Below the pieces are notes generated by a model. The model did no database searches. It worked only from the letters and a program-made list of their open reading frames with translations, and had not been told where the DNA came from. This document shows, piece by piece, positions 1-64,000 of a stretch of DNA of 64,000 nt (its first letter is position 1; each line of letters begins with the position of its first letter). The stretch is from NCBI GenBank assembly GCA_029978335.1, contig JAPOJQ010000004.1:1-64000 (forward strand). The letters run 5' to 3'. Position numbers and translations under genes: made by a program. This stretch comes from Actinomycetota bacterium (GTDB lineage: Bacteria > Actinomycetota > Acidimicrobiia > Acidimicrobiales > Ilumatobacteraceae).

Positions 1-115
1 GCGACCAATTCGCGTAGCCGTCTTTCACCTTGTACGGCTCAGCGCCGAACAGACGCGTGTAGAACTCGATGGATGCATTGAGATCAGCCACATTGATCGC
101 GAGTTGGAGCCGCAT
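1..115 (-). CDS. VOC-family dioxygenase, ArsI/CadI-like (N-terminal part only)
   Basis: Only the first 38 codons are in the window; the gene runs off the left edge on the minus strand. The visible start MRLQLAINVADLNASIEFY followed by TRLFGAEPYKVKDGYANWS is the first beta-alpha-beta unit of vicinal-oxygen-chelate proteins and closely resembles the start of the ArsI/CadI group, whose members include organoarsenical C-As lyases. It diverges from an oxidoreductase-Acr3 operon, which supports an arsenic role. The metal ligands and the ArsI cysteine pair lie outside the window, so C-As lyase activity cannot be confirmed. A CAGACT box ends 6 nt before the ATG. Confidence 0.7.
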   Translation of the reverse strand, partial: MRLQLAINVADLNASIEFYTRLFGAEPYKVKDGYANWS

Positions 116-121
116 GAGGCG

Positions 122-127
122 AGTCTG
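122..127 (-). promoter_or_regulatory. -10 box of the VOC gene (leaderless layout)
   Basis: CAGACT on the minus strand, then 6 nt, then the ATG at 115. The same hexamer and spacing precede two other genes here (21651 and 26286). Confidence 0.4.
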
Positions 128-132
128 TCAGC

Positions 133-138
133 CACACT
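133..138 (+). promoter_or_regulatory. -10 box of the Gfo/Idh-acr3 operon, inside an 11-bp palindrome
   Basis: CACACT, 6 nt, then ATG at 145. It lies within the palindrome CCACA-C-TGTGG (132-142), so a repressor bound there would cover the start of transcription. No regulator gene is visible in the window. Confidence 0.35.
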
Positions 139-144
139 GTGGGA

Positions 145-1089
145 ATGTCCATACACCGCGTCGGCATTATCGGACTCGGCACCGTTGGTGCGCGCTTCGT
201 TGATCAGTTCGGTCAACACCCGTCGTTTGAGGTGGTGGCAGGTTGGGATCAGTCACCGACCGCTTGCGCGGCGTTCCGCGATCGCATCACCGTCACCGAC
301 GATGCAAGCGAGGTCATCAATGCCGCCGATCTTGTCTACATCGCCGTGCCGCCTGCTGCTCACGCTCAGTACGTGCGAATGGCGGTACAGACACGAACTG
401 CGATCTTTTGTGAGAAGCCACTCGGCACCGATGTCAATGACAGCGCGCGCATCGTCGAACTCGTCGAAGGCTCGGGATTGCCAGCGGCGGTGAACTTCGT
501 GCATGGGTCAGCGCCCGCATCGGTGGAGATGGGGCGTCTCCTTGCCGAACATGACGACATCGAGTCAGCGCATCTTCGCCTGCACTTTCCTGAATGGCCG
601 CGAGCATGGCAAGCCGCCGCGACCTGGCTCGGTGGTTCGATGGAAGGCGGTTGGACGCGCGAGGTGGGCTCGCACTACCTGTTCTGTGCCCGCCGGATGC
701 TGGGACCTCTCACGGTGATGATGAGCCACGTTCGACGAGCTAACGATGCGACGGCCGAAGACCTCGTCACGGCTGCCGTCGACGCCGGTGACACCCCCTT
801 GGCATTCACCGGCAGTAGCGGTTCAGCTGGCCGTGAAGTCAACGAGTTCATGGTGCGCACGGTGTCGCGCTCGTATCGCATCGTCGATTGGTATCGCCTC
901 GAGGCGACCGATGAGCACGGCGAGTGGGCAACGATCGACCTGGGCGAGGGCCCAACGCCAAACCTCACCGCCTACCGAGCCCAAGTCGATCAACTCGCGG
1001 CGCTCCTCGAAGGCCGCGCACATCACCTGCCCACGTTCGCCGAAGCGTTCGATGTGCAACAAGCAGTGGAGCGCATCGCCGGTGTCTAA
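145..1089 (+). CDS. Gfo/Idh/MocA-family NAD(P)-dependent oxidoreductase in an arsenic locus
   Basis: 314 residues from the ATG at 145; a GTG at 139 is also possible, but 145 fits the 6-nt spacing from the upstream -10 box. The N-terminal Rossmann fold has GIIGLGTVG, and the family's EKP motif appears as CEKPLG near residue 93. The C-terminal domain has the beta-sheet layout used for binding polyol or sugar-like substrates. Its 3' end overlaps the Acr3 arsenite pump gene by 8 nt, so the two are probably translationally coupled. The substrate is unknown. A role in arsenic metabolism is inferred from the coupling only; the family mostly acts on sugars and inositols. Confidence 0.75.
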   Translation: MSIHRVGIIGLGTVGARFVDQFGQHPSFEVVAGWDQSPTACAAFRDRITVTDDASEVINAADLVYIAVPPAAHAQYVRMAVQTRTAIFCEKPLGTDVNDSARIVELVEGSGLPAAVNFVHGSAPASVEMGRLLAEHDDIESAHLRLHFPEWPRAWQAAATWLGGSMEGGWTREVGSHYLFCARRMLGPLTVMMSHVRRANDATAEDLVTAAVDAGDTPLAFTGSSGSAGREVNEFMVRTVSRSYRIVDWYRLEATDEHGEWATIDLGEGPTPNLTAYRAQVDQLAALLEGRAHHLPTFAEAFDVQQAVERIAGV

Positions 1090-2143
1090 CGATCCGCTCG
1101 GCACCTTTGGTCGATGGCTCTCCGTCTGGGTTGCAAGCGCGATCGTGGCGGGTGTGGTGCTCGGGCGCCTCGTGCCGTCGATTCCTGACACCTTGTCGCG
1201 CGCCGAAGTCGCTGGCGTGTCAATCCCTGTCGCCCTGCTCATCTGGATGATGATCCTCCCCATGATGGTCCGCATCGATCTCGGTGCCATCCGATCGGTG
1301 CGCGGCGAGCCGTCGGGTTTGGTGGTGACGACGATCGTCAACTGGCTGATCAAGCCGTTCTCGATGTTCGCCATCGCATGGCTGTTCTTGATCGTGATCT
1401 ACCGACCGCTACTCGATGAACCGATCGCACGCGACTATCTCGCTGGGGCGGTGCTCCTCGGCACTGCACCATGCACGGCAATGGTGTTCGTGTGGAGCCT
1501 GCTCGTCCGCGGTGATGCGGGCTACACGTTGGTACAAGTGGCGGTCAACGACCTCATCATGCTCGTGGCCTTCGGGCCGATCGTGGTCGTGCTCCTCGGC
1601 ATCTCCGACGTCGATGTGCCCTGGTCCACCGTTGCGGCATCGGTTGTGTTGTTCATCGTGATACCGCTCCTCGCCGGCTGGGCGATCCGATCGATCGCCG
1701 CGCCGCGCCTCGGTGCAGAACGATTCGACTCACAGGTGCTCGGTCGCCTCGCCCCACTCACACCAATCGGCCTCATCGTGACCTTGGTGGTGCTCTTCTC
1801 ATTCCAAGGTGATGTGATCACCGAGAACCCAGGTCACATTGCGCTGATCGCCGTGCCGTTGATCGTGCAGACGGTGTTCATCTACGCGCTCGCCACGGTC
1901 GTGATGCGGCGGCTGCGTATTCGCCATGATGTTGCAGCCCCTGGCGCGCTCATCGGTGCCAGCAACTTTTTCGAGTTGGCGGTGGCGACGGCCATTGCGC
2001 TGTTTGGACTTGGCTCAGGTGCCGCTCTCGCCACCGTCGTGGGAGTCCTCGTCGAAGTGCCCGTGATGCTCGTGCTGGTTCGCCACGCTGATCGCTCCCG
2101 CCATCGGTTCGTGAACACCGCCACACACCTGTCACGATCGTGA
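1082..2143 (+). CDS. acr3: Acr3-type arsenite efflux permease
   Basis: 353 residues from a GTG that overlaps the end of the preceding oxidoreductase. This is the usual Acr3 length, with about ten hydrophobic segments. The family's essential residues are present: the TM4 cysteine at residue 131 ([13 protein letters not shown]) and the membrane glutamate at 299 ([11 protein letters not shown]). Acr3 exports As(III), driven by the proton gradient, in the BASS/Acr3 superfamily. The divergent ArsI/CadI-like gene supports the assignment. No arsenate reductase or ArsR is in the window and they may lie to the left. Confidence 0.93.
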
Positions 2144-2880
2144 CGCCCATGATCGAGTTCAGCGACCATCTCCGCGACCGAATCGCCACCAACCTGCGCG
2201 GCCACCAACGACGCACACATCCACTCGATGGTCGCCGCCATGCAGCGGTTGCCATCACGATTGTCGACTCTGATCCGGTGCTCCACGATGGCGACCAGCG
2301 ACTCGAGCCTGAATTCGTCGACATGTCGATGGTGCCTGGCGACACCTCAGGACTTGACGGCCGTATGGTCGGTGTCGCTGGTGGCGCGGCATTTTTGCTG
2401 TGCCGTCGGGCGTCGCGACTCAATAGTCACTCAGCGCAGTGGGCGTTGCCGGGTGGACGTCTCGACCCGGGTGAAGGGCCTGAAGAGGCTGCGCTTCGTG
2501 AACTCGACGAAGAGCTCGGACTTCGTCTCGGCGAGGACCGCGTGCTCGGACTCCTTGACGACTATCCGACCCGTTCGGGTTATGTGATCACGCCGGTCGT
2601 GTTGTGGGGTGGCCCTGATCCACACCTCGTGCCGTCGCCTGATGAAGTCCGCGCCGTGTACCGCATCGGACTCCACGCACTGTGTCGCGACGATTCACCT
2701 CGATTCATCGACATTCCTGAGAGCGATCGGCCGGTGGTGCAAGTTCCCCTTGGCAACGACCTCATTCATGCACCAACCGGTGCGGTGCTCGTGCAGTTTC
2801 GCTGGGTCGGGGTGGAGGGTCGTCCATCCGACGATGCCCGTGTCGATGAGATGGAACAGCCGGTCTTCGCCTGGAAGTAG
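2140..2880 (+). CDS. Nudix hydrolase
   Basis: 246 residues from a GTG whose GTGA overlaps the Acr3 stop; ATG at 2149 is an alternative. A complete Nudix box is present around residues 104-127: GGRLDPGE, seven residues, then RELDEELGL, matching GX5EX7REUXEEXGU. The layout resembles CoA-pyrophosphatase-like or general NUDIX proteins with an N-terminal extension of about 80 residues. The substrate cannot be told. It is translationally coupled to acr3 but has no obvious arsenic role. It converges on the next gene with 1 nt between the stops. Confidence 0.85.
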
Positions 2881-2881
2881 T

Positions 2882-3514
2882 TCAGACGGGCAGATCGCCG
2901 TGGACGATGGCGTCGCCGACAGTCTCCCACTTGCCCGTACCGGTTCGAATGAGGGCCGCCCCGGTGGGTAACTCGACGGTGACTGAGTCGCCCGCAAGGT
3001 GACGAGCCCGCATCAACTGCTCGGGGGCCCATGTCTCGGTCTCGGTGATCACGGCCATCCCAGCAACGAGCCCGAGGCCGAATGTGAACGCTCCGCCACG
3101 CGGATCCGTCATCGGATCACAGATCGCTGCGGCACTTCCGGCCACGCCAACAACGAGCCCATCGCGGTCGAGCACCCCGGTGATCGCGGCCCACAGCGGG
3201 GTGTCTTTCATCACGGTGCGGAGATGGATCGGTGAATCTCCGACGAGCCAGACGGCGTCGCAGCCCTCGACCAATGCCACCAGGTCATCGCGACGGGCGT
3301 CGGGTCGTGTGAGTGCCATCACCGGCACCGTCTCAACGCCGACGCGAGCACCCCAGGCGGTCGCCGCCTCGATCATCAGTTTGGGTTGCTCGAAGGCGTC
3401 GGCAGAGGGTACGACCGCCACCCGACCAGCGCGTCCGCTCAGCACTCGGCGGTCGAGGTCATCGTTGGCGGTGAACGGTCCCCCGCCGGTCAGCACGATC
3501 ATCGGATCAGACAT
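2882..3514 (-). CDS. S51 (cyanophycinase/dipeptidase E-like) family protein
   Basis: 210 residues. The class-I glutamine-amidotransferase-like fold of peptidase family S51 is suggested by the start IVLTGGGPFTAND, the VWLVGDSPIHL segment and a serine elbow GVAGSAAAI near the middle. Family members hydrolyse cyanophycin or alpha-aspartyl dipeptides. This one is short and lacks a signal peptide, so an intracellular peptidase role is more likely than cyanophycin use. The ATG at 3514 is chosen because TACGAT lies exactly 6 nt upstream; an upstream GTG at 3532 would overlap that promoter. Confidence 0.65.
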   Translation of the reverse strand: MSDPMIVLTGGGPFTANDDLDRRVLSGRAGRVAVVPSADAFEQPKLMIEAATAWGARVGVETVPVMALTRPDARRDDLVALVEGCDAVWLVGDSPIHLRTVMKDTPLWAAITGVLDRDGLVVGVAGSAAAICDPMTDPRGGAFTFGLGLVAGMAVITETETWAPEQLMRARHLAGDSVTVELPTGAALIRTGTGKWETVGDAIVHGDLPV

Positions 3515-3520
3515 GGTGGG

Positions 3521-3526
3521 ATCGTA
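3521..3526 (-). promoter_or_regulatory. -10 box of the S51-like gene (leaderless)
   Basis: TACGAT on the minus strand, 6-nt spacer, ATG at 3514. Confidence 0.5.
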
Positions 3527-3562
3527 CGACACGGTCGGGGTGCGCGACCCCGGACTTCAGTT

Positions 3563-3580
3563 GGTTACCCATCGGTAACT
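3563..3580. promoter_or_regulatory. Inverted repeat before the hydroxybutyryl-CoA dehydrogenase gene
   Basis: GTTACC-CATC-GGTAAC (3564-3579), a perfect 6-4-6 palindrome that ends where the -10 box begins. Its size and 4-nt spacer resemble the two operators found between tetR and ccr, but the half-sites differ at several positions. Confidence 0.45.
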
Positions 3581-3585
3581 ATGGT
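3580..3585 (+). promoter_or_regulatory. -10 box of the hydroxybutyryl-CoA dehydrogenase operon (leaderless)
   Basis: TATGGT, 6-nt spacer GCGCTC, ATG at 3592. The box abuts the palindrome at 3564-3579. Confidence 0.5.
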
Positions 3586-3591
3586 GCGCTC

Positions 3592-4449
3592 ATGGCACCC
3601 CCCATCGCTACGGTCGGCGTCGTTGGATCCGGCATCATGTCGGCCGGCATCGTCGAAGTCATCGCAGCAGCTGGCCACGACGTCATCGTTCGAGCCCGCA
3701 CGAACACAGGCGCCATCGCCGTCCGTGAGGCGATCGATCGTCGTCTCTCCCGCCTCGTCGAACGCGGACGCTGCGACGACAACGATCGCCAGGCAACGCT
3801 TGGTCGGATCTCGTGCACCGAACACCTGCACGACCTCGCCACCTGCGACCTCGTCATCGAGACCGTCGTCGAGAACCTCGAGATCAAGCAGCACCTGATG
3901 GCCGAACTCGGCCGTCACCTCGCTGATCACGCCATCATTGCGACCAACACCTCAACCCTGCCCGTGGTCGAGCTCGCGATCGCATCAGGTCGGCCTGACC
4001 GTGTAGCAGGGCTGCACTTCTTCAACCCCGCAACAGCCATGACACTCGTCGAAATCGTCCGTCCGATCACCGCCTCCGACGACACCATCGCTGCGCTACA
4101 CGACTTCGCACGCCGATGCGACCGCCAGATCGTCGACGTTGCTGACCGTGCCGGCTTTGTGGTCAACGCTCTGCTCTTCCCCTATCTGAATGCCGCAATC
4201 GCAATGGCCGAGCGGAACACCGCATCCATCGATGAGATCGACGCTGCGATGAAGGGTGGCTGCGGATTTCCTCTTGGCCCCTTCGAATTGCTCGATCTCG
4301 TCGGACTCGACACGTCACTCAGCATCCTCGAGGCCCTGCACCGTGAATTCGGCGAGGCCGGTATGGTTCCTCATCCGGCGTTGCGACGCCTCGTCGCAGC
4401 CGGGCACTTCGGCCGAAAGACCGGTCGAGGGTTCCGCACCTACACCTGA
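3592..4449 (+). CDS. hbd: 3-hydroxybutyryl-CoA dehydrogenase
   Basis: 285 residues, the normal length of stand-alone 3-hydroxyacyl-CoA dehydrogenases (Hbd/PaaH/FadB2 type). The NAD-binding loop is VVGSGIMSAGI, the catalytic region has TNTSTLPVVE and LHFFNPA, and the C-terminal helical domain has GFVVNALLFPYLNAA and GPFELLDLVGLD. It interconverts acetoacetyl-CoA and 3-hydroxybutyryl-CoA. With ecm downstream and thiolase and ccr elsewhere in the window, it fits the ethylmalonyl-CoA pathway, although polyhydroxybutyrate or fatty-acid metabolism are alternatives. Probably first gene of an operon with aat and ecm. Confidence 0.9.
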   Translation: MAPPIATVGVVGSGIMSAGIVEVIAAAGHDVIVRARTNTGAIAVREAIDRRLSRLVERGRCDDNDRQATLGRISCTEHLHDLATCDLVIETVVENLEIKQHLMAELGRHLADHAIIATNTSTLPVVELAIASGRPDRVAGLHFFNPATAMTLVEIVRPITASDDTIAALHDFARRCDRQIVDVADRAGFVVNALLFPYLNAAIAMAERNTASIDEIDAAMKGGCGFPLGPFELLDLVGLDTSLSILEALHREFGEAGMVPHPALRRLVAAGHFGRKTGRGFRTYT

Positions 4450-4467
4450 CACCCCAACACGACACAC

Positions 4468-5181
4468 GTGGATTCTTCGGACGCCTGGCCACGACCCGCC
4501 GAACCGGTGGAGCCCGAACCGAGCCGGTGGCTGCTGCCCGATCACGGCCCGAACGATGAATCCGACATGGTTGCCGTCGGTGCGGACCTCGAGCCAGGCA
4601 CGCTGCTTGCGGCCTACCGATCGGGTTTGTTTCCCATCCCTATTCCCCGACGACGGATCGGCTGGTTCTCACCCGACCCACGCGGCATCCTTCCCCTCGA
4701 CGGTATGCGCATCACCCGATCGCTGCGCCGCAGCGTTCGCCGCTATCAGGTGACCTTTGATCGATGCTTCACCGAGGTGATGGCGAACTGTGGTGACCCA
4801 CGACGTCCAAGCGGTTGGATCGATCAGTCGGTGATCGATGCGTACACCCGTCTTCATCGCATGGGCTGGGCTCACTCGGTTGAGGTGTGGGACGACGACC
4901 GTCTCGTCGGTGGCCTCTACGGCATCCGTATCAATGCATTTTTTGCCGGTGAGTCAATGTTCCATCACGCTACCGATGCCTCCAAAGTCGCGCTTGTGCA
5001 TCTCGTCGAGTGGCTGCGCGGCACCAACGCCCGACTCCTCGATGTGCAGTGGACCACCAACCATCTCGAATCGCTCGGCGCGATCGACATCGAGCGGTCG
5101 GCATATCTCCGCCTCCTCGAGGACGCCGTTACCGATACAACCCGACAGAATGACGACGACCCGCCATCGAAGGGAAGATGA
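4468..5181 (+). CDS. aat: Leucyl/phenylalanyl-tRNA-protein transferase
   Basis: 237 residues from a GTG. The Aat signature is clear: MVAVGADLEPGTLLAAYRSG and LFPIPIPRRRIGWFSPDPRG near the N-terminus, then HSVEVWDDDRLVGGLYGI, FFAGESMFH and LDVQWTTNHLESLGA. The enzyme adds Leu or Phe from tRNA to proteins with N-terminal Arg or Lys, marking them for ClpS/ClpAP. ClpS is not in the window. The gene ends one base before the ecm start codon, so it is in the same transcription unit as ecm despite the unrelated function. Confidence 0.93.
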   Translation: MDSSDAWPRPAEPVEPEPSRWLLPDHGPNDESDMVAVGADLEPGTLLAAYRSGLFPIPIPRRRIGWFSPDPRGILPLDGMRITRSLRRSVRRYQVTFDRCFTEVMANCGDPRRPSGWIDQSVIDAYTRLHRMGWAHSVEVWDDDRLVGGLYGIRINAFFAGESMFHHATDASKVALVHLVEWLRGTNARLLDVQWTTNHLESLGAIDIERSAYLRLLEDAVTDTTRQNDDDPPSKGR

Positions 5182-5182
5182 C

Positions 5183-7129
5183 ATGGCCGATCAACCGTGG
5201 ATGATGCGTACGTACTCAGGGCATTCGACCGCACGCGCCTCGAACGAGCTCTACCGAACGAACCTTGCAAAAGGTCAAACCGGGCTCTCCATCGCCTTCG
5301 ACCTCCCAACACAAACCGGATTCGACCCCGATGCCCCACAATCCCGTGGCGAAGTCGGCAAAGTCGGCGTTCCGGTTGCGCACCTCGGCCAGATGCGCAC
5401 GCTGCTCGAGGGCATCCCGCCTGGGCAGATGAACACCTCGATGACGATCAATGCAACCGCTGCGTGGTTGCTGTCGTTATATGTCGCCAACGCCGCTGAA
5501 CAGGGCATCGATAGCGCCGCATTACGAGGCACCACCCAGAACGACATCGTCAAGGAGTACCTGTCGCGAGGGACCTACATTTTTCCGCCGGCAGCATCAC
5601 GACGACTGATTGTCGACATGATCACCTGGTGTCGGGAGCACGCACCGTCGTGGAACCCGATGAACGTCTGCTCGTATCACCTCCAAGAAGCCGGCGCGAC
5701 CCCGGTGCAAGAGATCGCGTATTCGATGGCGACGGCGATCGACGTGCTCGACGCCGTACGCGACTCCGGCCGCATCAGTCCCGATGACTTCGCGGGCGTC
5801 TTTGGATCGATTTCGTTCTTCGTCAACGCCGGCATTCGGTTCATCGAAGAGGTTTGCAAGCTGCGTGCCATGACCGACATGTGGGAACAGATCGGGCGCG
5901 AGCGTTATGGCGTGACCGATGCCAAGGCGCTGCGCTTCCGCTACGGCGTGCAGGTCAATTCGCTCGGGCTCACCGAAGCGCAGCCTGAGAACAACGTGCA
6001 ACGCATCGTGCTCGAGATGCTGGCGGTCACGCTGTCGAAGCGGGCTCGGGCCCGCTCGGTGCAGTTACCGGCGTGGAATGAAGCCCTCGGACTGCCAACT
6101 CCCTGGGATCAGCAGTGGTCGCTGCGCATGCAACAGGTGCTGGCACTCGAAACCGACCTTCTCGACTATGACGACATCTTCGACGGCTCGCATGTGATTG
6201 AGGCACGCCCCGCTGAACTGCGTGCCGCGGCCCAAGCCGAACTCGATGAGGTGCTCGCCATGGGTGGCGCCTTTGCCGCGATCGAAACCTTGAAGTCGAG
6301 GCTCGTATCGTCGATGGCGGAACGCACGCGCCGCATCTCATCGGGTCACCAGGTGGTGGTCGGCGTCAATCGATTTACCGAGACCGCCGATTCGCCCCTC
6401 GGTGGTGCCGGCGCAATTCTCAAAGTCGATCCGGCAGTGGAGCAGGAAACAATTGCCGAGGTCGCTGCATGGCGGGCCGAACGCGATGCAGCAGCGGTGC
6501 AGCGAGCGCTCGATGACCTGCGTAATGCGGCAGAGAGCAATTCCAACATCATGCCGGCCTCGATCGCACTGGCAGTCGCCGGCGGCACCACCGGAGAATG
6601 GGGCCGCGTCCTGCGTGACGTGTTCGGTGAATACCGAGCCCCGACTGGCATCGCCGGCGCAAGCGCCTCGACAACAGGCCTCACCGAGGTGGCGAACCGA
6701 GTGCGAAATATGGCGGGTGGGCCTCCGCGCCTGCTCGTCGCCAAACCCGGTCTCGACGGCCACTCAAATGGAGCCGAACAGATCGCCGTCGCCGCACGTG
6801 ACTCGGGAATGGAAGTCGTCTACGCCGGTATCCGCTCCACGATCGAACAGATCGCCGCCACCGCTCGCGATGAGGATCCTGACGTGATCGGTATCTCGAT
6901 CCTGTCGGGTTCGCATCTCGAATTGGTGCCCGAACTCATCCGGCAGTTGCGTGAACTCGATGTCGACGCACCAGTGGTGGTCGGCGGCATCATCCCCGAC
7001 GATGACCAGCCATCACTAATCGAGGCGGGCGTCGCAGCGGTGTACACACCAAAGGACTACGAACTACCTGCGATCATGGCTGACATCTGCGATCTCGCTG
7101 ATCGCCATCGCCTCAGCCCGGCACGGTGA
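5183..7129 (+). CDS. ecm: Ethylmalonyl-CoA mutase, B12-dependent (Ecm/MeaA type)
   Basis: 648 residues from the ATG one base after the aat stop. The N-terminal TIM-barrel part carries PWMMRTYSGHSTARASNELY and LAKGQTGLSIAFDLPTQTGF, which match the Ecm/MeaA branch rather than the longer methylmalonyl-CoA mutase. Also typical are KWNPMNVCSYHLQEAG-like and GVQVNSLGLTEAQPENNV segments. The C-terminal cobalamin domain has the lower-ligand motif DGHSNG (residues 525-530), SILSGSH and VVGGIIP. It converts (2R)-ethylmalonyl-CoA to (2S)-methylsuccinyl-CoA. Co-occurrence with ccr and an epimerase supports this over isobutyryl-CoA mutase. No B12 riboswitch fits between aat and ecm. Confidence 0.9.
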   Translation: MADQPWMMRTYSGHSTARASNELYRTNLAKGQTGLSIAFDLPTQTGFDPDAPQSRGEVGKVGVPVAHLGQMRTLLEGIPPGQMNTSMTINATAAWLLSLYVANAAEQGIDSAALRGTTQNDIVKEYLSRGTYIFPPAASRRLIVDMITWCREHAPSWNPMNVCSYHLQEAGATPVQEIAYSMATAIDVLDAVRDSGRISPDDFAGVFGSISFFVNAGIRFIEEVCKLRAMTDMWEQIGRERYGVTDAKALRFRYGVQVNSLGLTEAQPENNVQRIVLEMLAVTLSKRARARSVQLPAWNEALGLPTPWDQQWSLRMQQVLALETDLLDYDDIFDGSHVIEARPAELRAAAQAELDEVLAMGGAFAAIETLKSRLVSSMAERTRRISSGHQVVVGVNRFTETADSPLGGAGAILKVDPAVEQETIAEVAAWRAERDAAAVQRALDDLRNAAESNSNIMPASIALAVAGGTTGEWGRVLRDVFGEYRAPTGIAGASASTTGLTEVANRVRNMAGGPPRLLVAKPGLDGHSNGAEQIAVAARDSGMEVVYAGIRSTIEQIAATARDEDPDVIGISILSGSHLELVPELIRQLRELDVDAPVVVGGIIPDDDQPSLIEAGVAAVYTPKDYELPAIMADICDLADRHRLSPAR

Positions 7130-7814
7130 CACGCTGAGCATCGATCCATGCTTCGAGCGTTGGCGACGACTCGAAGCTGGTGATCAACGCATAGCGAACT
7201 GCATTGCCAGGGTGCACCACCACATGCCAGAGCCGTTGGGTGTCGACCACATACCGCGAACCACGGTGCAGCGGAATACGTCGCTCGGTTGAAGGGTCGG
7301 GCAGACCGTCGGCATCGTTGTCCATCAACAGCATGTAGCTGTCGGGATTATCGGTCAGTTCAACCCACGTGCGTACCACCCATCCCTCATCATCGGGATT
7401 GAAGCGATTGTTGTCGTCGCGATGGATCGATCGCATCGCGGTCTCGCGGTCCTGGGGTTCGAGTTTGATGATGCGAACACGACCGAAGTTCGCACCAACC
7501 GCATCGACATACTCACGCAAGGTCGGAGCCATCGCCGCGTTCGACGTCCACAACGCGTCCTTGTCGGTCTTGCCCTTGTCCCAGAACCCGCGACAATCGA
7601 GTTCGCCGTCGGCTGATGCCAACGGAGCGAAGTTGGTGTCGCCTCCGCTCTTCCAGTCCATGTACTCGAGTGATTCCCATTCGGCGCTCGGCACATCGAC
7701 CGGCATCGGCGACAACTCGACGACACCGGTGTCGGCGAGCACGGACATCCTTCGATGCGGGGTATGGAGCGGAATCTTCACGCTCCAGTGGTCAAGCGTC
7801 GGCCAAAAGCTCAT
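7113..7814 (-). CDS. Aspartyl/asparaginyl-hydroxylase-like 2OG-Fe(II) oxygenase
   Basis: 233 residues. The middle has IHRDDNNRFN, an HxD-type iron site, and about 75 residues later WHVVVHPGNAVRYALIT, which could supply the distal His and the 2-oxoglutarate Arg. The spacing and the hydrophilic fold resemble aspartyl/asparaginyl beta-hydroxylase-like oxygenases of bacteria. The substrate is unknown. The 3' end overlaps the 3' end of ecm by 17 nt in convergent orientation. ATG 7814 has TAGACT exactly 6 nt upstream. The family call rests on the motif pattern, so it is moderate. Confidence 0.5.
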   Translation of the reverse strand: MSFWPTLDHWSVKIPLHTPHRRMSVLADTGVVELSPMPVDVPSAEWESLEYMDWKSGGDTNFAPLASADGELDCRGFWDKGKTDKDALWTSNAAMAPTLREYVDAVGANFGRVRIIKLEPQDRETAMRSIHRDDNNRFNPDDEGWVVRTWVELTDNPDSYMLLMDNDADGLPDPSTERRIPLHRGSRYVVDTQRLWHVVVHPGNAVRYALITSFESSPTLEAWIDAQRVTVPG

Positions 7815-7820
7815 GGAGCG

Positions 7821-7826
7821 AGTCTA
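7821..7826 (-). promoter_or_regulatory. -10 box of the oxygenase gene (leaderless)
   Basis: TAGACT on the minus strand, 6-nt spacer, ATG at 7814. Confidence 0.5.
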
Positions 7827-7867
7827 GGAACGCGGCGGCGGGTGAATCGGGCACCGGGCCTCGTCGA

Positions 7868-8230
7868 CTACGGCGCAATCGTCGATTGTGGGGGCAATGT
7901 GACGATCACGAACCCCTGTGGAATCTCCAGCATCTGCCCTTCGCGAATATCGCTTGGATTGTCGAGCCCGTTGAGCTCGACAATGACCGACATCGGCACG
8001 CCGAATCCGTTCGCGATGTCGCTCAGCGTGTCGCCAGAGCGCACCTCATAGAAGTAGCGATTCGTGTCAGGCAGTGTCGTCGTGGTGGTCGTGGTCGTCG
8101 TCGTGCGGATCGGCGGCAAGGCATCGACCGCCTCTTCATCGCCCGCACACCCAGCGCTCAGCGCAAGCGCGCCTGCCATCGCTACAAGGGCGAACACTCG
8201 TGGATGTCGGAGGTATAGGAGCGGTGACAT
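7868..8230 (-). CDS. LysM-domain lipoprotein
   Basis: 120 residues from the ATG at 8230. A signal peptide ends in the lipobox LSAGC (Cys28), followed by a short acidic stretch and a run of ten Thr (about residues 43-52). A single LysM domain follows (YEVRSGDTLSDIANGFGV to EGQMLEIP), which should bind peptidoglycan glycan strands. So this is an exported, membrane-anchored protein that contacts the wall. The poly-Thr linker is encoded by a GTC/GTG-rich run at 8078-8105 and recurs in other exported proteins of this window. No partner domain reveals an enzymatic role. Confidence 0.85.
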   Translation of the reverse strand: MSPLLYLRHPRVFALVAMAGALALSAGCAGDEEAVDALPPIRTTTTTTTTTTLPDTNRYFYEVRSGDTLSDIANGFGVPMSVIVELNGLDNPSDIREGQMLEIPQGFVIVTLPPQSTIAP

Positions 8231-8247
8231 GGCGACTTCGTTGCAAG

Positions 8248-8253
8248 ACTCTA
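8248..8253 (-). promoter_or_regulatory. -10 box of the LysM lipoprotein gene (short leader)
   Basis: TAGAGT on the minus strand, 17 nt before the ATG at 8230, predicting a leader of about 10 nt. Confidence 0.3.
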
Positions 8254-8266
8254 CGGTCCGCCGACC

Positions 8267-8272
8267 TAGCCT
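8267..8272 (+). promoter_or_regulatory. -10 box of the alpha/beta hydrolase pair (leaderless)
   Basis: TAGCCT, 6-nt spacer CATCAC, GTG at 8279. It supports GTG as the true start. Confidence 0.5.
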
Positions 8273-8278
8273 CATCAC

Positions 8279-9196
8279 GTGGATGCGATCAGGACGTTCC
8301 CCGGCGCCCGACCCCCAGATCGACACCACCGTGTTGATGCCGATGGTGTGGGCATCGCGGTGAACGAGTGGGGTTCGGCAACCGACCCAATTCTCATGCT
8401 CGTGCACGGCGGCGCCGACTTCTCGCGGACCTTCGACGCGTTTGCACCACTGCTCGCCGACGCCGGTTGGCGCGTCGTCGCATGGGATCACCGCGGCCAT
8501 GGCGACAGCGACCACACGCATCTGTACTCCTTCGATGCTGACCTTCGTGACGCCGTGCGGGTGTTCGAAACCGTCGCCGGGCATGATCCCGTTGCCGTTC
8601 TCGGACATTCCAAGGGCGGGGCGATCATGACGTCCCTCGCTGATGCCCAACCCTTCCGATTCAAGGCATTCGTCAACCTCGACGGCATCCCGTATCGCCG
8701 ACCTGGTCCTGACCTCGCTGAGCATCAACGTGCCGAGGCACTCGGCACCGAGCTCGCAGGCTGGCTCGCACATCGCCGTCGCACCGCCGACGGAGTCCGA
8801 AAGCCAGGCACCATTGAAGAGTTGGCGCGTCGCCGAGGCACGATGAACCCGCGGCTGTCAACCGAATGGCTCGAATATCTCGTCACCGTAGGTGCACGTC
8901 ACGACGATGACGGATGGCGATGGAAACTCGATCCGTCAATGCGTATGGGCGGCTTTGGACCATGGCGACCCGAATGGGCACTGTTCCGCATGGCGGGACT
9001 GGCGATTCCGTTCCTCGGTGTGCTCGTCGGCGCCGAGGAACCAATGGGCTGGGGAACTCGTCCTCGCCACGTCGAACAGTGGATGCCGCGCCATGGCCGA
9101 CTGGAGTACTTCGAAGATCTCGGCCATTTCATCCACATCGAACAGCCACAGATGGTGGCCGACATGGTGCTCGAATTTCTAGGGGATCCCGCATGA
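8279..9196 (+). CDS. Alpha/beta-hydrolase fold enzyme
   Basis: 305 residues from a GTG with a -10 box 6 nt upstream. Fold landmarks are the oxyanion-loop segment LMLVHGGADFSRTF, the GHGDS turn, the nucleophile elbow GHSKGG with Ser111, an acid-bearing strand near LVGAEEPMGWG and the catalytic His in DLGHFIHIEQP. It is a probable esterase or C-C/epoxide-type hydrolase; the fold alone does not tell the substrate. The next gene, overlapping by ATGA, encodes a second hydrolase-fold protein without the nucleophile, so the two products may act together. Confidence 0.8.
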   Translation: MDAIRTFPGARPPDRHHRVDADGVGIAVNEWGSATDPILMLVHGGADFSRTFDAFAPLLADAGWRVVAWDHRGHGDSDHTHLYSFDADLRDAVRVFETVAGHDPVAVLGHSKGGAIMTSLADAQPFRFKAFVNLDGIPYRRPGPDLAEHQRAEALGTELAGWLAHRRRTADGVRKPGTIEELARRRGTMNPRLSTEWLEYLVTVGARHDDDGWRWKLDPSMRMGGFGPWRPEWALFRMAGLAIPFLGVLVGAEEPMGWGTRPRHVEQWMPRHGRLEYFEDLGHFIHIEQPQMVADMVLEFLGDPA

Positions 9197-9831
9197 TCAC
9201 GTTGCGGCACAATCGAGTCGAACTCGCACTGCATGAAATCCGTGCCGGGGCGGGACGTCCCTTGCTGTTACTCCACGGACTCGGTGAGGCGTCACCCGAT
9301 CGGGTGCCGAGTCGCGCTGACACGTGGGCGGGTCCGGTGTACGGACTCGACTTCACGGGCCATGGGGCATCAACGCTTCCGATCGGTGGTGGCTACACCG
9401 CCGAAATTCTTCTCGGTGATGTCGATGCGGCGATCAACCACCTCGGCGAAGTCACCATTTATGGCCGCGGGCTCGGCGGCTACATCGCGCTACTCGCCGC
9501 TGGAGCAGCACCTGATCGGGTACTCGGTGCGGTCATCGCAGACGGCCCCGGGCTCACCGGTGGGCCCACCGAACCGACATCGCAGGCGGTGGTACGCCTC
9601 GTGGACGATCGACACACACCTGATCCGTACGCCTTGCTCGAACTGGGTCGTGACCTGCGCCCAGCCGACTATGCGCTCGACTTCGTGCGGATGGCCGTGA
9701 CCGGTTCCGATCTTGACGAACCGATCAACGTCGCTGCAGTGTTCCGCCCACCATGGCTCGCCGCCGTCGCGGCAGCACCTGGCGTCGCGGGACTCGACGT
9801 GCCTGAAGCGCTGGCTCTCTACGCCGGCTAG
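9193..9831 (+). CDS. Alpha/beta-hydrolase-like protein lacking the catalytic serine
   Basis: 212 residues; the ATG overlaps the previous stop by 4 nt. The fold is recognisable (LLLLHGLGEASP, GLDFTGHGAS, then strand-elbow YGRGLGGYIALLAAG), but the nucleophile position of the GxSxG elbow is Gly93 (GRGLGG). The protein is also shorter than its neighbour, and no catalytic His is evident near the C-terminus. It is probably a non-catalytic or divergently acting homologue, perhaps a partner of the product of the preceding gene. It is not an obvious pseudogene: the frame is intact and codon use is like the neighbours. Confidence 0.65.
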   Translation: MITLRHNRVELALHEIRAGAGRPLLLLHGLGEASPDRVPSRADTWAGPVYGLDFTGHGASTLPIGGGYTAEILLGDVDAAINHLGEVTIYGRGLGGYIALLAAGAAPDRVLGAVIADGPGLTGGPTEPTSQAVVRLVDDRHTPDPYALLELGRDLRPADYALDFVRMAVTGSDLDEPINVAAVFRPPWLAAVAAAPGVAGLDVPEALALYAG

Positions 9832-9842
9832 CGCCAACGAGT

Positions 9843-10919
9843 TCAGAGATCGCGTTCGGTGATGTAGACGGCAAGCGCTGAGAGTTCATCAACCGCATGC
9901 GCATCGAGTTCGCTTCCGGCGATCGCTTCGATGGCCATCGCCACGCGCGTGGCGATCTCTGACTCGAGATCTGCCAAGGCGCCGGTCTCGACGATGACCT
10001 CTTGAATACGAGCGATCGAATCGTCGTCGAGTGATGGGTCACCGACACGATCGAGCACCGTTCGCTGCGCAGCGTCGGCAGCGCTGACCGCTCGGGCGAG
10101 CAGCGGAGTCGGTTTGCCTTCGCGAAGGTCGCCGCCCACTGGTTTGCCCGTCACTGCCGGATCACCGAATGCGCCGATGACATCGTCGCGCATCTGGAAG
10201 GCATCCCCGAGAGGCAGCCCATACGCGCTCAGCACCGGAGCGAGTGCATCAATGCGGTCCGGGGCGGCCAACGCCGCACCGAGATGCAATGGCCGTTCGA
10301 CGGTGTACTTGCCGCTCTTGTACCGACAGATCCGCTCGGCTCGCATGATCGTTCGATCACCGCGCACCGAGCCGACGATGTCAAGCAATTGGCCGACGTT
10401 CAACTCGATCCGCAATTCATTCCACATGCGCCAAGCAGCACAAGGAGCCGAGGCCAACAATTGATCTGAGTACACGAACGCGAGATCGCCGACAAGAATC
10501 GCGATGCCCTCGCCAAAACGACGAGCCTCGCCCGACCAGTCACCAGCGACATGTTGCCGAGCGAACCGACGATGCGTCGTCTCGGCGCCACGACGAGCAT
10601 CGGCGTCGTCCATCACATCGTCGTGAAAGAGCGCAAAGGCGTGCATGAGTTCAAATGCGGCGCCGGCATCAACGACCGGTCCGGGGCTTGTGGCAGCGAC
10701 ACTGGGATCACCACCGGCGGCAATAAAGCCCCAGTGGCAAAAGGCCGGACGTAACCGTTTGCCTCCACCCAACACGAGGCGGCCGATCTCGGCCATTGGC
10801 TCAGCGAGATCGGGATCGAACGACGCCCAACGCGCAAGTTCAGGTTCGAGGAACGAACCGAGACGTGCGTTGACGCGGTCGGCGATCGCAGCGAGCGCAG
10901 CGGGGGGTGCGGTCGTCAT
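9843..10919 (-). CDS. idsA: Polyprenyl (geranylgeranyl-type) diphosphate synthase
   Basis: 358 residues. Both aspartate-rich motifs are present: the first (FARM) as DDVMDDADARRG and the second (SARM) as DDVIGAFGD, plus the GGGKRLRP substrate-binding segment near the N-terminus. It is a trans-isoprenyl diphosphate synthase that condenses IPP with allylic diphosphates. Chain length is not certain, but actinobacterial homologues of this length are usually geranylgeranyl or farnesyl-geranyl synthases (IdsA/GrcC type). Last gene of the operon accD-accE-xseA-xseB-idsA; its ATG overlaps the xseB stop by one base (TGATG). Confidence 0.88.
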   Translation of the reverse strand: MTTAPPAALAAIADRVNARLGSFLEPELARWASFDPDLAEPMAEIGRLVLGGGKRLRPAFCHWGFIAAGGDPSVAATSPGPVVDAGAAFELMHAFALFHDDVMDDADARRGAETTHRRFARQHVAGDWSGEARRFGEGIAILVGDLAFVYSDQLLASAPCAAWRMWNELRIELNVGQLLDIVGSVRGDRTIMRAERICRYKSGKYTVERPLHLGAALAAPDRIDALAPVLSAYGLPLGDAFQMRDDVIGAFGDPAVTGKPVGGDLREGKPTPLLARAVSAADAAQRTVLDRVGDPSLDDDSIARIQEVIVETGALADLESEIATRVAMAIEAIAGSELDAHAVDELSALAVYITERDL

Positions 10920-11134
10920 CAGCGTTCGTCGTCCGCCGGAAGGCCAGCGACAACCTCATCGATCTGCAGACGAGCAGCACCGATGCGATCACGGCAGATC
11001 GCGATCAGCACCGCGGCGCGGGCGACACGTTCGGCCAGTCGGTCCACATCGACATCGGCACCTTCGAGTTCACCCAGAATCGAATCGAGCTCGGCGAGTG
11101 CACCCGCATAACTGGCATCGTCGTCGTTCGCCAT
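10919..11134 (-). CDS. xseB: Exodeoxyribonuclease VII small subunit
   Basis: 71 residues, normal for XseB. The sequence has the helical pattern YAGALAELDSILGELEGADVD followed by a second helix, which folds as the coiled-coil small subunit binding XseA in several copies. With XseA it degrades single-stranded DNA in both directions for repair. It lies directly after xseA and overlaps idsA by one base. The residues around LDSILGELE match the family consensus. Confidence 0.88.
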   Translation of the reverse strand: MANDDDASYAGALAELDSILGELEGADVDVDRLAERVARAAVLIAICRDRIGAARLQIDEVVAGLPADDER

Positions 11135-11135
11135 C

Positions 11136-12308
11136 TCACATCCCGTCGGTCGCTGAATTCACCACGGTACTCGTGATCCGACCGTCGGCGACCCTCGTCG
11201 TCAGGGTCATTCCATCGGTCACATCGCTGACCGAACGAACAACACGGCCATCGCCGTCAAGGGTGATCGACCAACCGCGTTCGAGGAGTCGCGCGGGGTC
11301 GAGCAGCTCGAGGCGATGAGCTCGTTCGTCGATTCGGGTTGCGGCCCGATCGAGCACACTGCCAACACGCGCGAGCCGATCCACCCGGCCGCGAAGCCGT
11401 TCCTCGCTGCGCCCAACTGCGGCATGGGTTCGAGCCGCCACGCTTGCAGCACGAGTTTCGAGCGCCTCGACAAAGTGGGCAACCCGGTCCACGAGGAAGG
11501 CCGCGCATGCAGTCGGGGTCTTGAGTGCCGTGTGCGCCACCTCGTCGGCCACCGTGCGGTCGATCTCATGCCCGAGCCCAGTCAGGACCGGTACCGGACA
11601 CGTCGCGATCGCCCGAGCAATTCCTTCGGTGTCAAATGCGGCGAGTTCGTTGCGCGCGCCGCCGCCACGGATCACGACGATGACCTGTGCGCCGTGTGCC
11701 ACAGCCGTGGCAATGCCTGCGGTCACCATTGACTCAGCCTGATCGCCTTGGACCCGCGCATCGACGGCGAGGAGATGAAAGCCGAATCCCGAGCGGGTGA
11801 TCTCATCGGTGAAGTCGTGCCATGCGGCTGAACCAACACTGGTGACCACCCCTACGTTGAGTGGAACCAACGGCAATGCGTGGCGGCCGTTGGCATCGAG
11901 CAGTCGTTCCGCCGCCAGCCGAGCCATGACCGCATCGCGGGCGGCGGTGATGTCGCCGAGGGTGAACTGCGGATCGATCGACGAGATCTTGAGACCGAGC
12001 CGACCGGTTGGGGCATAGACATCAAGCGTGCCGAACACCCGCACCTTCGTCCCATCGCTGAGTTCAAGACGATTGGCCGCCAGCATGGGCATCAACGTTC
12101 GTTTCACATTGGCGAACAACGACACCGACAGGGTCGCTTTCGAACCGTCGCTCTCTTCAATCAGCGAGAAGTACGTGTGCGCACCCGAGTCACGTCGACC
12201 AGAGATCTCACCAGTAACCCACACGCCAGCGCCGAATCCCGCTCGAAGTTGACGATTGATCGCAGCGGTCAGCTCGCTAACGGTGTAGGTGACCTCGGCG
12301 TCGGCCAT
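11136..12308 (-). CDS. xseA: Exodeoxyribonuclease VII large subunit
   Basis: 390 residues from the ATG at 12308, which shares one base with the accE stop (TGATG). The N-terminal OB domain begins YTVSELTAAINRQLRAG and includes VWVTGEISGRRDSG. The catalytic domain has NVGVVTSVGSAAWHDF and the conserved IVVIRGGGARNELAAFD plus GLGHEIDRTVADEVAHTALKTPTACA. The C-terminus ends with the family tail LLERGWSITLDGDGRVV. It forms ExoVII with XseB. A longer start at 12383 would overlap accE by 76 nt and is rejected. Confidence 0.93.
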   Translation of the reverse strand: MADAEVTYTVSELTAAINRQLRAGFGAGVWVTGEISGRRDSGAHTYFSLIEESDGSKATLSVSLFANVKRTLMPMLAANRLELSDGTKVRVFGTLDVYAPTGRLGLKISSIDPQFTLGDITAARDAVMARLAAERLLDANGRHALPLVPLNVGVVTSVGSAAWHDFTDEITRSGFGFHLLAVDARVQGDQAESMVTAGIATAVAHGAQVIVVIRGGGARNELAAFDTEGIARAIATCPVPVLTGLGHEIDRTVADEVAHTALKTPTACAAFLVDRVAHFVEALETRAASVAARTHAAVGRSEERLRGRVDRLARVGSVLDRAATRIDERAHRLELLDPARLLERGWSITLDGDGRVVRSVSDVTDGMTLTTRVADGRITSTVVNSATDGM

Positions 12309-12505
12309 CAGTACCAGGGGCGCGAGATGTGGCGGCGTGACGTGAGCGGACTCCGCAACCATGGTCGTGACCCGAACCTCCATGCGGTCGCCGCTTCAGG
12401 TTCGGTAACCGAACCGCTCGAGCGTGGCCACAACGCCTCGATCGCCGCCATCACTGCGACCGCTTCCTCATCGGTCGGCGCAGGCGAGATCTCGGGACCG
12501 GTCAC
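12308..12505 (-). CDS. accE: Acyl-CoA carboxylase epsilon subunit
   Basis: 65 residues from a GTG whose GTGA overlaps the carboxylase beta stop. The pattern [15 protein letters not shown] followed by WRFGSRPW is that of the small actinobacterial epsilon subunits (PccE/AccE), which carry a helix and a WRFSGRWW-like tail and bind the beta subunit to stimulate the complex. Its location immediately after the beta-subunit gene supports the assignment. Such proteins are easily missed because of their size. Confidence 0.8.
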
Positions 12506-14052
12506 AGCGGCACGTTCCCGTGTTTGCGCTGCGGCAGTTCTTCACGCTTGGACTCGAGCACTCGCAATGCCGCAACCACCTTGCGACGGGTTTCCGACGG
12601 CTCGATCACGTCATCGACGAACCCGCGTTCAGCAGCGGCGTAGGGATTTGCGTACTTCGTCGTGTACTCCTCGACCAGTTCGGCGCGTCGCGCCACCGGA
12701 TCCTGAGCCTGCTGCAACTCGCGTCGGTACACGATCTCGACCGCGCCCTGGGGTCCCATCACTGCGAGCTCGGCGGACGGCCACGCAAACGCGAGATCAG
12801 CGCCCACCGACTTCGAGTTCATCACGACATACGCACCGCCGTATGCCTTGCGGGTGATGATCTGGATCCGTGGCACCGTTGCTTCACAGAAGGCGTAGAG
12901 CAACTTCGCGCCGTGACGGATGATGCCTTCGTGTTCTTGGTTGACGCCGGGGAGGAATCCGGGAACGTCGACAAAGACGAGCAACGGAATGTTGAACGCA
13001 TCGCACGTGCGAACGAAACGAGCGGCCTTCTCCGATGACTCGATGTCGAGCACGCCGGCGAACACCATCGGCTGATTCGCCACCACGCCCACCGTGCGGC
13101 CGTCGACTCGGCCAAAACCACAGATCATCGACTTGGCCCAATGGGGGAAGTACTCCATGAACTCGCCATCGTCGATGACCGAGGCGATCACCTGATGCAT
13201 GTCATACGGCATCGATGGGCTGTCGGGAAGAATCGTGTCGAGTTCAGGGCAGAGCCGCTCAGGGTCGTCGGTCGGCTCGATCGACGGCGGGTTCTCGAGG
13301 TTGTTCTGTGGCAGCAATGACAGCAGGTACCGAACCTCATCAAGGCAGGCCTTCTCGTCTTCGGCAACAAAGGTGGCAACGCCCGACTTCGATGCGTGCG
13401 TCATCGCACCGCCGAGTTCTTCGAGCGTCACATCTTCGCCAGTCACCGTCTTCACCACATCGGGTCCAGTGATGAACATGTGCGAGGTCTCGCGCACCAT
13501 GAAGATGAAATCGGTCATCGCTGGCGAGTAGACGGCGCCGCCGGCACAGGGGCCGAGGATGACTGAGATCTGCGGCACGATGCCCGACGACTGCACATTG
13601 CGTCGGAAGATGCCGCCATAGGAGGCAAGGCTGACCACACCTTCTTGGATACGAGCACCTGCACCGTCGTTCAAACCAATCATCGGCGCGCCGGTCGACA
13701 GGGCCAGATCCATCACTTTGTGGATCTTCTCGGCGAAAACTTCCCCCAGCGCACCACCGAAGACGGTGAAGTCCTGGCTGAAGAGAAACACCTTGCGACC
13801 ATCGATTGTTCCCCAACCGGTGATCACACCGTCGGTGTAAGGGTGATCTTCGAGACCAGCGGCATGTGCACGGTGACGGGCCAACATGTCGAGTTCGTGG
13901 AAGCTGCCCGGGTCGAGCAAATACTCGATGCGCTCACGGGCCAGCATCTTGCCTTTGGCATGTTGGCGTTCAACGGAACGCTCTGAGCCCGCATGTCGGG
14001 CGGCCTCCTTGCGGGAGAGCAGGTCGTCGATCCGGTCCCTCATCGTCGTCAC
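12502..14052 (-). CDS. pccB: Acyl-CoA (propionyl-CoA) carboxylase beta subunit
   Basis: 516 residues. Both carboxyltransferase domains are complete: the N-terminal half has [20 protein letters not shown] and [18 protein letters not shown], and the C-terminal half has [32 protein letters not shown] and [14 protein letters not shown]. This is the acyl-CoA binding subunit that uses carboxybiotin made by a separate alpha subunit, absent from the window. Propionyl-CoA is the likely substrate, as the product methylmalonyl-CoA is needed in the ethylmalonyl-CoA pathway; acetyl-CoA carboxylase activity is possible. GTG 14052 has TAGCGT 7 nt upstream; ATG 14043 is an alternative. Confidence 0.92.
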
Positions 14053-14059
14053 GGGGACG

Positions 14060-14065
14060 ACGCTA
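14060..14065 (-). promoter_or_regulatory. -10 box of the carboxylase-exonuclease-prenyl synthase operon
   Basis: TAGCGT on the minus strand, 7 nt before GTG 14052. Its TAG is also the stop codon of the upstream copC-copD gene. Confidence 0.45.
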
Positions 14066-15940
14066 ACCGACGGTGACGACTGGAGCCGTAGTCACCTCAG
14101 TCGGATCGACGGTCGTCGTCGTGGTCGACTCGGTCACGCCGTCGGCTGGGACGATGGTGGTGGAGAACACGATGGTCGTCGTCGTGGTCGCCACCGAACC
14201 GTCCTCGGTGAGAATGATGAGCGGGCTCGTGACTCGGCTGCTGAGCCCGGTCTCGAACACGGCGGTGAGGGTGACCGTCCAATTGGCCGCCACATCAAAT
14301 GGCAGACCATCCACTGCCTCGAGACGAGCGACACCACGACCCGAGAGCGGGATGTCCTGCACCGTGCCACGGCCGTAACTTCCCACCTCAGGATCGAATT
14401 CAAGAGTTAAGTCGACGAGGGCGGCCGGTGTGGTGATCACTTCGACCTCGATGGCGTTGAGTCCGATCCGCGCCGGATCAAGCGAAACCTCGGCGACAAA
14501 TCCTGTTGCCTCATCCGACAGTGGAATCTCCAACGCATATTCACGATCCGGGATGAGCGACACCTTCGGCGGGTTGATCGACAGCAGCCATCCGCTGAAC
14601 GCCAAAACCACAACCCCCAACGTGGCCTCAGCACCAAACGCCCGCCGGAACCGGTCCGCGTGACGGGCCGACAAGTGATCGGCCCTGGCCAGTCGAGCGC
14701 CAACGACCGCTCGGGCTTTCACGGTGACCAGCAGCATCGCAATCACCGTCAGCATCTTCAAGACGAGCACCTGCCCGTACGAACTCGTGAGCAGCGCCCC
14801 ACCGACAAGGCGAATCGTTTCGGCGACACCGGTGATGATGACCACCGCAATCGCCGGGCCCGACAACCGCGAAAACGCGCGCACCGCACCGACAAGGTCG
14901 TACTCACCGGCACCCGCCAACACGACCCGTCCCACCAGCACGGCACCTCCGAGCCACACGGCAACGGCCGCAACGTGCGCAAGGTTGATCACAAGGCCGA
15001 GCAACACCAGATCGCCAGCCACTCGCGAGAAGGCAAGGGTCGCGACGGCAACCGACGGCACGGCGATCGCAATCGGGCGGGAGACCTCGTCACAAATGTT
15101 CTCCGGACGAACCGCAATCCACCCGAGCCCACCAACGGCGACCAGACGGACCACCGCGGCACGACCAGGCCAGCCCGTCGAGAAGAGCTCGAACCACGCG
15201 ACCGGGCTGAGCGCTGAACCGAAGGAATTGTCCGTCAAGTCGGCGGTGAGCGCCATGACGTAGAGGAGGGTGCCGACGCCGCCCACGATCCACACGGTGA
15301 ACAAGAAGCGCTGCGTCAGCATGTACGTCGGGCCTTCGGGCCATCCGAGCGCGATGAGTACCACCGACCCGAGGAAGATCAGTGCTGCGGCGCCGGAGAT
15401 CAAACCGCCGAGCCACACTGCGCCGCCGGTTGATCCCACCGACACGACATCAGAGGTCGTGGTAGGTGTGGTGCCCGACGTCGCCGCAACCGGCACCGTC
15501 GATTGGGTGGTGTCGCTCGCGGTTGCAGATGGTGTTTCAGCGGCAACGGAAAACGCGATCAGATCGGTGGCGATGGGCTGATCAAGTTCGTCGCGCAGTA
15601 ACCATGTGATCGTGCATGCCCCCTTCGGGAACGGCGATAGCACTTCAACGGTGAAAGTGACATCGTCCTCACCCAGCTGTGGGATACCGGTGCTTTGCGG
15701 TTGCGCCGGGGTTCCACAGCCAACGGCAACGGTGAACGCCTCATCAGTACCGATGGGCTGATTGAACGAAAACGTCATCAGCGCAGGTGACGTACCGAGC
15801 GTGGCCCCATCGGCGGGATTCGATGCAGCGAGGCTGTTACTGCCGTCTTGTGCCTGAGCGGCCCCAGCCATCGCCAGCACGCCGACGGTCACCGCCAGAG
15901 CGGCGATGATGCTTCGAAGGGCGCGCCGGACAAGGTCCAC
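14063..15940 (-). CDS. CopC-CopD fusion membrane protein, CopC part without His ligands
   Basis: 625 residues from GTG 15940. A signal peptide ([17 protein letters not shown] to GAAQAQ) is followed by a CopC-like beta domain ([20 protein letters not shown]), a Thr-rich linker and a multi-spanning CopD domain with [19 protein letters not shown] periplasmic YtkA-like beta domain and a Thr/Val-rich tail end the protein. Fusions of this kind take part in copper uptake or homeostasis. The CopC domain has no histidine at all: both the N-terminal His and the usual DGHPVSG loop are replaced ([10 protein letters not shown]), and two Cys are present instead. Copper binding is therefore doubtful. TACCGT lies 6 nt before the GTG. 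Confidence 0.82.
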
Positions 15941-15946
15941 ACGGCA

Positions 15947-15952
15947 ACGGTA
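15947..15952 (-). promoter_or_regulatory. -10 box of the copC-copD gene (leaderless)
   Basis: TACCGT on the minus strand, 6-nt spacer, GTG at 15940. Confidence 0.5.
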
Positions 15953-15990
15953 GCCAGTGGCTCCCACCGGTCGCCGTCATTCCCTCGGGG

Positions 15991-15996
15991 TAGTGT
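15991..15996 (+). promoter_or_regulatory. -10 box of dnaX-recR
   Basis: TAGTGT, 8 nt before ATG 16005, so the leader would be only 1-2 nt. Confidence 0.4.
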
Positions 15997-16004
15997 GGCC
16001 GTAC

Positions 16005-17705
16005 ATGGCCACGCAGTCGCTCTACCGCCGTTACCGCCCCCGACGGTTCGACGAACTCAAGGGGCAGGACCATGTCGTGAGGGCACTGCGCGAGGCGGTG
16101 CGCACCGGTCGAGAGGGGCAGGCATATCTGTTCTCCGGTCCGCGCGGCACCGGTAAGACCACCACCGCTCGCATTCTTGCCAAGGTGCTCAATTGCACCA
16201 ATCCGATCGATGGTGAACCGTGTTGCGAGTGCGATTCATGTCTCGCGGTTGAGCGTGGCAACAGCTACGACGTCTTCGAACTTGATGCTGCGTCGAACAA
16301 CTCGGTCGACGACATCCGCAGCCTGATCGACAAGGTGTCGCTTGGCACGCCGGGGCGACACAAGGTGTACATCCTCGACGAGGTCCACATGTTGAGTGCC
16401 GGTGCGTCGGCGGCCTTGTTGAAGGTGCTCGAGGAACCGCCACCCCACGTGGTGTTCGTGCTCGCCACCACCGACCCACAAAAACTGAAAGACACGATCC
16501 GCTCGCGGACTCAGCACCTGCAGTTCCATCTGCTGCCGGGCGACACCCTCGCTGACCATCTTCGGTGGGTGGCCTCCGACGCTGGGCTCGAGGTCGGCGA
16601 CGACGTGCTTGAAGCGGCGCTCACCCGTGGCGGGGGGTCGGCTCGTGACACCCTGTCCGCACTCGAATTGCTCGCCGCTACCGGCGGGGATCTCGATGAT
16701 CGCGTCGACATGACCGAGTTCGAACGAGCATTGGCCGACGCCGACACCGGTCTTGCGTTGAGTGCTGTGGCACATGCGGTTGCTCGCGGCCATGATCCAC
16801 GGACACTGTGCGAAGACGTGTTGCGTCATCTTCGCGACCTCTTCTTGTCGGTGATGTCACCTGAACTCGTTCAGGCTCGTCACGAACGGGTTGACGAATT
16901 AGCCACCACGGCACGATCGATCGGCACCGCATCCATCGTTCGTTCGATGGAGCGTCTCGGCACGGCGTTGGTCGAGATGCGGTTCGCCCCAGATCCCCGC
17001 ATCATGCTCGAGGTCGCACTCGTGCAACTCACCCGAGATGACTCATCGGATGATCCATCGGCGCTGCTCGGTCGGCTCGAGCGCCTCGAACGCCAGGTGG
17101 CCAAAGGAGTTGCTGCAGCGCCAGCGCCGGCACCAGCGCCGCGTGATCCGGCTACCGGCAGGGCGCAGGTTGGTGGACACGCCCGTCGGGGCGATGTCAC
17201 GGGATCGACGCCGCGTCCGGCATCGACGCCGGAGCCACATGCCACCCCAGCGCCAGCACCAGCACCAGCGCCAGCGCCAGCGGCCCCGAGCAGCCTTGAT
17301 ACTGCAACGGTGATCAGCATCTGGGAGGACCGGGTGCGCTCAGGGCTCGTTGGTATCGCCCGCGCACTCTTCACTGCCACCTCGATCGATTCGGTGCACA
17401 CCACCGACACCGGGGTCAGCATCGCCATGCGCGCGCCGAGCGAGGTCCACGCCAGCAAGTGTGAGCCGCATCGTGGGGCCGTTGAAGCGGCGCTCGGCGC
17501 AGCGCTCGGCACCACGGTCAACCTCACCATGGCCGCTGGGGCCGTGAGTGCTCCCGCCACCGCCGCTCCCACTCCGCCTCCCATAGCGGATGACGAAGTC
17601 GACCTTTCCGAACTCGTCGACGCTCCGCCGGGGGCCCAGCGCACGCCAGAACAAGACGTGGCTGATCTCTTCCCAGGGTCACGGGTGATGGAGTCCGGGG
17701 ACTGA
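16005..17705 (+). CDS. dnaX: DNA polymerase III subunit gamma/tau
   Basis: 566 residues from ATG 16005. The AAA+ clamp-loader domain begins [20 protein letters not shown] with Walker [14 protein letters not shown], a four-Cys zinc module (CxxxxxxxCxxCxxC around CCECDSC), Walker [11 protein letters not shown] and sensor-1 [10 protein letters not shown] central collar domain and a C-terminal third rich in Ala/Pro follow, including an [10 protein letters not shown]-type linker encoded by six CCAGCR hexamers (17247-17282). It loads the beta clamp on DNA. It starts a dnaX-recR unit. No DnaX frameshift signal was evident, and no SRP RNA gene lies in the 64-nt gap upstream. Confidence 0.95.
17247..17282 (+). 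repeat. Six tandem CCAGCR hexamers in dnaX
   Basis: Units CCAGCG, CCAGCA, CCAGCA, CCAGCG, CCAGCG, CCAGCG run head to tail and encode the Ala-Pro linker of gamma/tau. Length variation by slippage would be in frame. Confidence 0.8.
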
Positions 17706-17706
17706 C

Positions 17707-18315
17707 GTGGCCGCAGTCCATACCCCGCCGGTCCAGACGCTGATCGATGAGCTCGGCCGACTCCCTGGCATCGGGCCAAAGTCCGCCCAACGCATTGCCT
17801 TTCATCTGCTGAAGTTGTCCGACACCGACGCGAATCGTTTGGCCGATGCGATCCGCGAGGCCAAAGCGCGAGTGCGTTTCTGCGATCGCTGCTTCAACGT
17901 CGCCGAAGCCGATCTCTGCCCGATCTGCGCAGACGAACGACGAGATCCGTCGATTCTGTGTGTTGTCGAGGAGTCACGCGACATCATCGCCATCGAACGA
18001 ACCGGCGAATTCCGAGGTCGCTATCACGTACTCCTCGGTGCGATGAACCCACTCGAAGGCATCGGCCCCGACCAACTGAAAATCCGCGAGTTGCTCAGTC
18101 GTCTCGGTCCAGAGGGTGTGAACGAAGTAGTGATCTGCACCAACCCCAACACCGAAGGTGAGGTGACGGCGATGTACCTCGCACGACAGCTGACCCCACT
18201 CGGGATCACCGTTTCGCGCCTCGCCAGCGGCCTGCCCGTTGGCGGCGACCTCGAATACGCGGATGAGTTGACGCTCGGGCGCGCCTTCGAGGGTCGAACC
18301 CGCGTCGGCGGCTGA
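17707..18315 (+). CDS. recR: Recombination mediator RecR
   Basis: 202 residues from a GTG one base after the dnaX stop. The helix-hairpin-helix is [20 protein letters not shown], the four-Cys zinc finger is CDRCFNV...LCPIC, and the Toprim domain contains [19 protein letters not shown] and [15 protein letters not shown]. RecR works with RecO or RecF to load RecA at gaps. The dnaX-recR pairing is common in bacteria (usually with ybaB between them; absent here). Its stop and that of the convergent thiolase gene are one base apart. Confidence 0.95.
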
Positions 18316-18316
18316 C

Positions 18317-19495
18317 TCAGACGCGCAGGATCAGCGCGTCGCCCTGGCCGCCACCGCCACAGAGTGCCGCAGCGCCGTAGCCACCACCGCGACGACGAAG
18401 TTCGTGCGCCAAGGTGAGGGCCAAACGGTTGCCGCTCATGCCGATCGGGTGGCCGACAGCGATGGCACCGCCGTTGACGTTGACGATGTCCTCAGAGATA
18501 CCGAGGTCTGCCATCGACGCGATGCCGACGGCGGCGAACGCCTCGTTGATCTCAAACAGTGAGATGTCGCTGACGCTGAGTTCGGCTCGCCGCAGTGCTG
18601 CACGGATCGCGTTCGCCGGCTGCAACAGCAACGACGGGTTGTCCGGTCCTGCAACCATGCCGTACGACACGTATTCAGCGAGTGGGGTGACACCGCGGTC
18701 GGCCGCGGCTCGTTCTGACATGACGACCATCGCCGACGCCCCGTCGGAGATCTGCGAGGCATTGCCCGCCGTGATGGTGCCCGCACCGCCGAATGCACCG
18801 CGCAGGCCAGCAAGCCCGTCGGCACTCGTGTCGGCACGAATGCCTTCGTCTTCGGTCACGAGCAATGGCTCGCCACGGCGCTGAGGCACAGCGACTGGAG
18901 CGATTTCGTCTGCGAGCCGGCCGTTCTTGGTGGCGTCAGCAGCCCGCTCGTGTGACAGCGCTGCGACGCGATCCTGTTCGGCACGAGCGATCGATCCATC
19001 GGCGTACTGCTCGGTACCAGAACCCATGAGACACGCGTCAAACGCGCACCACAACCCATCGCGCACGATGGCATCTTCAAGTTCGGTGTTGCCGTAGCGG
19101 AAACCACCGCGCGCTCCGGGCAACAAGTAGGGGGCGTTGGTCATCGACTCCATGCCACCGGCAACCACGATGTCAGCCTCGCCCGAGGCGACCATCTGGT
19201 GTGCGAGGTAGATCGCGTTGAGACCGGACAGGCAGACCTTGTTGATGTTGACGGCGGGCACGCTCATTGGAATGCCGGCGCCGGCGGCTGCCTGACGAGA
19301 TGGCACCTGGCCCTGCCCGGCCATGAGCACCTGGCCCATGATCACGTGGTCGACCTCAGCGGGGGCGACGCCAGCACGCTCAAGGGCAGCGGCGATAGCG
19401 ACCGATCCGAGTTGCGCGGCTGACATGGTTGAGAACGCGCCGCTCATCTTGCCGATAGGGGTGCGTGCTCCAGCGACGATCTTGGTTGCGCTCAT
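18317..19495 (-). CDS. Acetyl-CoA C-acetyltransferase (thiolase)
   Basis: 392 residues, standard thiolase length. The acyl-accepting Cys is in NKVCLSGLNAIYLAH, the C-terminal region has the catalytic His in GHPIGMSGNRLAL and the second Cys in ALCGGGGQGDA, and NEAFAAVGIA is also present. It condenses two acetyl-CoA into acetoacetyl-CoA or runs in the reverse direction. Adjacent tetR and ccr, with hbd in the same window, suggest it makes the acetoacetyl-CoA that enters the ethylmalonyl-CoA pathway. ATG 19495 has TAACGT exactly 6 nt upstream, so it is transcribed separately from tetR, which lies 27 nt upstream in the same direction. Confidence 0.93.
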   Translation of the reverse strand: MSATKIVAGARTPIGKMSGAFSTMSAAQLGSVAIAAALERAGVAPAEVDHVIMGQVLMAGQGQVPSRQAAAGAGIPMSVPAVNINKVCLSGLNAIYLAHQMVASGEADIVVAGGMESMTNAPYLLPGARGGFRYGNTELEDAIVRDGLWCAFDACLMGSGTEQYADGSIARAEQDRVAALSHERAADATKNGRLADEIAPVAVPQRRGEPLLVTEDEGIRADTSADGLAGLRGAFGGAGTITAGNASQISDGASAMVVMSERAAADRGVTPLAEYVSYGMVAGPDNPSLLLQPANAIRAALRRAELSVSDISLFEINEAFAAVGIASMADLGISEDIVNVNGGAIAVGHPIGMSGNRLALTLAHELRRRGGGYGAAALCGGGGQGDALILRV

Positions 19496-19501
19496 GGCGC
19501 G

Positions 19502-19507
19502 ACGTTA
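19502..19507 (-). promoter_or_regulatory. -10 box of the thiolase gene (leaderless)
   Basis: TAACGT on the minus strand, 6-nt spacer, ATG at 19495. The same hexamer and spacing serve tetR at 20182. Confidence 0.5.
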
Positions 19508-19522
19508 CCGCGCCAGTGAGGT

Positions 19523-20182
19523 TCAGTCGCCACGCTCGGCGCCAAGCATTCGCAGCGCGAGCTCGGCGTAGGTTGCAGCCAGTTCATCAGGAGTCACGCT
19601 GCCCGAGGGGTTGTACCAAGCGGAGACGCCGATTCCCATGTCGAGAATCGCGTACGACGACCAACGATCTGATGAGGTGCGAAACAGGTCGAGTCCGCGA
19701 CCCTCTTGCACGAGTTCGCGGAACCGGGATTCGTATTCGCGCCGCAAGTCGAGGATGTGACTTCGGTGCGGTTCTTCGAGCGAGTCGATTTCGCGGTGGC
19801 CGACAAACGCTTCGTAACGGTGCTCAGCGTGATACTGCACGTGCACGGCGACGATGCTGCTGAGGCGTTGACGAACGTCGCCACCCTCGGCGAGCGCGGC
19901 CCGTTGTCGACGCAGTAGTTCGTCCATCATGCCGGTGACGATCTCGACGAGCAGTTCCTGTTTCGACGCGATGTGCTTGTAGAGGCTCGGACCGCGCATG
20001 CCGAGGCGGTCGCCGATCTGGGCCATGGTCGTACCGCTGTATCCAATGGTGGCGAAGAGTTCGAGGGCGGCGTCGATGATCTCGTGATGCCGGTCATGCG
20101 GACCCGATGCGACCCGTGAGCGACGTCCGACGGCACTTGGGACATGCGTGCGTTCTCCGGTGAGTCGATTGCGCACGGCCAT
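19523..20182 (-). CDS. TetR-family regulator, divergent from ccr
   Basis: 219 residues. After a basic 30-residue N-terminal extension comes the TetR DNA-binding domain: HEIIDAALELFATIGYSG, then MAQIGDRLGMRGPSLYKHIASKQELL. The ligand domain resembles acyl-CoA- or lipid-responsive TetR proteins, but no ligand can be read from the sequence. The gene diverges from ccr across a 106-nt gap holding two perfect 18-bp inverted repeats, a standard arrangement for TetR autoregulation plus control of the neighbour. It probably represses ccr until an acyl-CoA intermediate accumulates. ATG 20182 has TAACGT 6 nt upstream. Confidence 0.9.
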   Translation of the reverse strand: MAVRNRLTGERTHVPSAVGRRSRVASGPHDRHHEIIDAALELFATIGYSGTTMAQIGDRLGMRGPSLYKHIASKQELLVEIVTGMMDELLRRQRAALAEGGDVRQRLSSIVAVHVQYHAEHRYEAFVGHREIDSLEEPHRSHILDLRREYESRFRELVQEGRGLDLFRTSSDRWSSYAILDMGIGVSAWYNPSGSVTPDELAATYAELALRMLGAERGD

Positions 20183-20188
20183 GGGAAC

Positions 20189-20194
20189 ACGTTA
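20189..20194 (-). promoter_or_regulatory. -10 box of tetR (leaderless)
   Basis: TAACGT on the minus strand, 6-nt spacer, ATG at 20182. Operator O1 (20213-20230) begins 18 nt upstream and would cover the -35 region. Confidence 0.5.
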
Positions 20195-20212
20195 CGGAAT
20201 TTCGCGCCGTTC

Positions 20213-20230
20213 GGCTAACACTCGTTAGCC
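20213..20230. promoter_or_regulatory. Operator O1 of the tetR-ccr region
   Basis: GGCTAAC-ACTC-GTTAGCC, a perfect 7-bp inverted repeat with a 4-nt spacer. Same design as O2; centres are 35 bp apart. Expected to bind the TetR protein at 19523-20182. Confidence 0.8.
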
Positions 20231-20239
20231 ACAACTTGC

Positions 20240-20245
20240 TAGGGT
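20240..20245 (+). promoter_or_regulatory. Possible -10 box of ccr
   Basis: TAGGGT lies between the two operators. Transcription would start near 20252 inside O2, with O1 over the -35 region. No good -35 hexamer is visible. Confidence 0.3.
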
Positions 20246-20247
20246 GA

Positions 20248-20265
20248 GGCTAATACCCATTAGCC
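20248..20265. promoter_or_regulatory. Operator O2 of the tetR-ccr region
   Basis: GGCTAAT-ACCC-ATTAGCC, a perfect 7-bp inverted repeat with a 4-nt spacer. With O1 the consensus is GGCTAAY-ACYC-RTTAGCC. It lies 23 nt upstream of the chosen ccr start. Confidence 0.8.
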
Positions 20266-20288
20266 AATCGGACGACGGAGCCGTGCCC

Positions 20289-21629
20289 ATGCAACACATT
20301 CTCGACGCCATCCAAGCCGGCGCCTCAGGTGATGAGATCGCCGCTCTCCCGATTCCCGAGTCGTACCGAGCCGCATTCGTGCGCCGTGATGAGACCGCCA
20401 TGTTCGAAGGCGTGGCCTCAGCTGACAAAGACCCACGCAAGTCGCTCCACATTGATGAGGTCGCCACACCCGAACTCGCTCCTGACGAGGTCTACCTCGC
20501 AGTGATGGCATCGTCGATCAATTTCAACACGGTGTGGACGTCGATCTTCGAACCGCTGCCCACCTTCGGATTTCTCGACCGTCTCGCGCGCGAATCCGAA
20601 TGGTCAGCACGCCACGGACGCGACGAGCACATCATCGGCTCTGACGCCTCCGGCGTCGTGTTGCGCGTCGGGTCCGCCGTGCGTAACTGGAAGCCAGGCG
20701 ATCGCGTCACGGTGCACTGCAACCACGTCGACGACCAAGACCCGACCGCGCACGACGATTCGATGCTTGCTGCAAACCAGCGCATCTGGGGATTTGAGAC
20801 GAACTTCGGCGGACTCGCCGATCTGGCGGTGGTCAAGGCAAACCAGCTCATGCCCAAGCCAACGCACCTCACATGGGAAGAGTCCGCGGTCAACGCACTG
20901 TGCAACTCGACCAGTTACCGCATGCTCGTCTCCGACAACGGCGCCCGCATGAAACAAGGTGACTCGGTGCTGATCTGGGGAGCGACCGGCGGCATCGGTG
21001 GCTACGCCGTGCAGTACGTGCTCAACGGCGGCGGCACCCCAGTTGGCGTGGTGTCATCACCAGAGCGGGCAGCACTGCTCAACGAGATGGGCTGTGAGGC
21101 GGTCATCGACCGTCGCGCCGAGGGCTACAACTTCTGGAGCGACGAACACACCCAGGACGAGTCGGAATGGCGACGCTTCGGCAAGCGCATCCGTGAACTC
21201 ATCGGGGAAGATCCCGACATCGTGTTCGAACATCCGGGCCGCTCGACGATGGGTGCATCGATTTTCGCCGTCAAACGTGGCGGCACCGTCGTCACCTGCG
21301 CGGCGACCTCGGGCTACATGGTCGAGTTCGACAACCGGCACTTCTGGATGAAGTTGAAGCGCCTCTTGTCCTCGCACTTTGCGAACTACTCCGAAGCCTG
21401 GGCAGCGAATCGACTCATCGATCAGGGTCGCATCCAACCGCTTCTCAGCCGAGTCCATCAACTCACCGACGTCGGCGAAGCGGCCCGCTCGGTGCACCGC
21501 AACGAAGTCGAAGGCAAGGTCGGCGTGCTGTGCCTCGCCCCCACCGAAGGCCTCGGGATCGACGATCCCGAAAAGCGAGCCCGAATCGGCGAGGACCGAA
21601 TCACGATGTTCCGTCGCCTCGGCGCCTGA
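20289..21629 (+). CDS. ccr: Crotonyl-CoA carboxylase/reductase
   Basis: 446 residues from ATG 20289 (GGAG 9 nt upstream; GTG 20283 possible). It is an MDR-type enoyl reductase that uses NADPH to convert crotonyl-CoA and CO2 to (2S)-ethylmalonyl-CoA. The residues known to bind CO2 in carboxylating members are present: Asn80 (SSINFNTVW), Phe169-Glu170 (WGFETNFGG) and His363 (SSHFANY). This separates it from simple crotonyl-CoA reductases. The NADPH fold has IWGATGGIGGYAVQY. Regulation by the divergent TetR protein through O1 and O2 is likely. An upstream in-frame start at 20244 is rejected because it precedes operator O2. Confidence 0.95.
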   Translation: MQHILDAIQAGASGDEIAALPIPESYRAAFVRRDETAMFEGVASADKDPRKSLHIDEVATPELAPDEVYLAVMASSINFNTVWTSIFEPLPTFGFLDRLARESEWSARHGRDEHIIGSDASGVVLRVGSAVRNWKPGDRVTVHCNHVDDQDPTAHDDSMLAANQRIWGFETNFGGLADLAVVKANQLMPKPTHLTWEESAVNALCNSTSYRMLVSDNGARMKQGDSVLIWGATGGIGGYAVQYVLNGGGTPVGVVSSPERAALLNEMGCEAVIDRRAEGYNFWSDEHTQDESEWRRFGKRIRELIGEDPDIVFEHPGRSTMGASIFAVKRGGTVVTCAATSGYMVEFDNRHFWMKLKRLLSSHFANYSEAWAANRLIDQGRIQPLLSRVHQLTDVGEAARSVHRNEVEGKVGVLCLAPTEGLGIDDPEKRARIGEDRITMFRRLGA

Positions 21630-21638
21630 GCTATCAGG

Positions 21639-21644
21639 CAGACT
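21639..21644 (+). promoter_or_regulatory. -10 box of the epimerase gene (leaderless)
   Basis: CAGACT, 6-nt spacer GTCAAC, ATG at 21651. The same spacer follows CAGAAT before the gene at 39465. Confidence 0.35.
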
Positions 21645-21650
21645 GTCAAC

Positions 21651-22055
21651 ATGATCCTCACCGAGATCGACCACGTCGCCATCGCCGTCCGAGACCTCGA
21701 CGCTGCCATCGACTACTACCACCGTGCATTCGGTGCAACCGTCGATCACCGCGAGGTCGTCGAATCCGACGGAGTTGAAGAAGCGCTGCTCAAGGTGGCG
21801 CAGAGTTACGTCCAGTTGCTCACGCCGACGCGCGATGACTCCCCCGTGGCGAAGGCGATCGAGAAGCGTGGCGAAGGCCTTCATCACATTGGTTACCGCG
21901 TCGACGATTGCGGCGTTGCCCTCGCCGCGATGATCGCAGCCGGCGCCACACCCATCGATGCCGCCCCTCGCCCTGGCAGCCGTGGCACGACCGTGGCGTT
22001 TGTGCATCCCAAGGGCAGTTTCGGCACCCTGATCGAACTCGTCCAAGAGAACTGA
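21651..22055 (+). CDS. epi: Methylmalonyl-CoA/ethylmalonyl-CoA epimerase
   Basis: 134 residues with a full VOC fold. Metal ligands match the family: His8 (EIDHVAIAVRD), a His in GEGLHHIGYRVDD, a Gln in SYVQLL and Glu131 (GTLIELVQEN). It interconverts the 2R and 2S forms of methylmalonyl-CoA and, in the ethylmalonyl-CoA pathway, ethylmalonyl-CoA, handing the Ccr product to Ecm. It follows ccr by 21 nt on the same strand and may be both cotranscribed with it and served by its own weak promoter. Confidence 0.92.
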   Translation: MILTEIDHVAIAVRDLDAAIDYYHRAFGATVDHREVVESDGVEEALLKVAQSYVQLLTPTRDDSPVAKAIEKRGEGLHHIGYRVDDCGVALAAMIAAGATPIDAAPRPGSRGTTVAFVHPKGSFGTLIELVQEN

Positions 22056-22059
22056 TCCA

Positions 22060-23895
22060 ATGACCCGGCCCCCCGCAGCGGTGCTGTGGGATATGGACGG
22101 CACGCTCGTCGATACCGAGCCGTATTGGATCGAGGCCGAATTCAAGATCGTCGAATCGTTTGGCGGTGTGTGGTCTGACGAACACGCCCACTACCTCGTT
22201 GGTTCCGACCTCATCGACGCCGCCAACTACATGATCGCCAATTCGCCGATCACCCTCTCGCCGACGGAGGTTGTCGAGCGTCTACTCGATCATGTGGTCG
22301 CATCGATTCGACGAGAAATCCCATGGCGACCCGGTGCCCGAGAGTTGCTTGCCGAACTCAACGGCGCCGGCGTCCCATGTGCGTTGGTGACGATGTCATG
22401 GCGACGTTTTGCCGACGCCGTCATCGACGCGCTCCCGCCTGGATCGTTTGCCGAGATCATCTGCGGCGACGATGTCACGCACGGCAAACCGCACCCTGAG
22501 CCCTACCTCACCGCAGCAACGCGACTCGGTGTTGACCCAACGTCATGCGTGGCGATTGAGGATTCACCAACCGGCTTTGCCTCCGCTGTGGCGGCCGGGT
22601 GCAAGGTTGTCGGGGTACCCAACGTCCGTTCCCTCGAGCCGGCTGACGGTGCCATCATCCTTCCCAGCCTCGACGGGGTCGATCTTCGAATGCTGTCGGA
22701 TCGACGCACGTGGTCACCGCGCACGCATCGCCGGTCACTCAGCATTCTCGGCGGACTCGCCGTGCTCGCCCTTGGAGCTGGCTCGTGGGCGGTACTCGCA
22801 GGTGGCGATGAACCCGTGCCGCCGGTGATTCCACCCGGCGCCGTCGCCATCGATACCTGGGTGCCGTACTGGACGCTGGAACGTCGCCTTGTCGAGCCCG
22901 ACGCGACCGTCGACCGGTTGATGGGGTTGCGCGAGGTCTCACCGTTTTGGTGGTCGGCCCGCAGCGCAACCGACATCGCACCCGACACCTACCTCAACAA
23001 CGACCAAGCTGATGCCTTCATGGCACTCGTCGATCGCACCGGAGCGGCAGTAGTGCCGGCGGTGCTCGATGTGATGCCAGCCGGACAGATGGCATCGGTA
23101 CTGCGCGATCCCACAACGCGCTCCCAACACGTGGACACACTCGTGCGCTTTGTGATCGACGGGGGCTACGACGGTGTCGACATCGACTACGAACAGTTCG
23201 CCTTTGCTGACGATCCGGCAACCTGGGTCGAGACGAAGCCCGCGTGGGTCGCGTTCATCACCGAACTCGCCGACGCCCTGCACCGCGAAGGTCGCACGCT
23301 CAGCGTCAGCGTTCCACCGGTCTACGTCTTCGCCGACACCGGCGACCTCGGGTACTGGGTCTATGACCATGGCACGATCGCTGGGATCGTGGACCGACTC
23401 CGAATTATGGCGTACGACTATTCGACGGGTTCTGCGGGCCCGATCGCACCCATTGAGTGGGTCGCCGATGTCATCGATGGACTACGAGCCGTCGTTGCGC
23501 CCGAGCACCTCGACCGTGTGGTGCTCGGCGTGCCGGCATACGGCTACAACTGGCCGATTGCAACAACGGGTACCTGCCCCGTCGATGCTCCGGGGCGCAC
23601 CAGCGTGACCGCTGCGACCATTGCCGATCTCGCTGCCCGCCGCGGGGCTGAGCCGGTGCTCGATCCCATCACACTCGAATGGTCAGCGACCTATGACCTC
23701 GAGCACGACGATGGCACCACGAGTTGTGTGCAGACCCGCCAAGTGCATTGGGTCGGTTCGGAAGGTGTCGCTGAACGTGTCCAGATGGCCCGACGCGCCG
23801 GATTTGGCGGCGTGGGACTCTGGGCGTTTGGTTACGAAGATGACGCCACCTGGACCGCCCTGACCGCCGCCGCCACATCGGAGATCACCCCGTGA
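22060..23895 (+). CDS. HAD phosphatase - transmembrane - GH18 fusion protein
   Basis: 611 residues in one open frame. Residues 1-205 are a beta-phosphoglucomutase-like HAD hydrolase with LWDMDGTLVDTEP, the lysine segment GKPHPEPYLTAA and IEDSPTGFASA. A basic stretch and one hydrophobic segment follow (SLSILGGLAVLALGAGSW, about 226-250). Residues 265-605 form a GH18-like barrel of the YaaH/SleL kind with the catalytic motif DGVDIDYE (Glu378). The topology would leave the HAD domain in the cytoplasm and the glycosidase outside. An internal ATG at 22690 (codon 211) could give a separate membrane-anchored GH18 protein. No frameshift or stop separates the domains. Confidence 0.8.
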   Translation: MTRPPAAVLWDMDGTLVDTEPYWIEAEFKIVESFGGVWSDEHAHYLVGSDLIDAANYMIANSPITLSPTEVVERLLDHVVASIRREIPWRPGARELLAELNGAGVPCALVTMSWRRFADAVIDALPPGSFAEIICGDDVTHGKPHPEPYLTAATRLGVDPTSCVAIEDSPTGFASAVAAGCKVVGVPNVRSLEPADGAIILPSLDGVDLRMLSDRRTWSPRTHRRSLSILGGLAVLALGAGSWAVLAGGDEPVPPVIPPGAVAIDTWVPYWTLERRLVEPDATVDRLMGLREVSPFWWSARSATDIAPDTYLNNDQADAFMALVDRTGAAVVPAVLDVMPAGQMASVLRDPTTRSQHVDTLVRFVIDGGYDGVDIDYEQFAFADDPATWVETKPAWVAFITELADALHREGRTLSVSVPPVYVFADTGDLGYWVYDHGTIAGIVDRLRIMAYDYSTGSAGPIAPIEWVADVIDGLRAVVAPEHLDRVVLGVPAYGYNWPIATTGTCPVDAPGRTSVTAATIADLAARRGAEPVLDPITLEWSATYDLEHDDGTTSCVQTRQVHWVGSEGVAERVQMARRAGFGGVGLWAFGYEDDATWTALTAAATSEITP

Positions 23896-25061
23896 CCGAC
23901 ATCGATACCGACCGCTTGCGCTCCATCGGCGAACAACTCTGCACCGACGTCTTCGTCGATGCGGTGGTGCGCGGTGCGCGTGCTGGCGCCACTCCAACGT
24001 ACGAACGCATCCGCATCCGCCCTGTCGACATCGGCGGTAGCCGTCACCTCCAGTTCGAACGCTTTGATGGCCGCCAGACCGCCGTTGAGAACCTCGTTGG
24101 CGATGCGGCCGTCGACTCGTTCATCAACGCCTTCCGAGATGGAATGCGCACCGCCCTCGTGCGAACGACCTCGGCCGACCTCCAGGTGACGATCGCGAAA
24201 CGCGGCACCGTGCAATCGGTCAAGCACGCCCCCACCGCGCAGACCGTCGTCACCGAGCACGATCGAAGTCGACACCATCTGATTTCTGAAGATGCACCAT
24301 TCCTCATCGCTGTGGGCATCTCAACCGCCGACGGTCGCGTGAAACCAACGGCTCGATCGAAATTCCGTCAAGTGCAGCGTTTCGTCGAAATTCTCGACGC
24401 AACGATCACTGATAGCGAATCGACATCAACGCTCAGGATTGTCGATCTCGGATGTGGCTCAGGGGTCCTGACCCTCGCCGCGCATCATCATCTTCGCGAA
24501 CGCGGTATCGATGTCGACACGACCGGCGTTGACCTCAAAGTCGACTTGATGGATCGCCTCAACCACACCGTTGCGGACCTCGGATGGGAGCAGATCCGGT
24601 TCGTTACGGGATCGATCGCCGACTGGCACCCAGTCGCTCGGCACGAGCCCGATCTCGTGATTGCCCTTCATGCCTGCGACACCGCCACCGATGACGCCTT
24701 AGCCGCAGCGATCGGTTGGTCGTCACGTCACATCTTGGTCGCGCCGTGTTGCCAGCATGATCTCCAAGATCAACTCGAGCAACAGAGTCCTCCGCCTGGG
24801 TTTGAGTCACTCGTACGTCATGGCATCGTGCGCGAGCGGCTTGGCGACCTCCTGACCGACACCGTCCGGGCCGACATCTGCGCAGCCCTTGGGTGGCGGA
24901 CCGACGTGATTGAGTTCGTCGATGGCGAACACACCGCGAAGAATCTGATGATTCGAGCGGTCCACACCGGCCAGCGGGATCCCGATGCTCAAGGCCGCGT
25001 CGAGGACCTCGTCGCACGCTGGGGCGTCAACCCTGCGCTCAGGCGTCGGCTGGCGGATTGA
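23892..25061 (+). CDS. Class I SAM-dependent methyltransferase (PF13679-like)
   Basis: 389 residues from a GTG whose GTGA overlaps the previous stop. Motif I is IVDLGCGSGVLTLAAHHH, followed by TTGVDLKVDLMDRLN. The catalytic region VIALHACDTATDDALA and ILVAPCCQHDLQ resembles the Methyltransf_32 family, whose eukaryotic members include tRNA and RNA-linked methylases. The N-terminal 140 residues have no recognisable domain. Substrate unknown; RNA is one possibility. Its 3' end overlaps the convergent thioredoxin-like gene by 23 nt. Confidence 0.7.
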   Translation: MTDIDTDRLRSIGEQLCTDVFVDAVVRGARAGATPTYERIRIRPVDIGGSRHLQFERFDGRQTAVENLVGDAAVDSFINAFRDGMRTALVRTTSADLQVTIAKRGTVQSVKHAPTAQTVVTEHDRSRHHLISEDAPFLIAVGISTADGRVKPTARSKFRQVQRFVEILDATITDSESTSTLRIVDLGCGSGVLTLAAHHHLRERGIDVDTTGVDLKVDLMDRLNHTVADLGWEQIRFVTGSIADWHPVARHEPDLVIALHACDTATDDALAAAIGWSSRHILVAPCCQHDLQDQLEQQSPPPGFESLVRHGIVRERLGDLLTDTVRADICAALGWRTDVIEFVDGEHTAKNLMIRAVHTGQRDPDAQGRVEDLVARWGVNPALRRRLAD

Positions 25062-25731
25062 TCAGATCGGTCACGAGCGCCACGAGCGCGTCGGCGGGCG
25101 ACTCACCACTCCATCGCCCGCGAACCGCACCCGTTGCGTCGACGAGCACCATGAATGGATAGCCAGTCACCCCGAGTGCGTCACCAGCGATGTAGACACC
25201 GCGTGTCTCGTCGATGCCGTCGGCGAGCACGGGGTAGGTCCAATCCTTTTCGACCAGCCACCGAGCCGGTGGGAAGTTCGGGCGGTCCGGCGCGATGGCA
25301 CTTGAGATACCGACGACCTCAAGCCCTGCGGGCCAGCGGTCGGCATCGCGAATCGCGTTGATCTCAGGGATCTCGTTGTTGCAGTGCGGGCACCAATGCG
25401 CCAAGACGACGAGCAGCATCGGGTTGGCGCGATCGGGGCCAACCGTGATGGGCGTGCCGTCGTAGTCCTCACCGATGAGGGTGGGTATCGGTCGGCCAAT
25501 CGCAGGATCGGTATGCGAATCGACGAACGCTGGTAGGGCGTCGCCATCAACGACGACAGAACGAACCTGATCGCCGTAGCCGGCAAGGGTGGTGGTCGTG
25601 ATCGGCGATGAGGTCGTCGACGGCGAGGTCGTCGACGGCGAGGTCGTCGTCGTGTCAAAAACGATCACGAGGTCATTGTTCGCGCATGACGTGAACGCAA
25701 CAGCAGCGATGACAACGAGCAACCGACGCAA
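25039..25731 (-). CDS. TlpA/ResA-like thioredoxin lipoprotein
   Basis: 230 residues from a TTG that directly follows the dsbB stop (TAATTG). A signal peptide ends in a lipobox around FTSCANN, followed by a Ser/Thr-rich linker. The thioredoxin domain has LAHWCPHCNNEIPEI and a cis-Pro in VTGYPFMVLVDATG. The CPHC active site is that of DsbA-type oxidants, although the overall form is TlpA-like. Coupled to dsbB, it probably receives electrons from exported cysteines and passes them to DsbB, making disulfides outside the membrane. Confidence 0.88.
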   Translation of the reverse strand: MRRLLVVIAAVAFTSCANNDLVIVFDTTTTSPSTTSPSTTSSPITTTTLAGYGDQVRSVVVDGDALPAFVDSHTDPAIGRPIPTLIGEDYDGTPITVGPDRANPMLLVVLAHWCPHCNNEIPEINAIRDADRWPAGLEVVGISSAIAPDRPNFPPARWLVEKDWTYPVLADGIDETRGVYIAGDALGVTGYPFMVLVDATGAVRGRWSGESPADALVALVTDLINPPADA

Positions 25732-26286
25732 TTAGTCATCCTCGCCCGGAATCAGGCTCACCACGACGACGGCCACGAAGCCAACGAGCGCCATGAAGGC
25801 CAGCGTGACAAATCCATAGGAGCGGAACCAGATGTCAGAACACGCGGGACCCGACGCCGAGCACGCCCCCGAGTCGAGGCCTGGACGCCACTCGATGAGG
25901 TAATGCCACGCCGAGACGCATGCGCCGACCGCCGCAATCGGCAGCGCATACCACCGGGCGCCCCGGTCCTTGCGAATGACGGCCACCAAACCAATCACGG
26001 CGAGTGGATACATCGCAATTCTCTGGAACCAGCACAAACGGCACGGGATGTAGTTCGCCACCTCGGAGAAATACAGCGATCCCGCGGTCGCCCCGCCCGC
26101 AATTGCCAGGATCACGGCCGCTCGCACCCGAGCGATTACCGCAAGCGTTGCCCGACGGCCCGTTGCCCACATGATGAGCACCGCCACCGTGGCAATCGCC
26201 ACCAGGATCGCCAGCGTTGCGGTGAACGTCTCCATCGCATCGGTGATTGCGTAGCCGTCGAGAGCGAGAATCGCCGAGCCTGCCAT
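25732..26286 (-). CDS. dsbB: Disulfide bond formation protein B
   Basis: 184 residues from ATG 26286, four membrane spans. Cysteine pairs are CRLC in YIPCRLCWFQRIAMYPLAV and the second-loop pair in SGACSASGPACSD. DsbB reoxidises an extracytoplasmic thioredoxin-like oxidase with quinone. It is followed without a gap by a CPHC thioredoxin lipoprotein, likely its partner. Actinobacteria more often use VKOR for this task, so a DsbB-type pair is worth noting. CAGACT lies 6 nt before the ATG. Confidence 0.9.
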   Translation of the reverse strand: MAGSAILALDGYAITDAMETFTATLAILVAIATVAVLIMWATGRRATLAVIARVRAAVILAIAGGATAGSLYFSEVANYIPCRLCWFQRIAMYPLAVIGLVAVIRKDRGARWYALPIAAVGACVSAWHYLIEWRPGLDSGACSASGPACSDIWFRSYGFVTLAFMALVGFVAVVVVSLIPGEDD

Positions 26287-26292
26287 GCCCCT

Positions 26293-26298
26293 AGTCTG
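26293..26298 (-). promoter_or_regulatory. -10 box of dsbB (leaderless)
   Basis: CAGACT on the minus strand, 6-nt spacer, ATG at 26286. Confidence 0.4.
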
Positions 26299-26308
26299 CC
26301 GGTGACGG

Positions 26309-26314
26309 TAGGGT
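26309..26314 (+). promoter_or_regulatory. -10 box of the DUF2510 gene (leaderless)
   Basis: TAGGGT, 6-nt spacer TCGCGC, ATG at 26321. Confidence 0.5.
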
Positions 26315-26320
26315 TCGCGC

Positions 26321-26725
26321 ATGCTCGAGTACACGTCGATCAGCGTCTCGTCGTACCAGGCGTCGACGCTCACCCCCTTGCTCGACTCGCATTCGGCCGA
26401 CGGATGGACGCTCGTTGCCATCGTGCCCGCCGGCACCGAGATCGTTGCCTACCTCTCCCGTCCGGCGGGCACCGCAGTGGTCGATGCACCCGCGGCCGAG
26501 ACCTCGTCGGGTTGGGCGTTGCAGCCAGAGCCGGCAACCCCATCATCACCAGCCACGGCGGCGCCGACGCCAGCTCCTGCACCGGCACCGGCTGCCGCTG
26601 CAGCGCCTGCTGGTTGGTATGCCGATCCATCCGGTCGGTTCGAGTTGCGCTATTGGGACGGTGGCCGTTGGACCGAGCACGTCTCGCGACGCGGCCAGCA
26701 GTTCACCGACCCGCCGGTCGCCTGA
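26321..26725 (+). CDS. DUF2510-domain protein
   Basis: 134 residues in three parts. Residues 1-50 are a compact segment with DGWTLVAIVPAGTEIVAYLSR, like the DUF4177 type. An Ala/Pro-rich linker follows, then the C-terminal DUF2510 module APAGWYADPSGRFELRYWDG and GRWTEHV. DUF2510 modules are common in actinobacterial membrane-associated proteins, but this one lacks a membrane segment. Function unknown. The next gene starts two bases after its stop, suggesting cotranscription with the metallo-beta-lactamase/Rieske gene. Confidence 0.75.
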   Translation: MLEYTSISVSSYQASTLTPLLDSHSADGWTLVAIVPAGTEIVAYLSRPAGTAVVDAPAAETSSGWALQPEPATPSSPATAAPTPAPAPAPAAAAAPAGWYADPSGRFELRYWDGGRWTEHVSRRGQQFTDPPVA

Positions 26726-26726
26726 C

Positions 26727-28310
26727 GTGCGCGCCACGTCGGTTGGTCATGCCGGCATCCTCGTCGAATGCGACGCGGGTTCGATCCTGTGCGATCCGTG
26801 GTTCGTACCAGCATTTCTTGGATCGTGGTTCGTCTTCCCGCGCAATGACCAGCTCGATGATGCGCTCATGGCGCGAATTGAGCAGGCCGACTACCTCTAC
26901 ATCTCGCACCTGCATGGTGATCATCACGACGCCGCATGGCTGAGGGAACATCTACGGCGCGACGTGCCGATCCTGTTGCCCGACTATCCAACGCAAGAGC
27001 AGGAACGCACCTTGCGTGCGCTCGGCTTCACCAACTTCATCCCCACCCGAGATGGCGTCGAGATGGCCCTGCGTCCGGGCCTATCGATTGCGATCCATGT
27101 GGAAACATCGATCACCGACGGTCCAGGAGGCGATTCAGCGATCGTCATTTCCGACGGTCGGCATCGTCTCGTGAATCAGAACGATTGCCGAACCACCGAC
27201 CTGTCGGCGCTCGCCGCTCACGGTCCCATCGATCTCCATTGGCTGCAGTATTCGGGGGCGATCTGGTACCCCATGGTGTACGAACTGCCCGCCGATGACA
27301 TGGCCCAGCTCTGTCGGGCAAAAACCGAGAGTCAGGGCGCTCGGGCAATGCGGTATGTCGAGGCGTTGGATGCTCGTGCGGTGGTGCCGAGCGCCGGTCC
27401 ACCGGCATTTCTCGACGATGGTCTCACACACCTCAACATGATCGATGGCGACGAGTTGAGCATCTTCCCTGACCAACAGTGGTTCCTCGAGCGGCTCGCT
27501 GCAGCGGGACATCAGGGACTGCTCGTTATTCCGGGAACGACGATCACACTTGACGACGACATCTCGGTGGCACATCCGATTCCCGATGCTGAGGTCGATG
27601 CCATCTTCACCGACAAGCGCGCCTACCTCGACCAGTACCGGGCTGATTGGGCTGGGTGGCTGCAAGATCTCCATGCCTCGTGGGCTCGGCCGCGAAGCGA
27701 CATCGTGGCAGCGATTGCCGCATGGTGGGAACCGTTGATGCGTCTGGCACCAACGGTGTGCAGGGCGATCGATGCGCCACTGGTCATACGCACCGACGAC
27801 GGGGATACCCAACTTGAGATCCTCATCGACTTTGCCAACGCACGAGTGCTCGATGCGTCATCGCCTGAGGCTGCTGATCGAGTCGCCGGATTTCGTTTCA
27901 CCATCGCCCGAGATCTGCTGGAAACCGTGGTCGCCGATGCGGCAGTCGACTGGTCGAACTCGTTGTTGTTGTCGTGTCGGTTCAGCGCGTGGCGAGCTGG
28001 CGCCTACAACGAGTACCTCTACAACTTCATCAAGTCGCTGTCGGTTGAGCGAATGGTGCGAACCGAAGCCGAAGCCGCCCGTAAACACCTCGAACGTCAT
28101 GGACCTGCCGTCGACGTGGACGAGGTGGAGGTCGGTGATTTCGTCGTTCAGCGACGGTGCCCCCACCGCAACGCTGACCTTTCCATCTTCGGCGAGATCG
28201 ATGGCAACGACCTGGTCTGCACCTTGCATGGCTGGCGATTCGATACTGCGACTGGACGCTGTCGCACCAGCGATGACCATCCGGTGCGGATTAGGCGCCG
28301 GGAAACCTGA
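26727..28310 (+). CDS. Metallo-beta-lactamase-fold protein with C-terminal Rieske domain
   Basis: 527 residues from GTG 26727. The N-terminal half is an UlaG-like MBL fold: GHAGILVECDAGSILCDPWF, then the metal motif SHLHGDHHD (HxHxDH). The middle region is helical without a recognised domain. The C-terminus is a Rieske [2Fe-2S] domain with CPHRNADLSIF (Cys478, His480) and CTLHGWRFD. This layout recalls CMP-N-acetylneuraminate hydroxylases and related MBL-Rieske proteins that combine an oxygenase-like cluster with a hydrolase fold. The substrate is unknown. Its 3' end overlaps the end of hspR by 20 nt. Confidence 0.8.
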   Translation: MRATSVGHAGILVECDAGSILCDPWFVPAFLGSWFVFPRNDQLDDALMARIEQADYLYISHLHGDHHDAAWLREHLRRDVPILLPDYPTQEQERTLRALGFTNFIPTRDGVEMALRPGLSIAIHVETSITDGPGGDSAIVISDGRHRLVNQNDCRTTDLSALAAHGPIDLHWLQYSGAIWYPMVYELPADDMAQLCRAKTESQGARAMRYVEALDARAVVPSAGPPAFLDDGLTHLNMIDGDELSIFPDQQWFLERLAAAGHQGLLVIPGTTITLDDDISVAHPIPDAEVDAIFTDKRAYLDQYRADWAGWLQDLHASWARPRSDIVAAIAAWWEPLMRLAPTVCRAIDAPLVIRTDDGDTQLEILIDFANARVLDASSPEAADRVAGFRFTIARDLLETVVADAAVDWSNSLLLSCRFSAWRAGAYNEYLYNFIKSLSVERMVRTEAEAARKHLERHGPAVDVDEVEVGDFVVQRRCPHRNADLSIFGEIDGNDLVCTLHGWRFDTATGRCRTSDDHPVRIRRRET

Positions 28311-28683
28311 AGCGCTCGCCGTACAGCGCCACCGCTTGGCGCAGTGGCACAAGATCACGCCGCTGGCGTCGCTCCGCTTCGTCAGCGACCATGGCGAGAC
28401 GACGCTCAGACTCTTCGAGTCGGCGGCGCAATTCGCTGACCTCGGCCTCGAGTTCCATCACCCGGCGGATGCCTTCGAGATTCATCCCCAATTCGGCGAG
28501 TTCGCTGATACGACGAAGCAACGAGATGTCGTGATCGCTGTAGCGACGGTTACCACCGTTGGTACGTGCGGGATTGACCAGCCCCCGTCGCTCATAGATC
28601 CGCAAGGTCTGCGGGTGCATGCCAGCGAGTTCGGCGGCCACCGAGATGACGTAGACGGCATGGTGCGGGCTGCGGGAACTCAT
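28291..28683 (-). CDS. hspR: Heat-shock repressor HspR (MerR family)
   Basis: 130 residues. The MerR winged helix is YVISVAAELAGMHPQTLRIYERRGLVNPA, with RTNGGNRRYSDHDISLLRRI, followed by a coiled coil. HspR binds HAIR inverted repeats with DnaK as co-repressor and shuts off the dnaK operon. It is the last gene of dnaK-grpE-dnaJ-hspR and its ATG overlaps the dnaJ stop (ATGA). A perfect HAIR element sits upstream of dnaK (32353-32379), giving a closed feedback loop. Confidence 0.95.
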   Translation of the reverse strand: MSSRSPHHAVYVISVAAELAGMHPQTLRIYERRGLVNPARTNGGNRRYSDHDISLLRRISELAELGMNLEGIRRVMELEAEVSELRRRLEESERRLAMVADEAERRQRRDLVPLRQAVALYGERFRFPGA

Positions 28684-29813
28684 TGCTGTTCCCCACTGTA
28701 GACCTCGCCCGTTCGTGGGTTGATCCGGGTGGCTGCCGCGAGTTCGTTGATGGCAGCACGCTCCGCATCATCGAGTTCGGTGGGTACATGCACCTGCACT
28801 TGCACGATGAGGTCACCGTGAGTGGTCTGGCCGCGCTTGGTGAGGTCGATTCCCTTACCGGCGACGCGATGACGTGACCCGCTTGCTGTGCCCGGTCGCA
28901 GCCGCAACCGCACGGTGCTGCCATCGAGCGTGGGCACCTCGATCTCACCACCGAGAACGGCCTCGGTGAAGGTCACAGGAACGGTGACGAGCAGATTGGA
29001 CCCCGATCGGGTGAATCGCTCGTGTGGTCGGACCGAAACCTCGACGAGAAGGTCGCCAGCTGGTCCGCCATTGCGACCGGGGCCACCACGTCCCTTGAGC
29101 CGAATGGTCTGGCCGTCATCGACCCCAGCGGGGATACGCACCTGCACATTGCGTTGCGCTGCAGCCACTCCTGCGCCACGACACGTCGGACACGGATCGT
29201 CGATCACGCTGCCACGGCCTTGGCACACCCGACACGGACTCGAGAATGAGAACGGGCCCTGGTTGTCGTCGATTGCGCCACGACCTCCACACGCTGAGCA
29301 TGTGCGGGCCGCTGTGCCGGGCTTTGCGCCAGTGCCTGAACATGTTGAACAGGGGCCTTCGGAGGTGACGTTGATCGTGGTCGTCACACCGCGAGCAGCA
29401 TCGGCAAAGTCGAGGGTGAGACGGGCCTGTTGATCGAGCCCACGTCGAGGACCAACGCCCGATGATGTGCGGGATCGACCACCCGGCGAGAACATCTGGC
29501 CAAAGAGATCGCCGAAGCCCGACATGTCGCCGACGTTGAACGAAAAACCGCCGGGGCCGCCGCGTCCGGCCATTGGACCGAGCCGCCGCACTTCGTCATA
29601 TTCGGCACGCTTGGCTTCATCGCCGAGCACGTCATACGCGGCAGCAACCGACTTGAACCGTTCCTCCGCCGCGCTATCGCCAGGGTTTTGATCGGGATGA
29701 AGTTCGCGGGCGAGCTTGCGATAGGCGCGAGTGATCTCTTTCGCCGTTGCTTCGGGGCTCACCCCAAGAACGGCGTAGTAGTCAGTCTCAAACCATTCGC
29801 GCTGCGCCGACAT
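28680..29813 (-). CDS. dnaJ: Chaperone DnaJ
   Basis: 377 residues from ATG 29813. The J domain has DYYAVLGVSPEATAKEITRAY with HPD, followed by a Gly/Phe-rich region (GPGGFSFNVGDMSGFGD). Four CxxCxGxG zinc repeats follow (CSTCSGTG, CSACGGRG, CRVCQGRG, CPTCRGAG), then the C-terminal substrate-binding domains. It stimulates DnaK ATPase and presents unfolded clients. Two bases separate its ATG from the grpE stop. Position within dnaK-grpE-dnaJ-hspR is the classical actinobacterial order. Confidence 0.95.
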   Translation of the reverse strand: MSAQREWFETDYYAVLGVSPEATAKEITRAYRKLARELHPDQNPGDSAAEERFKSVAAAYDVLGDEAKRAEYDEVRRLGPMAGRGGPGGFSFNVGDMSGFGDLFGQMFSPGGRSRTSSGVGPRRGLDQQARLTLDFADAARGVTTTINVTSEGPCSTCSGTGAKPGTAARTCSACGGRGAIDDNQGPFSFSSPCRVCQGRGSVIDDPCPTCRGAGVAAAQRNVQVRIPAGVDDGQTIRLKGRGGPGRNGGPAGDLLVEVSVRPHERFTRSGSNLLVTVPVTFTEAVLGGEIEVPTLDGSTVRLRLRPGTASGSRHRVAGKGIDLTKRGQTTHGDLIVQVQVHVPTELDDAERAAINELAAATRINPRTGEVYSGEQQ

Positions 29814-29814
29814 G

Positions 29815-30429
29815 TCAGTCCTTCGTGCGGACCATGGCGGGTCGCAACGTGCGACCCTTCCAGCGGAAACCGCTGCGCAGCACCTCGGCGACGATGACCT
29901 CACCACCACTGCCTGGTTCGTGCGCGACTGCTTCAGCGATCTCGGGATCGAAGGGTTGACCTGCGATGTCGAGTCCCTCGAGGCCGAGCTTCTTCAGCTC
30001 GACCAACAACAGGTTGAGCAACGGCCCTACCTCGTCGGGTGTGCGGACGAACGCCGCCTCCGCGGCATCGATAACAGGAAGGAAGGCCTCGGCCATGCGT
30101 CCCGTCGCTCGGTCTACCTCGTCGGCGATCTGGGCGGCTGCACGCTTGCGGAAGTTCTCAAAGTCGGCCTGCGTTCGCATAGCGAGATCTTTGAACCGCT
30201 CGAGTTCGTTCAGCATTGCTTCGACGTCGACGGCGAGGGCATCGTCTGAGGGGCCTTCGGTGAGGTCGTCGAGGTCGGTGAGGTCGATCGAATCGCCGGC
30301 ACCGAAATCGCTGGTCATGGCGCTGGCTGCAGCACTGGGACGTGTGGTCTCGGAGGTGAAATCTTCCACCTCCGAGCCACGCTCATCGTTCGGATCGAGG
30401 ATGTCGTCGTCGGCCGACATGTCGATCAC
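29815..30429 (-). CDS. grpE: Nucleotide exchange factor GrpE
   Basis: 204 residues from GTG 30429, whose GTGA overlaps the dnaK stop; ATG 30420 is a good alternative. An acidic, disordered N-terminus precedes the long helix [23 protein letters not shown] and the C-terminal beta domain ending [21 protein letters not shown]. GrpE releases ADP from DnaK. Translation is coupled to dnaK. Confidence 0.93.
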
Positions 30430-32255
30430 TGTTCGTCGACGATTTCAGCGTCGACGATGTCGTCATCGGCGGCGTTGGTGGCACCTGAGGCTGAAGTGCC
30501 AGCAGCACCGTCACGAGCAGCTGCCTCATAGAGCTTCTGGCTGAATGCCTGGCTTGCTGCCATCAGCTTCTCAGTGGCTTCTTTGATCGCCGAAGTGTCG
30601 GTGCCTTCGAGCGCCGACTTGAGATCAGCGAGTGGGCCTTCGACCGCTGCCTTCTCCTCAGCACTCACCGATTCACCCTGGTCACGGAGCACCTTCTCGG
30701 TCTGGTAGACGAGCGAATCGGCGTTGTTGCGAACCTCGGCTTCGTCGCGACGCTGACGATCTTCCTCGGCGTGCGCCTCGGCGTCTTTGATCATCTGATC
30801 GATCGAGTCTTTGTCGAGCGTTGATTGACCGGTGATGGTCATCGACTGCTCCTTGTTGGTGGCCCGATCCTTGGCCGACACGTGCACGATGCCGTTGGCA
30901 TCGATGTCGAAGGTGACTTCGATCTGTGGCACACCGCGCGGGGCTGGTGGCAGGTCGACGAGTTGGAACTTGCCGAGCGTCTTGTTGTAGGCGGCCATCT
31001 CTCGCTCGCCCTGCAACACGTGAATCTCGACCGATGGCTGCATGTCGTCAGCGGTGGTGAACACTTCGGTTCGCTTGGTCGGGATCGTGGTGTTGCGCTC
31101 GATGAGCTTGGTCATCACACCGCCCTTGGTCTCGATACCGAGGCTGAGCGGGGTCACGTCGAGCAGTAGCACGTCTTTCACATCGCCGCGGAGTACGCCG
31201 GCCTGAACCGCTGCACCAACAGCAACGACCTCATCGGGGTTGACCGTCTTGTTCGGCTCCTTGCCGGTCATCGACTGCACGAGATCGGTGACGGCCGGCA
31301 TACGGGTCGAGCCGCCGACGAGCACGACGTGGTGAAGGTCGCCCTTCGACAGACCGGCGTCCTTCAGGGCCTGCTCGAACGGGATTCGGCACCGCTCGAT
31401 GAGATCGGCGGTCAGTTCTTGGAACTTCGAGCGTGACAGCGTCTCGTCGAGGTGGAGCGGACCATCAGCGGTGGCCGTGATGAACGGCAAGTTGATCTGG
31501 GTCGATTGCACCTGGCTCAGTTCGATCTTGGCCTTCTCCGCCGCTTCCTTCAGACGCTGCATGGCCATACGGTCGCTGGAGAGATCGACGCCTTGGGCGT
31601 TCTTGAATTGCGTGACGAGCCAGTCGATGATGCGCTGGTCCCAGTCGTCGCCACCGAGGTTGGTGTCGCCGTGGGTCGACTTCACTTCGAAGACACCATC
31701 GCCGATTTCGAGGACGGACACGTCGAAGGTGCCGCCGCCGAGGTCGAACACGAGCACGGTCTCATCCTCAGCGCCCTTGTCGAGTCCGTACGCAAGTGCG
31801 GCTGCGGTGGGCTCGTTGATGATGCGGAGCACTTCGAGACCGGCAATGGCACCGGCTTCTTTGGTGGCGGTGCGCTGCGCGTCGTCGAAGTAGGCGGGCA
31901 CGGTGATAACGGCCTGGGTGACGCTGTCACCGAGGAAGGCTTCGGCGTCGCGCTTCAGCTTCATGAGTGTGCGGGCCGAGATCTCTTGGGGCGTGTACTG
32001 CTTGCCATCGACGTCGTCGCTCTTCCAGTTCTCGCCCATGTGACGCTTTACCGAACGGAAGGTGCGGTCGGGGTTGGTGATCGCCTGACGCTTGGCAACT
32101 TCGCCAACGAGCACTTCGCCGGCCTTGGAGAACGCAACGACCGATGGCGTGGTGCGGGCGCCCTCGGAATTGGGGATAACGACCGGCTCGCCGCCTTCGA
32201 GGACGGCAACGACGGAGTTGGTGGTACCGAGGTCGATACCGACTGCCTTGGCCAT
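30426..32255 (-). CDS. dnaK: Chaperone DnaK (Hsp70)
   Basis: 609 residues from ATG 32255 with AAGGAG upstream. The ATPase domain begins [20 protein letters not shown], and the substrate domain follows the linker region [19 protein letters not shown]. The C-terminus is an Ala/Gly-rich tail ending in acidic residues, as usual for Gram-positive DnaK. It folds and protects proteins and serves as HspR co-repressor. First gene of dnaK-grpE-dnaJ-hspR. A leader of about 50 nt with a ribosome binding site separates it from a TTGGAG-N17-TACACT promoter, unlike the leaderless genes elsewhere here. Confidence 0.97.
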
Positions 32256-32310
32256 GTGAACTCGCTCCTTGATGAGTACCCCAAGCGGGGTGGGGGGTGT
32301 AGTGGGAGCG

Positions 32311-32339
32311 AGTGTAGGCGCAGGGTACGGCACCTCCAA
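32311..32339 (-). promoter_or_regulatory. dnaK promoter
   Basis: Minus strand: -35 TTGGAG (32334-32339), 17-nt spacer, -10 TACACT (32311-32316). The HAIR element lies 13 nt upstream of the -35 box. Confidence 0.55.
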
Positions 32340-32352
32340 CCTTGAAGTGAAG

Positions 32353-32379
32353 AAACTTGAGTCGATATGACTCAAGTTT
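32353..32379. promoter_or_regulatory. HAIR element, HspR operator of the dnaK operon
   Basis: CTTGAGT-N7-ACTCAAG at 32356-32376 matches the HspR consensus exactly, and the arms extend to 10 perfect base pairs (32353-32362 with 32370-32379). It lies just downstream of the cdd stop and upstream of the dnaK promoter. Confidence 0.93.
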
Positions 32380-32392
32380 TATTACTCTCGAT

Positions 32393-32833
32393 TCAGAGGT
32401 GTTCGGGACCAAACGAATCAGGTAACAAACCGTCCATCGAATACGTCGCCCAGAGCCCCTGAGGCCCGCACGCATGAATCACCGTGTCGGGCGTAGCGAA
32501 CTCGCGAATCTTCTGCCGGCAACCACCGCACGACGTCGCCAAGAACTCCGAATCACACACGGTGAGGATCACCGACACCACCCGTTCCCCCGCCGATGCC
32601 ATGACCGCGAGGGCTGTCGCCTCAGCACACAGACCTTGGGGATACGCCGCGTTCTCGATGTTGGCGCCGGCGTACATCGTCCCGGAATCGGTCACCAACG
32701 CACAGCCGACGTGATAGTTCGAATACGGCGCATGCGCATTGGCCTGCACCGCCCGCGCCGCCTCAAACAGTCGGCGCACCTCAGCATCCATCGCCTCTGG
32801 AGGAACTGGTTGGTCATGCACGATCCTGGTCAT
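32393..32833 (-). CDS. cdd: Cytidine deaminase
   Basis: 146 residues from ATG 32833. The homotetrameric-type CDA signature is complete: NIENAAYPQGLCAEATAL with the Cys-Ala-Glu motif and TSCGGCRQKIREF supplying the other two zinc cysteines, plus HAPYSNYHVGCAL near the N-terminus. It deaminates cytidine and deoxycytidine to uridine forms in pyrimidine salvage. It lies directly upstream of the dnaK operator but is not part of the chaperone unit. TAACGT sits 7 nt before the ATG. Confidence 0.93.
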   Translation of the reverse strand: MTRIVHDQPVPPEAMDAEVRRLFEAARAVQANAHAPYSNYHVGCALVTDSGTMYAGANIENAAYPQGLCAEATALAVMASAGERVVSVILTVCDSEFLATSCGGCRQKIREFATPDTVIHACGPQGLWATYSMDGLLPDSFGPEHL

Positions 32834-32840
32834 GCGTCGC

Positions 32841-32846
32841 ACGTTA
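32841..32846 (-). promoter_or_regulatory. -10 box of cdd (near-leaderless)
   Basis: TAACGT on the minus strand, 7-nt spacer, ATG at 32833. Confidence 0.5.
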
Positions 32847-32860
32847 CGCCCGACACCGCA

Positions 32861-32866
32861 TACGGT
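32861..32866 (+). promoter_or_regulatory. -10 box of the Gfo/Idh gene (leaderless)
   Basis: TACGGT, 6-nt spacer CGCACC, ATG at 32873. Confidence 0.5.
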
Positions 32867-32872
32867 CGCACC

Positions 32873-33865
32873 ATGATCCGACTGGGACTGGTGGCCGCTG
32901 GTCGCATCACCGAACCCGCTGCCGTGGCACCCGCACGCGAGGTTGACGGGATTGAGATCACCGTCGTCGGCGCACGCGACCTCAGCCGTGCCAAGGACGC
33001 AGCACAACGGTGGGAGATCCCCGATGCGGTTGGTTCATGGGAGGCCGTGTGGCAACACCACGACGTCGATGCCGTCTACATCGCCACGCCAGCCGGCTAT
33101 CACCGCGACTGCACACTCGGCGCGCTTGCTGCGGGGCGCCATGTCCTGTGCGAAAAGCCCCTCGCCGCCAATGCCGCCGAGGCACGCATCATGGTCAATG
33201 CTGCTCGGCACGCCGACCGCATCTTGATGGAAGCCTTCCATTGGCGGTACCACCCAATGGTGACCACGATGCGCGGCATCATCGACTCTGGGCGACTCGG
33301 CACCCTGCACCATGCGCTCGCTCGTTTTGATCTCCCCGAGGGCCGCATTGCGCGAACCGATATTCGCTGGGATCCCACCATCGGTGGGGGCTCGCTGATG
33401 GACCTCGGGTGTTACCCGGTGCAGTGGTTGCGCTGGCTCTTTGGACCGTCTCCTACGGTGACTGCTGCCGAGGCCCATTGTCCGGTGCCTGAGATCGACG
33501 GTCGAATCGAGGCGAACTTGGCGTGGCCGAGTGGAGCGACGGCAACGATGTCGTCGTCGATGATCGAACCCGATGGGCGCACCGACATCTCGTTCACGGT
33601 GGTCGGCAGTGCGGGCATCATGCGTGCCGAGAATCCACTTGCACCACAATTCGGCGCCCACATCGACATCGAGGACGGTGACGGCACCGAACGCATCACC
33701 ATCGACCGGTCCGCGACCTACACCCACCAATTGACAGCGTTTGTGAGCGCAGTGACCACCGGTCGCGAACCGCTGACCGCAGGCGATGACTCGATCGACA
33801 CGATGGCGACCATCGACTCGATCTATCGAGCGGCTGGACTCGCGCCACGCCGCTCACGAAGCTGA
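32873..33865 (+). CDS. Gfo/Idh/MocA-family oxidoreductase
   Basis: 330 residues, the common length of the family. The Rossmann start is RLGLVAAGRITEPAAVAPA, the conserved lysine motif is CEKPLAANAAEA and the catalytic-region motif is GGGSLMDLGCYPVQWLRWLFG. This resembles trans-1,2-dihydrobenzene-1,2-diol or sugar dehydrogenases of the family. Substrate unknown. It stands alone and ends one base before the stop of the convergent unknown exported gene (TGAcTCA). Confidence 0.82.
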   Translation: MIRLGLVAAGRITEPAAVAPAREVDGIEITVVGARDLSRAKDAAQRWEIPDAVGSWEAVWQHHDVDAVYIATPAGYHRDCTLGALAAGRHVLCEKPLAANAAEARIMVNAARHADRILMEAFHWRYHPMVTTMRGIIDSGRLGTLHHALARFDLPEGRIARTDIRWDPTIGGGSLMDLGCYPVQWLRWLFGPSPTVTAAEAHCPVPEIDGRIEANLAWPSGATATMSSSMIEPDGRTDISFTVVGSAGIMRAENPLAPQFGAHIDIEDGDGTERITIDRSATYTHQLTAFVSAVTTGREPLTAGDDSIDTMATIDSIYRAAGLAPRRSRS

Positions 33866-33866
33866 C

Positions 33867-34697
33867 TCATCCAATGCCGATTGATTGCACTTCAGCGACG
33901 GGCATCGTCACCTCGGCAGTGGTGGTGAGTGTCGACAGCGAACCACGCTGCGATGTCGTCACGTAACTGACCGACCATTCCATGGTGATCAACATTCGAT
34001 GCGGTCGGCCAGGCGGTGTCGGTCGTTGATACACATGACCGCACGGACCGGCAGCGGCTGAGAATCGCAATGGATCACCACTGCCGAGTGGCGATCCCGC
34101 ACCGCGGCAACGAATCACCGAACCATCGCCCATGTCAAAGACGGTGGCGGTGTGGCTGGCGGTCACCGTTGCGCGATGTCCGAGCAGGGTCGCCGATGCC
34201 GAGATCGGGTTCACGGGTTCAACCGCAAGCCACATGCCGAGATTCACCGTCGCGCCGCCGGATGGATCGATGCGGGGTACTGGCGCAGGTAACTGGCGTT
34301 GGACCTGTGCCCTCGGGCCCGCGATGAGGTCAGCGGTCGGCGGCGGGTCAGCATCGACCCAGCCGATGCCGATGACAGTTCCCCCACATACGTAATCGAC
34401 CGCGACTTGGAGCCGGCCCGTCACCGGATGTTCTCTAATGAAAGGCCGCTGCGAGAACTCGTCGCCGGCGGCCGGTGGCACCACCGAGTACTGGTAGTAC
34501 CGCCAGGAGCACTCACCGTGTCGTGAACCCGCATCACCGGGTCGCACCGCGTCGGGGATCACGATGCCCGCTCCGATCGTGTCACCGTCGGCGATGAGCT
34601 CGTAATTCGGGCTGCCGCTGCCGTCGTTGTCGGTGCCGGTTGCAGGCACCGCCGCCACGGTGAGCGCCCCGCTGGCGATGAGTGCTCGGATCAACAC
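33867..34697 (-). CDS. Exported protein of unknown function
   Basis: 276 residues from GTG 34697, which overlaps the upstream stop. A signal peptide (LIRALIASGALTVAAVPATG) is followed by a mature domain with six or so Cys and many beta-prone stretches (SWRYYQYSVVPPAAG, VAVDYVCGGTVIGIGWVDADP). It has no recognised domain. The Cys in GECSWRYY, YVCGGT, VIRCRGAG and AGPCGHV suggest disulfides. It is coupled to the preceding membrane-anchored unknown gene, so the two products probably act together outside the cell. Confidence 0.6.
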   Translation of the reverse strand: MLIRALIASGALTVAAVPATGTDNDGSGSPNYELIADGDTIGAGIVIPDAVRPGDAGSRHGECSWRYYQYSVVPPAAGDEFSQRPFIREHPVTGRLQVAVDYVCGGTVIGIGWVDADPPPTADLIAGPRAQVQRQLPAPVPRIDPSGGATVNLGMWLAVEPVNPISASATLLGHRATVTASHTATVFDMGDGSVIRCRGAGSPLGSGDPLRFSAAAGPCGHVYQRPTPPGRPHRMLITMEWSVSYVTTSQRGSLSTLTTTAEVTMPVAEVQSIGIG

Positions 34698-35539
34698 GAC
34701 GGGACCTCCGAAGGTGTCTGTGGATGAAGGATGAGTCGATCGGTCACGTGGACGTCGTCGAGGATCCATCCGGCATCAGTTGCGACGAGCCCGAAGCGTC
34801 CTTCTTCACGGGCGACGGCAATGTTGTGCATCGAGTCGCCGCCGCGTGGATCGCCGTCGCGCTCCATGATGATCTCGGAATCGATGAGGCAGTAGACGGC
34901 AACGGCCCGTCCGTCGTTGAGCATGCCCACCGAACGCACGGTCATGGCACTCGGAATGAGCAATGACGCGGTGCCATACAGCGAGAGACCGCGGTACTCA
35001 TCCCATTGGGAATCAACGACGAACTGGGCGAAGCCTGAACGACGCGCTCTGGCCCGTTCGTGGGCCGCGACATCATCAGGGGTGCGCAGCGACATGAGGT
35101 GCTCGGACCATGCTGAATGCGCAGCAGCGCGCACCGCATCAGTGGTTGCTGCATCAACGGGCGCAAGTTCGGGCAGTGTGCCAACAACCCAACGTTGCGC
35201 GATCACGACTGCGGACGTCACAGGCTCAACCGCGGCGGGTGGGGTCGGGTTGACGAGCGTGGTCGGTGGTGCGTTCAGCACCGTCGTCGGCGTCTGAAAT
35301 GGCACGGTCACGGTCGCCGCAGCCGGCCTCACACTCGACACCGGTTCCAGACCGCTCTCGGTGGCAACAGAGCGCCGACCGCTCGGAGTGCTCAGCGAGA
35401 ACGATGTCGGTTCGGCATCGGTGATGACGACGCGCACCTGATCGGGAGCCTCTTCGGCCACTGGGCGCACGCCAAGAGCGATTACCAAGAGCACCATCAT
35501 CGAAGGCACCAGCACCGAAGGTCGCATCATCGCCGTCAT
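34691..35539 (-). CDS. Membrane-anchored exported protein of unknown function
   Basis: 282 residues. An N-terminal hydrophobic anchor (SVLVPSMMVLLVIALGV) precedes a Pro/Thr/Val-rich linker of about 70 residues. A C-terminal domain of about 160 residues follows (HSAWSEHLMSLRTPDDVAAH, then YCLIDSEIIMERDGDPRGGD). The C-terminal part has an alpha-beta pattern like the small NTF2-like domains of actinobacterial lipoproteins, but this is only an impression. Cotranscribed with the next exported gene. The start could also be one of two Met codons a few residues later. Confidence 0.6.
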   Translation of the reverse strand: MTAMMRPSVLVPSMMVLLVIALGVRPVAEEAPDQVRVVITDAEPTSFSLSTPSGRRSVATESGLEPVSSVRPAAATVTVPFQTPTTVLNAPPTTLVNPTPPAAVEPVTSAVVIAQRWVVGTLPELAPVDAATTDAVRAAAHSAWSEHLMSLRTPDDVAAHERARARRSGFAQFVVDSQWDEYRGLSLYGTASLLIPSAMTVRSVGMLNDGRAVAVYCLIDSEIIMERDGDPRGGDSMHNIAVAREEGRFGLVATDAGWILDDVHVTDRLILHPQTPSEVPSC

Positions 35540-35548
35540 TGGCGCCGC

Positions 35549-35554
35549 AACATA
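35549..35554 (-). promoter_or_regulatory. -10 box of the exported-protein pair
   Basis: TATGTT on the minus strand, 9 nt before ATG 35539. Confidence 0.35.
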
Positions 35555-35603
35555 GAGACACGTTGCCGGCGCGTGTCGGAGAATTTCGACTGTCTGTCCC
35601 CGC

Positions 35604-35609
35604 TACGTT
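35604..35609 (+). promoter_or_regulatory. -10 box of the MazG-like gene (leaderless)
   Basis: TACGTT, 6-nt spacer CACGAC, ATG at 35616. Confidence 0.5.
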
Positions 35610-35615
35610 CACGAC

Positions 35616-35894
35616 ATGGATCTGCGCGAACTGCAAGCAGTGATCGATGCCACCTACGGCGACCGAGACCGCGACCGCGGCGTTGCGCCGACGGTGGCGT
35701 GGCTCTGCGAGGAGATCGGCGAACTCGCTCAGGCGGTACGCAAAGGCACGCCCGCGCAGATCGAACACGAATTCAGCGATGTGTTGGCGTGGATCGCGAC
35801 GCTCGCCAATCAGGTCGGCGTCGACCTGACCACCGTGGTTGATCGATATCGCGAAGGTTGTCCGAAATGCGCGGCATTGCCGTGCACCTGCTGA
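35616..35894 (+). CDS. MazG-like nucleotide pyrophosphohydrolase with Cys-rich tail
   Basis: 92 residues, the single-domain MazG/dCTPase-like form. Metal-binding motifs are CEEIGELAQAV and HEFSDVLAWIATLANQVGVDL, matching EExxE and ExxD. It should hydrolyse non-canonical or excess (d)NTPs to monophosphates. The C-terminal CPKCAALPCTC adds four Cys in a small pattern that could bind zinc or iron; such a tail occurs in some archaeal and actinobacterial members. The gene converges on asd, and a 5-bp inverted repeat (35891-35904) spans both stop codons. Confidence 0.82.
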   Translation: MDLRELQAVIDATYGDRDRDRGVAPTVAWLCEEIGELAQAVRKGTPAQIEHEFSDVLAWIATLANQVGVDLTTVVDRYREGCPKCAALPCTC

Positions 35895-35900
35895 GACGAC

Positions 35901-36947
<1,047 letters not shown>

Positions 36948-37772
36948 TCACACGACGGCCGCGATGAGCCACCAGTGATTCGAATTGATGCCGTCAAAGT
37001 GACGCCACACCGCCCCTGGCGGAACGAGCTGAGCCGACTGGCCCGTCCAGATCGCAATGGACTCGATACGTCCTTCGAGCACACCGAGCACCTGCTCAGG
37101 AGCGATGCGACTCACCTGCCACGCAAGACGGGTGATGGTGCGTCGCTGCGACAGCCACTCCCCAAGTCGCGGCAGACGGAAGGCGGCACGGATGACCGAA
37201 CCAATCGGCAACAGCACGACGTCGAAGCGCGAAGGGCCACGGAAATTCAGAGCAATCGAGCCACCCGGTCGAGTGACGCGCACCGCTTCTGCGGCGAGGT
37301 TGAGGGCATCCGAGGGCGCGCAGTGCTGCAAGGTGATGTAACTGAACGCGAGGTCAACGCTGTTGTCGCCGAGATCGAGGCTGCGCCCATCGGCGACTTC
37401 GAGGGTTCGCAAGCGTTCGGCGCGGCCGAATCGAGCCACGGTCTCATGGCATCGCTCAAGGAATCCAATGTCGAGATCTGCTGCAACCACGTGGCCGAAT
37501 TCGCGGGTGAACGCAGCGGTCATCCGACCGATGCCCGATCCGATTTCCAGCATGGTGCGTTCAAGATTCTCTGGACCTCGCAATTCGAAGGCCTCGAGGT
37601 ACGCCGGAACCTCATCGTCGCCGCTGGCGACGAACTCGGCCAACGTCAGGTGATCACCGGTGGCGTTGTTGAACACCCATCCGGTCTCACGCACCACGTC
37701 GTCGCCGCTCAGGTGACGCTCTGAGACGCGCCCTGCAACCTTCCATGGGATGAGTTGCGAGCGACGGGGCAT
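36948..37772 (-). CDS. SAM-dependent methyltransferase
   Basis: 274 residues from ATG 37772. Motif I is MLEIGSGIGRMTAAFTREF, followed by VVAADLDIGFLERCHE and the Methyltransf_11 segment DNSVDLAFSYITLQH. The C-terminal 90 residues are a separate cap region with a conserved-looking NSNHWWLIAAVV end. The substrate is unknown. It is inserted between lysC (14 nt upstream) and asd (27 nt downstream), so it is probably transcribed with lysC. No link to aspartate-family amino acids is apparent. Confidence 0.75.
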   Translation of the reverse strand: MPRRSQLIPWKVAGRVSERHLSGDDVVRETGWVFNNATGDHLTLAEFVASGDDEVPAYLEAFELRGPENLERTMLEIGSGIGRMTAAFTREFGHVVAADLDIGFLERCHETVARFGRAERLRTLEVADGRSLDLGDNSVDLAFSYITLQHCAPSDALNLAAEAVRVTRPGGSIALNFRGPSRFDVVLLPIGSVIRAAFRLPRLGEWLSQRRTITRLAWQVSRIAPEQVLGVLEGRIESIAIWTGQSAQLVPPGAVWRHFDGINSNHWWLIAAVV

Positions 37773-37786
37773 GGAGGGTGATTCTG

Positions 37787-39037
37787 TCACTTCCGCTCGG
37801 GCAATGGGGCGGAGTACGCCTGGCCCGAGTCGAGACCGAATGCCGTGTGCAGACAACGAGCAGCCTTCTCGAGATCGCTCGAGGCGATCACCACCGAGAT
37901 ACGGATCGTCGAGGTGGAGATCATCTGGATGTTGACGTCGTTCTCCGCAAGAGTGCGGAACATCGACGCAGCAACACCAGGTGACGTCTTCATGCCCGCT
38001 CCAACGAGCGACACCTTGGCGATGTCGTTGTCGTGAGTGACACCAGCGGCTTCCATCTGTTGAGCGACTTCGGCGACGATGCCTTCGGCAACCTTCATGT
38101 CGGCGAGCGGCACCGTGAATGAGATGTCGGTGCGACCCTCGGTCGACGTGTTCTGCACGATCATGTCGACGTTCACGTTGGCTGCGGCAAGCGGCTCAAA
38201 CAGTGCCGCGGAAATCCCGGGGCGATCCGGCACACCGAGCACGGTCACCTTGGCCTCGCTCGAATCGGTGACGACACCGGAGATGATCGGATCTTCCATG
38301 GACGGCTCCTCGGAGGTGACCCACGTGCCGGGCTCCCAGGTGAAACTGGACCGGACGTGGAGCGGTACGTGGTGATTACGGGCGAACTCAACGGAACGAA
38401 GCGCGAGCACTTTGGAACCCGCTCCTGCCATTTCGAGCATCTCGTCAAAGTTGACGTGAGAGAGCTTGTGAGCCTGCGGGACAATACGTGGATCGGCGGA
38501 GAACACACCAGTCACATCGGTATAGATCTCGCATGCATCGGCGCCGAGCGCAGCAGCGATGGCAACGGCGGTGGTGTCCGAGCCGCCACGGCCGAGGGTG
38601 GTGATCTCTTTCGCCGTCGACACGCCTTGGAATCCAGCGACCACGCAGACTCGATCTTCGGCGAGCGCCTCACGCAGACGATCACCGCGCACTTCAAGAA
38701 TTTTGGCTTTGCCATGGGCGGTGTCGGTGATGATGCCTACTTGGCTGCCGGTGAAGCTCATCGCATCGATGCCTCGATCGGCGAGCGCCATACACAGCAA
38801 TGACATCGACACCCGCTCGCCGGTGGTGAGCAACATGTCCATCTCGCGCCCTGGCTGCACCGACGACACCTCGTTGGCCAGTTTGATCAGATTGTCGGTC
38901 GACTTTCCCATCGCCGAGACGACCACGACGACCTGGTCACCGTGACGCTTGGTGAACGCCACGTGATCAGCAACCGCGCGCATGCGGTCGGGATCCGCGA
39001 CGGAGGTACCGCCGTACTTCTGGACAATGAGGGCCAC
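37787..39037 (-). CDS. lysC: Aspartate kinase
   Basis: 416 residues from GTG 39037. The kinase domain begins [18 protein letters not shown] and contains [30 protein letters not shown]. Two ACT domains follow ([20 protein letters not shown], and [20 protein letters not shown]) for feedback by lysine and threonine. It phosphorylates aspartate at the head of the pathway. In other actinobacteria asd follows directly; here a methyltransferase intervenes. An internal start for a separate regulatory subunit is possible but not evident. Confidence 0.95.
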
Positions 39038-39046
39038 GAGGACAAA

Positions 39047-39052
39047 AGCCTA
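39047..39052 (-). promoter_or_regulatory. -10 box of lysC (very short leader)
   Basis: TAGGCT on the minus strand, 9 nt before GTG 39037, giving a leader of about 2 nt. No lysine riboswitch fits. Confidence 0.35.
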
Positions 39053-39403
39053 CGGTGCGGGCGGGGTGTGGCCCACGGTGAGCGACACGACCTCGAACTC
39101 GAGCAACGATGCTCCGCTCGCAACCGGATGTTGCGGCTTGGCTGCGCCGTGGCCCGCGTCATCGTGGGTCTCTCGGTGCTGATGTGCAAAGGCTTGTCCA
39201 TTGCGCCACGCCTGAAATGCCGCTTCGCTCTCCCATCGGGTCACGACGAAGTATCGGTCGTCGCCGGCGGTGGGTCGCAACAACATGAACTCTTCGAATC
39301 CGGGTTGCTGATCGACCTGACCGGCTCGTGCGGCGAAGCGTGCTTCGAGTTCGGGTCCGGCGCCGGGGGGCACCTCAATGGCGTTGATCTTTACGACGGA
39401 CAT
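39050..39403 (-). CDS. mhuD: MhuD-like heme-degrading monooxygenase
   Basis: 117 residues from ATG 39403. It closely follows mycobacterial MhuD: start VVKINAIEVPPGAGPELEARF, then RYFVVTRWESEAAFQAW and ASLLEFEVV. Asn7 and Trp66, catalytic in MhuD, are in register. The region of the heme ligand (His75 in MhuD) reads AFAHQHRETHDDAGHG: the exact position is Gln flanked by His74 and His76, and about ten extra residues rich in His follow. The protein is therefore probably a dimeric ferredoxin-fold heme oxygenase with an altered proximal loop, releasing iron from heme. Confidence 0.85.
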   Translation of the reverse strand: MSVVKINAIEVPPGAGPELEARFAARAGQVDQQPGFEEFMLLRPTAGDDRYFVVTRWESEAAFQAWRNGQAFAHQHRETHDDAGHGAAKPQHPVASGASLLEFEVVSLTVGHTPPAP

Positions 39404-39452
39404 AGGCGACATCGTCGCACAGCCGATGGTAGGCCGCCCATCGCTCCTTTGA

Positions 39453-39458
39453 CAGAAT
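39453..39458 (+). promoter_or_regulatory. -10 box of the molybdenum hydroxylase gene (leaderless)
   Basis: CAGAAT, 6-nt spacer GTCAAC, GTG at 39465. Confidence 0.35.
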
Positions 39459-39464
39459 GTCAAC

Positions 39465-42065
39465 GTGTCGTTGGTCGAGCAAGGTCGAGTGCAGTTCACG
39501 GTCAACGGAACCGAGGTGCAGGTCGGCGTTGAACATCCGCATCTTCTGTCTGCATTGCGTGAAGAGCTCGACATCACGTCACCAAAAGATGGTTGTTCAC
39601 CATCGGGTCAGTGCGGTTGTTGCACCGTATTGATCGATGGTCGGGCAGTCGTGTCGTGCCAACAGTCGGTGGCCGATATCGAAGGACGTGAGGTCGTCAC
39701 CCTCGAGGGTCTTGCACCCGAGGTACGTGACCGCTTCGCTGATGCGTTTGCTGCCTGCGGAGGGCTGCAATGCGGGTTCTGCATCCCTGGCATCGTGATG
39801 CGCGCCCATCATCAGATCGCCAGGAAGGGCGCTGCACTCACACGTGACGCGATGGCTCCGCATCTCGGTGCGCACCTGTGTCGTTGCACCGGTTACGTGA
39901 AGATCCTCGATGCGATCGAGGCGGTCGCCCAGAACCAGCCGGTGCCAGCGCCAACACTTGCAGCGGCCGTTGGCGGGCGGGGCGCCAAGTACGAAGCGGC
40001 TGAACTCACGCTCGGTGATCGTGCCTACGTTGACGACATCCGGATCCCCGGCATGTTGCATGCCGCGTTGCATCTCACCGATCACGCTCGTGCGACGATC
40101 CATTCGATCGACACGGCACGAGCAATGACCGCCCCGGGTGTTGTCGTCGTGTTCACCGCAGATGACATTCCCGGCGAACTTCGTACTGGCCTCATCTACA
40201 AGGACTGGCCGGTGATGATCCCGATCGGTGGCCGCACGTCGTACGGGGGTGACGTGTTGGCGGTGGTGGTCGCCGACACGCGTGAGCACGCCCGCGCTGG
40301 GGCCGAACTCATCGCCGTCGAGTACGAGGCGCTCGACCCTGTGGTCGATCCGGTGGCGGCCCTTCAACCGGGCGCAGCACTCGCCGTGTGGGGAACCGAC
40401 TCGAACGTGTTGTCGAGAAGTGCCTTTTGCCGAAGCGACGCTGGCGGTGATGTCGACATCGACGCCGTGATCGATGCCAGCGCACACTCGGTCAGCGAAG
40501 TGTTCACCACCCAGCGCATCGAACATGCCTTCCTCGAACCTGAGGCGACGGTCGCTGTGCCATCGGGAGACGGCGATGCCCGCACCTTGCATGTGTATTC
40601 CGGTGGACAAGGTGTGTGGGACGACCGCAACGACATCGCGGCGGTGCTCGGCCTCGATCGTTCCCGAGTCACCGTCGAACTCGTATCCAACGGCGGTGCA
40701 TTCGGCGGGAAGGAAGACCTGTCGAACCAAGCGCATGCTGCGCTCGCCGCATGGTTGCTCGATCGCCCAGTGAAGTGCACCTTGAGCCGGCCTGAAAGTT
40801 TCCGGATGCATGCAAAGCGGCATCCGATCCAACTTGACGTCCGGGCCGGTTGCGATGCAGATGGCCGATTGACGGGTCTTCGCGTTCGAGCGATCGGCGA
40901 CTCGGGTGCGTATGCCAGCGTCGGCATGAAGGTGCTTGAGCGCGCCGCTGGACACGCTGCCGGTCCGTATCGGTGGCAGGCGATCGATGTCGAAGCAATT
41001 GCGGTGCGAACGAACAACCCGGTGTGCGGAGCCTTCCGCGGTTTTGGTGCCAACCAAGCGCAGTTCGCCACCGAAGGCATCATCGATCGACTCGCCGATC
41101 TCGTCGGCGTCGACCCATGGGAGATGCGTCGACGCAACGTGATCGCCCCCGGTGACGTGTGGGGACCCGGCCAGATCATGGACGACGGCGCCGGCGGTGC
41201 GATCGCCTGCCTCGACGCGATCCGTCCCGACTGGGAGGCTGCCCGTGCCGCCGGCCGCCCAGTTGGGCTCGCCATCGGCATGAAGAACTCCGGGCTCGGC
41301 AATGGATTCCGCGAGGTGTGCGGTGCCGTCGTGCGCTTTGGGTCAGATGGGCGGATCGAAGTGCGCCATGGCTGGACCGAGATGGGCCAAGGGGTGCACA
41401 CCGTCGCACTGCAAGTTGCAGCGGGAGAACTCGATGTCGACCCTTCACGAATTGACGTCATCGTCGACACCACCCGTGAGCTTGGTTTTGGTCAAACGAC
41501 AGGAAGTCGCGGCACCTTGATGACCGCGGGCTCGGTGCGCGCTGCGTGTGAGGTTGCGCGTGGGGCCAACTGCGCGGTCGATGTCGATCATTACGGTGAG
41601 TACGTTGTTGATTGGACCGACAAATTGGGCGATCCGGCCGTCACCAATCCGACGATTCATTCGTGCTTCTCCTATGCGGCACAGATGGTCGTACTCAACG
41701 ACGACGGCACGGTCGATGAGGTCGTTGCGGTGCACGACGTTGGGCGTGCGGTGAACCCGCTGCTGGTCGAAGGCCAAGTCGAAGGTTCGGTGCATATGGG
41801 GCTCGGGTACGCCCTCACCGAACAATTTCCGTCCGATGCGTCGGGTATGCCAACGGCGACGACGTTGCGTCAGCTCGGCATCTTGCGCGCCAAGGACATG
41901 CCGCGCGTGCGCGTGCAACTCGTTGAGGTGCCTCAACCGCGCTCGCCGTTCGGCATCAAGGGCGTCGGTGAGATCGGTCTCGTTCCCACTGCGCCAGCGG
42001 TGGCGGCTGCGCTGTTTGCACATGATGGGGTTCGTCGCCATACGCTGCCCATGCGCCCGCGCTGA
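39465..42065 (+). CDS. Molybdenum hydroxylase (xanthine dehydrogenase/aldehyde oxidoreductase family), 2Fe-2S and Moco domains fused
   Basis: 866 residues from a GTG. Residues 1-150 hold two [2Fe-2S] clusters: a plant-type site CSPSGQCGCCTVLIDG and a helical site CGFCIPGIVMRA with CRCTGYVKI. The rest is the molybdopterin domain with GGAFGGKEDLSNQAHA, RGFGANQAQFATEGIID and the catalytic Glu in GIKGVGEIGLVPTAPA. The lack of an FAD domain matches the Mop-type aldehyde oxidoreductases of Desulfovibrio (about 907 residues), so it may pass electrons to another acceptor. Substrate uncertain: aldehyde or a purine. No maturation genes are in the window. Confidence 0.85.
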   Translation: MSLVEQGRVQFTVNGTEVQVGVEHPHLLSALREELDITSPKDGCSPSGQCGCCTVLIDGRAVVSCQQSVADIEGREVVTLEGLAPEVRDRFADAFAACGGLQCGFCIPGIVMRAHHQIARKGAALTRDAMAPHLGAHLCRCTGYVKILDAIEAVAQNQPVPAPTLAAAVGGRGAKYEAAELTLGDRAYVDDIRIPGMLHAALHLTDHARATIHSIDTARAMTAPGVVVVFTADDIPGELRTGLIYKDWPVMIPIGGRTSYGGDVLAVVVADTREHARAGAELIAVEYEALDPVVDPVAALQPGAALAVWGTDSNVLSRSAFCRSDAGGDVDIDAVIDASAHSVSEVFTTQRIEHAFLEPEATVAVPSGDGDARTLHVYSGGQGVWDDRNDIAAVLGLDRSRVTVELVSNGGAFGGKEDLSNQAHAALAAWLLDRPVKCTLSRPESFRMHAKRHPIQLDVRAGCDADGRLTGLRVRAIGDSGAYASVGMKVLERAAGHAAGPYRWQAIDVEAIAVRTNNPVCGAFRGFGANQAQFATEGIIDRLADLVGVDPWEMRRRNVIAPGDVWGPGQIMDDGAGGAIACLDAIRPDWEAARAAGRPVGLAIGMKNSGLGNGFREVCGAVVRFGSDGRIEVRHGWTEMGQGVHTVALQVAAGELDVDPSRIDVIVDTTRELGFGQTTGSRGTLMTAGSVRAACEVARGANCAVDVDHYGEYVVDWTDKLGDPAVTNPTIHSCFSYAAQMVVLNDDGTVDEVVAVHDVGRAVNPLLVEGQVEGSVHMGLGYALTEQFPSDASGMPTATTLRQLGILRAKDMPRVRVQLVEVPQPRSPFGIKGVGEIGLVPTAPAVAAALFAHDGVRRHTLPMRPR

Positions 42066-42068
42066 CCA

Positions 42069-42107
42069 GTTCACACGGCGTTCACAATTGGGACACGGCA
42101 GCGAAAC
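42069..42107 (+). promoter_or_regulatory. Four 11-bp-phased hexamers upstream of glnII
   Basis: GTTCAC at 42069, GTTCAC at 42080, GGACAC at 42091 and CGAAAC at 42102, each one helical turn apart. The pattern fits an OmpR-family binding array: it resembles both the GlnR box (gTnAC-n6-GaAAC) and the PHO-box direct repeats (GTTCACC) of Streptomyces. It lies 59 nt before the glnII start. Confidence 0.6.
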
Positions 42108-42165
42108 GGCTTGCTGACATCGTCCCTTCCGCCCCTACAAGCCATCTGAACCGAAAGGGTCCCCT

Positions 42166-43194
42166 GTGGCGTACCAAGCTGAATACATCTGGATCGACGG
42201 TCATGAGCCGACACCCATGCTTCGTTCCAAGACCAAGATCCTCGCCGACGATGTGACCGATCCCCCGATCTGGGGTTTTGACGGCTCATCGACCGAGCAG
42301 GCAACCGGCGACAAATCGGACTGCGTGCTTCGCCCGGTGTTCAACTGCCCGGACCCGATCCGTGGCGGCCGCAACATCCTCGTGATGTGTGAAGTGCTGT
42401 TGGCCTCCAACATGCGCCCCCACCCGACCAACACCCGCGCTGCTTGCGCTCGTGTTGAGAAGAAGTTCGCAGCCGACGACATGATCTTCGGCCTCGAGCA
42501 GGAGTACACGATGATGCGCCTCGACGGTTCCCCGCTCGGCTTCCCCGCCGGCGGTGGCCAGCCCGAGGCGCAAGGCCCGTACTACTGCGGCGTTGGCGCC
42601 GGCCGTGTCGTCGGTCGTGAGATCGTCGAAGAGCACACGCAGGCTTGCATCGATGCCGGTCTGTTGATCTCAGGCACCAACGCCGAGGTCATGCCCGGTC
42701 AGTGGGAATACCAGATCGGACCGCTCGGCCCGACCGCTGTCGGCGACCAGATGTACGTCGCCCGCTGGCTGCTCCATCGCATCGCCGAGGATTACGACGT
42801 CGTGATCAGCTTCGATGCGAAGCCGAAGAAGGGCGACTGGAACGGCGCTGGCTGTCACACCAACTTCTCGACCGTCGCGATGCGCGAGGGCTACAAGGCG
42901 ATCATCGACGCCTGCGAGGCGATCGGCAAGAACTACATGGAGCTCGTCAACAACTACGGCCACGGCATCGATGAGCGCCTGACCGGCAAGCACGAGACCG
43001 CTCCATGGAACAAGTTCAGCTACGGCGTGTCTGACCGTGGTGCGTCGATTCGTATCCCATGGCAGGTCGAAAAGGACGGCAAGGGCTACGCGGAAGACCG
43101 TCGCCCCAACGCCAACTGTGACCCGTACACGGTCGCTCGCCTCATCACCGACACGGTGTGCACGGCGGCGGCCAAGGGTTCCAAGAAGCGCTGA
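42166..43194 (+). CDS. glnII: Glutamine synthetase type II (eukaryotic type)
   Basis: 342 residues from a GTG with GAAAGGG 7 nt upstream. The GSII signature is plain: YIWIDGHEPTPMLRSKTKIL, DPPIWGFDGSSTEQATGDKSD, then FGLEQEYTMM, AEVMPGQWEYQIGP and GAGCHTNFSTVAMR. It makes glutamine from glutamate, ammonia and ATP as a decamer, without adenylylation. A terminator follows the gene, and a type-I synthetase is next. The upstream 11-bp repeats and the GlnR-like gene 1.4 kb downstream suggest control by nitrogen or phosphate status. Confidence 0.96.
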   Translation: MAYQAEYIWIDGHEPTPMLRSKTKILADDVTDPPIWGFDGSSTEQATGDKSDCVLRPVFNCPDPIRGGRNILVMCEVLLASNMRPHPTNTRAACARVEKKFAADDMIFGLEQEYTMMRLDGSPLGFPAGGGQPEAQGPYYCGVGAGRVVGREIVEEHTQACIDAGLLISGTNAEVMPGQWEYQIGPLGPTAVGDQMYVARWLLHRIAEDYDVVISFDAKPKKGDWNGAGCHTNFSTVAMREGYKAIIDACEAIGKNYMELVNNYGHGIDERLTGKHETAPWNKFSYGVSDRGASIRIPWQVEKDGKGYAEDRRPNANCDPYTVARLITDTVCTAAAKGSKKR

Positions 43195-43218
43195 CGCTGA
43201 CCTCAAACCCCCGATGAG

Positions 43219-43250
43219 AAGAGGGTCCTGCTTCGGCAGGGCCCTCTTTT
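43219..43250 (+). terminator. Intrinsic terminator after glnII
   Basis: A 13-bp stem (43219-43231 with 43236-43248, one G-U pair) closed by a TTCG loop and followed by a short T run. It separates glnII from glnA. Confidence 0.85.
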
Positions 43251-43290
43251 CGCTCTTTGCTGCCACACTTGTCCCGCCGGAGGAGAGATC

Positions 43291-44628
43291 ATGCGCGACC
43301 AACAGTGCGACTACGTCCTAAAGACCGCCACCGAACGCGGCGTTCGCATGGTGCGACTCTGGTTCACCGACGTGCTCGGCAACCTGAAGAGTTTCGCGAT
43401 CAGCCAGAACGAACTCGAGAATGCGCTGAGCGACGGGATGACCTTCGACGGTTCGTCGATCGACGGGTTCTCTCGTGTACAGGAATCCGATGTGCTGGCG
43501 ATTCCAGATCCCGACACGTTCCAAATCTTGCCGTGGGGCGATAAGTCGTCAACCGAGGCTCGGGTGTTCTGCGACATTCACCATCTGGATGGCTCACCAT
43601 TTGATGGCGATCCACGCCAGGTGTTGCGCCGCCAGGTGCAGTCGTTGCGGACCGACGGTCTGAGCTTTTACATCGCTCCCGACATCGAGTTCTTCTATTT
43701 TGCGCCACCCAAGCCCGGTGAACGCCCCGAACCGCTCGACTTTGGTGGCTACTTCGATCTGACGACGCGCGACGCGACCGGTGATCTGCGCAAGCAGACC
43801 ATCCGCACATTGGAACAACTCGGTATCCCCGTCGAGTACTCGTTCCACGAGGACTCACCCAGCCAGCAAGAGATCGACCTTCGCCATGACGACGCGTTGA
43901 TCATGGCCGACGCCGTCATGACGTTCCGTCTGGTCGTACGCGAAGTTGCTGCCCAGCACGGCGTGTATGCGACGTTCATGCCCAAGCCACTCGAAGGCGT
44001 GCAGGGCTCGGGGATGCACACGCACATGTCGCTCTTCCGTGGCGATGAGAACGCCTTCCATGACCCTGACGACCCGTACAACCTGTCGCCGTTGGCGAAG
44101 TCGTTCATGGCGGGACTGCTGCGCCATGCCGCAGAGATCACGGCGATCACCAACCCGACCGTGAACTCGTACAAGCGCCTGGTGCCAGGCTTTGAGGCGC
44201 CAGTGCATGTGTCGTGGGCTCGCAACAATCGATCAGGGCTGATCCGGGTGCCGATCCCTAAGCGTGGCAATCCGAACGCCACCCGGCTCGAATATCGCTC
44301 CCCTGACCCGAGCTGTAACCCATATCTCACCTTCGCGATGATCCTTGCGGCCGGTATGCGGGGTGTGCGTGAGGGATATGAGTTGCCCGGCGAAGCCGAT
44401 GCCAATCTGTTCGAACTCGACGACCGCGAGCTGAATCGTCTCGGTATTGGCCAGTTGCCGCAGTCGCTCTCCGATTCGTTGCGGGTGATGGAAGAGTCCG
44501 AACTTGCTCGTGAGGCGCTCGGCGAACACATCTTCGAATGGTTCCTGCGCAACAAGCGACGCGAGTGGCGCGAGTACAAAACGCACGTCAGCCAGTTTGA
44601 AATCGATCGCTATCTGGGGTCGTTGTGA
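43291..44628 (+). CDS. glnA: Glutamine synthetase type I
   Basis: 445 residues, preceded by the strong ribosome site GGAGGAGAG. Typical segments are MTFDGSSIDGFSRVQESD, APDIEFFYF, the metal and ammonia region GSGMHTHMSLF, NPTVNSYKRLVPGFEAPV and NNRSGLIRVP. At the place of the adenylylated Tyr in GSI-beta enzymes (NLYDLPP) it reads NLFELDD, so adenylylation is not expected; the length also fits the GSI-alpha group of Bacillus type. It may be regulated by feedback or transcription instead. The regulator gene downstream overlaps its stop by GTGA. Confidence 0.93.
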   Translation: MRDQQCDYVLKTATERGVRMVRLWFTDVLGNLKSFAISQNELENALSDGMTFDGSSIDGFSRVQESDVLAIPDPDTFQILPWGDKSSTEARVFCDIHHLDGSPFDGDPRQVLRRQVQSLRTDGLSFYIAPDIEFFYFAPPKPGERPEPLDFGGYFDLTTRDATGDLRKQTIRTLEQLGIPVEYSFHEDSPSQQEIDLRHDDALIMADAVMTFRLVVREVAAQHGVYATFMPKPLEGVQGSGMHTHMSLFRGDENAFHDPDDPYNLSPLAKSFMAGLLRHAAEITAITNPTVNSYKRLVPGFEAPVHVSWARNNRSGLIRVPIPKRGNPNATRLEYRSPDPSCNPYLTFAMILAAGMRGVREGYELPGEADANLFELDDRELNRLGIGQLPQSLSDSLRVMEESELAREALGEHIFEWFLRNKRREWREYKTHVSQFEIDRYLGSL

Positions 44629-45323
44629 CCGACGCGGATACCGGAATGCTCGTCGTCTTTGGCGACCCGGTATCCGCAGAACTGGCGCGCACACTCGACC
44701 TCTCGGGCTACGCCTGGCGCGGTGCGGCGACCTGGGATGTTGCGGTTGCCGAGCAGCCAGCCACTGGGTGGTCGGGAGCCATCATCGATCTCTCAAGCGA
44801 TGCTGATGCAGCGTGGGCGTTCTTGCGTTCGTTGCGTAAAGGCGATGCTGATCCGGTGCGGACCTTGGTGCTCGTTCCGGGCGGCCATCTCGATGCCCTC
44901 GAATTGCGCGATGACCTCTTCGACGACTTCTGCCTCACGCCTTTTCATCCGAGCGAGTTAACCGCACGGCTGCGGCACCTCTTAATCGCATCCGCTGTTG
45001 TTGCGTCGCGTACCGATCTCGTCATATACGGCGATCTCGCCCTCAACCTTGAGACCTATCAAGCGTCGATCAGTGATCGACCGCTCGACCTCACGTACAT
45101 GGAGTACGAACTGTTGAAGTTCCTTGCGCAGAGCCCGGGCAAGGTCTTCACCCGTGAAATGCTGCTCAGTCGAGTATGGGGTTACGAGTACTACGGCGGC
45201 GCGCGAACCGTCGATGTTCACGTGCGTCGTCTACGTGCCAAGCTCGGCGAAGAACACGCCGACCTCATCCAAACGGTGCGATCCGTCGGCTATCGCTTCG
45301 GGCAGTCCCGCTGGGGCGTCTGA
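44625..45323 (+). CDS. glnR: OmpR-type regulator, GlnR-like
   Basis: 232 residues from a GTG overlapping glnA. The C-terminal winged helix (RPLDLTYMEYELLKFLAQSP through VWGYEYYGGARTVDVHV) is almost the same as in Streptomyces GlnR. The N-terminal receiver is degenerate: the usual acidic pocket is poor, with IIDLSSDADA in place of the normal phospho-site context, and the KP dipeptide is replaced by TPFHP. GlnR acts as an orphan, phosphorylation-independent regulator of glnA, glnII, amtB and nitrite genes. Position after two glutamine synthetases supports the call, although the GlnR/PhoP-like family is broad. Confidence 0.82.
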   Translation: MTDADTGMLVVFGDPVSAELARTLDLSGYAWRGAATWDVAVAEQPATGWSGAIIDLSSDADAAWAFLRSLRKGDADPVRTLVLVPGGHLDALELRDDLFDDFCLTPFHPSELTARLRHLLIASAVVASRTDLVIYGDLALNLETYQASISDRPLDLTYMEYELLKFLAQSPGKVFTREMLLSRVWGYEYYGGARTVDVHVRRLRAKLGEEHADLIQTVRSVGYRFGQSRWGV

Positions 45324-46694
45324 TCAACTGACAACACGCTGGATTCGTGTCGCTGCAACGGCATGGGCTGCGAGCATCTCATCGAGTCGGTCCGAAACCA
45401 GGGCGCCTGATCGAACGACAGGTCTGCCCGCGATGATCGTGTCGCGAGCGCCCGTTGGCCCGCACCGGAGCCAGGCTTCGATCGGGTCGGCAATGGCACC
45501 GGCATGGGCTGGTCCGGTCTGATCCCAGACGGTCACGTCACCAACCGCTCCGGGGGCAATGACGCCGAGTTCGCCCGAGCGACCGAGACAGGCAGCCCCG
45601 CCGAGTGTGGCCATGTCGAGCACCTCGCGCGCGCTGATCGCTGCCGCCCCGTCGCGAAGTTTGGCGAGGAGTAACGCTTGGCGGGACTCAAGCCACAACG
45701 ACGCCGAATCAGCCGACGACGAACCATCAACACCGAGACCGACCGGACAGCCCGCGGCCCGCAACGCAGTGACGGGAGCGATACCCGACGCCAAGATGAG
45801 GTTGGAACTCGGACAGTGGGCAACACCAACACCAGCGCGCCCCAGTCGGGTGATCTCGTCGGCGTTGGGCATCACGCAATGCGCCACCCACGAACGATCG
45901 GTGCACCATCCGGTTCGTTCGAGATACTCAGTTGGCCGGCATCCAAATGTGGCCATGCTGAACGCATCATCCTCTGCGTTCTCGGCGAAATGGGTATGCA
46001 ATCTCACGTCGAGTCGTTCGGCCAATTCAGCGGTGCGAACGAGCAGCGCTTCGGTGACCGAGAACGGCGAACACGGCGCCAACGCAATCCGCACCATCGC
46101 GCCGTGCGTTCGATCGTGGTGCCGTGCTACTGCGGCTTCGGCGGCAGCGAGGATCTCATCATCGGTGCTCACCACATCATCAGGCGGTAGGCCACCGTCT
46201 TTCACCGACAACGACATCGAGCCGTGGGTTGGATGAAACCGGACCCCGAGGTCTCGTGCCGCATCGATTTCGGCGGTGAGTAGATCACCCGCACCACGCG
46301 GATGGACATACAGGTGATCGGTTGACGTCGTACATCCCGACAGTGCAAGTTCGGCAAGCCCCACCCAGGCTGAGAGGTACACCGACTCGGTGTCGAGTGC
46401 AGACCAGAGCGGGTACAGCGATTGCAGCCAACCGAACAATGGCGCATTCGTCATCGGGGGCCACGCCCGCGTCAGGTTCTGATAGAGGTGATGATGGGTG
46501 TTGATGAGACCGGGGGTGACAAGACACCCGGACGCATCGATAGTTGCAGCACCATGTGGCGCAGGGCCGGTACCAACTGCGGTGATGAGCCCATCATCGA
46601 TTGCAAGCCAACCATTCGCCAGTTCTTGACGTTGCTCGTCACAGGTGGCGAGCAGTCGGGCCGAGTGAATGACGAGGTCGTGTGAGGTGTCCAA
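45324..46694 (-). CDS. Amidohydrolase, 8-oxoguanine deaminase-like
   Basis: 456 residues from a TTG. The cyclic amidohydrolase pattern is complete: LINTHHHLYQNLTRAWP (HxH), LHTHFAENAED, AHCVMPNADEI and a GVDGSSSADSASLWLES acid. The HHHLYQNLTR signature is typical of the TRZ/ATZ subgroup that includes 8-oxoguanine deaminase and hydroxyatrazine hydrolases. It would deaminate an N-heterocycle to urate-like products. The molybdenum hydroxylase 3 kb away could belong to the same purine breakdown route, but no gene proves this. Its stop directly abuts the convergent glnR stop (TGATCA). Confidence 0.85.
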   Translation of the reverse strand: MDTSHDLVIHSARLLATCDEQRQELANGWLAIDDGLITAVGTGPAPHGAATIDASGCLVTPGLINTHHHLYQNLTRAWPPMTNAPLFGWLQSLYPLWSALDTESVYLSAWVGLAELALSGCTTSTDHLYVHPRGAGDLLTAEIDAARDLGVRFHPTHGSMSLSVKDGGLPPDDVVSTDDEILAAAEAAVARHHDRTHGAMVRIALAPCSPFSVTEALLVRTAELAERLDVRLHTHFAENAEDDAFSMATFGCRPTEYLERTGWCTDRSWVAHCVMPNADEITRLGRAGVGVAHCPSSNLILASGIAPVTALRAAGCPVGLGVDGSSSADSASLWLESRQALLLAKLRDGAAAISAREVLDMATLGGAACLGRSGELGVIAPGAVGDVTVWDQTGPAHAGAIADPIEAWLRCGPTGARDTIIAGRPVVRSGALVSDRLDEMLAAHAVAATRIQRVVS

Positions 46695-46699
46695 CGGCG

Positions 46700-46855
46700 T
46701 CAGTCGTCGATGGCGGCGAGTTCGCTGCCTTCGTGACGGATCTCACCGTCTCGTTGCAAGAACATGCCGATGATGGCGCTCGCCACGCCCCCACTGATGC
46801 CGATGAGCACAGGGAAGAGGGCAAGGACGACGATGATCGCAATGGCTCCGGCCAT
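46700..46855 (-). CDS. Small membrane protein (51 residues)
   Basis: Start MAGAIAIIVVLALFPVLIGI, one long transmembrane segment with ISGGVASAIIG, then a charged tail (QRDGEIRHEGSELAAIDD). It has no known domain. The stop lies 5 nt before the amidohydrolase TTG, so the two are cotranscribed, and this gene is the first of the unit. TAGGAT precedes the ATG by 8 nt. The position and orientation suggest a conserved small protein rather than chance. Function unknown. Confidence 0.6.
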   Translation of the reverse strand: MAGAIAIIVVLALFPVLIGISGGVASAIIGMFLQRDGEIRHEGSELAAIDD

Positions 46856-46863
46856 GACCCCAG

Positions 46864-46869
46864 ATCCTA
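46864..46869 (-). promoter_or_regulatory. -10 box of the small membrane protein gene
   Basis: TAGGAT on the minus strand, 8 nt before ATG 46855. Confidence 0.4.
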
Positions 46870-46889
46870 TCTGACGTGATCAGCGCGGC

Positions 46890-47237
46890 TCAGGCCGGCC
46901 GATACGCCCATGCTTCGATCTCAACGGCACCGTTGAACGGCAGCGCGGCAACACCGATGGTGGATCGTGCGGGACGATGCGTGCCGAATCCAGCGATGTA
47001 GGCCTCATTGAACTCGGCAAAGGAGCCCATGTCGGTGAGGAAACACAGGGTCTTTGCGACATCAGCGAGCGTGGCGCCCATCTCTGCGAGACGGGCCTCC
47101 AGGTTCGCAACTGCTTGGGTCGTTTGGGCCGACACCCCATCGGCAAGTGCTCCGTCGATGATGCCGAGTTGTCCCGACACGATGATGAAGTCACCGGCAC
47201 GAACTGCCGGGGTGTACGGGCCGATGGGTGCGTTCAT
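46890..47237 (-). CDS. ridA: RidA-family enamine/imine deaminase
   Basis: 115 residues, one RidA domain. Family residues include the start IGPYTPAVRAGDFIIVSGQ and the catalytic-Arg segment ARSTIGVAALPFNGAVEIE. It hydrolyses reactive 2-aminoacrylate-type intermediates produced by PLP enzymes. ATG 47237 has TAGAGT exactly 6 nt upstream. The gene upstream on the same strand ends 9 nt before the start, but the promoter overlaps that end, so RidA is probably made as a separate transcript. Confidence 0.92.
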   Translation of the reverse strand: MNAPIGPYTPAVRAGDFIIVSGQLGIIDGALADGVSAQTTQAVANLEARLAEMGATLADVAKTLCFLTDMGSFAEFNEAYIAGFGTHRPARSTIGVAALPFNGAVEIEAWAYRPA

Positions 47238-47243
47238 GTCCGC

Positions 47244-47249
47244 ACTCTA
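47244..47249 (-). promoter_or_regulatory. -10 box of ridA (leaderless)
   Basis: TAGAGT on the minus strand, 6-nt spacer, ATG at 47237. Confidence 0.5.
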
Positions 47250-47834
47250 GGGTGCGGCACCACGTTGGGCGGCAAGTCGAGCTTCAAGTGCTCGGAACTC
47301 ATCCCACCGACCTTCGGCGAGCAGTCGCGCTTGTTGTGGCCAACTCGTCGGGTCGTGCATGCCAAATCGTGGGCCGGCATCGGCGAGCATCGACTTCAAG
47401 ACCGATACGTCGGCCGTGGCGAGATCCCACCATGTTCGAATGCCGATGCCGTGACAGAGTCGTTCAATCGCGGGTCCGATACCGCTGATGGCCCGAAGAT
47501 CGTCATGAGTGAGTCGCCGTCCGAGCACCGTGGCCGCAGCATCGAGGTCGGGGGTGCCAGCCGCTTGCGTCACCGGCTCGGCAGGACGTTCGTTTGCCGA
47601 ACGCAACTGCTCAAGTTCCGCCTTTAACCGGTCACGTTCATCAGCGGCACGTTCGAGGTCGCTGGCGCGCTCGCGCAAGGTGGCCATCTCCGCCTCTGAT
47701 TCGGCTTGCTGGCGACGCCGCGCACGAGCGACTTGACGGCCTGCGGCCGCCGACCGCATCACCCAACCAGCAACGAGACCAACGAGAAGTGCGGCGATGA
47801 ACCACAAGATTCCAGCAGCGAGGGTGTACGGCAT
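47247..47834 (-). CDS. Membrane-anchored helix-hairpin-helix protein
   Basis: 195 residues from ATG 47834. One N-terminal membrane segment (TLAAGILWFIAALLVGLVAG) is followed by a long coiled coil with many Arg/Glu and Gln. A C-terminal helix-hairpin-helix unit follows: LRAISGIGPAIERLCHGIGI and RTWWDLA. This resembles the DNA-binding-like tail found in some ribosomal S13- or flap-nuclease-like proteins. The combination of membrane anchor, coiled coil and HhH is seen in actinobacteria, but no function is known. It could hold DNA or a protein near the membrane. Follows the OmpA-like gene. Confidence 0.65.
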   Translation of the reverse strand: MPYTLAAGILWFIAALLVGLVAGWVMRSAAAGRQVARARRRQQAESEAEMATLRERASDLERAADERDRLKAELEQLRSANERPAEPVTQAAGTPDLDAAATVLGRRLTHDDLRAISGIGPAIERLCHGIGIRTWWDLATADVSVLKSMLADAGPRFGMHDPTSWPQQARLLAEGRWDEFRALEARLAAQRGAAP

Positions 47835-47844
47835 GGTCAGGTCA

Positions 47845-49320
47845 TCATCCCACGAGCACGAACTCGACTCGGCGACTACGTTCGGCATCTTCAATACCGT
47901 CGACGACGATGGGTTCGGCTGATCCGACCCCTTGGGCGGTCAGTCGATCTGCAGCAATTCCGCGGTTGACCAGTGCCGTCACCACCGCTGCCGCACGGTC
48001 AGCGCTCAACGCAAGGTTGGATGCCGGCACGCCATTGCTATCGGTATGGCCTCGCACCACCACATCGAGTTCACTGTTTCGATCAAGCACCGCGGCAATT
48101 TGATCGAGCACTTCGCCGCTGCCCGCAATGATGCGGGCACTGCCCGACTCGAATGCGATCGGATTGCCAGCAACGAGTTCAGCGATCACATCGGTTAATC
48201 GATCGATCTCTGCTTCGCTCGCTGGTGGACGCGGGTTCAGTAGCACCGTCGCATCGAGCACTCGCGCCAACGCAGTCACGGTGGCTGCCGCATCGTCATC
48301 TCGGTACGTACCCTCGACGGTGACCCCTTCGAGGTCGATGCTCAGTGTTGCGGTGTCGAGCAACGTCATCACTGCTCTGACAAGCCGTTCAAACGGACCG
48401 ATCAGGGTGGCGCCGATGGTGCTGTCGACTTCACTGGTCATCGCAGTGGTCACCGGCAGTCCGGCAACCGATGCAGCAGTTTCGATCCGCATGAGCGTCG
48501 TCACATCGTCGAGGCTTCCGGTGATCGAGACGGCGTCAAGGCTGAGGTCAACGCGGATGATCGGCACGATGCCGCTCTCAGTATCGAGCAGCACGGTGTC
48601 GATGAGCCAGATCTGACTCGAACCGACCTCGATCATGTCGACACGTCGGGCGACGCCGTCGATCAGGATGTTGTCACCATCAGTCGTGACGCGATCACCC
48701 TCTGGGTCGTCGAGCAGATGACGACTCACGATGTCATCCAACAACGCGGCGTCATCCAGCAACGCGGCGGCGGCATCGGCGCCGAGGGCGTCAAACGCCG
48801 TGTCGACGGGTGCCAGCAGGATCATCGGTCCGATCTCGCCGCCGATCCGGCCTGACATGTCGACGATACGCGCCATCGTGGTGAGGTCAGGGTCCGACGC
48901 CAACTGCTCCATGATCTGATCGCCATCTGTTGATGGGATGGGTGTTGTCGTTGTCGGGATCGTGCTCGTAGTTGACGATCCCAGCGTTGTCGTCGACCGG
49001 TCAACCGTCGTCGTCGTGGTGGTTGCCAGGGTGACCGGCACCGGAAGGTTCGGGTCAACGGTCGGCGCACGCAGCACTCGACAGGTGCGATCAGCCGTAA
49101 TGGAGCGGACGCCCCGAACTTGTTCGAGCGAAGTGACGAGTTGTGCCGGATAATCGAGCGGCGTCACGCAGTAGACCGTGCCGTCCTGACCGCTGAACGC
49201 AATGCCGTTGACGGCTGGTTCAAGGTCGACTGCTGCGGCGAGCACGCGCTGTTTGAGGTCGGCCTCGATGCTGCGCAGGTAGAGCGGTGCACCAACGCCC
49301 AACGCCACGATGGCGACCAC
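47845..49320 (-). CDS. FAS1 and OmpA-domain cell-envelope protein
   Basis: About 491 residues. The N-terminal anchor segment (VAIVALGVGAPLYLR) lacks a basic n-region if GTG 49320 is the start. In the same frame, CTG 49362 overlaps the erpA stop (CTGA) and would give NQPASRRKIATLAVVAIVAL. A BON-like module follows, then a Thr-rich linker and a fasciclin-like domain (ILLAPVDTAFDALGADAAA, IVSRHLLDDPEG). A region with two BON-like repeats is next, and an OmpA peptidoglycan-binding domain ends it (FESGSARIIAGSG, RGHTDSNGVPASN, GSAEPIV). Probably tethers the membrane to the wall. The start is uncertain. Confidence 0.75.
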   Translation of the reverse strand: MVAIVALGVGAPLYLRSIEADLKQRVLAAAVDLEPAVNGIAFSGQDGTVYCVTPLDYPAQLVTSLEQVRGVRSITADRTCRVLRAPTVDPNLPVPVTLATTTTTTVDRSTTTLGSSTTSTIPTTTTPIPSTDGDQIMEQLASDPDLTTMARIVDMSGRIGGEIGPMILLAPVDTAFDALGADAAAALLDDAALLDDIVSRHLLDDPEGDRVTTDGDNILIDGVARRVDMIEVGSSQIWLIDTVLLDTESGIVPIIRVDLSLDAVSITGSLDDVTTLMRIETAASVAGLPVTTAMTSEVDSTIGATLIGPFERLVRAVMTLLDTATLSIDLEGVTVEGTYRDDDAAATVTALARVLDATVLLNPRPPASEAEIDRLTDVIAELVAGNPIAFESGSARIIAGSGEVLDQIAAVLDRNSELDVVVRGHTDSNGVPASNLALSADRAAAVVTALVNRGIAADRLTAQGVGSAEPIVVDGIEDAERSRRVEFVLVG

Positions 49321-49358
49321 CGCCAGGGTGGCAATCTTGCGACGGGAAGCGGGTTGAT

Positions 49359-49691
49359 TCAGGAGAAACTCTGGCCGCAGCCGCAGGTGCGGCTTGCGTT
49401 CGGGTTCGTGATCGCGAAGCCGGATTGGTCGAGGCCATCTTTGTAATCAAGCGTGGCGCCTTGGAGCAACTGTGCCGATGCGGGATCGACCACAACCTTG
49501 ACGAGACGGGCCTCACCGCCGAAGGTGGCCTGCTCATCGTCGGCTGCGATGTCGCCGTCGAAGAACATCTCGTAGGAGAACCCACTGCAGCCACCGGGAC
49601 GAACGGCGACGCGGAGTGCGAGTTCTGCAGATCCCTCGGCATCGAGGAGATCTCGGACCTTGTTAGCGGCGGTGTCGGTAAGTGTGATCAC
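49359..49691 (-). CDS. erpA: Iron-sulfur cluster insertion protein ErpA/HesB
   Basis: 110 residues from GTG 49691 with a strong AGGAGG site. The A-type carrier pattern is complete: ALRVAVRPGGCSGFSYEMFF and the C-terminal NPNASRTCGCGQSFS with the two other cysteines. It transfers [4Fe-4S] or [2Fe-2S] clusters to target enzymes. The gene diverges from mrp, another Fe-S carrier, across an 80-nt gap, so iron-sulfur delivery is concentrated here. Confidence 0.93.
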   Translation of the reverse strand: MITLTDTAANKVRDLLDAEGSAELALRVAVRPGGCSGFSYEMFFDGDIAADDEQATFGGEARLVKVVVDPASAQLLQGATLDYKDGLDQSGFAITNPNASRTCGCGQSFS

Positions 49692-49758
49692 GGCTGAATT
49701 CCTCCTATGGCGATGGTGGAAATGCTAGCCACACGGCGACCTGCAGGCCACCCCTCGG

Positions 49759-49764
49759 TAACAT
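49759..49764 (+). promoter_or_regulatory. -10 box of mrp (leaderless)
   Basis: TAACAT, 6-nt spacer CACTTC, ATG at 49771. Confidence 0.5.
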
Positions 49765-49770
49765 CACTTC

Positions 49771-50994
49771 ATGAACGACGGCTCTGTGGCGCCGCCGGCG
49801 CTCGATCCCCCTTCAGTTGAGGTCGTCACCGATGCCTTACGCACGGTGATCGATCCTGAACTCGGCAGTGACGTCGTGTCGCTCGGCATGATCCCGTCCG
49901 TCGATGTGAGCGATGACGGCGTGGTGACCGTCGGAGTGAAACTCACCATTGGTGGTTGTCCAATGCGAGCGGAGATCAAGCGTTCGATCGAAGAACGCAT
50001 CAGTGTGCACCCAGGGGTGACATCGGTGAAGATCGACTGGGGCGAGATGACGCCGCAGGAGCGCACCGCAGCGATGTCGACGGCTCGGTGGAATGCCCGT
50101 GAGCGCGCCCCTGAAACCGCGATTGGCGAGCGGTGTCGTGTGGTGGCAATCGCGAGCGGCAAGGGTGGCGTCGGTAAGAGCTCGGTGACGGTCAATCTCG
50201 CTGCTGGGCTTGCGGCGTCAGGGCTCACCGTCGGGGTGCTCGATGCCGATATCTGGGGTTTCTCAGTGCCGCGTCTGCTCGGCGTCGATCAGCCGCTGAG
50301 CGCAGCGGAGGTCAATGGCCGGCCGCAGATCACGCCCAATCGGCTGACGGTGGGCAAGGGTGTGATCGAGGTGGTGTCCACCGGGTTCCTCGTCGAAGAG
50401 TCAACGGCACTCATGTGGCGTGGTCTCATGTTGACCAAAGCGGTCGAACAGTTCCTGCGCGATGTGGCGTGGGGCGACCTCGACTATCTCCTCATCGACA
50501 TGCCGCCCGGTACCGGTGATGTGCAGATGGGCCTCGCTCGGCTGTTACCGCGCACCTCGTTGGTCGTGGTCACCACACCGGCGCTCGCCGCCCAGCGGGT
50601 GGCGCAACGCGCCGCTGATATGGCACAACGTTCGTTCCTGCCGGTGATCGGTGTGATCGAGAACATGGCTGGCTTTGTGTGTCGGCACGGCGAACTTCAC
50701 GAGGTGTTCGGCTCGGGTGGCGGCGCCGCATTGGCTGCAGCCGTTGGAGCACCGCTGCTCGGCAGTGTCCCGATCGAAGCTGACCTTGCCGCTGGCGGTG
50801 ACGCCGGACGGCCCGTCATTCTTGAGGGTGAAGGTCCGGCGGCGGCGGCGCTGCGATCCATCGTCGATCGGCTCATCGAGGTGGTTCCGGTGACCCCATC
50901 CACCGATGGAATCGACATGGCCGGTTGCTCAGCACGACTCCTGGCAGCGGTTGAGTCGGCGCTTGCTGACGCCGATGCTGAGCCGACTGCCTGA
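49771..50994 (+). CDS. mrp: Mrp/NBP35-family ATP-binding Fe-S carrier
   Basis: 407 residues. An N-terminal MIP18/DUF59 domain (DALRTVIDPELGSDVVSLGM) precedes the P-loop NTPase with VVAIASGKGGVGKSSVTVNL, then DYLLIDMPPGTGDVQMG. The usual CxxC pair (CPHCG) is reduced to CRHGE (VCRHGELHEVFGSGGG), as in mycobacterial Mrp. The protein delivers Fe-S clusters, though loss of one Cys raises the question of how clusters are held; the remaining Cys of a dimer may suffice. Confidence 0.93.
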   Translation: MNDGSVAPPALDPPSVEVVTDALRTVIDPELGSDVVSLGMIPSVDVSDDGVVTVGVKLTIGGCPMRAEIKRSIEERISVHPGVTSVKIDWGEMTPQERTAAMSTARWNARERAPETAIGERCRVVAIASGKGGVGKSSVTVNLAAGLAASGLTVGVLDADIWGFSVPRLLGVDQPLSAAEVNGRPQITPNRLTVGKGVIEVVSTGFLVEESTALMWRGLMLTKAVEQFLRDVAWGDLDYLLIDMPPGTGDVQMGLARLLPRTSLVVVTTPALAAQRVAQRAADMAQRSFLPVIGVIENMAGFVCRHGELHEVFGSGGGAALAAAVGAPLLGSVPIEADLAAGGDAGRPVILEGEGPAAAALRSIVDRLIEVVPVTPSTDGIDMAGCSARLLAAVESALADADAEPTA

Positions 50995-50995
50995 C

Positions 50996-51874
50996 TCAGC
51001 GAAACCGAGCGAAGACGAATTCAGGTAACGGCACGTCGTCGTAACCAGCATCTCCGGGCAATGCGATGCCGGTGACATTGCCGTCGGCATCGGTGAGCAT
51101 TCGAGGGAGGATCGGCGAAGGGATGCCGAGCGCCTCAGCACCTGCAAGTGCGTCGTCAGCGTCGCCGTACGAGCCCAACCATTCGAGGTTCGCCACCGTT
51201 GGCGGGAACATCTGCAGGTCGCCGGCTCGCCAACGGTCGAGCGCGTCGGCAGGTCGCACCCACAGACTGTCGATGGTCTCGCCACCATCGTGCAAGGGTT
51301 CTTGGGCCTCGGGCGCACGTGCGAGGAGGAACCTCGTATCGAAACGACGTCCTTCACCCATCGGGGTGATCCAGTGACTCACGAAACCGATCGCATCGGT
51401 GACGAGTCGAAGATCGTGCTCCCGACAGAGGTCGGCCAAGGTGCGCTCGCCAGCGTGGATCTCGCGACGGGCGACGGCCATGGGCCCAGCGATGTCGTCG
51501 TCGAACCGGATCATGTCGGCTGCATCGGCCCGGCGGGCGAGCAGCACACCGGCTTCTTCAAAACTCTCGCGAATGGCGGCCACCAACCAGGCGAGTCCAC
51601 CTCGTTCAAGTCCGAGACGAGCCGATGCACCGTCGTCATCGAGCCCATCACAGATCGGCTCGAGCTCGTCAGCATGATCGGCGCCGTCGACCTTGCCTCC
51701 AGGAAATACGTACTGACCACCAGCGAACGCCGCCGACAGGGTGCGCCGCAGCATGAAGACTTCGGGTCCAGTGTTGCCGTCGCGCACCAACATGACGGTG
51801 GCCGCCGGCCGCACGGGCACGTCGGCGGCGCGTTGGCGTTGCTCGGGTGTGGCGCTCGGCGTGTCAGACGTCAT
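50996..51874 (-). CDS. Nudix hydrolase, NUDT19-like
   Basis: 292 residues from ATG 51874. The Nudix box is split by an insertion: GGQYVFPGGKVDGADHA near the N-terminus and AAIRESFEEAGVLL about 40 residues later, which is the NUDT19/CoA-diphosphatase type layout. The N-terminal strand is PAATVMLVRDGNTGPEVFML. It probably hydrolyses CoA or acyl-CoA esters; the CoA-transferase gene next door fits but does not prove this. Stops of this gene and mrp are one base apart. Confidence 0.82.
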   Translation of the reverse strand: MTSDTPSATPEQRQRAADVPVRPAATVMLVRDGNTGPEVFMLRRTLSAAFAGGQYVFPGGKVDGADHADELEPICDGLDDDGASARLGLERGGLAWLVAAIRESFEEAGVLLARRADAADMIRFDDDIAGPMAVARREIHAGERTLADLCREHDLRLVTDAIGFVSHWITPMGEGRRFDTRFLLARAPEAQEPLHDGGETIDSLWVRPADALDRWRAGDLQMFPPTVANLEWLGSYGDADDALAGAEALGIPSPILPRMLTDADGNVTGIALPGDAGYDDVPLPEFVFARFR

Positions 51875-51880
51875 GGGCCG

Positions 51881-51886
51881 ACGGTA
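51881..51886 (-). promoter_or_regulatory. -10 box of the NUDT19-like gene (leaderless)
   Basis: TACCGT on the minus strand, 6-nt spacer, ATG at 51874. Confidence 0.5.
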
Positions 51887-51898
51887 TCCCAGGAGCCC

Positions 51899-51904
51899 TA
51901 CGGT
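51899..51904 (+). promoter_or_regulatory. -10 box of the CoA-transferase gene (near-leaderless)
   Basis: TACGGT, 7-nt spacer, ATG at 51912. It lies 12 nt from the divergent NUDT19 -10 box. Confidence 0.45.
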
Positions 51905-51911
51905 GGCCGAT

Positions 51912-53198
51912 ATGGAACCAGGTGCGTTGAGTGCGCGTGACCCGTCGATCATCCTCGATCACGTCGCCGACGGAGGAGATCTCATCGTGCCGCTCGCCAA
52001 TGGGGAGCCGACGTTGTTGCTCGACACCTTGGAGGCTGCTCTCGCTCAGGGCGACGGGCCGACACATGTGCGAGTTCACCAGATGCACGCACTGCACGAT
52101 CGACCGTATCTCGCTGGGCGGTTTGGTGACCGGATGCATCACGTGGCGTATTTCCTCTCGCACATCACCCGAGCGCACTATGCGAGCGGCACGGTCGATC
52201 TGGTGCCGAGCCACTTCTCAGAGGTGTACGACATCATGCGATGGCGGACCAGCGACCCATTGGTGATCGCTGCTGCGTCGCCGCCTGATCGTCACGGGTA
52301 CTTCTCCCTCGGCGTGTCGGCTGATTACGTGTCGAGTTTCATCGGCCGAGCCCGATTCATTCTTGAGGTCACCGAGCACATGCCTCGAACCTTTGGTCGT
52401 AACCAGTTGCACGCGTCCCAAGTACTCGGGTGGTGCCGCAGCGATCGCCCGTTGGTTCAGGTTCCACCACGTGAACCCGATGCGATCGACCATCGGATCG
52501 CCGGTCTTGTCGCAGAACGGATTCCCGACGGCGCCACGCTACAGACGGGAATTGGTGCCATTCCCAACGCCATCATGGCGGCGCTCACCGATCATCGCGA
52601 CCTTGGAATTCACACCGAGTTGCTGTCTGACGGTGTGGTCGATCTCATCGAGTCGGGCGTGGTCAACGGCGTTCGTAAAGATTTGAATCGAACGAAGACG
52701 GTCGGCACATTCGCGCTCGGAACCGACCGGTTGCACCGGTTCTTGCATGAGAACACCGCCGTCGAGTTGTGGCCGGTTCGCTATGTGAACGATCCACGGA
52801 TCATTGCCCATGAGCGAGGCTTCGTGTCGATCAACGCCACGCTGTCGGTCGACTTCTATGGGCAGTGCGCCTCGGAGACGATCGATGGGCAGTATTACTC
52901 GTCGTCGGGCGGCCAGAACGATTTTGCCCGTGGGGCGATGTATTCCGAGGGCGGTCAGGGTTTCGTGGTGCTCCACTCGACGACGAGTGATGGTCGGAGC
53001 CGGATCGTGCCGAGGCTCGCTCCAGGTGAGGCGGTGACCACACCAAAGAACACGGTCGACAAGGTGGTGACCGAATGGGGTGTGGCCGAGTTACGGGGTC
53101 GCACGATCGCTGAGCGGACCGCGGCGCTCATCGCTGTGGCGCATCCGACTCACCGTGATGCGCTGGGACACGAGGCGCGACGACTCGGCTATTTGTGA
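51912..53198 (+). CDS. Acetyl-CoA hydrolase/CoA-transferase family protein
   Basis: 428 residues from ATG 51912. The family's two halves are present: an N-terminal domain with ADGGDLIVPLANGEPTLLLD and a C-terminal domain with ATLQTGIGAIPNAIM and the acid-bearing motif GIHTELLSDGVVDLIESGV (Glu, thioester acceptor). It is a 4-hydroxybutyrate/butyrate or acetate CoA-transferase type enzyme. In this context it may move CoA between acetate, propionate or C4 acids, next to a NUDT19-like gene. Exact substrates cannot be told. The 3' end overlaps the ccdA gene by 10 nt. Confidence 0.88.
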   Translation: MEPGALSARDPSIILDHVADGGDLIVPLANGEPTLLLDTLEAALAQGDGPTHVRVHQMHALHDRPYLAGRFGDRMHHVAYFLSHITRAHYASGTVDLVPSHFSEVYDIMRWRTSDPLVIAAASPPDRHGYFSLGVSADYVSSFIGRARFILEVTEHMPRTFGRNQLHASQVLGWCRSDRPLVQVPPREPDAIDHRIAGLVAERIPDGATLQTGIGAIPNAIMAALTDHRDLGIHTELLSDGVVDLIESGVVNGVRKDLNRTKTVGTFALGTDRLHRFLHENTAVELWPVRYVNDPRIIAHERGFVSINATLSVDFYGQCASETIDGQYYSSSGGQNDFARGAMYSEGGQGFVVLHSTTSDGRSRIVPRLAPGEAVTTPKNTVDKVVTEWGVAELRGRTIAERTAALIAVAHPTHRDALGHEARRLGYL

Positions 53199-54037
53199 GT
53201 GCTGTTGGTGTGCTGGCGGTCGCGACCCCATCGCACGTAGACGATGGCGCCGATCACGACAGACCCGAGCACCACCGCGGCGATGCGCCAGTTCGCATCA
53301 AGCCAAGTGATCAATTGCCGCTGCACATTCTCGACCGCACCAGTAATCGGGTCGGTACCTTCGCCGATGTCGACCACCCAGAAGTACCAGGCGAGATAGA
53401 CCCCCGACAGGATCACAAATGCGCCGGCGATCCGTTCGACGTACTGCATGCTGCGCCGGAGCACACCGAGCAACCCCACCTTTGCTACGGCGAGCGACAC
53501 GGTGAGCGCCGTGATGAGCATGCCCATGCCGAGCGCATATGCGGCGACATGGCCGATGGCAGCAATGAGTCCGTCATCGCGGGCCGTGAACACCGATGGA
53601 AGGAACAGCCCGATGGTGCAACCGAGCGACGCGACGGCATAGGCGACGCCGTACACGAACATCGACCACAGTCCCCGGTCGCGGCCGCCTGCATCAAGGT
53701 GTGGTGTGGCAATCGGCAGTCGGCGCCCAGCCAACATGGCGATGCCGAGCGCCACGAGCGCGACGGCGATCACGATGGTGGCGTACCGGGCGTTGCGCTG
53801 AATCCACGAGGTGAAGTGGTACGTCACGATGCCGACAACGATGAACACCACCATGAAGCCAGCCGTCAGCGATGCGCTGACGGTGAGCGCCCTGCGAACC
53901 CCGGCTCTGCGCATACCAATACCCGAGGCTGCCCCAGTGACGTCGGCCCCGAGGAAGAACATGAGGTAGGTGGGAAGGAGAACAAAGCCGCATGGGTTGA
54001 CGGCAGCGACGAGCCCACGCAGGAACGACAGGCTCAT
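53189..54037 (-). CDS. ccdA: CcdA/DsbD-type thiol-disulfide electron transporter
   Basis: 282 residues, six to eight membrane spans. The two redox cysteines are in the first and a later segment: AAVNPCGFVLLPTYLMFF and VASLGCTIGLFLPS. CcdA moves electrons from cytoplasmic thioredoxin to extracytoplasmic thiol proteins such as TlpA and CcsX-type apocytochrome reductases. It overlaps the upstream tlpA-like gene by ATGA, so the pair is a unit. The C-terminal extension of about 60 residues with another span is longer than minimal CcdA. Confidence 0.9.
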   Translation of the reverse strand: MSLSFLRGLVAAVNPCGFVLLPTYLMFFLGADVTGAASGIGMRRAGVRRALTVSASLTAGFMVVFIVVGIVTYHFTSWIQRNARYATIVIAVALVALGIAMLAGRRLPIATPHLDAGGRDRGLWSMFVYGVAYAVASLGCTIGLFLPSVFTARDDGLIAAIGHVAAYALGMGMLITALTVSLAVAKVGLLGVLRRSMQYVERIAGAFVILSGVYLAWYFWVVDIGEGTDPITGAVENVQRQLITWLDANWRIAAVVLGSVVIGAIVYVRWGRDRQHTNSTHK

Positions 54038-54636
54038 GAGGGGATCTCCACCGTGATGCCAAAGAGGGTGTCGATGCGTTCACTCAGCGACTCAAGATCG
54101 AGCAGTCCCTGTCGGTCAAGCACGTTGCCCTCGGGGTCAACAAATACGGTGAGCGGGAAGGCAACAGTGCCGAGCGCATCGGTCAATCCTGCGTATGGAT
54201 CGCTGTAGAGCTCGTATCCGACGCCGACCGACTCGGCGAATGTCATCATTCGGTCCACGCTGTCGACCGGATTCACGCCAACGAAGCGAACTGCGTCGCC
54301 GGTTGCAGCGTCAACTGCAGCGAAGTCGGGCATTTCACGCTGACACGGCGGACAGTTGGCGAACCAGAGGTTGACCACGAGCGGGGTGCCAAGCAATGTG
54401 CGGCTCATCAGAGCCTGACCGGCCGTGTCATAGATCTCGACATCGGGGAAGAAGTCCTTGAACGTGGTGGACGACTCATCAACCGGTTGCTGGTATTCCC
54501 CCGGTTCGCTCAGCACGACATCCACACCATCGCTGCTCACTGCGTCGCGCACCTCGGGCGCGCCAACTGCGATCAGTCCGAGCATCACGACTCCCAGCAC
54601 CCCGGCGAAGATCTTGAGCCGGGTGCGTTGATCCAT
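54034..54636 (-). CDS. TlpA-like extracytoplasmic thioredoxin
   Basis: 200 residues. An N-terminal anchor (IFAGVLGVVMLGLIAVGAP) precedes a thioredoxin domain with VVNLWFANCPPCQREMPDF and cis-Pro in GTVAFPLTVFVDPEG. CPPC is a reducing-type active site. Coupled to ccdA, it should receive electrons from CcdA and keep cytochrome c or copper-site cysteines reduced. It has the 6-nt TAGCCT layout before its ATG; the box ends exactly where the whiB stop begins. Confidence 0.9.
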   Translation of the reverse strand: MDQRTRLKIFAGVLGVVMLGLIAVGAPEVRDAVSSDGVDVVLSEPGEYQQPVDESSTTFKDFFPDVEIYDTAGQALMSRTLLGTPLVVNLWFANCPPCQREMPDFAAVDAATGDAVRFVGVNPVDSVDRMMTFAESVGVGYELYSDPYAGLTDALGTVAFPLTVFVDPEGNVLDRQGLLDLESLSERIDTLFGITVEIPS

Positions 54637-54642
54637 CGGATC

Positions 54643-54648
54643 AGGCTA
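54643..54648 (-). promoter_or_regulatory. -10 box of the tlpA-ccdA operon (leaderless)
   Basis: TAGCCT on the minus strand, 6-nt spacer, ATG at 54636; it directly abuts the whiB stop codon. Confidence 0.5.
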
Positions 54649-54987
54649 TTAGGCGACAAGGTGCGGTGGCACGGGCACTTCATCGATCTCGAGGGCGGGC
54701 CGCGGGCTTTTCGGCGGCCGACCCCGTCGGGGGCGGTCGTCGACGATGACCCCGTCCATCAGGAGTTGACCACCCCACACGCCATAGTGCTCGGAACGTT
54801 CGAGTGCTGCGCTCAGGCACTCATCGTGCAGCGCACAGCGTCGACAGATCGCCTTGGCGCGAGCGATATCGATCGCATCATCAGAAAAAAACAACCTGGT
54901 GAGGGTGCCTTCGCCGTCGGCGCAACGCGCTCGGCGAGTGGGCAACAAGTCAACGGGTTCTGCGGCATAGTCGAGTTCAAGGGTCAT
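54649..54987 (-). CDS. WhiB-family transcription factor
   Basis: 112 residues. Four Cys for a [4Fe-4S] cluster lie at 22, 48, 51 and 57 (ICRRCALHDEC), and the G-rich turn is GVWGG at about 69-73. The tail has an AT-hook-like RPRRGRPPKSP, which can bind the DNA minor groove. WhiB proteins are exclusive to actinobacteria and their phages, and sense redox or nitric oxide while binding sigma region 4. Subtype is not resolved; the length and AT-hook resemble WhiB1/WhiB2-like proteins. A perfect inverted repeat sits just upstream of its start. Confidence 0.92.
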   Translation of the reverse strand: MTLELDYAAEPVDLLPTRRARCADGEGTLTRLFFSDDAIDIARAKAICRRCALHDECLSAALERSEHYGVWGGQLLMDGVIVDDRPRRGRPPKSPRPALEIDEVPVPPHLVA

Positions 54988-54991
54988 GCCC

Positions 54992-55007
54992 GTCCCGAGT
55001 GCGGGAC
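54992..55007. promoter_or_regulatory. Inverted repeat in the whiB leader
   Basis: GTCCCG-AGTG-CGGGAC, perfect 6-4-6, ending 5 nt before the whiB ATG. On the minus strand a GAGGAG sequence lies about 25 nt upstream, within a second small inverted repeat, GCGA-GGAG-TCGC. It could be an operator or an RNA hairpin near the start. Confidence 0.5.
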
Positions 55008-55032
55008 GAGCGACTCCTCGCGATTTTTGCCG

Positions 55033-56007
55033 TCAGACCTTGAGCAGAATTTTGCCGATGTTGGCATCGGCTTCCATGTGTCGATGCGCATCGGCGATGT
55101 CGTCGAGCGCGAAGGTCGTATCGACCACCGGCTTCAGCGCGCCCGTGTCAAAGAGTGGGAGCATCTCGGTGGCGAAGCCTTGCACTGCAGCAATCTTCTG
55201 TTCGATCGGACGGTTGCGCAGCGTCGTACCAATCCAATGAATGCGCTTTGCGAGAATCAATCCTGCGGTGATGGTGGTGGTCACGCCCCCCATGAACCCA
55301 ACCTGCATGATGGTGCCTTGGGGCTTGACGGCGCGCAGATTGCGGTCGGCTTCTTCACCGCCGATCACATCGAGCACCACATCAACACCGCCTGGCAACG
55401 CCTCCGTGAGGGCACCAAGCCAATCCGCCGGTGACCGTTCGAGCACGAGATCCGCACCGAGGGCTCGACAGGCGTCGGCCTTGCGAGCCGAGCACGTCAC
55501 CGCGATGTTGGCCCCGATTGCTTTAGCGATCTGAATTGCTGCTGTGCCCACACCGGATCCACCGGCATGGACCAACGCCCACCGACCTGCGGTCAGGCCA
55601 CCTTGCGCGCACAACGCATCCCAGGCGGTGATGAACACCTCTGGGATCGCACCCATCTCCTCATCGCTGACTGTGGCCGGGACCGGCAACGCCATCCGTT
55701 CATGGGTGACGACCATCGATGCGTTGCAGGCACCCGCTTCAATGCCCATCACGCGATCACCAACCGACCAACGGGTGACTCGTTCACCGACCGATTCAAC
55801 GCGACCGGCATATTCGAGGCCAAGGATCTCGTGCTCGCGTCGGATCGGATCGGGGTAGCCACCGCGGCGCTGCAGGGTGTCAGCACGGTTGCAGGCGCTG
55901 TAGTCGACAGCGATTCGAATCTCATCCGGTCCGGGAATCGGATCGGAGACGTCCATCACCTTGATGACCTCAGGTCCGCCGTACTGCTCAACAACCGCTG
56001 CTCGCAT
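55033..56007 (-). CDS. NADPH:quinone reductase-like MDR protein
   Basis: 324 residues from ATG 56007; a TTG at 56043 overlapping the orn stop is an alternative. It is a zinc-free medium-chain dehydrogenase with MRAAVVEQYGGPEVIKVMD, the cofactor segment ALVHAGGSGVGTAAIQIAKA, and GADLVLERSPADWLGALTEA. Zinc ligands are absent, as in quinone oxidoreductases (Qor) and related crystallin-like enzymes. It probably reduces quinones or alpha,beta-unsaturated carbonyls. It lies 32 nt downstream of orn and is likely cotranscribed with it. Confidence 0.87.
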   Translation of the reverse strand: MRAAVVEQYGGPEVIKVMDVSDPIPGPDEIRIAVDYSACNRADTLQRRGGYPDPIRREHEILGLEYAGRVESVGERVTRWSVGDRVMGIEAGACNASMVVTHERMALPVPATVSDEEMGAIPEVFITAWDALCAQGGLTAGRWALVHAGGSGVGTAAIQIAKAIGANIAVTCSARKADACRALGADLVLERSPADWLGALTEALPGGVDVVLDVIGGEEADRNLRAVKPQGTIMQVGFMGGVTTTITAGLILAKRIHWIGTTLRNRPIEQKIAAVQGFATEMLPLFDTGALKPVVDTTFALDDIADAHRHMEADANIGKILLKV

Positions 56008-56039
56008 GCCACGAGTGTCGTCGCCCGTGGCGGTGTTCG

Positions 56040-56612
56040 TCAATCGGGGCGTGCAGCGATGGCCGCATCGACCTGAGCGGTGTCGCGAAACACCAACTCG
56101 CGGTAGCGCTGGAGTTCCGCGATGCTCTCGCGAATGTCATCGAGTGCTCGATGACTGTTGGGCTTCCACGGTCGCAGCACTGAGGTCTGTGGATACCAGC
56201 GTCGGACCAGTTCCTTGATGGTTGACACATCGACGCTGCGGTAATGCAAGTAGTGCTCGATGTCGGGCAGATACGCCGCGAGGAACCGTCGGTCGGTGCC
56301 GATTGAGTTGCCGCACAGGGGCACCGTGCCCGGCTCAGGGCAGTGTTCGCGGATGAAGTCGAGCGTGTGCCGACCTGCTTCTGCGAGGTCGATGGTCGAG
56401 GCTCGAATCGCTTCCAGCAAGCCGGATTCGGTGTGCATGCGGGTGACGATGTCATTCATGTTCGCCAGCACATCGTCGGGTTGGTGAACAACGATGTCGG
56501 GACCTTCGGCCACCACGTTCAGTTCGTCGTCGGTCACGATCGTGGCGATCTCAACGATGACATCGCTCGTGTGGTCGAGTCCGGTCATCTCGAGGTCCAT
56601 CCATACCAACAT
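56040..56612 (-). CDS. orn: Oligoribonuclease
   Basis: 190 residues, the standard length. The DEDDh motifs are WMDLEMTGLDH (Asp6, Glu8), GNSIGTDRRFLAAYLP with its Asp, and NSHRALDDIRESI with the His and last Asp. It degrades RNA dinucleotides and pGpG, ending both RNA and c-di-GMP turnover. Orn is typical of actinobacteria and gammaproteobacteria. TAGCAT precedes its ATG by 8 nt. Confidence 0.95.
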   Translation of the reverse strand: MLVWMDLEMTGLDHTSDVIVEIATIVTDDELNVVAEGPDIVVHQPDDVLANMNDIVTRMHTESGLLEAIRASTIDLAEAGRHTLDFIREHCPEPGTVPLCGNSIGTDRRFLAAYLPDIEHYLHYRSVDVSTIKELVRRWYPQTSVLRPWKPNSHRALDDIRESIAELQRYRELVFRDTAQVDAAIAARPD

Positions 56613-56620
56613 CGGTACCG

Positions 56621-56626
56621 ATGCTA
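56621..56626 (-). promoter_or_regulatory. -10 box of orn
   Basis: TAGCAT on the minus strand, 8 nt before ATG 56612. Confidence 0.4.
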
Positions 56627-56650
56627 CGTCGGGGGTGCGTCGGTGGCACG

Positions 56651-57304
56651 ATGCATCATGTGGGCCAGCACGACTTCGCCCGATTGTTGGCCACCGACGG
56701 CGTGGTGGAGGAATCGGTCTTGCGGTCGCGATTCGGTTTCATGGCGTACCACGGTGGTGGGCTCGAAGCTGCCACCGATCTCATCGCCCGCGAAGCCGCC
56801 GAGCGTTCGAATGCGTCGTACTACGCCGTGCTGCATCCAGGCGACGATCCACCACACATCCCATCGATCCGTGTTGACCCGGTCCACTCGGAACGCTTGG
56901 CCGCCTTTATCGCACACGTTGATGTCGTCGTGACGATCCACGGTTTCGGACGACGAGGATTCTTCACCTCATTGCTGCTCGGTGGTCGCAATCGTGACCT
57001 TGCCCACCACGTGGTTCGACACCTGCAACCCCGATTGCCGGCCTATCGACTCGTCAGCGATACCGCCGAGATTCCCGTCGATCTTCGCGGTATGCACTCA
57101 CGCAATCCGGTCAATCTTCCCCGACAGCGAGGAGTGCAGATCGAGTTGCCGCCACGGGTGCGCGGTTCATCGCCGATGTGGTGGGACTGGGAACACGGAA
57201 TCACTCCTCACACCGAAGCACTGATCGAGGGGCTCGCGGTTGCTGCTGCCACGTGGATGAACGACGCCGGGTTTCCCGCCGGCGACATGGTCCGTCCCCA
57301 CTGA
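56651..57304 (+). CDS. Poly-gamma-glutamate hydrolase-like protein (DUF867 family)
   Basis: 217 residues from ATG 56651. The family signature is visible: a start strand with FMAYHGGGLEAATDLIAREA (the His and Glu that coordinate zinc), then VVVTIHGFGRR with another His, and VDLRGMHSRNPVNLPRQRGVQ. The prototype is a phage-borne poly-gamma-glutamate hydrolase (PghP), and many bacterial homologues lack a known substrate. There is no signal peptide, so an intracellular or cell-lysis role is open. ATG 56621 is rejected because it sits in the orn -10 box. Confidence 0.75.
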   Translation: MHHVGQHDFARLLATDGVVEESVLRSRFGFMAYHGGGLEAATDLIAREAAERSNASYYAVLHPGDDPPHIPSIRVDPVHSERLAAFIAHVDVVVTIHGFGRRGFFTSLLLGGRNRDLAHHVVRHLQPRLPAYRLVSDTAEIPVDLRGMHSRNPVNLPRQRGVQIELPPRVRGSSPMWWDWEHGITPHTEALIEGLAVAAATWMNDAGFPAGDMVRPH

Positions 57305-57342
57305 CGCCGCTCTCGCATCGGGCGGGAAGGATCGGAGGAATC

Positions 57343-57609
57343 ATGGTGATGTACGGAGCGAACCCGGAGCAGTTGGCCCAACTCGGACGAACGCTCACCG
57401 AGCAGATCGACGTCTTGACGCGCATGGTCGCCACCGTCGACCGATCGATTGGGTCGACCACATGGCAAGGACCAGCTCGGCAACGGTTCGAACAGGACTG
57501 GAACGGATCGTTCAAACAGGCACTCGCGCGACTCGATGAAGCGTTCGCCGCTGCTGGTCGTGACTGCATCGCACGGTCGCAGGAACTCACTCGCATTATG
57601 GGCACCTGA
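57343..57609 (+). CDS. WXG100-family protein
   Basis: 88 residues from ATG 57343 with GGAGGA just upstream. The helical hairpin has the WxG region TTWQGPARQRFEQDW (W-Q-G) in the middle and a heptad-like pattern on both sides (ANPEQLAQLGRTLTEQIDVL, ALARLDEAFAAAGRD). WXG100 proteins are secreted as dimers by type VII systems. No EccC, EccD or EspG gene lies in the window, so it may be an orphan substrate of a distant system or a cytoplasmic helical protein. Confidence 0.82.
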   Translation: MVMYGANPEQLAQLGRTLTEQIDVLTRMVATVDRSIGSTTWQGPARQRFEQDWNGSFKQALARLDEAFAAAGRDCIARSQELTRIMGT

Positions 57610-57619
57610 CCCTCTCCCC

Positions 57620-57625
57620 TACACT
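57620..57625 (+). promoter_or_regulatory. -10 box of the thiamine-binding-like gene
   Basis: TACACT, 7-nt spacer, GTG at 57633. GCGGAGG also lies just upstream of the GTG. Confidence 0.35.
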
Positions 57626-57632
57626 TGCGGAG

Positions 57633-57866
57633 GTGCAACGCCTCGACTTCACCATCGAGCCCTTTGTCGACGGGCAGCCTGGCGCACATGTGACGGCACC
57701 GGTCGCTGCACTGGAGGCGCTCGGCGTCGCTGTCGATTTCGGTGCGTTCGGCTCAACGTGCGTAGCCGACGCCAACCGTATGCCCGAGTTGGTCGCTGAA
57801 GTGGTTCGGGTTGCCTATGCCAACGGTGCGACGAGGGTGACGATTGAAGTTGGCGAGGTGAGCTGA
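57633..57866 (+). CDS. Thiamine-binding (YqgV/MTH1187)-like small protein
   Basis: 77 residues from a GTG. It has the compact ferredoxin-like pattern of the DUF77 (MTH1187/YqgV) group: FTIEPFVDGQPGAHVTAPVA, then VAVDFGAFGSTCVADANRMP and NGATRVTIEVGEV. Some members bind thiamine or related ligands as oligomers. It is one base upstream of an HTH regulator gene, suggesting a ligand-sensor and regulator pair. Assignment to this family is from pattern likeness, not an exact motif. Confidence 0.65.
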   Translation: MQRLDFTIEPFVDGQPGAHVTAPVAALEALGVAVDFGAFGSTCVADANRMPELVAEVVRVAYANGATRVTIEVGEVS

Positions 57867-57867
57867 G

Positions 57868-58227
57868 ATGGCACTCACTCATCCGCTCGTCGCTGCCGTT
57901 GCCCCGGTGCTCGATGCAATGGGTGCCCGACTTGTCACCGCCGATGCAGCCGAAGTCGCTGATATTCCGCTCGTGTGGGACGGTGAAACCGTCGCAGCGG
58001 TGCGACTCCCTCCGCTGCACGGCGCGCTCGATCGCTTGATCGAAGGCGTTGAAACCGAACTCGGTGGACCGCTGCCATCACTGTCGAGAGAAGACAAGCA
58101 GCGTGCGGTTCGATTGCTCGATGAGCGTGGCGCCTTCACCTTGCGTCGAGCGGTTGAAGACCTTGCTGATGCGATGCAGGTCAGCCGAATCACGGTCTAC
58201 AACTATTTGAACGCCATCCATCGCTGA
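57868..58227 (+). CDS. YheO-type helix-turn-helix protein
   Basis: 119 residues. The C-terminal half is the HTH_22 domain of YheO-like regulators: KQRAVRLLDERGAFTLRRAV, then DLADAMQVSRITVYNYLNAI. The N-terminal half (VAAVAPVLDAMGARL and DAAEVADIPLVWDGETVAAV) is short, with no complete PAS domain, so it may bind a small ligand or a partner. Adjacent genes are a DUF77-like protein and a HAD phosphatase; the whole could be a small metabolic regulator unit. Its stop overlaps the HAD start by one base. Confidence 0.7.
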   Translation: MALTHPLVAAVAPVLDAMGARLVTADAAEVADIPLVWDGETVAAVRLPPLHGALDRLIEGVETELGGPLPSLSREDKQRAVRLLDERGAFTLRRAVEDLADAMQVSRITVYNYLNAIHR

Positions 58228-58937
58228 TGCGTCACGGCGAACTGATCGACGTCGTGGGCTTCGACGCCGACGACACGCTCTGGCGAAGCCAAGAATCGTT
58301 CGATGCGGCCGAAGCGATGTTCTTTGAATTGGTGGGGCCCTACACACCTGAAGGTGTCGATCTTGCCGATTCGCTCCGGGCGATCGAACTCGATCGGGTG
58401 CCATTGTCGGGTTATGGCGTGAAGGCCTTCGGGCTCTCGATGGTGGAGGCAGCGGTCACTGCGACCAGCGGTCGGGTGCCGTCGTCGGTGCTCGGCGCGA
58501 TCGTCGATCATGTTCACGACATGTTGCGCCAGCCGGTTGAGTTGCTGCCCGGTGTGCCCGAGGCACTCGCCGCAGTGTCGGCAACGCATCGCATCGTCTT
58601 GATCACCAAAGGTGACCTGGTGCATCAAACCCGAAAGGTTCGTACCTCGGGTCTGGAACATCTCTTTGAGCGGGTCGGGGTGGTGCTCGAGAAAGATGTC
58701 AGTACCTACGGTCGGTTACTCGACGAATGGTCGATTGATCCGAGCCGTTTCGCAATGGTCGGCAATTCGGTTCGCAGCGATGTGCTGCCCCTGATCGAAC
58801 TGGGTGGCTGGGGCGTTCACGTGCCGTATCACTCGACGTGGGAACACGAATTGGTTGCCGACCCCGAACACCACTTCGACACGCTGGATTCGATCGCTGA
58901 TGTGGCGGCCTGGCTCGCGGCCGAACACCGGCACTGA
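58227..58937 (+). CDS. HAD-family hydrolase
   Basis: 236 residues. Motif I is VVGFDADDTLWRSQESF (Asp-x-Asp), motif II is the IVLITKGDL stretch, and motif IV is SRFAMVGNSVRSDVLPLIEL. The helical cap is C1 type. Sequence resembles YjjG or phosphoglycolate-type HADs; the substrate is unknown, with a nucleotide or sugar phosphate likely. Last of the group 57633-58937 on the plus strand. Its ATG overlaps the regulator stop (TGATG). Confidence 0.82.
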   Translation: MRHGELIDVVGFDADDTLWRSQESFDAAEAMFFELVGPYTPEGVDLADSLRAIELDRVPLSGYGVKAFGLSMVEAAVTATSGRVPSSVLGAIVDHVHDMLRQPVELLPGVPEALAAVSATHRIVLITKGDLVHQTRKVRTSGLEHLFERVGVVLEKDVSTYGRLLDEWSIDPSRFAMVGNSVRSDVLPLIELGGWGVHVPYHSTWEHELVADPEHHFDTLDSIADVAAWLAAEHRH

Positions 58938-58945
58938 ACGAACAT

Positions 58946-59863
58946 TCACAGTTTGCGAAGTCGCACTGATTCCACGCGATGGTCGCGACCTTTGCGCACC
59001 ACCAGCGATGCGCGTTCCCGTGTCGGCATGATGTTCTCTGAGAGGTTCACGCCGTTGATACGAGCCCAAATCGATCGTGCCGTCGCCTCGGCATCGGCCT
59101 CGTCGAGTGCGGCAAAGTTCGAGAAGTAACTGTCAGGGCGAGTGAACACCGAGGCCCGGAAGGCTCTGAATCGTTCGACGTACCACTCTTCGATGTCGCG
59201 CTCGTCGGCATCGACATAGATCGAGAAGTCGAAGTAGTCGCTCACGAATTCTGCTGCGTCACGGCCAACCTGCAAGACGTTGATGCCTTCGACGATGACA
59301 ATGTCGGGATTTCGTACGGTGACCGCCGCGTCGGGGACGATGTCGTAGCTGACATGGTCGTAAACCGGTGCCGACACTTCGGGCTTGCCGCTTTTGACGT
59401 CGCGCAAAAACTCAAGGAGTGCGCGCGTGTCATAACTCTCCGGGAACCCTTTGCGGTCCATCAGGTTTCGTTCGACCAACACGCGGTTGGGATAGAGAAA
59501 GCCGTCGGTGGTGACGAGATCGACTTCGGGATGGTCGGGCCAACGCGAGAGCAGTGCCTGCAAGATGCGGCTGAAGGTGCTCTTGCCGACTGCGACCGAT
59601 CCAGCCACACCGATCACGTACGGCACCTTCGGCGCAAAGGTACCGAGGAAGGTGGCCGAGACACGGTGCAGATCCTGCACCGCGCTGATGTAGAGGTTGA
59701 GTAGACGGCTGAGCGGCAGGTACACGGCACGAACCTCATCGAGGTCGATGCGCTCATTGATGCCGCGCAACCCGTCGAGGTCGGCGTCGTTCAAAGTGAG
59801 CGGGGTCGCAGCGCGCAGAGCGGCCCAGCCCGCACGGTCAAACTCGAGGTACCTGTTGGGCAC
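58946..59863 (-). CDS. coaA: Type I pantothenate kinase
   Basis: 305 residues from GTG 59863. The P-loop is [35 protein letters not shown] and the later Asp/Arg segments [10 protein letters not shown] and [11 protein letters not shown]-like [13 protein letters not shown] are CoaA-specific. It phosphorylates pantothenate in the first step of CoA synthesis and is inhibited by CoA. TAGGGT precedes the GTG by 6 nt and overlaps the -10 box of the divergent methylase gene, so the two promoters compete for the same DNA. Confidence 0.95.
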
Positions 59864-59869
59864 GCCGCG

Positions 59870-59875
59870 ACCCTA
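59870..59875 (-). promoter_or_regulatory. -10 box of coaA (leaderless)
   Basis: TAGGGT on the minus strand, 6-nt spacer, GTG at 59863. It shares two bases with the divergent -10 box at 59874-59879. Confidence 0.5.
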
Positions 59876-59879
59876 CGCT
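59874..59879 (+). promoter_or_regulatory. -10 box of the adenine methylase gene (leaderless)
   Basis: TACGCT, 6-nt spacer TTGGCG, ATG at 59886. The two divergent -10 boxes overlap by TA (59874-59875), so both promoters cannot be occupied together. Confidence 0.5.
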
Positions 59880-59885
59880 TTGGCG

Positions 59886-61229
59886 ATGGCGGATCGGCAA
59901 CCGGCACGACGTCGGGAGCTCGGCGCGTGGTACACTCCGGCGTCGCTTGTCGCCCGCATGGTCGATGCCGCGCTCGCTGATTTCGATGTTGCCGGTCCTC
60001 TCAAGGCGCTGGATCCAGCGTGCGGTGATGGACGTCTGCTGTCGGCGCTGTGCGATCGTGTCACGGTCAGCACCGCGCTCGGTGTTGATATTGATCCAAC
60101 GGCGATTGCCGCGATCGGCGATCAACGGCTCGACGTGCGTTGTGGAAATGGTCTCGACATCGAGTGGTCGTCGGCACACGTTGGCGGCCCGTTTGATCTC
60201 GTGCTGGCGAATCCTCCGTTCCTGTCGCAGATGGCCAGATCGACGACACGCGGTGGATCGAGCCAACTTGGTGGTGGGCCATATGCGAACACCGCCATGG
60301 AGTTCTGCCTGACGGGTGTTCGGGCGCTGCGACCCGGCGGTCGGCTCGTGATTCTGTTACCGCAGTCGGCGCTGACCGCCCGCGATGGTGCTGACCTCCG
60401 GGCTGCGGTTGCCGCCGAGGCCTCGATGATCGGATCATGGTGGTCACCCGATCGGCCATTTGAGGCCGAGGTCAACGTCGCCATGTTGGTCTTGCAACGT
60501 CGTGTCGCACCGGTTGATGGGGCATCAATACCGTGGTCGAGCGTGGTGACCCGTGTGCTCGGCATTCCAGATCTGCCGACCATGCGCGCTCACGGTGTGA
60601 TCGGCGATCGGTCGGCGGCATCGGCGAATTTTCGTGATGAGTACTACGCCCTCGTCCCTGCGGTCGATGATGCGGCAGATGGCCCGGCGCTCATCACCTC
60701 TGGGCTCATCGATCCGGGCCGCTGTGCGTGGGGATCCCGGCCTGTTCGATTTGCGAAACGCCGTTTTGAACATCCTCGGGTTGATCTCGATCAACTCGAG
60801 GGTCGATTTGCCCAATGGGCGAAGCGCCTTCTCGTGCCCAAAGTGCTCGTTGCGGCACAGACTCGCATCGTGGAAGCGGTAGCCGATGTCGACGGAGCCT
60901 GGTTGCCGGCGGTACCCGTGATTTCGGTGGTGCCGCACGATTCGTCACTCATCATGGAGGTGGCAGCGGTGCTGACGTCGCCGATTGCCTCGCTGTCGGC
61001 CTGGCATTCGATGGCCGGGTCGGGTCTTTCCCCAACAAGTGTGCGATTGTCACCAGCGACGGTGATGGCGATGCCATGGCCGCACGGACCGCTGACCACG
61101 GCTGTCGCGGCGCTGCAACACGGTGACCTTGTTGGCTGCGGTCGTGCGGTACTCGCAGCGTTCGACGTCGTGGGTGAGACCGCTGAGGACCTCATCGAGT
61201 GGTGGGTCGCGACGGGGCGGAGTTGGTGA
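59886..61229 (+). CDS. N6-adenine DNA methyltransferase, orphan type
   Basis: 447 residues from ATG 59886. The N-terminal half is a class I SAM domain with ELGAWYTPASLVARMVDAAL, DPACGDGRLLSALCD and the catalytic NPPF in LVLANPPFLSQMA. A C-terminal part with KRLLVPKVLVAAQTRIVEAV resembles the target-recognition domains of TaqI/Eco57I-like enzymes. It has no nearby nuclease, so it is an orphan methylase or the remnant of a type IIG system. Codon use and GC look like the surroundings, so no recent transfer is suggested. Confidence 0.8.
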   Translation: MADRQPARRRELGAWYTPASLVARMVDAALADFDVAGPLKALDPACGDGRLLSALCDRVTVSTALGVDIDPTAIAAIGDQRLDVRCGNGLDIEWSSAHVGGPFDLVLANPPFLSQMARSTTRGGSSQLGGGPYANTAMEFCLTGVRALRPGGRLVILLPQSALTARDGADLRAAVAAEASMIGSWWSPDRPFEAEVNVAMLVLQRRVAPVDGASIPWSSVVTRVLGIPDLPTMRAHGVIGDRSAASANFRDEYYALVPAVDDAADGPALITSGLIDPGRCAWGSRPVRFAKRRFEHPRVDLDQLEGRFAQWAKRLLVPKVLVAAQTRIVEAVADVDGAWLPAVPVISVVPHDSSLIMEVAAVLTSPIASLSAWHSMAGSGLSPTSVRLSPATVMAMPWPHGPLTTAVAALQHGDLVGCGRAVLAAFDVVGETAEDLIEWWVATGRSW

Positions 61230-61275
61230 CCGAGGTCTCTGACGTTTGCGATGACCAACCTGCTTGACTGGGGGT

Positions 61276-61830
61276 ATGCGAGCGGACTCCGCCGAGAACT
61301 GGAACGAGGTACTCCTCGCTGCCGGTGCGGGCGATTCGGTTGCCGCTCGACGATTCTTCGCTTGGGCCCGAACCGAGATTGAGCCGCTGTGCCGGCACCT
61401 CGGCGACGGCGACTCAATCGATGACCTCGTCCAAGAAACCTGTGAGCGCATCGTGCGCTCGATGCATCGCTATCGAGGTGACGGTCCAGCGGTGCATTGG
61501 GTTCGTCAGATCGCCCGTCGAGTCTGCGCCGACGCCGCTCGACGTCGCCAGCGAATTCGGCGGCGTGACCGCCGGTTGAACGAGACCACAGTGATCGAGA
61601 GTGACCTCGACCACGGCACGACTGAACTCGATGACGTGCTCGATGGGCTCGACCCTGATCGCCGTGACGCGTTCGTGCTCACCCAGATTCTTGGCTTGTC
61701 GTATGCCGAAGCCAGCGAGGTGCTCGACTGCCCGATTGGCACAATTCGTTCACGGGTCGCCCGTGCCCGTCTTGACCTGATCGACCATCTTGAGGCTGCA
61801 GGTTGGTCAGCAAAGGAGCGTTCGGCATGA
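61276..61830 (+). CDS. ECF-type RNA polymerase sigma factor
   Basis: 184 residues from ATG 61276. Region 2 is EPLCRHLGDGDSIDDLVQET with CERIVRSMHRYRG, and region 4 has DPDRRDAFVLTQILGLSYAE with VLDCPIGTIRSRVARAR. Its ATGA overlaps the cytochrome gene, so it is cotranscribed with a cytochrome c, Sco1, cupredoxin and membrane protein. No anti-sigma factor gene follows. It may direct the operon or other copper and respiration genes. A TTG at 61264 is less likely. Confidence 0.9.
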   Translation: MRADSAENWNEVLLAAGAGDSVAARRFFAWARTEIEPLCRHLGDGDSIDDLVQETCERIVRSMHRYRGDGPAVHWVRQIARRVCADAARRRQRIRRRDRRLNETTVIESDLDHGTTELDDVLDGLDPDRRDAFVLTQILGLSYAEASEVLDCPIGTIRSRVARARLDLIDHLEAAGWSAKERSA

Positions 61831-62207
61831 CCACCGTCCTTCGCACCCTGATCCTGGCCGGGTGTAGCGCCGTGTTGCTCGCCTCGTGCGCTGGCGACTC
61901 CGGTCCGGTCTTGTCCGAGGCGGCTGCCGCCGGTCGCTCGGTGTTCACCGCCAACGGTTGTGCTGCCTGCCATGGTGCTGATGGGGCAGGCGGTGTCGGC
62001 CCGGTGTTGATGGGCCTCATCGGTTCCACCACCGAGTTCGCAGATGGGACATCGATGGTTGCGGATCGTTCCTACGTCGTTGAGTCGATCATGGACCCAG
62101 CTGCTCGCAAGGTCGCTGGCTATTCGATTCCGATGCCGATGAACAACCTGACGCTCGCCGACGTCGAGTCGATTGTCGACTACATCGAGGAGATGACCGC
62201 CCCGTGA
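61827..62207 (+). CDS. Lipoprotein cytochrome c
   Basis: 126 residues. The lipobox is LLASC with Cys21, followed by a short linker and a class I cytochrome c domain with CAACH (residues 45-49) and the sixth ligand Met103 or Met105 (IPMPMNN). A small mono-heme c-type cytochrome, held to the outer face of the membrane. It may carry electrons to a terminal oxidase. Overlaps the sigma stop and precedes sco1 with a 4-nt overlap. Confidence 0.9.
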   Translation: MTTVLRTLILAGCSAVLLASCAGDSGPVLSEAAAAGRSVFTANGCAACHGADGAGGVGPVLMGLIGSTTEFADGTSMVADRSYVVESIMDPAARKVAGYSIPMPMNNLTLADVESIVDYIEEMTAP

Positions 62208-62788
62208 AACGACTCGCCATCGCTTTCGTGATGCTCACCTCGTTGGTCGCCTGTGGTGGCCAGCGCGAGTTGGCTGGCTACATCCGTACCCCAAACCCCT
62301 CACTTGACGGTGTGACACTTCCGGTGCTTGGTACTGCCGCTGGCGAACGCGAACTCATCGCTGCGCCCAACGGCCTCTTGATTGTCTACTTCGGCTACAC
62401 GAACTGTCCTGATGTGTGTCCAACGACGATGTCGGACTTGCGGGCAGCTCTTCGTGAGGTTGACGAGGCAGATCGTGTCGAGGTCGCCATGGTGACCGTC
62501 GATCCGAACCGCGACATTCCGATCTTGCCTGACTACGTGCAGAGCTTTTTTCCTGATGGCATCGCGCTCGGCACGACCGATGCACGCGAGCTTGCTGCAG
62601 CAGCCGACATTTTTGGCGCCAGCTACTCGGTAACCAGCAATGACGACGGCGAGATCGAAGTGGCTCACTCGGGATCGCTGTACGCGGTCGACGACACCGG
62701 GGGCCTCCTCATCACGTGGCCATTTGGATTGGACCGCGATGCGTTACGGGCCGACATTGATGACCTTCTGGCAGGGCGTCGGGCGTGA
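62204..62788 (+). CDS. Sco1/SenC copper chaperone lipoprotein
   Basis: 194 residues. A signal peptide ends in LVAC (Cys17). The thioredoxin-like Sco domain has the copper cysteines in FGYTNCPDVCPTTMSDL and the copper-binding His in VAHSGSLYAVD. Sco1 delivers copper to CuA of cytochrome c oxidase and controls its thiols. Position between a cytochrome c and a cupredoxin indicates a respiration-assembly operon. Overlaps both neighbours by 4 nt. Confidence 0.93.
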   Translation: MKRLAIAFVMLTSLVACGGQRELAGYIRTPNPSLDGVTLPVLGTAAGERELIAAPNGLLIVYFGYTNCPDVCPTTMSDLRAALREVDEADRVEVAMVTVDPNRDIPILPDYVQSFFPDGIALGTTDARELAAAADIFGASYSVTSNDDGEIEVAHSGSLYAVDDTGGLLITWPFGLDRDALRADIDDLLAGRRA

Positions 62789-63171
62789 CTCGATTGCGTC
62801 TGCTCGTTGCGCTGATCGTGGTCGGCGTGGTGGCAGCGGGCGCAGCATGGCTGACGCTGCGCACCGATGATCCGGTCACGGTCAACGGCGCAGCGACGGT
62901 GGTGCCCGAATACGACGTCGTGATTCCCGCTGGTTCTGGGGCCCGAATCGACGCTGGCGAGCAGCTCGACATTCTTCCTGCTGAGCTCGTCGTTCGGGTT
63001 GGGGAGTCGATCCGCATCGTCAATCACGATGATCGTGGCCACGTGGTTGGCATTTTTTACGTAGGGACTGGGGAGACGCTTATCCAAACGTTCACGACGG
63101 CTGGCGAGTTGAGCGGTGACTGTTCGGTGCATCCGAGTGGGCGATTCACCTTGAAAGTTGTTGCTGCGTGA
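62785..63171 (+). CDS. Membrane-anchored cupredoxin-like protein
   Basis: 128 residues. One N-terminal anchor (LLVALIVVGVVAAGAAW) is followed by a cupredoxin beta-sandwich. Candidate type-1 copper ligands are His in VNHDDRGHVV, Cys in GDCSVHPSG and the adjacent His. A Met axial ligand is not obvious. It may accept copper or electrons together with the cytochrome and Sco1 products. Overlaps sco1 by ATGA and the next gene by GTGA. Confidence 0.8.
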   Translation: MTRLRLLVALIVVGVVAAGAAWLTLRTDDPVTVNGAATVVPEYDVVIPAGSGARIDAGEQLDILPAELVVRVGESIRIVNHDDRGHVVGIFYVGTGETLIQTFTTAGELSGDCSVHPSGRFTLKVVAA

Positions 63172-64000
63172 GGTGGTGGCAGTCGGTCACCGTTGGCGTG
63201 GTGGTAGCGCTCGCACCGGCCGGCACCGCCCTCGCTGACCCGCCAGGACCAACCGATTTCGAGTCGTCGATTACGTCGATCACAGCCGCTGACGATGCAT
63301 CGGTGCCGTCAGGGTTTTCGTTGACGGTGGAGGGTGTTGATGCATTTCTGCTCCTGACCGTTGCGGCGGGGATCACCGCTGATGTTCCCGGATATGACGG
63401 TGAGCCGTACCTTCGTATCGATGCCGACTGCTCGGTGTGGCAGAACCGTCTGAGTTGGTCAACGTGGTACAACGAGGATCGCTACGGGAACGTCGAGCGA
63501 CCTGCGTTTGTCGACGTTGATGCCATTCCCGACTGGGAGCAGATCGACGACGACTGTTCGGTGGCCTGGCATGACCACCGGATTCATTGGATGGACGCAA
63601 CGCCGCCGATCGGTGCTGAGCCTGGTGATGTGGTCATCAATGCGCTGATCCCTTTGGGCATCGATGACACCGCAATTGATGTGCGCGTCATCAGCACGCT
63701 CATGACCGGACCGTCACTGCGGTCTGCGCTCTCCGGCCTCATCGTGGGTGTCGCGGGGGTGGCGACGGTGCTCGTGTTTGGCGGGCGGCGACTGGCCGCA
63801 GCGTCGTTGATGGTGGCGTTGGCGTCGTTATGGGCCTTCGTGATCGGCGTGGTCACCTTCGCCGCCACACCGCCTGACACCGGGCCCGATCCTCGCTGGT
63901 GGGTGTTGCCCATTGCCGCAGGCCTCGTCGGCATTGCTGGAGCGTGGCTCGAGCGACGTGGACAGTGGTTCTGGGCTACTGGCGCATTGCTGGTCGCCGG
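63168..64000 (+). CDS. Exported membrane protein of the cytochrome/Sco1 operon (3' end beyond window)
   Basis: At least 277 residues from a GTG overlapping the cupredoxin stop; the frame is still open at 64000. A signal peptide (WQSVTVGVVVALAPAGTALA) precedes an exported beta-rich domain with three Cys (DADCSVWQNRL, IDDDCSVAWHDH) and His/Trp-rich segments. Three hydrophobic spans then begin (SALSGLIVGVAGVATVLVFG, LMVALASLWAFVIGVV, VLPIAAGLVGIAGAW). It is not a known family to me. The operon suggests a role in copper handling or assembly of an oxidase. Confidence 0.7.
   Translation, partial: MRWWQSVTVGVVVALAPAGTALADPPGPTDFESSITSITAADDASVPSGFSLTVEGVDAFLLLTVAAGITADVPGYDGEPYLRIDADCSVWQNRLSWSTWYNEDRYGNVERPAFVDVDAIPDWEQIDDDCSVAWHDHRIHWMDATPPIGAEPGDVVINALIPLGIDDTAIDVRVISTLMTGPSLRSALSGLIVGVAGVATVLVFGGRRLAAASLMVALASLWAFVIGVVTFAATPPDTGPDPRWWVLPIAAGLVGIAGAWLERRGQWFWATGALLVA

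Follow-up and report, generated by a model that had tools for sequence, protein, structure and literature searches.

The gene at positions 22060-23895 of the window (the whole 64,000-nucleotide stretch of DNA that we analysed) encodes an intact HAD-IA phosphatase, one predicted membrane helix and an intact GH18 glycosidase. It is a genuine, conserved fusion of the Ilumatobacteraceae, a family of water-dwelling Actinobacteria, and we think it probable that it yields one N-in chain with a cytosolic sugar-phosphate phosphatase and, outside, a GH18 enzyme acting on a GlcNAc-containing glycan, in which the covalent link is not essential. Both domain families are known, and, judged by open-access papers and the sampled genomes, the HAD-transmembrane (TM)-GH18 architecture is a new combination. 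It would place an active site on either side of the membrane in a single conserved protein of a poorly studied actinobacterial family.

Two intact enzyme domains and a predicted membrane helix in one frame

The layout of the gene and its immediate neighbours is given in Table 1. Residues 8-186 match Pfam HAD_2 (PF13419) at 106.5 bits against a cut-off of 23.8, and residues 346-592 match Glyco_hydro_18 (PF00704) at 69.5 bits against 29.6. An AlphaFold2 model (nine fused homologues; mean pLDDT 81.2) consists of the HAD domain, helix 226-246 in a low-confidence linker, and the GH18 barrel. The single frame, the two Pfam matches and the presence of the same fusion in independent assemblies bear out the in-frame HAD-TM-GH18 fusion that a sequence-only reading of this DNA had proposed. 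The catalytic residues of both enzymes are essentially invariant among relatives.

Table 1. Features of the fusion gene and its immediate neighbours (window coordinates).
Feature	Position	Strand	Basis or remark
Fusion gene, single 611-aa frame without interruption	22060-23895	+	ORF
HAD-IA phosphatase domain, residues about 1-215, C1-cap type	22060..22704	+	Pfam HAD_2/Hydrolase, conservation, AlphaFold2
Linker with one predicted TM helix (AlphaFold2 helix 226-246)	22705..22845	+	Sequence, AlphaFold2
GH18 catalytic domain, residues about 263-611 (or about 258-611)	22846..23892	+	Pfam, PDB comparisons, motif conservation
In-frame internal ATG	22690..22692	+	Sequence; not conserved, Shine-Dalgarno (SD) absent upstream
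ccr-like reductase (zinc-binding dehydrogenase), upstream	20244..21629	+	Co-directional HAD neighbour in many genera, fused or not
Methylmalonyl-CoA epimerase-like (glyoxalase) gene, upstream	21651..22055	+	4 bases before fusion gene
Methyltransf_32 protein, downstream	23892..25061	+	Begins at a GTG that shares bases with the stop codon of the fusion gene (GTGA)

The HAD motifs DMDGT, T111, K143 and ED(S)PTG are intact, and D11, D13, T111, K143, E167 and D168 are invariant in 52 of 52 relatives. Modelled alone with AlphaFold2, the domain reaches a pLDDT of 93.7, and structural comparison gives a near tie between CbbY (VIA Z 24.6), L. lactis beta-phosphoglucomutase (23.9) and YniC (1te2; 23.4). 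By sequence, the closest solved structure is YniC (PDB 1te2, E 5e-23). The description of this domain as beta-phosphoglucomutase-like, made in the earlier reading, holds for fold and superfamily, but the curated cut-offs for that enzyme are missed (TIGR01990, 70.5 against 189.4 bits; TIGR02009, 98.8 against 153.35) and the closest sequences are sugar and hexitol phosphatases. The equivalog cut-off for the HxpB hexitol phosphatase is not reached either (NF008087, 110 against 191 bits). The best reading of the sequence is a putative cytoplasmic sugar-phosphate phosphatase.

In the GH18 domain, the DGVDIDYE motif noticed at the outset is indeed intact, at residues 371-378 with E378 as proton donor, and is accompanied by YD-S and W588. 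The core D-x-D-Y-E is present in all 31 fused proteins, and the first motif position is D in 28 of them. Superposition of the model on chitinase 5jh8 (VIA Z 32.6, 309 residues, 3.1 A) identifies a (beta/alpha)8 barrel; the spore enzyme SleL gives a VIA Z of 30.1, and PDB comparisons relate the domain to 5jh8, YdhD (3cz8) and SleL. The Pfam scan found none of the N-terminal LysM domains that precede the barrel in the SleL/YaaH cortex-lytic enzymes; HAD and the TM helix stand there instead. Because GH18 chemistry requires a 2-acetamido sugar, our guess is that the outer substrate is probably a chitin-like or peptidoglycan glycan containing GlcNAc.

One hydrophobic 19-mer lies in the linker of every one of the 31 fused relatives (mean KD 1.65-3.15). 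The cytoplasmic flank has a net charge of 0 to +8 and is positive in 30 of the 31; in the window's copy, a basic RTHRR precedes the helix and acidic residues follow it. A signal-peptidase-like (AxA-like) motif comes after the helix in only seven members. A single TM segment, a positive inside flank and a cleavage motif that is not conserved mark a type II (N-in) protein by sequence prediction. We infer an N-in/C-out arrangement, with HAD cytoplasmic and GH18 outside; the earlier suggestion that the two enzymes sit on opposite membrane faces is supported by conservation, by a charge distribution of the positive-inside kind and by the predicted structure. The split Ilumatobacteraceae GH18s retain an N-terminal TM anchor, and distant GH18 relatives outside the family (L115-L117) begin with apparent ordinary signal peptides.

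Distribution, history and possible function

A search of 221 genomes of the whole family, together with a search of relatives, found the fusion in 31 sampled Ilumatobacteraceae genomes from 11 genera, two of them single-contig (G033, G145). Those fused proteins that matched as one piece do so over their full length at 48-73% identity, and an independent assembly (JAQCGT010000025.1) carries the same fusion at about 72-73% identity across residues 1-611. One of the 31 (G229, L058) has a TAG directly behind the TM helix and is counted as a broken fused gene; the codon may reflect a pseudogene, recoding or a sequence error. The prospect of homologues with the same domain order is thus realized in 31 genomes, with linkers that vary in length in frame, but the domains are not always fused: in 19 genomes HAD and GH18 are separate neighbouring or overlapping genes.

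The split pairs take several forms. Seven split genomes of the window's genus share the overlap ATGGACGACGTAG or a close variant, in which the GH18 ATG lies within the HAD 3' end in the other frame. In the split pairs of genera g16 and g17 (L022, L025, L047, L048), a candidate GH18 ATG is found ~94-127 nt within the HAD gene, in another frame; these GH18s share an MSS.. N-terminus, and the gene overlap is unusually long. In other split pairs, either a small gap or a stop codon in the same frame comes between HAD and GH18. The two are far apart in a few genomes, such as G027, and genera g22 and g50 keep HAD without GH18. Beyond the family, no HAD-GH18 fusion was seen among 298 sampled genomes from the order or 396 sampled from the phylum, and we found no paper on one in the open-access literature. 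Close HAD orthologues in the order are stand-alone and end just past the last HAD element; the GH18 relatives from beyond the family also stand alone.

In a carefully built concatenated tree of 47 rows, from which five rows with long branches were left out, the distribution of fused and non-fused states needs three changes, and a single change sufficed in 0% of bootstraps. The seven-genome split clade of g1 is sister to the fused G013 (100/100) within otherwise fused genera, and the genus of that clade contains another split pair, G001/G009. Both are most simply read as fissions. For the third change, in the g13/g16/g17 clade, either a fission or an original non-fused state would fit, as the quick HAD-only tree with outgroups was too weakly resolved to root the fusion. 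Because at least two splits are nested within fused lineages on this tree, the fusion is an old one; the existence of split pairs implies that the covalent link is dispensable. Relatives with separate genes had been named in advance as a sign of sequencing error or recent fusion. Such relatives do exist, but they include these nested fissions, and so indicate neither.

The window's genus is one of several in which a thiolase/ccr/mce cluster precedes the gene; in G033, G028, G025, G026 and G023 this neighbourhood is lost, yet HAD and GH18 are together. Downstream, the Methyltransf_32 neighbour is present in some genomes of the window's genus, and is likely co-transcribed with the fusion gene. 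Further along the window, the ORF at 26415-28310 has SCP2_Rv3818 and Rieske domain matches and, at a score under the Pfam cut-off, a match to the beta-lactamase fold, and looks like an Rv3818-like multidomain protein; at 25039-26436 (minus strand), a candidate TlpA/AhpC-like lipoprotein lies beside a DsbB homologue, likely an extracytoplasmic thiol-oxidation pair. In 7 of 7 other Actinomycetota sampled (L109-L114, L120), the HAD orthologue adjoins metH and/or PAC2. In the three of these seven in which mshC could be placed, its distance from the HAD orthologue is about 1-11 kb. This proximity prompted the idea of a role as the mycothiol MshA2 phosphatase, which we rejected: family members that lack a close HAD orthologue (G017, G018, G020) have mshC-like genes just as the others do, so co-occurrence gives it no support.

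We propose that two neighbouring genes on the same strand gave rise to the fusion. One of them, for GH18, would have encoded an extracellular glycosidase with an uncleaved, N-in anchor; because the N-terminus of this anchor would already have been cytoplasmic, the upstream HAD gene could join it without its product leaving its compartment, and each enzyme would stay in its proper place. In the one chain made, HAD would dephosphorylate sugar phosphates at the cytosolic face of the membrane, and the substrate of GH18, outside, would be a glycan containing N-acetylglucosamine, either peptidoglycan or chitin-like. The link would fix stoichiometry and tether the phosphatase. It is nevertheless not essential, having come apart at least twice, as a rule into genes that overlap or adjoin.

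Whether the two enzymes also serve one GlcNAc-sugar salvage route is a guess, plausible but weakly supported. In G030, a nagA-like gene scoring above the TIGR00221 cut-off lies directly downstream of the split HAD-GH18 pair (L119:6005-8477), which suggests a shared amino-sugar route. This adjacency is limited to G030, and we rejected a NagA link as a general explanation; a MurNAc-6-P pathway was rejected as well, murQ being absent from 22 of 22 genomes tested. Because of the absence of murQ, because none of eight tested genomes of the window's genus has a full-length nagA match, and because HAD persists without GH18 and adjoins metH/PAC2 elsewhere, we treat the shared pathway as a hypothesis. 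The same retention of HAD alone in g22 and g50, and beside metH/PAC2 in other lineages, argues that its own reaction is independent of GH18.

These observations also fit an account to which we give somewhat less than an even chance: that stop loss joined functionally unrelated operon neighbours in a topologically tolerated, near-neutral fusion without a shared pathway. It accepts the same protein anatomy and puts the preserved frame down solely to the loss of GH18's former start codon. In its favour are HAD genes without GH18, the stand-alone GH18 relatives, the wide separation in G027, the repeated fissions, the want of conserved nag genes and ccr and mce neighbours with no evident link. It is harder to reconcile with HAD and GH18 being fused or adjacent in 50 examined genomes, even where the ccr-mce neighbourhood is lost, and with genes that remain overlapping or adjacent after fission. 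On function, it is at least as good as the shared-pathway claim. We consider it unlikely that the protein is a two-sided enzyme in which release of a GlcNAc-type sugar by GH18 outside is physically tied to a phosphatase step on the cytoplasmic face, with either the imported sugar phosphate or a precursor of the cell wall as substrate; if true, this would be a one-chain glycan-turnover station not described before.

One polypeptide or two

Across 28 fused tips, linker length has changed on at least 19 occasions, every time by whole codons, and the split pairs show all three phases between HAD and GH18. With at least 19 in-frame changes against ~3 fissions, P is ~ 4e-7 under indifference to frame, on the assumption that 2/3 of indels break the frame. 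The constant frame means that ribosomes reach GH18 from the HAD start, but by itself is no sign that fusion is advantageous. In eight fused pairs, dN/dS is 0.03-0.13 for HAD, 0.09-0.20 for GH18 and 0.12-0.65 for the linker. HAD and GH18 are therefore under strong purifying selection, and the linker under weaker.

A single frame could still yield two polypeptides, if initiation within the linker or signal-peptidase cleavage past the TM helix freed GH18. The window's own copy has features suited to both, namely the ATG at 22690, from which the sequence-only reading supposed that the glycosidase alone might be made, and a TM helix that ends V-L-A/G. However, internal ATG/GTG/TTG codons vary between fused members and this ATG is not conserved; in three members (G012, G003, G228), the linker lacks any ATG/GTG/TTG before the TM helix; and, among fused members, an SD-like motif precedes candidate internal starts only in the broken G229. 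That the AxA-like motif is confined to 7 of 31 members speaks against cleavage, and independent initiation would not keep every linker indel in frame. We regard two products as improbable. Because internal starts are neither conserved nor accompanied by a Shine-Dalgarno sequence, a single polypeptide is much the more likely outcome.

Loss of a stop codon through assembly or sequencing error, which the stop and separate start at the junction in same-genus relatives might have suggested, is refuted by the comparative data and has a negligible chance of being correct, since the same fusion occurs in 31 genomes, single-contig ones included, and in the independent relative, and linker length varies in frame.

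Comparison with known systems

The recurrent switching between fused, overlapping and adjacent states makes the value of the covalent link comparable across close relatives. The fusion is also a functional clue for the widespread orphan HAD found beside metH/PAC2, in conserved synteny, in other Actinobacteria.

Fold, cap type and all four catalytic motifs are common to this HAD domain and to E. coli HxpB/YniC (1te2), CbbY and the MtlD phosphatase domain. Unlike them, it bears a C-terminal TM helix and GH18 domain, and it scores below the HxpB cut-off. The GH18 domain shares the DxxDxDxE motif and TIM barrel of the YdhD/SleL/5jh8 group, but is anchored through an N-terminal helix joined to HAD, without a LysM match. 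Acinetobacter MtlD (PDB 7ocn) likewise joins an N-terminal HAD-IA phosphatase to a second enzyme, mannitol-1-P dehydrogenase, in one chain; it is deposited as a bifunctional, one-pathway enzyme, whereas in the present fusion a predicted TM helix separates the second enzyme from the first and a shared pathway is hypothetical. A HAD is also paired with a glycoside-active enzyme where GH65 phosphorylase and beta-phosphoglucomutase are adjacent or fused. The Ilumatobacteraceae fusion differs from that pairing in its GH family and in its TM helix, which is absent there.
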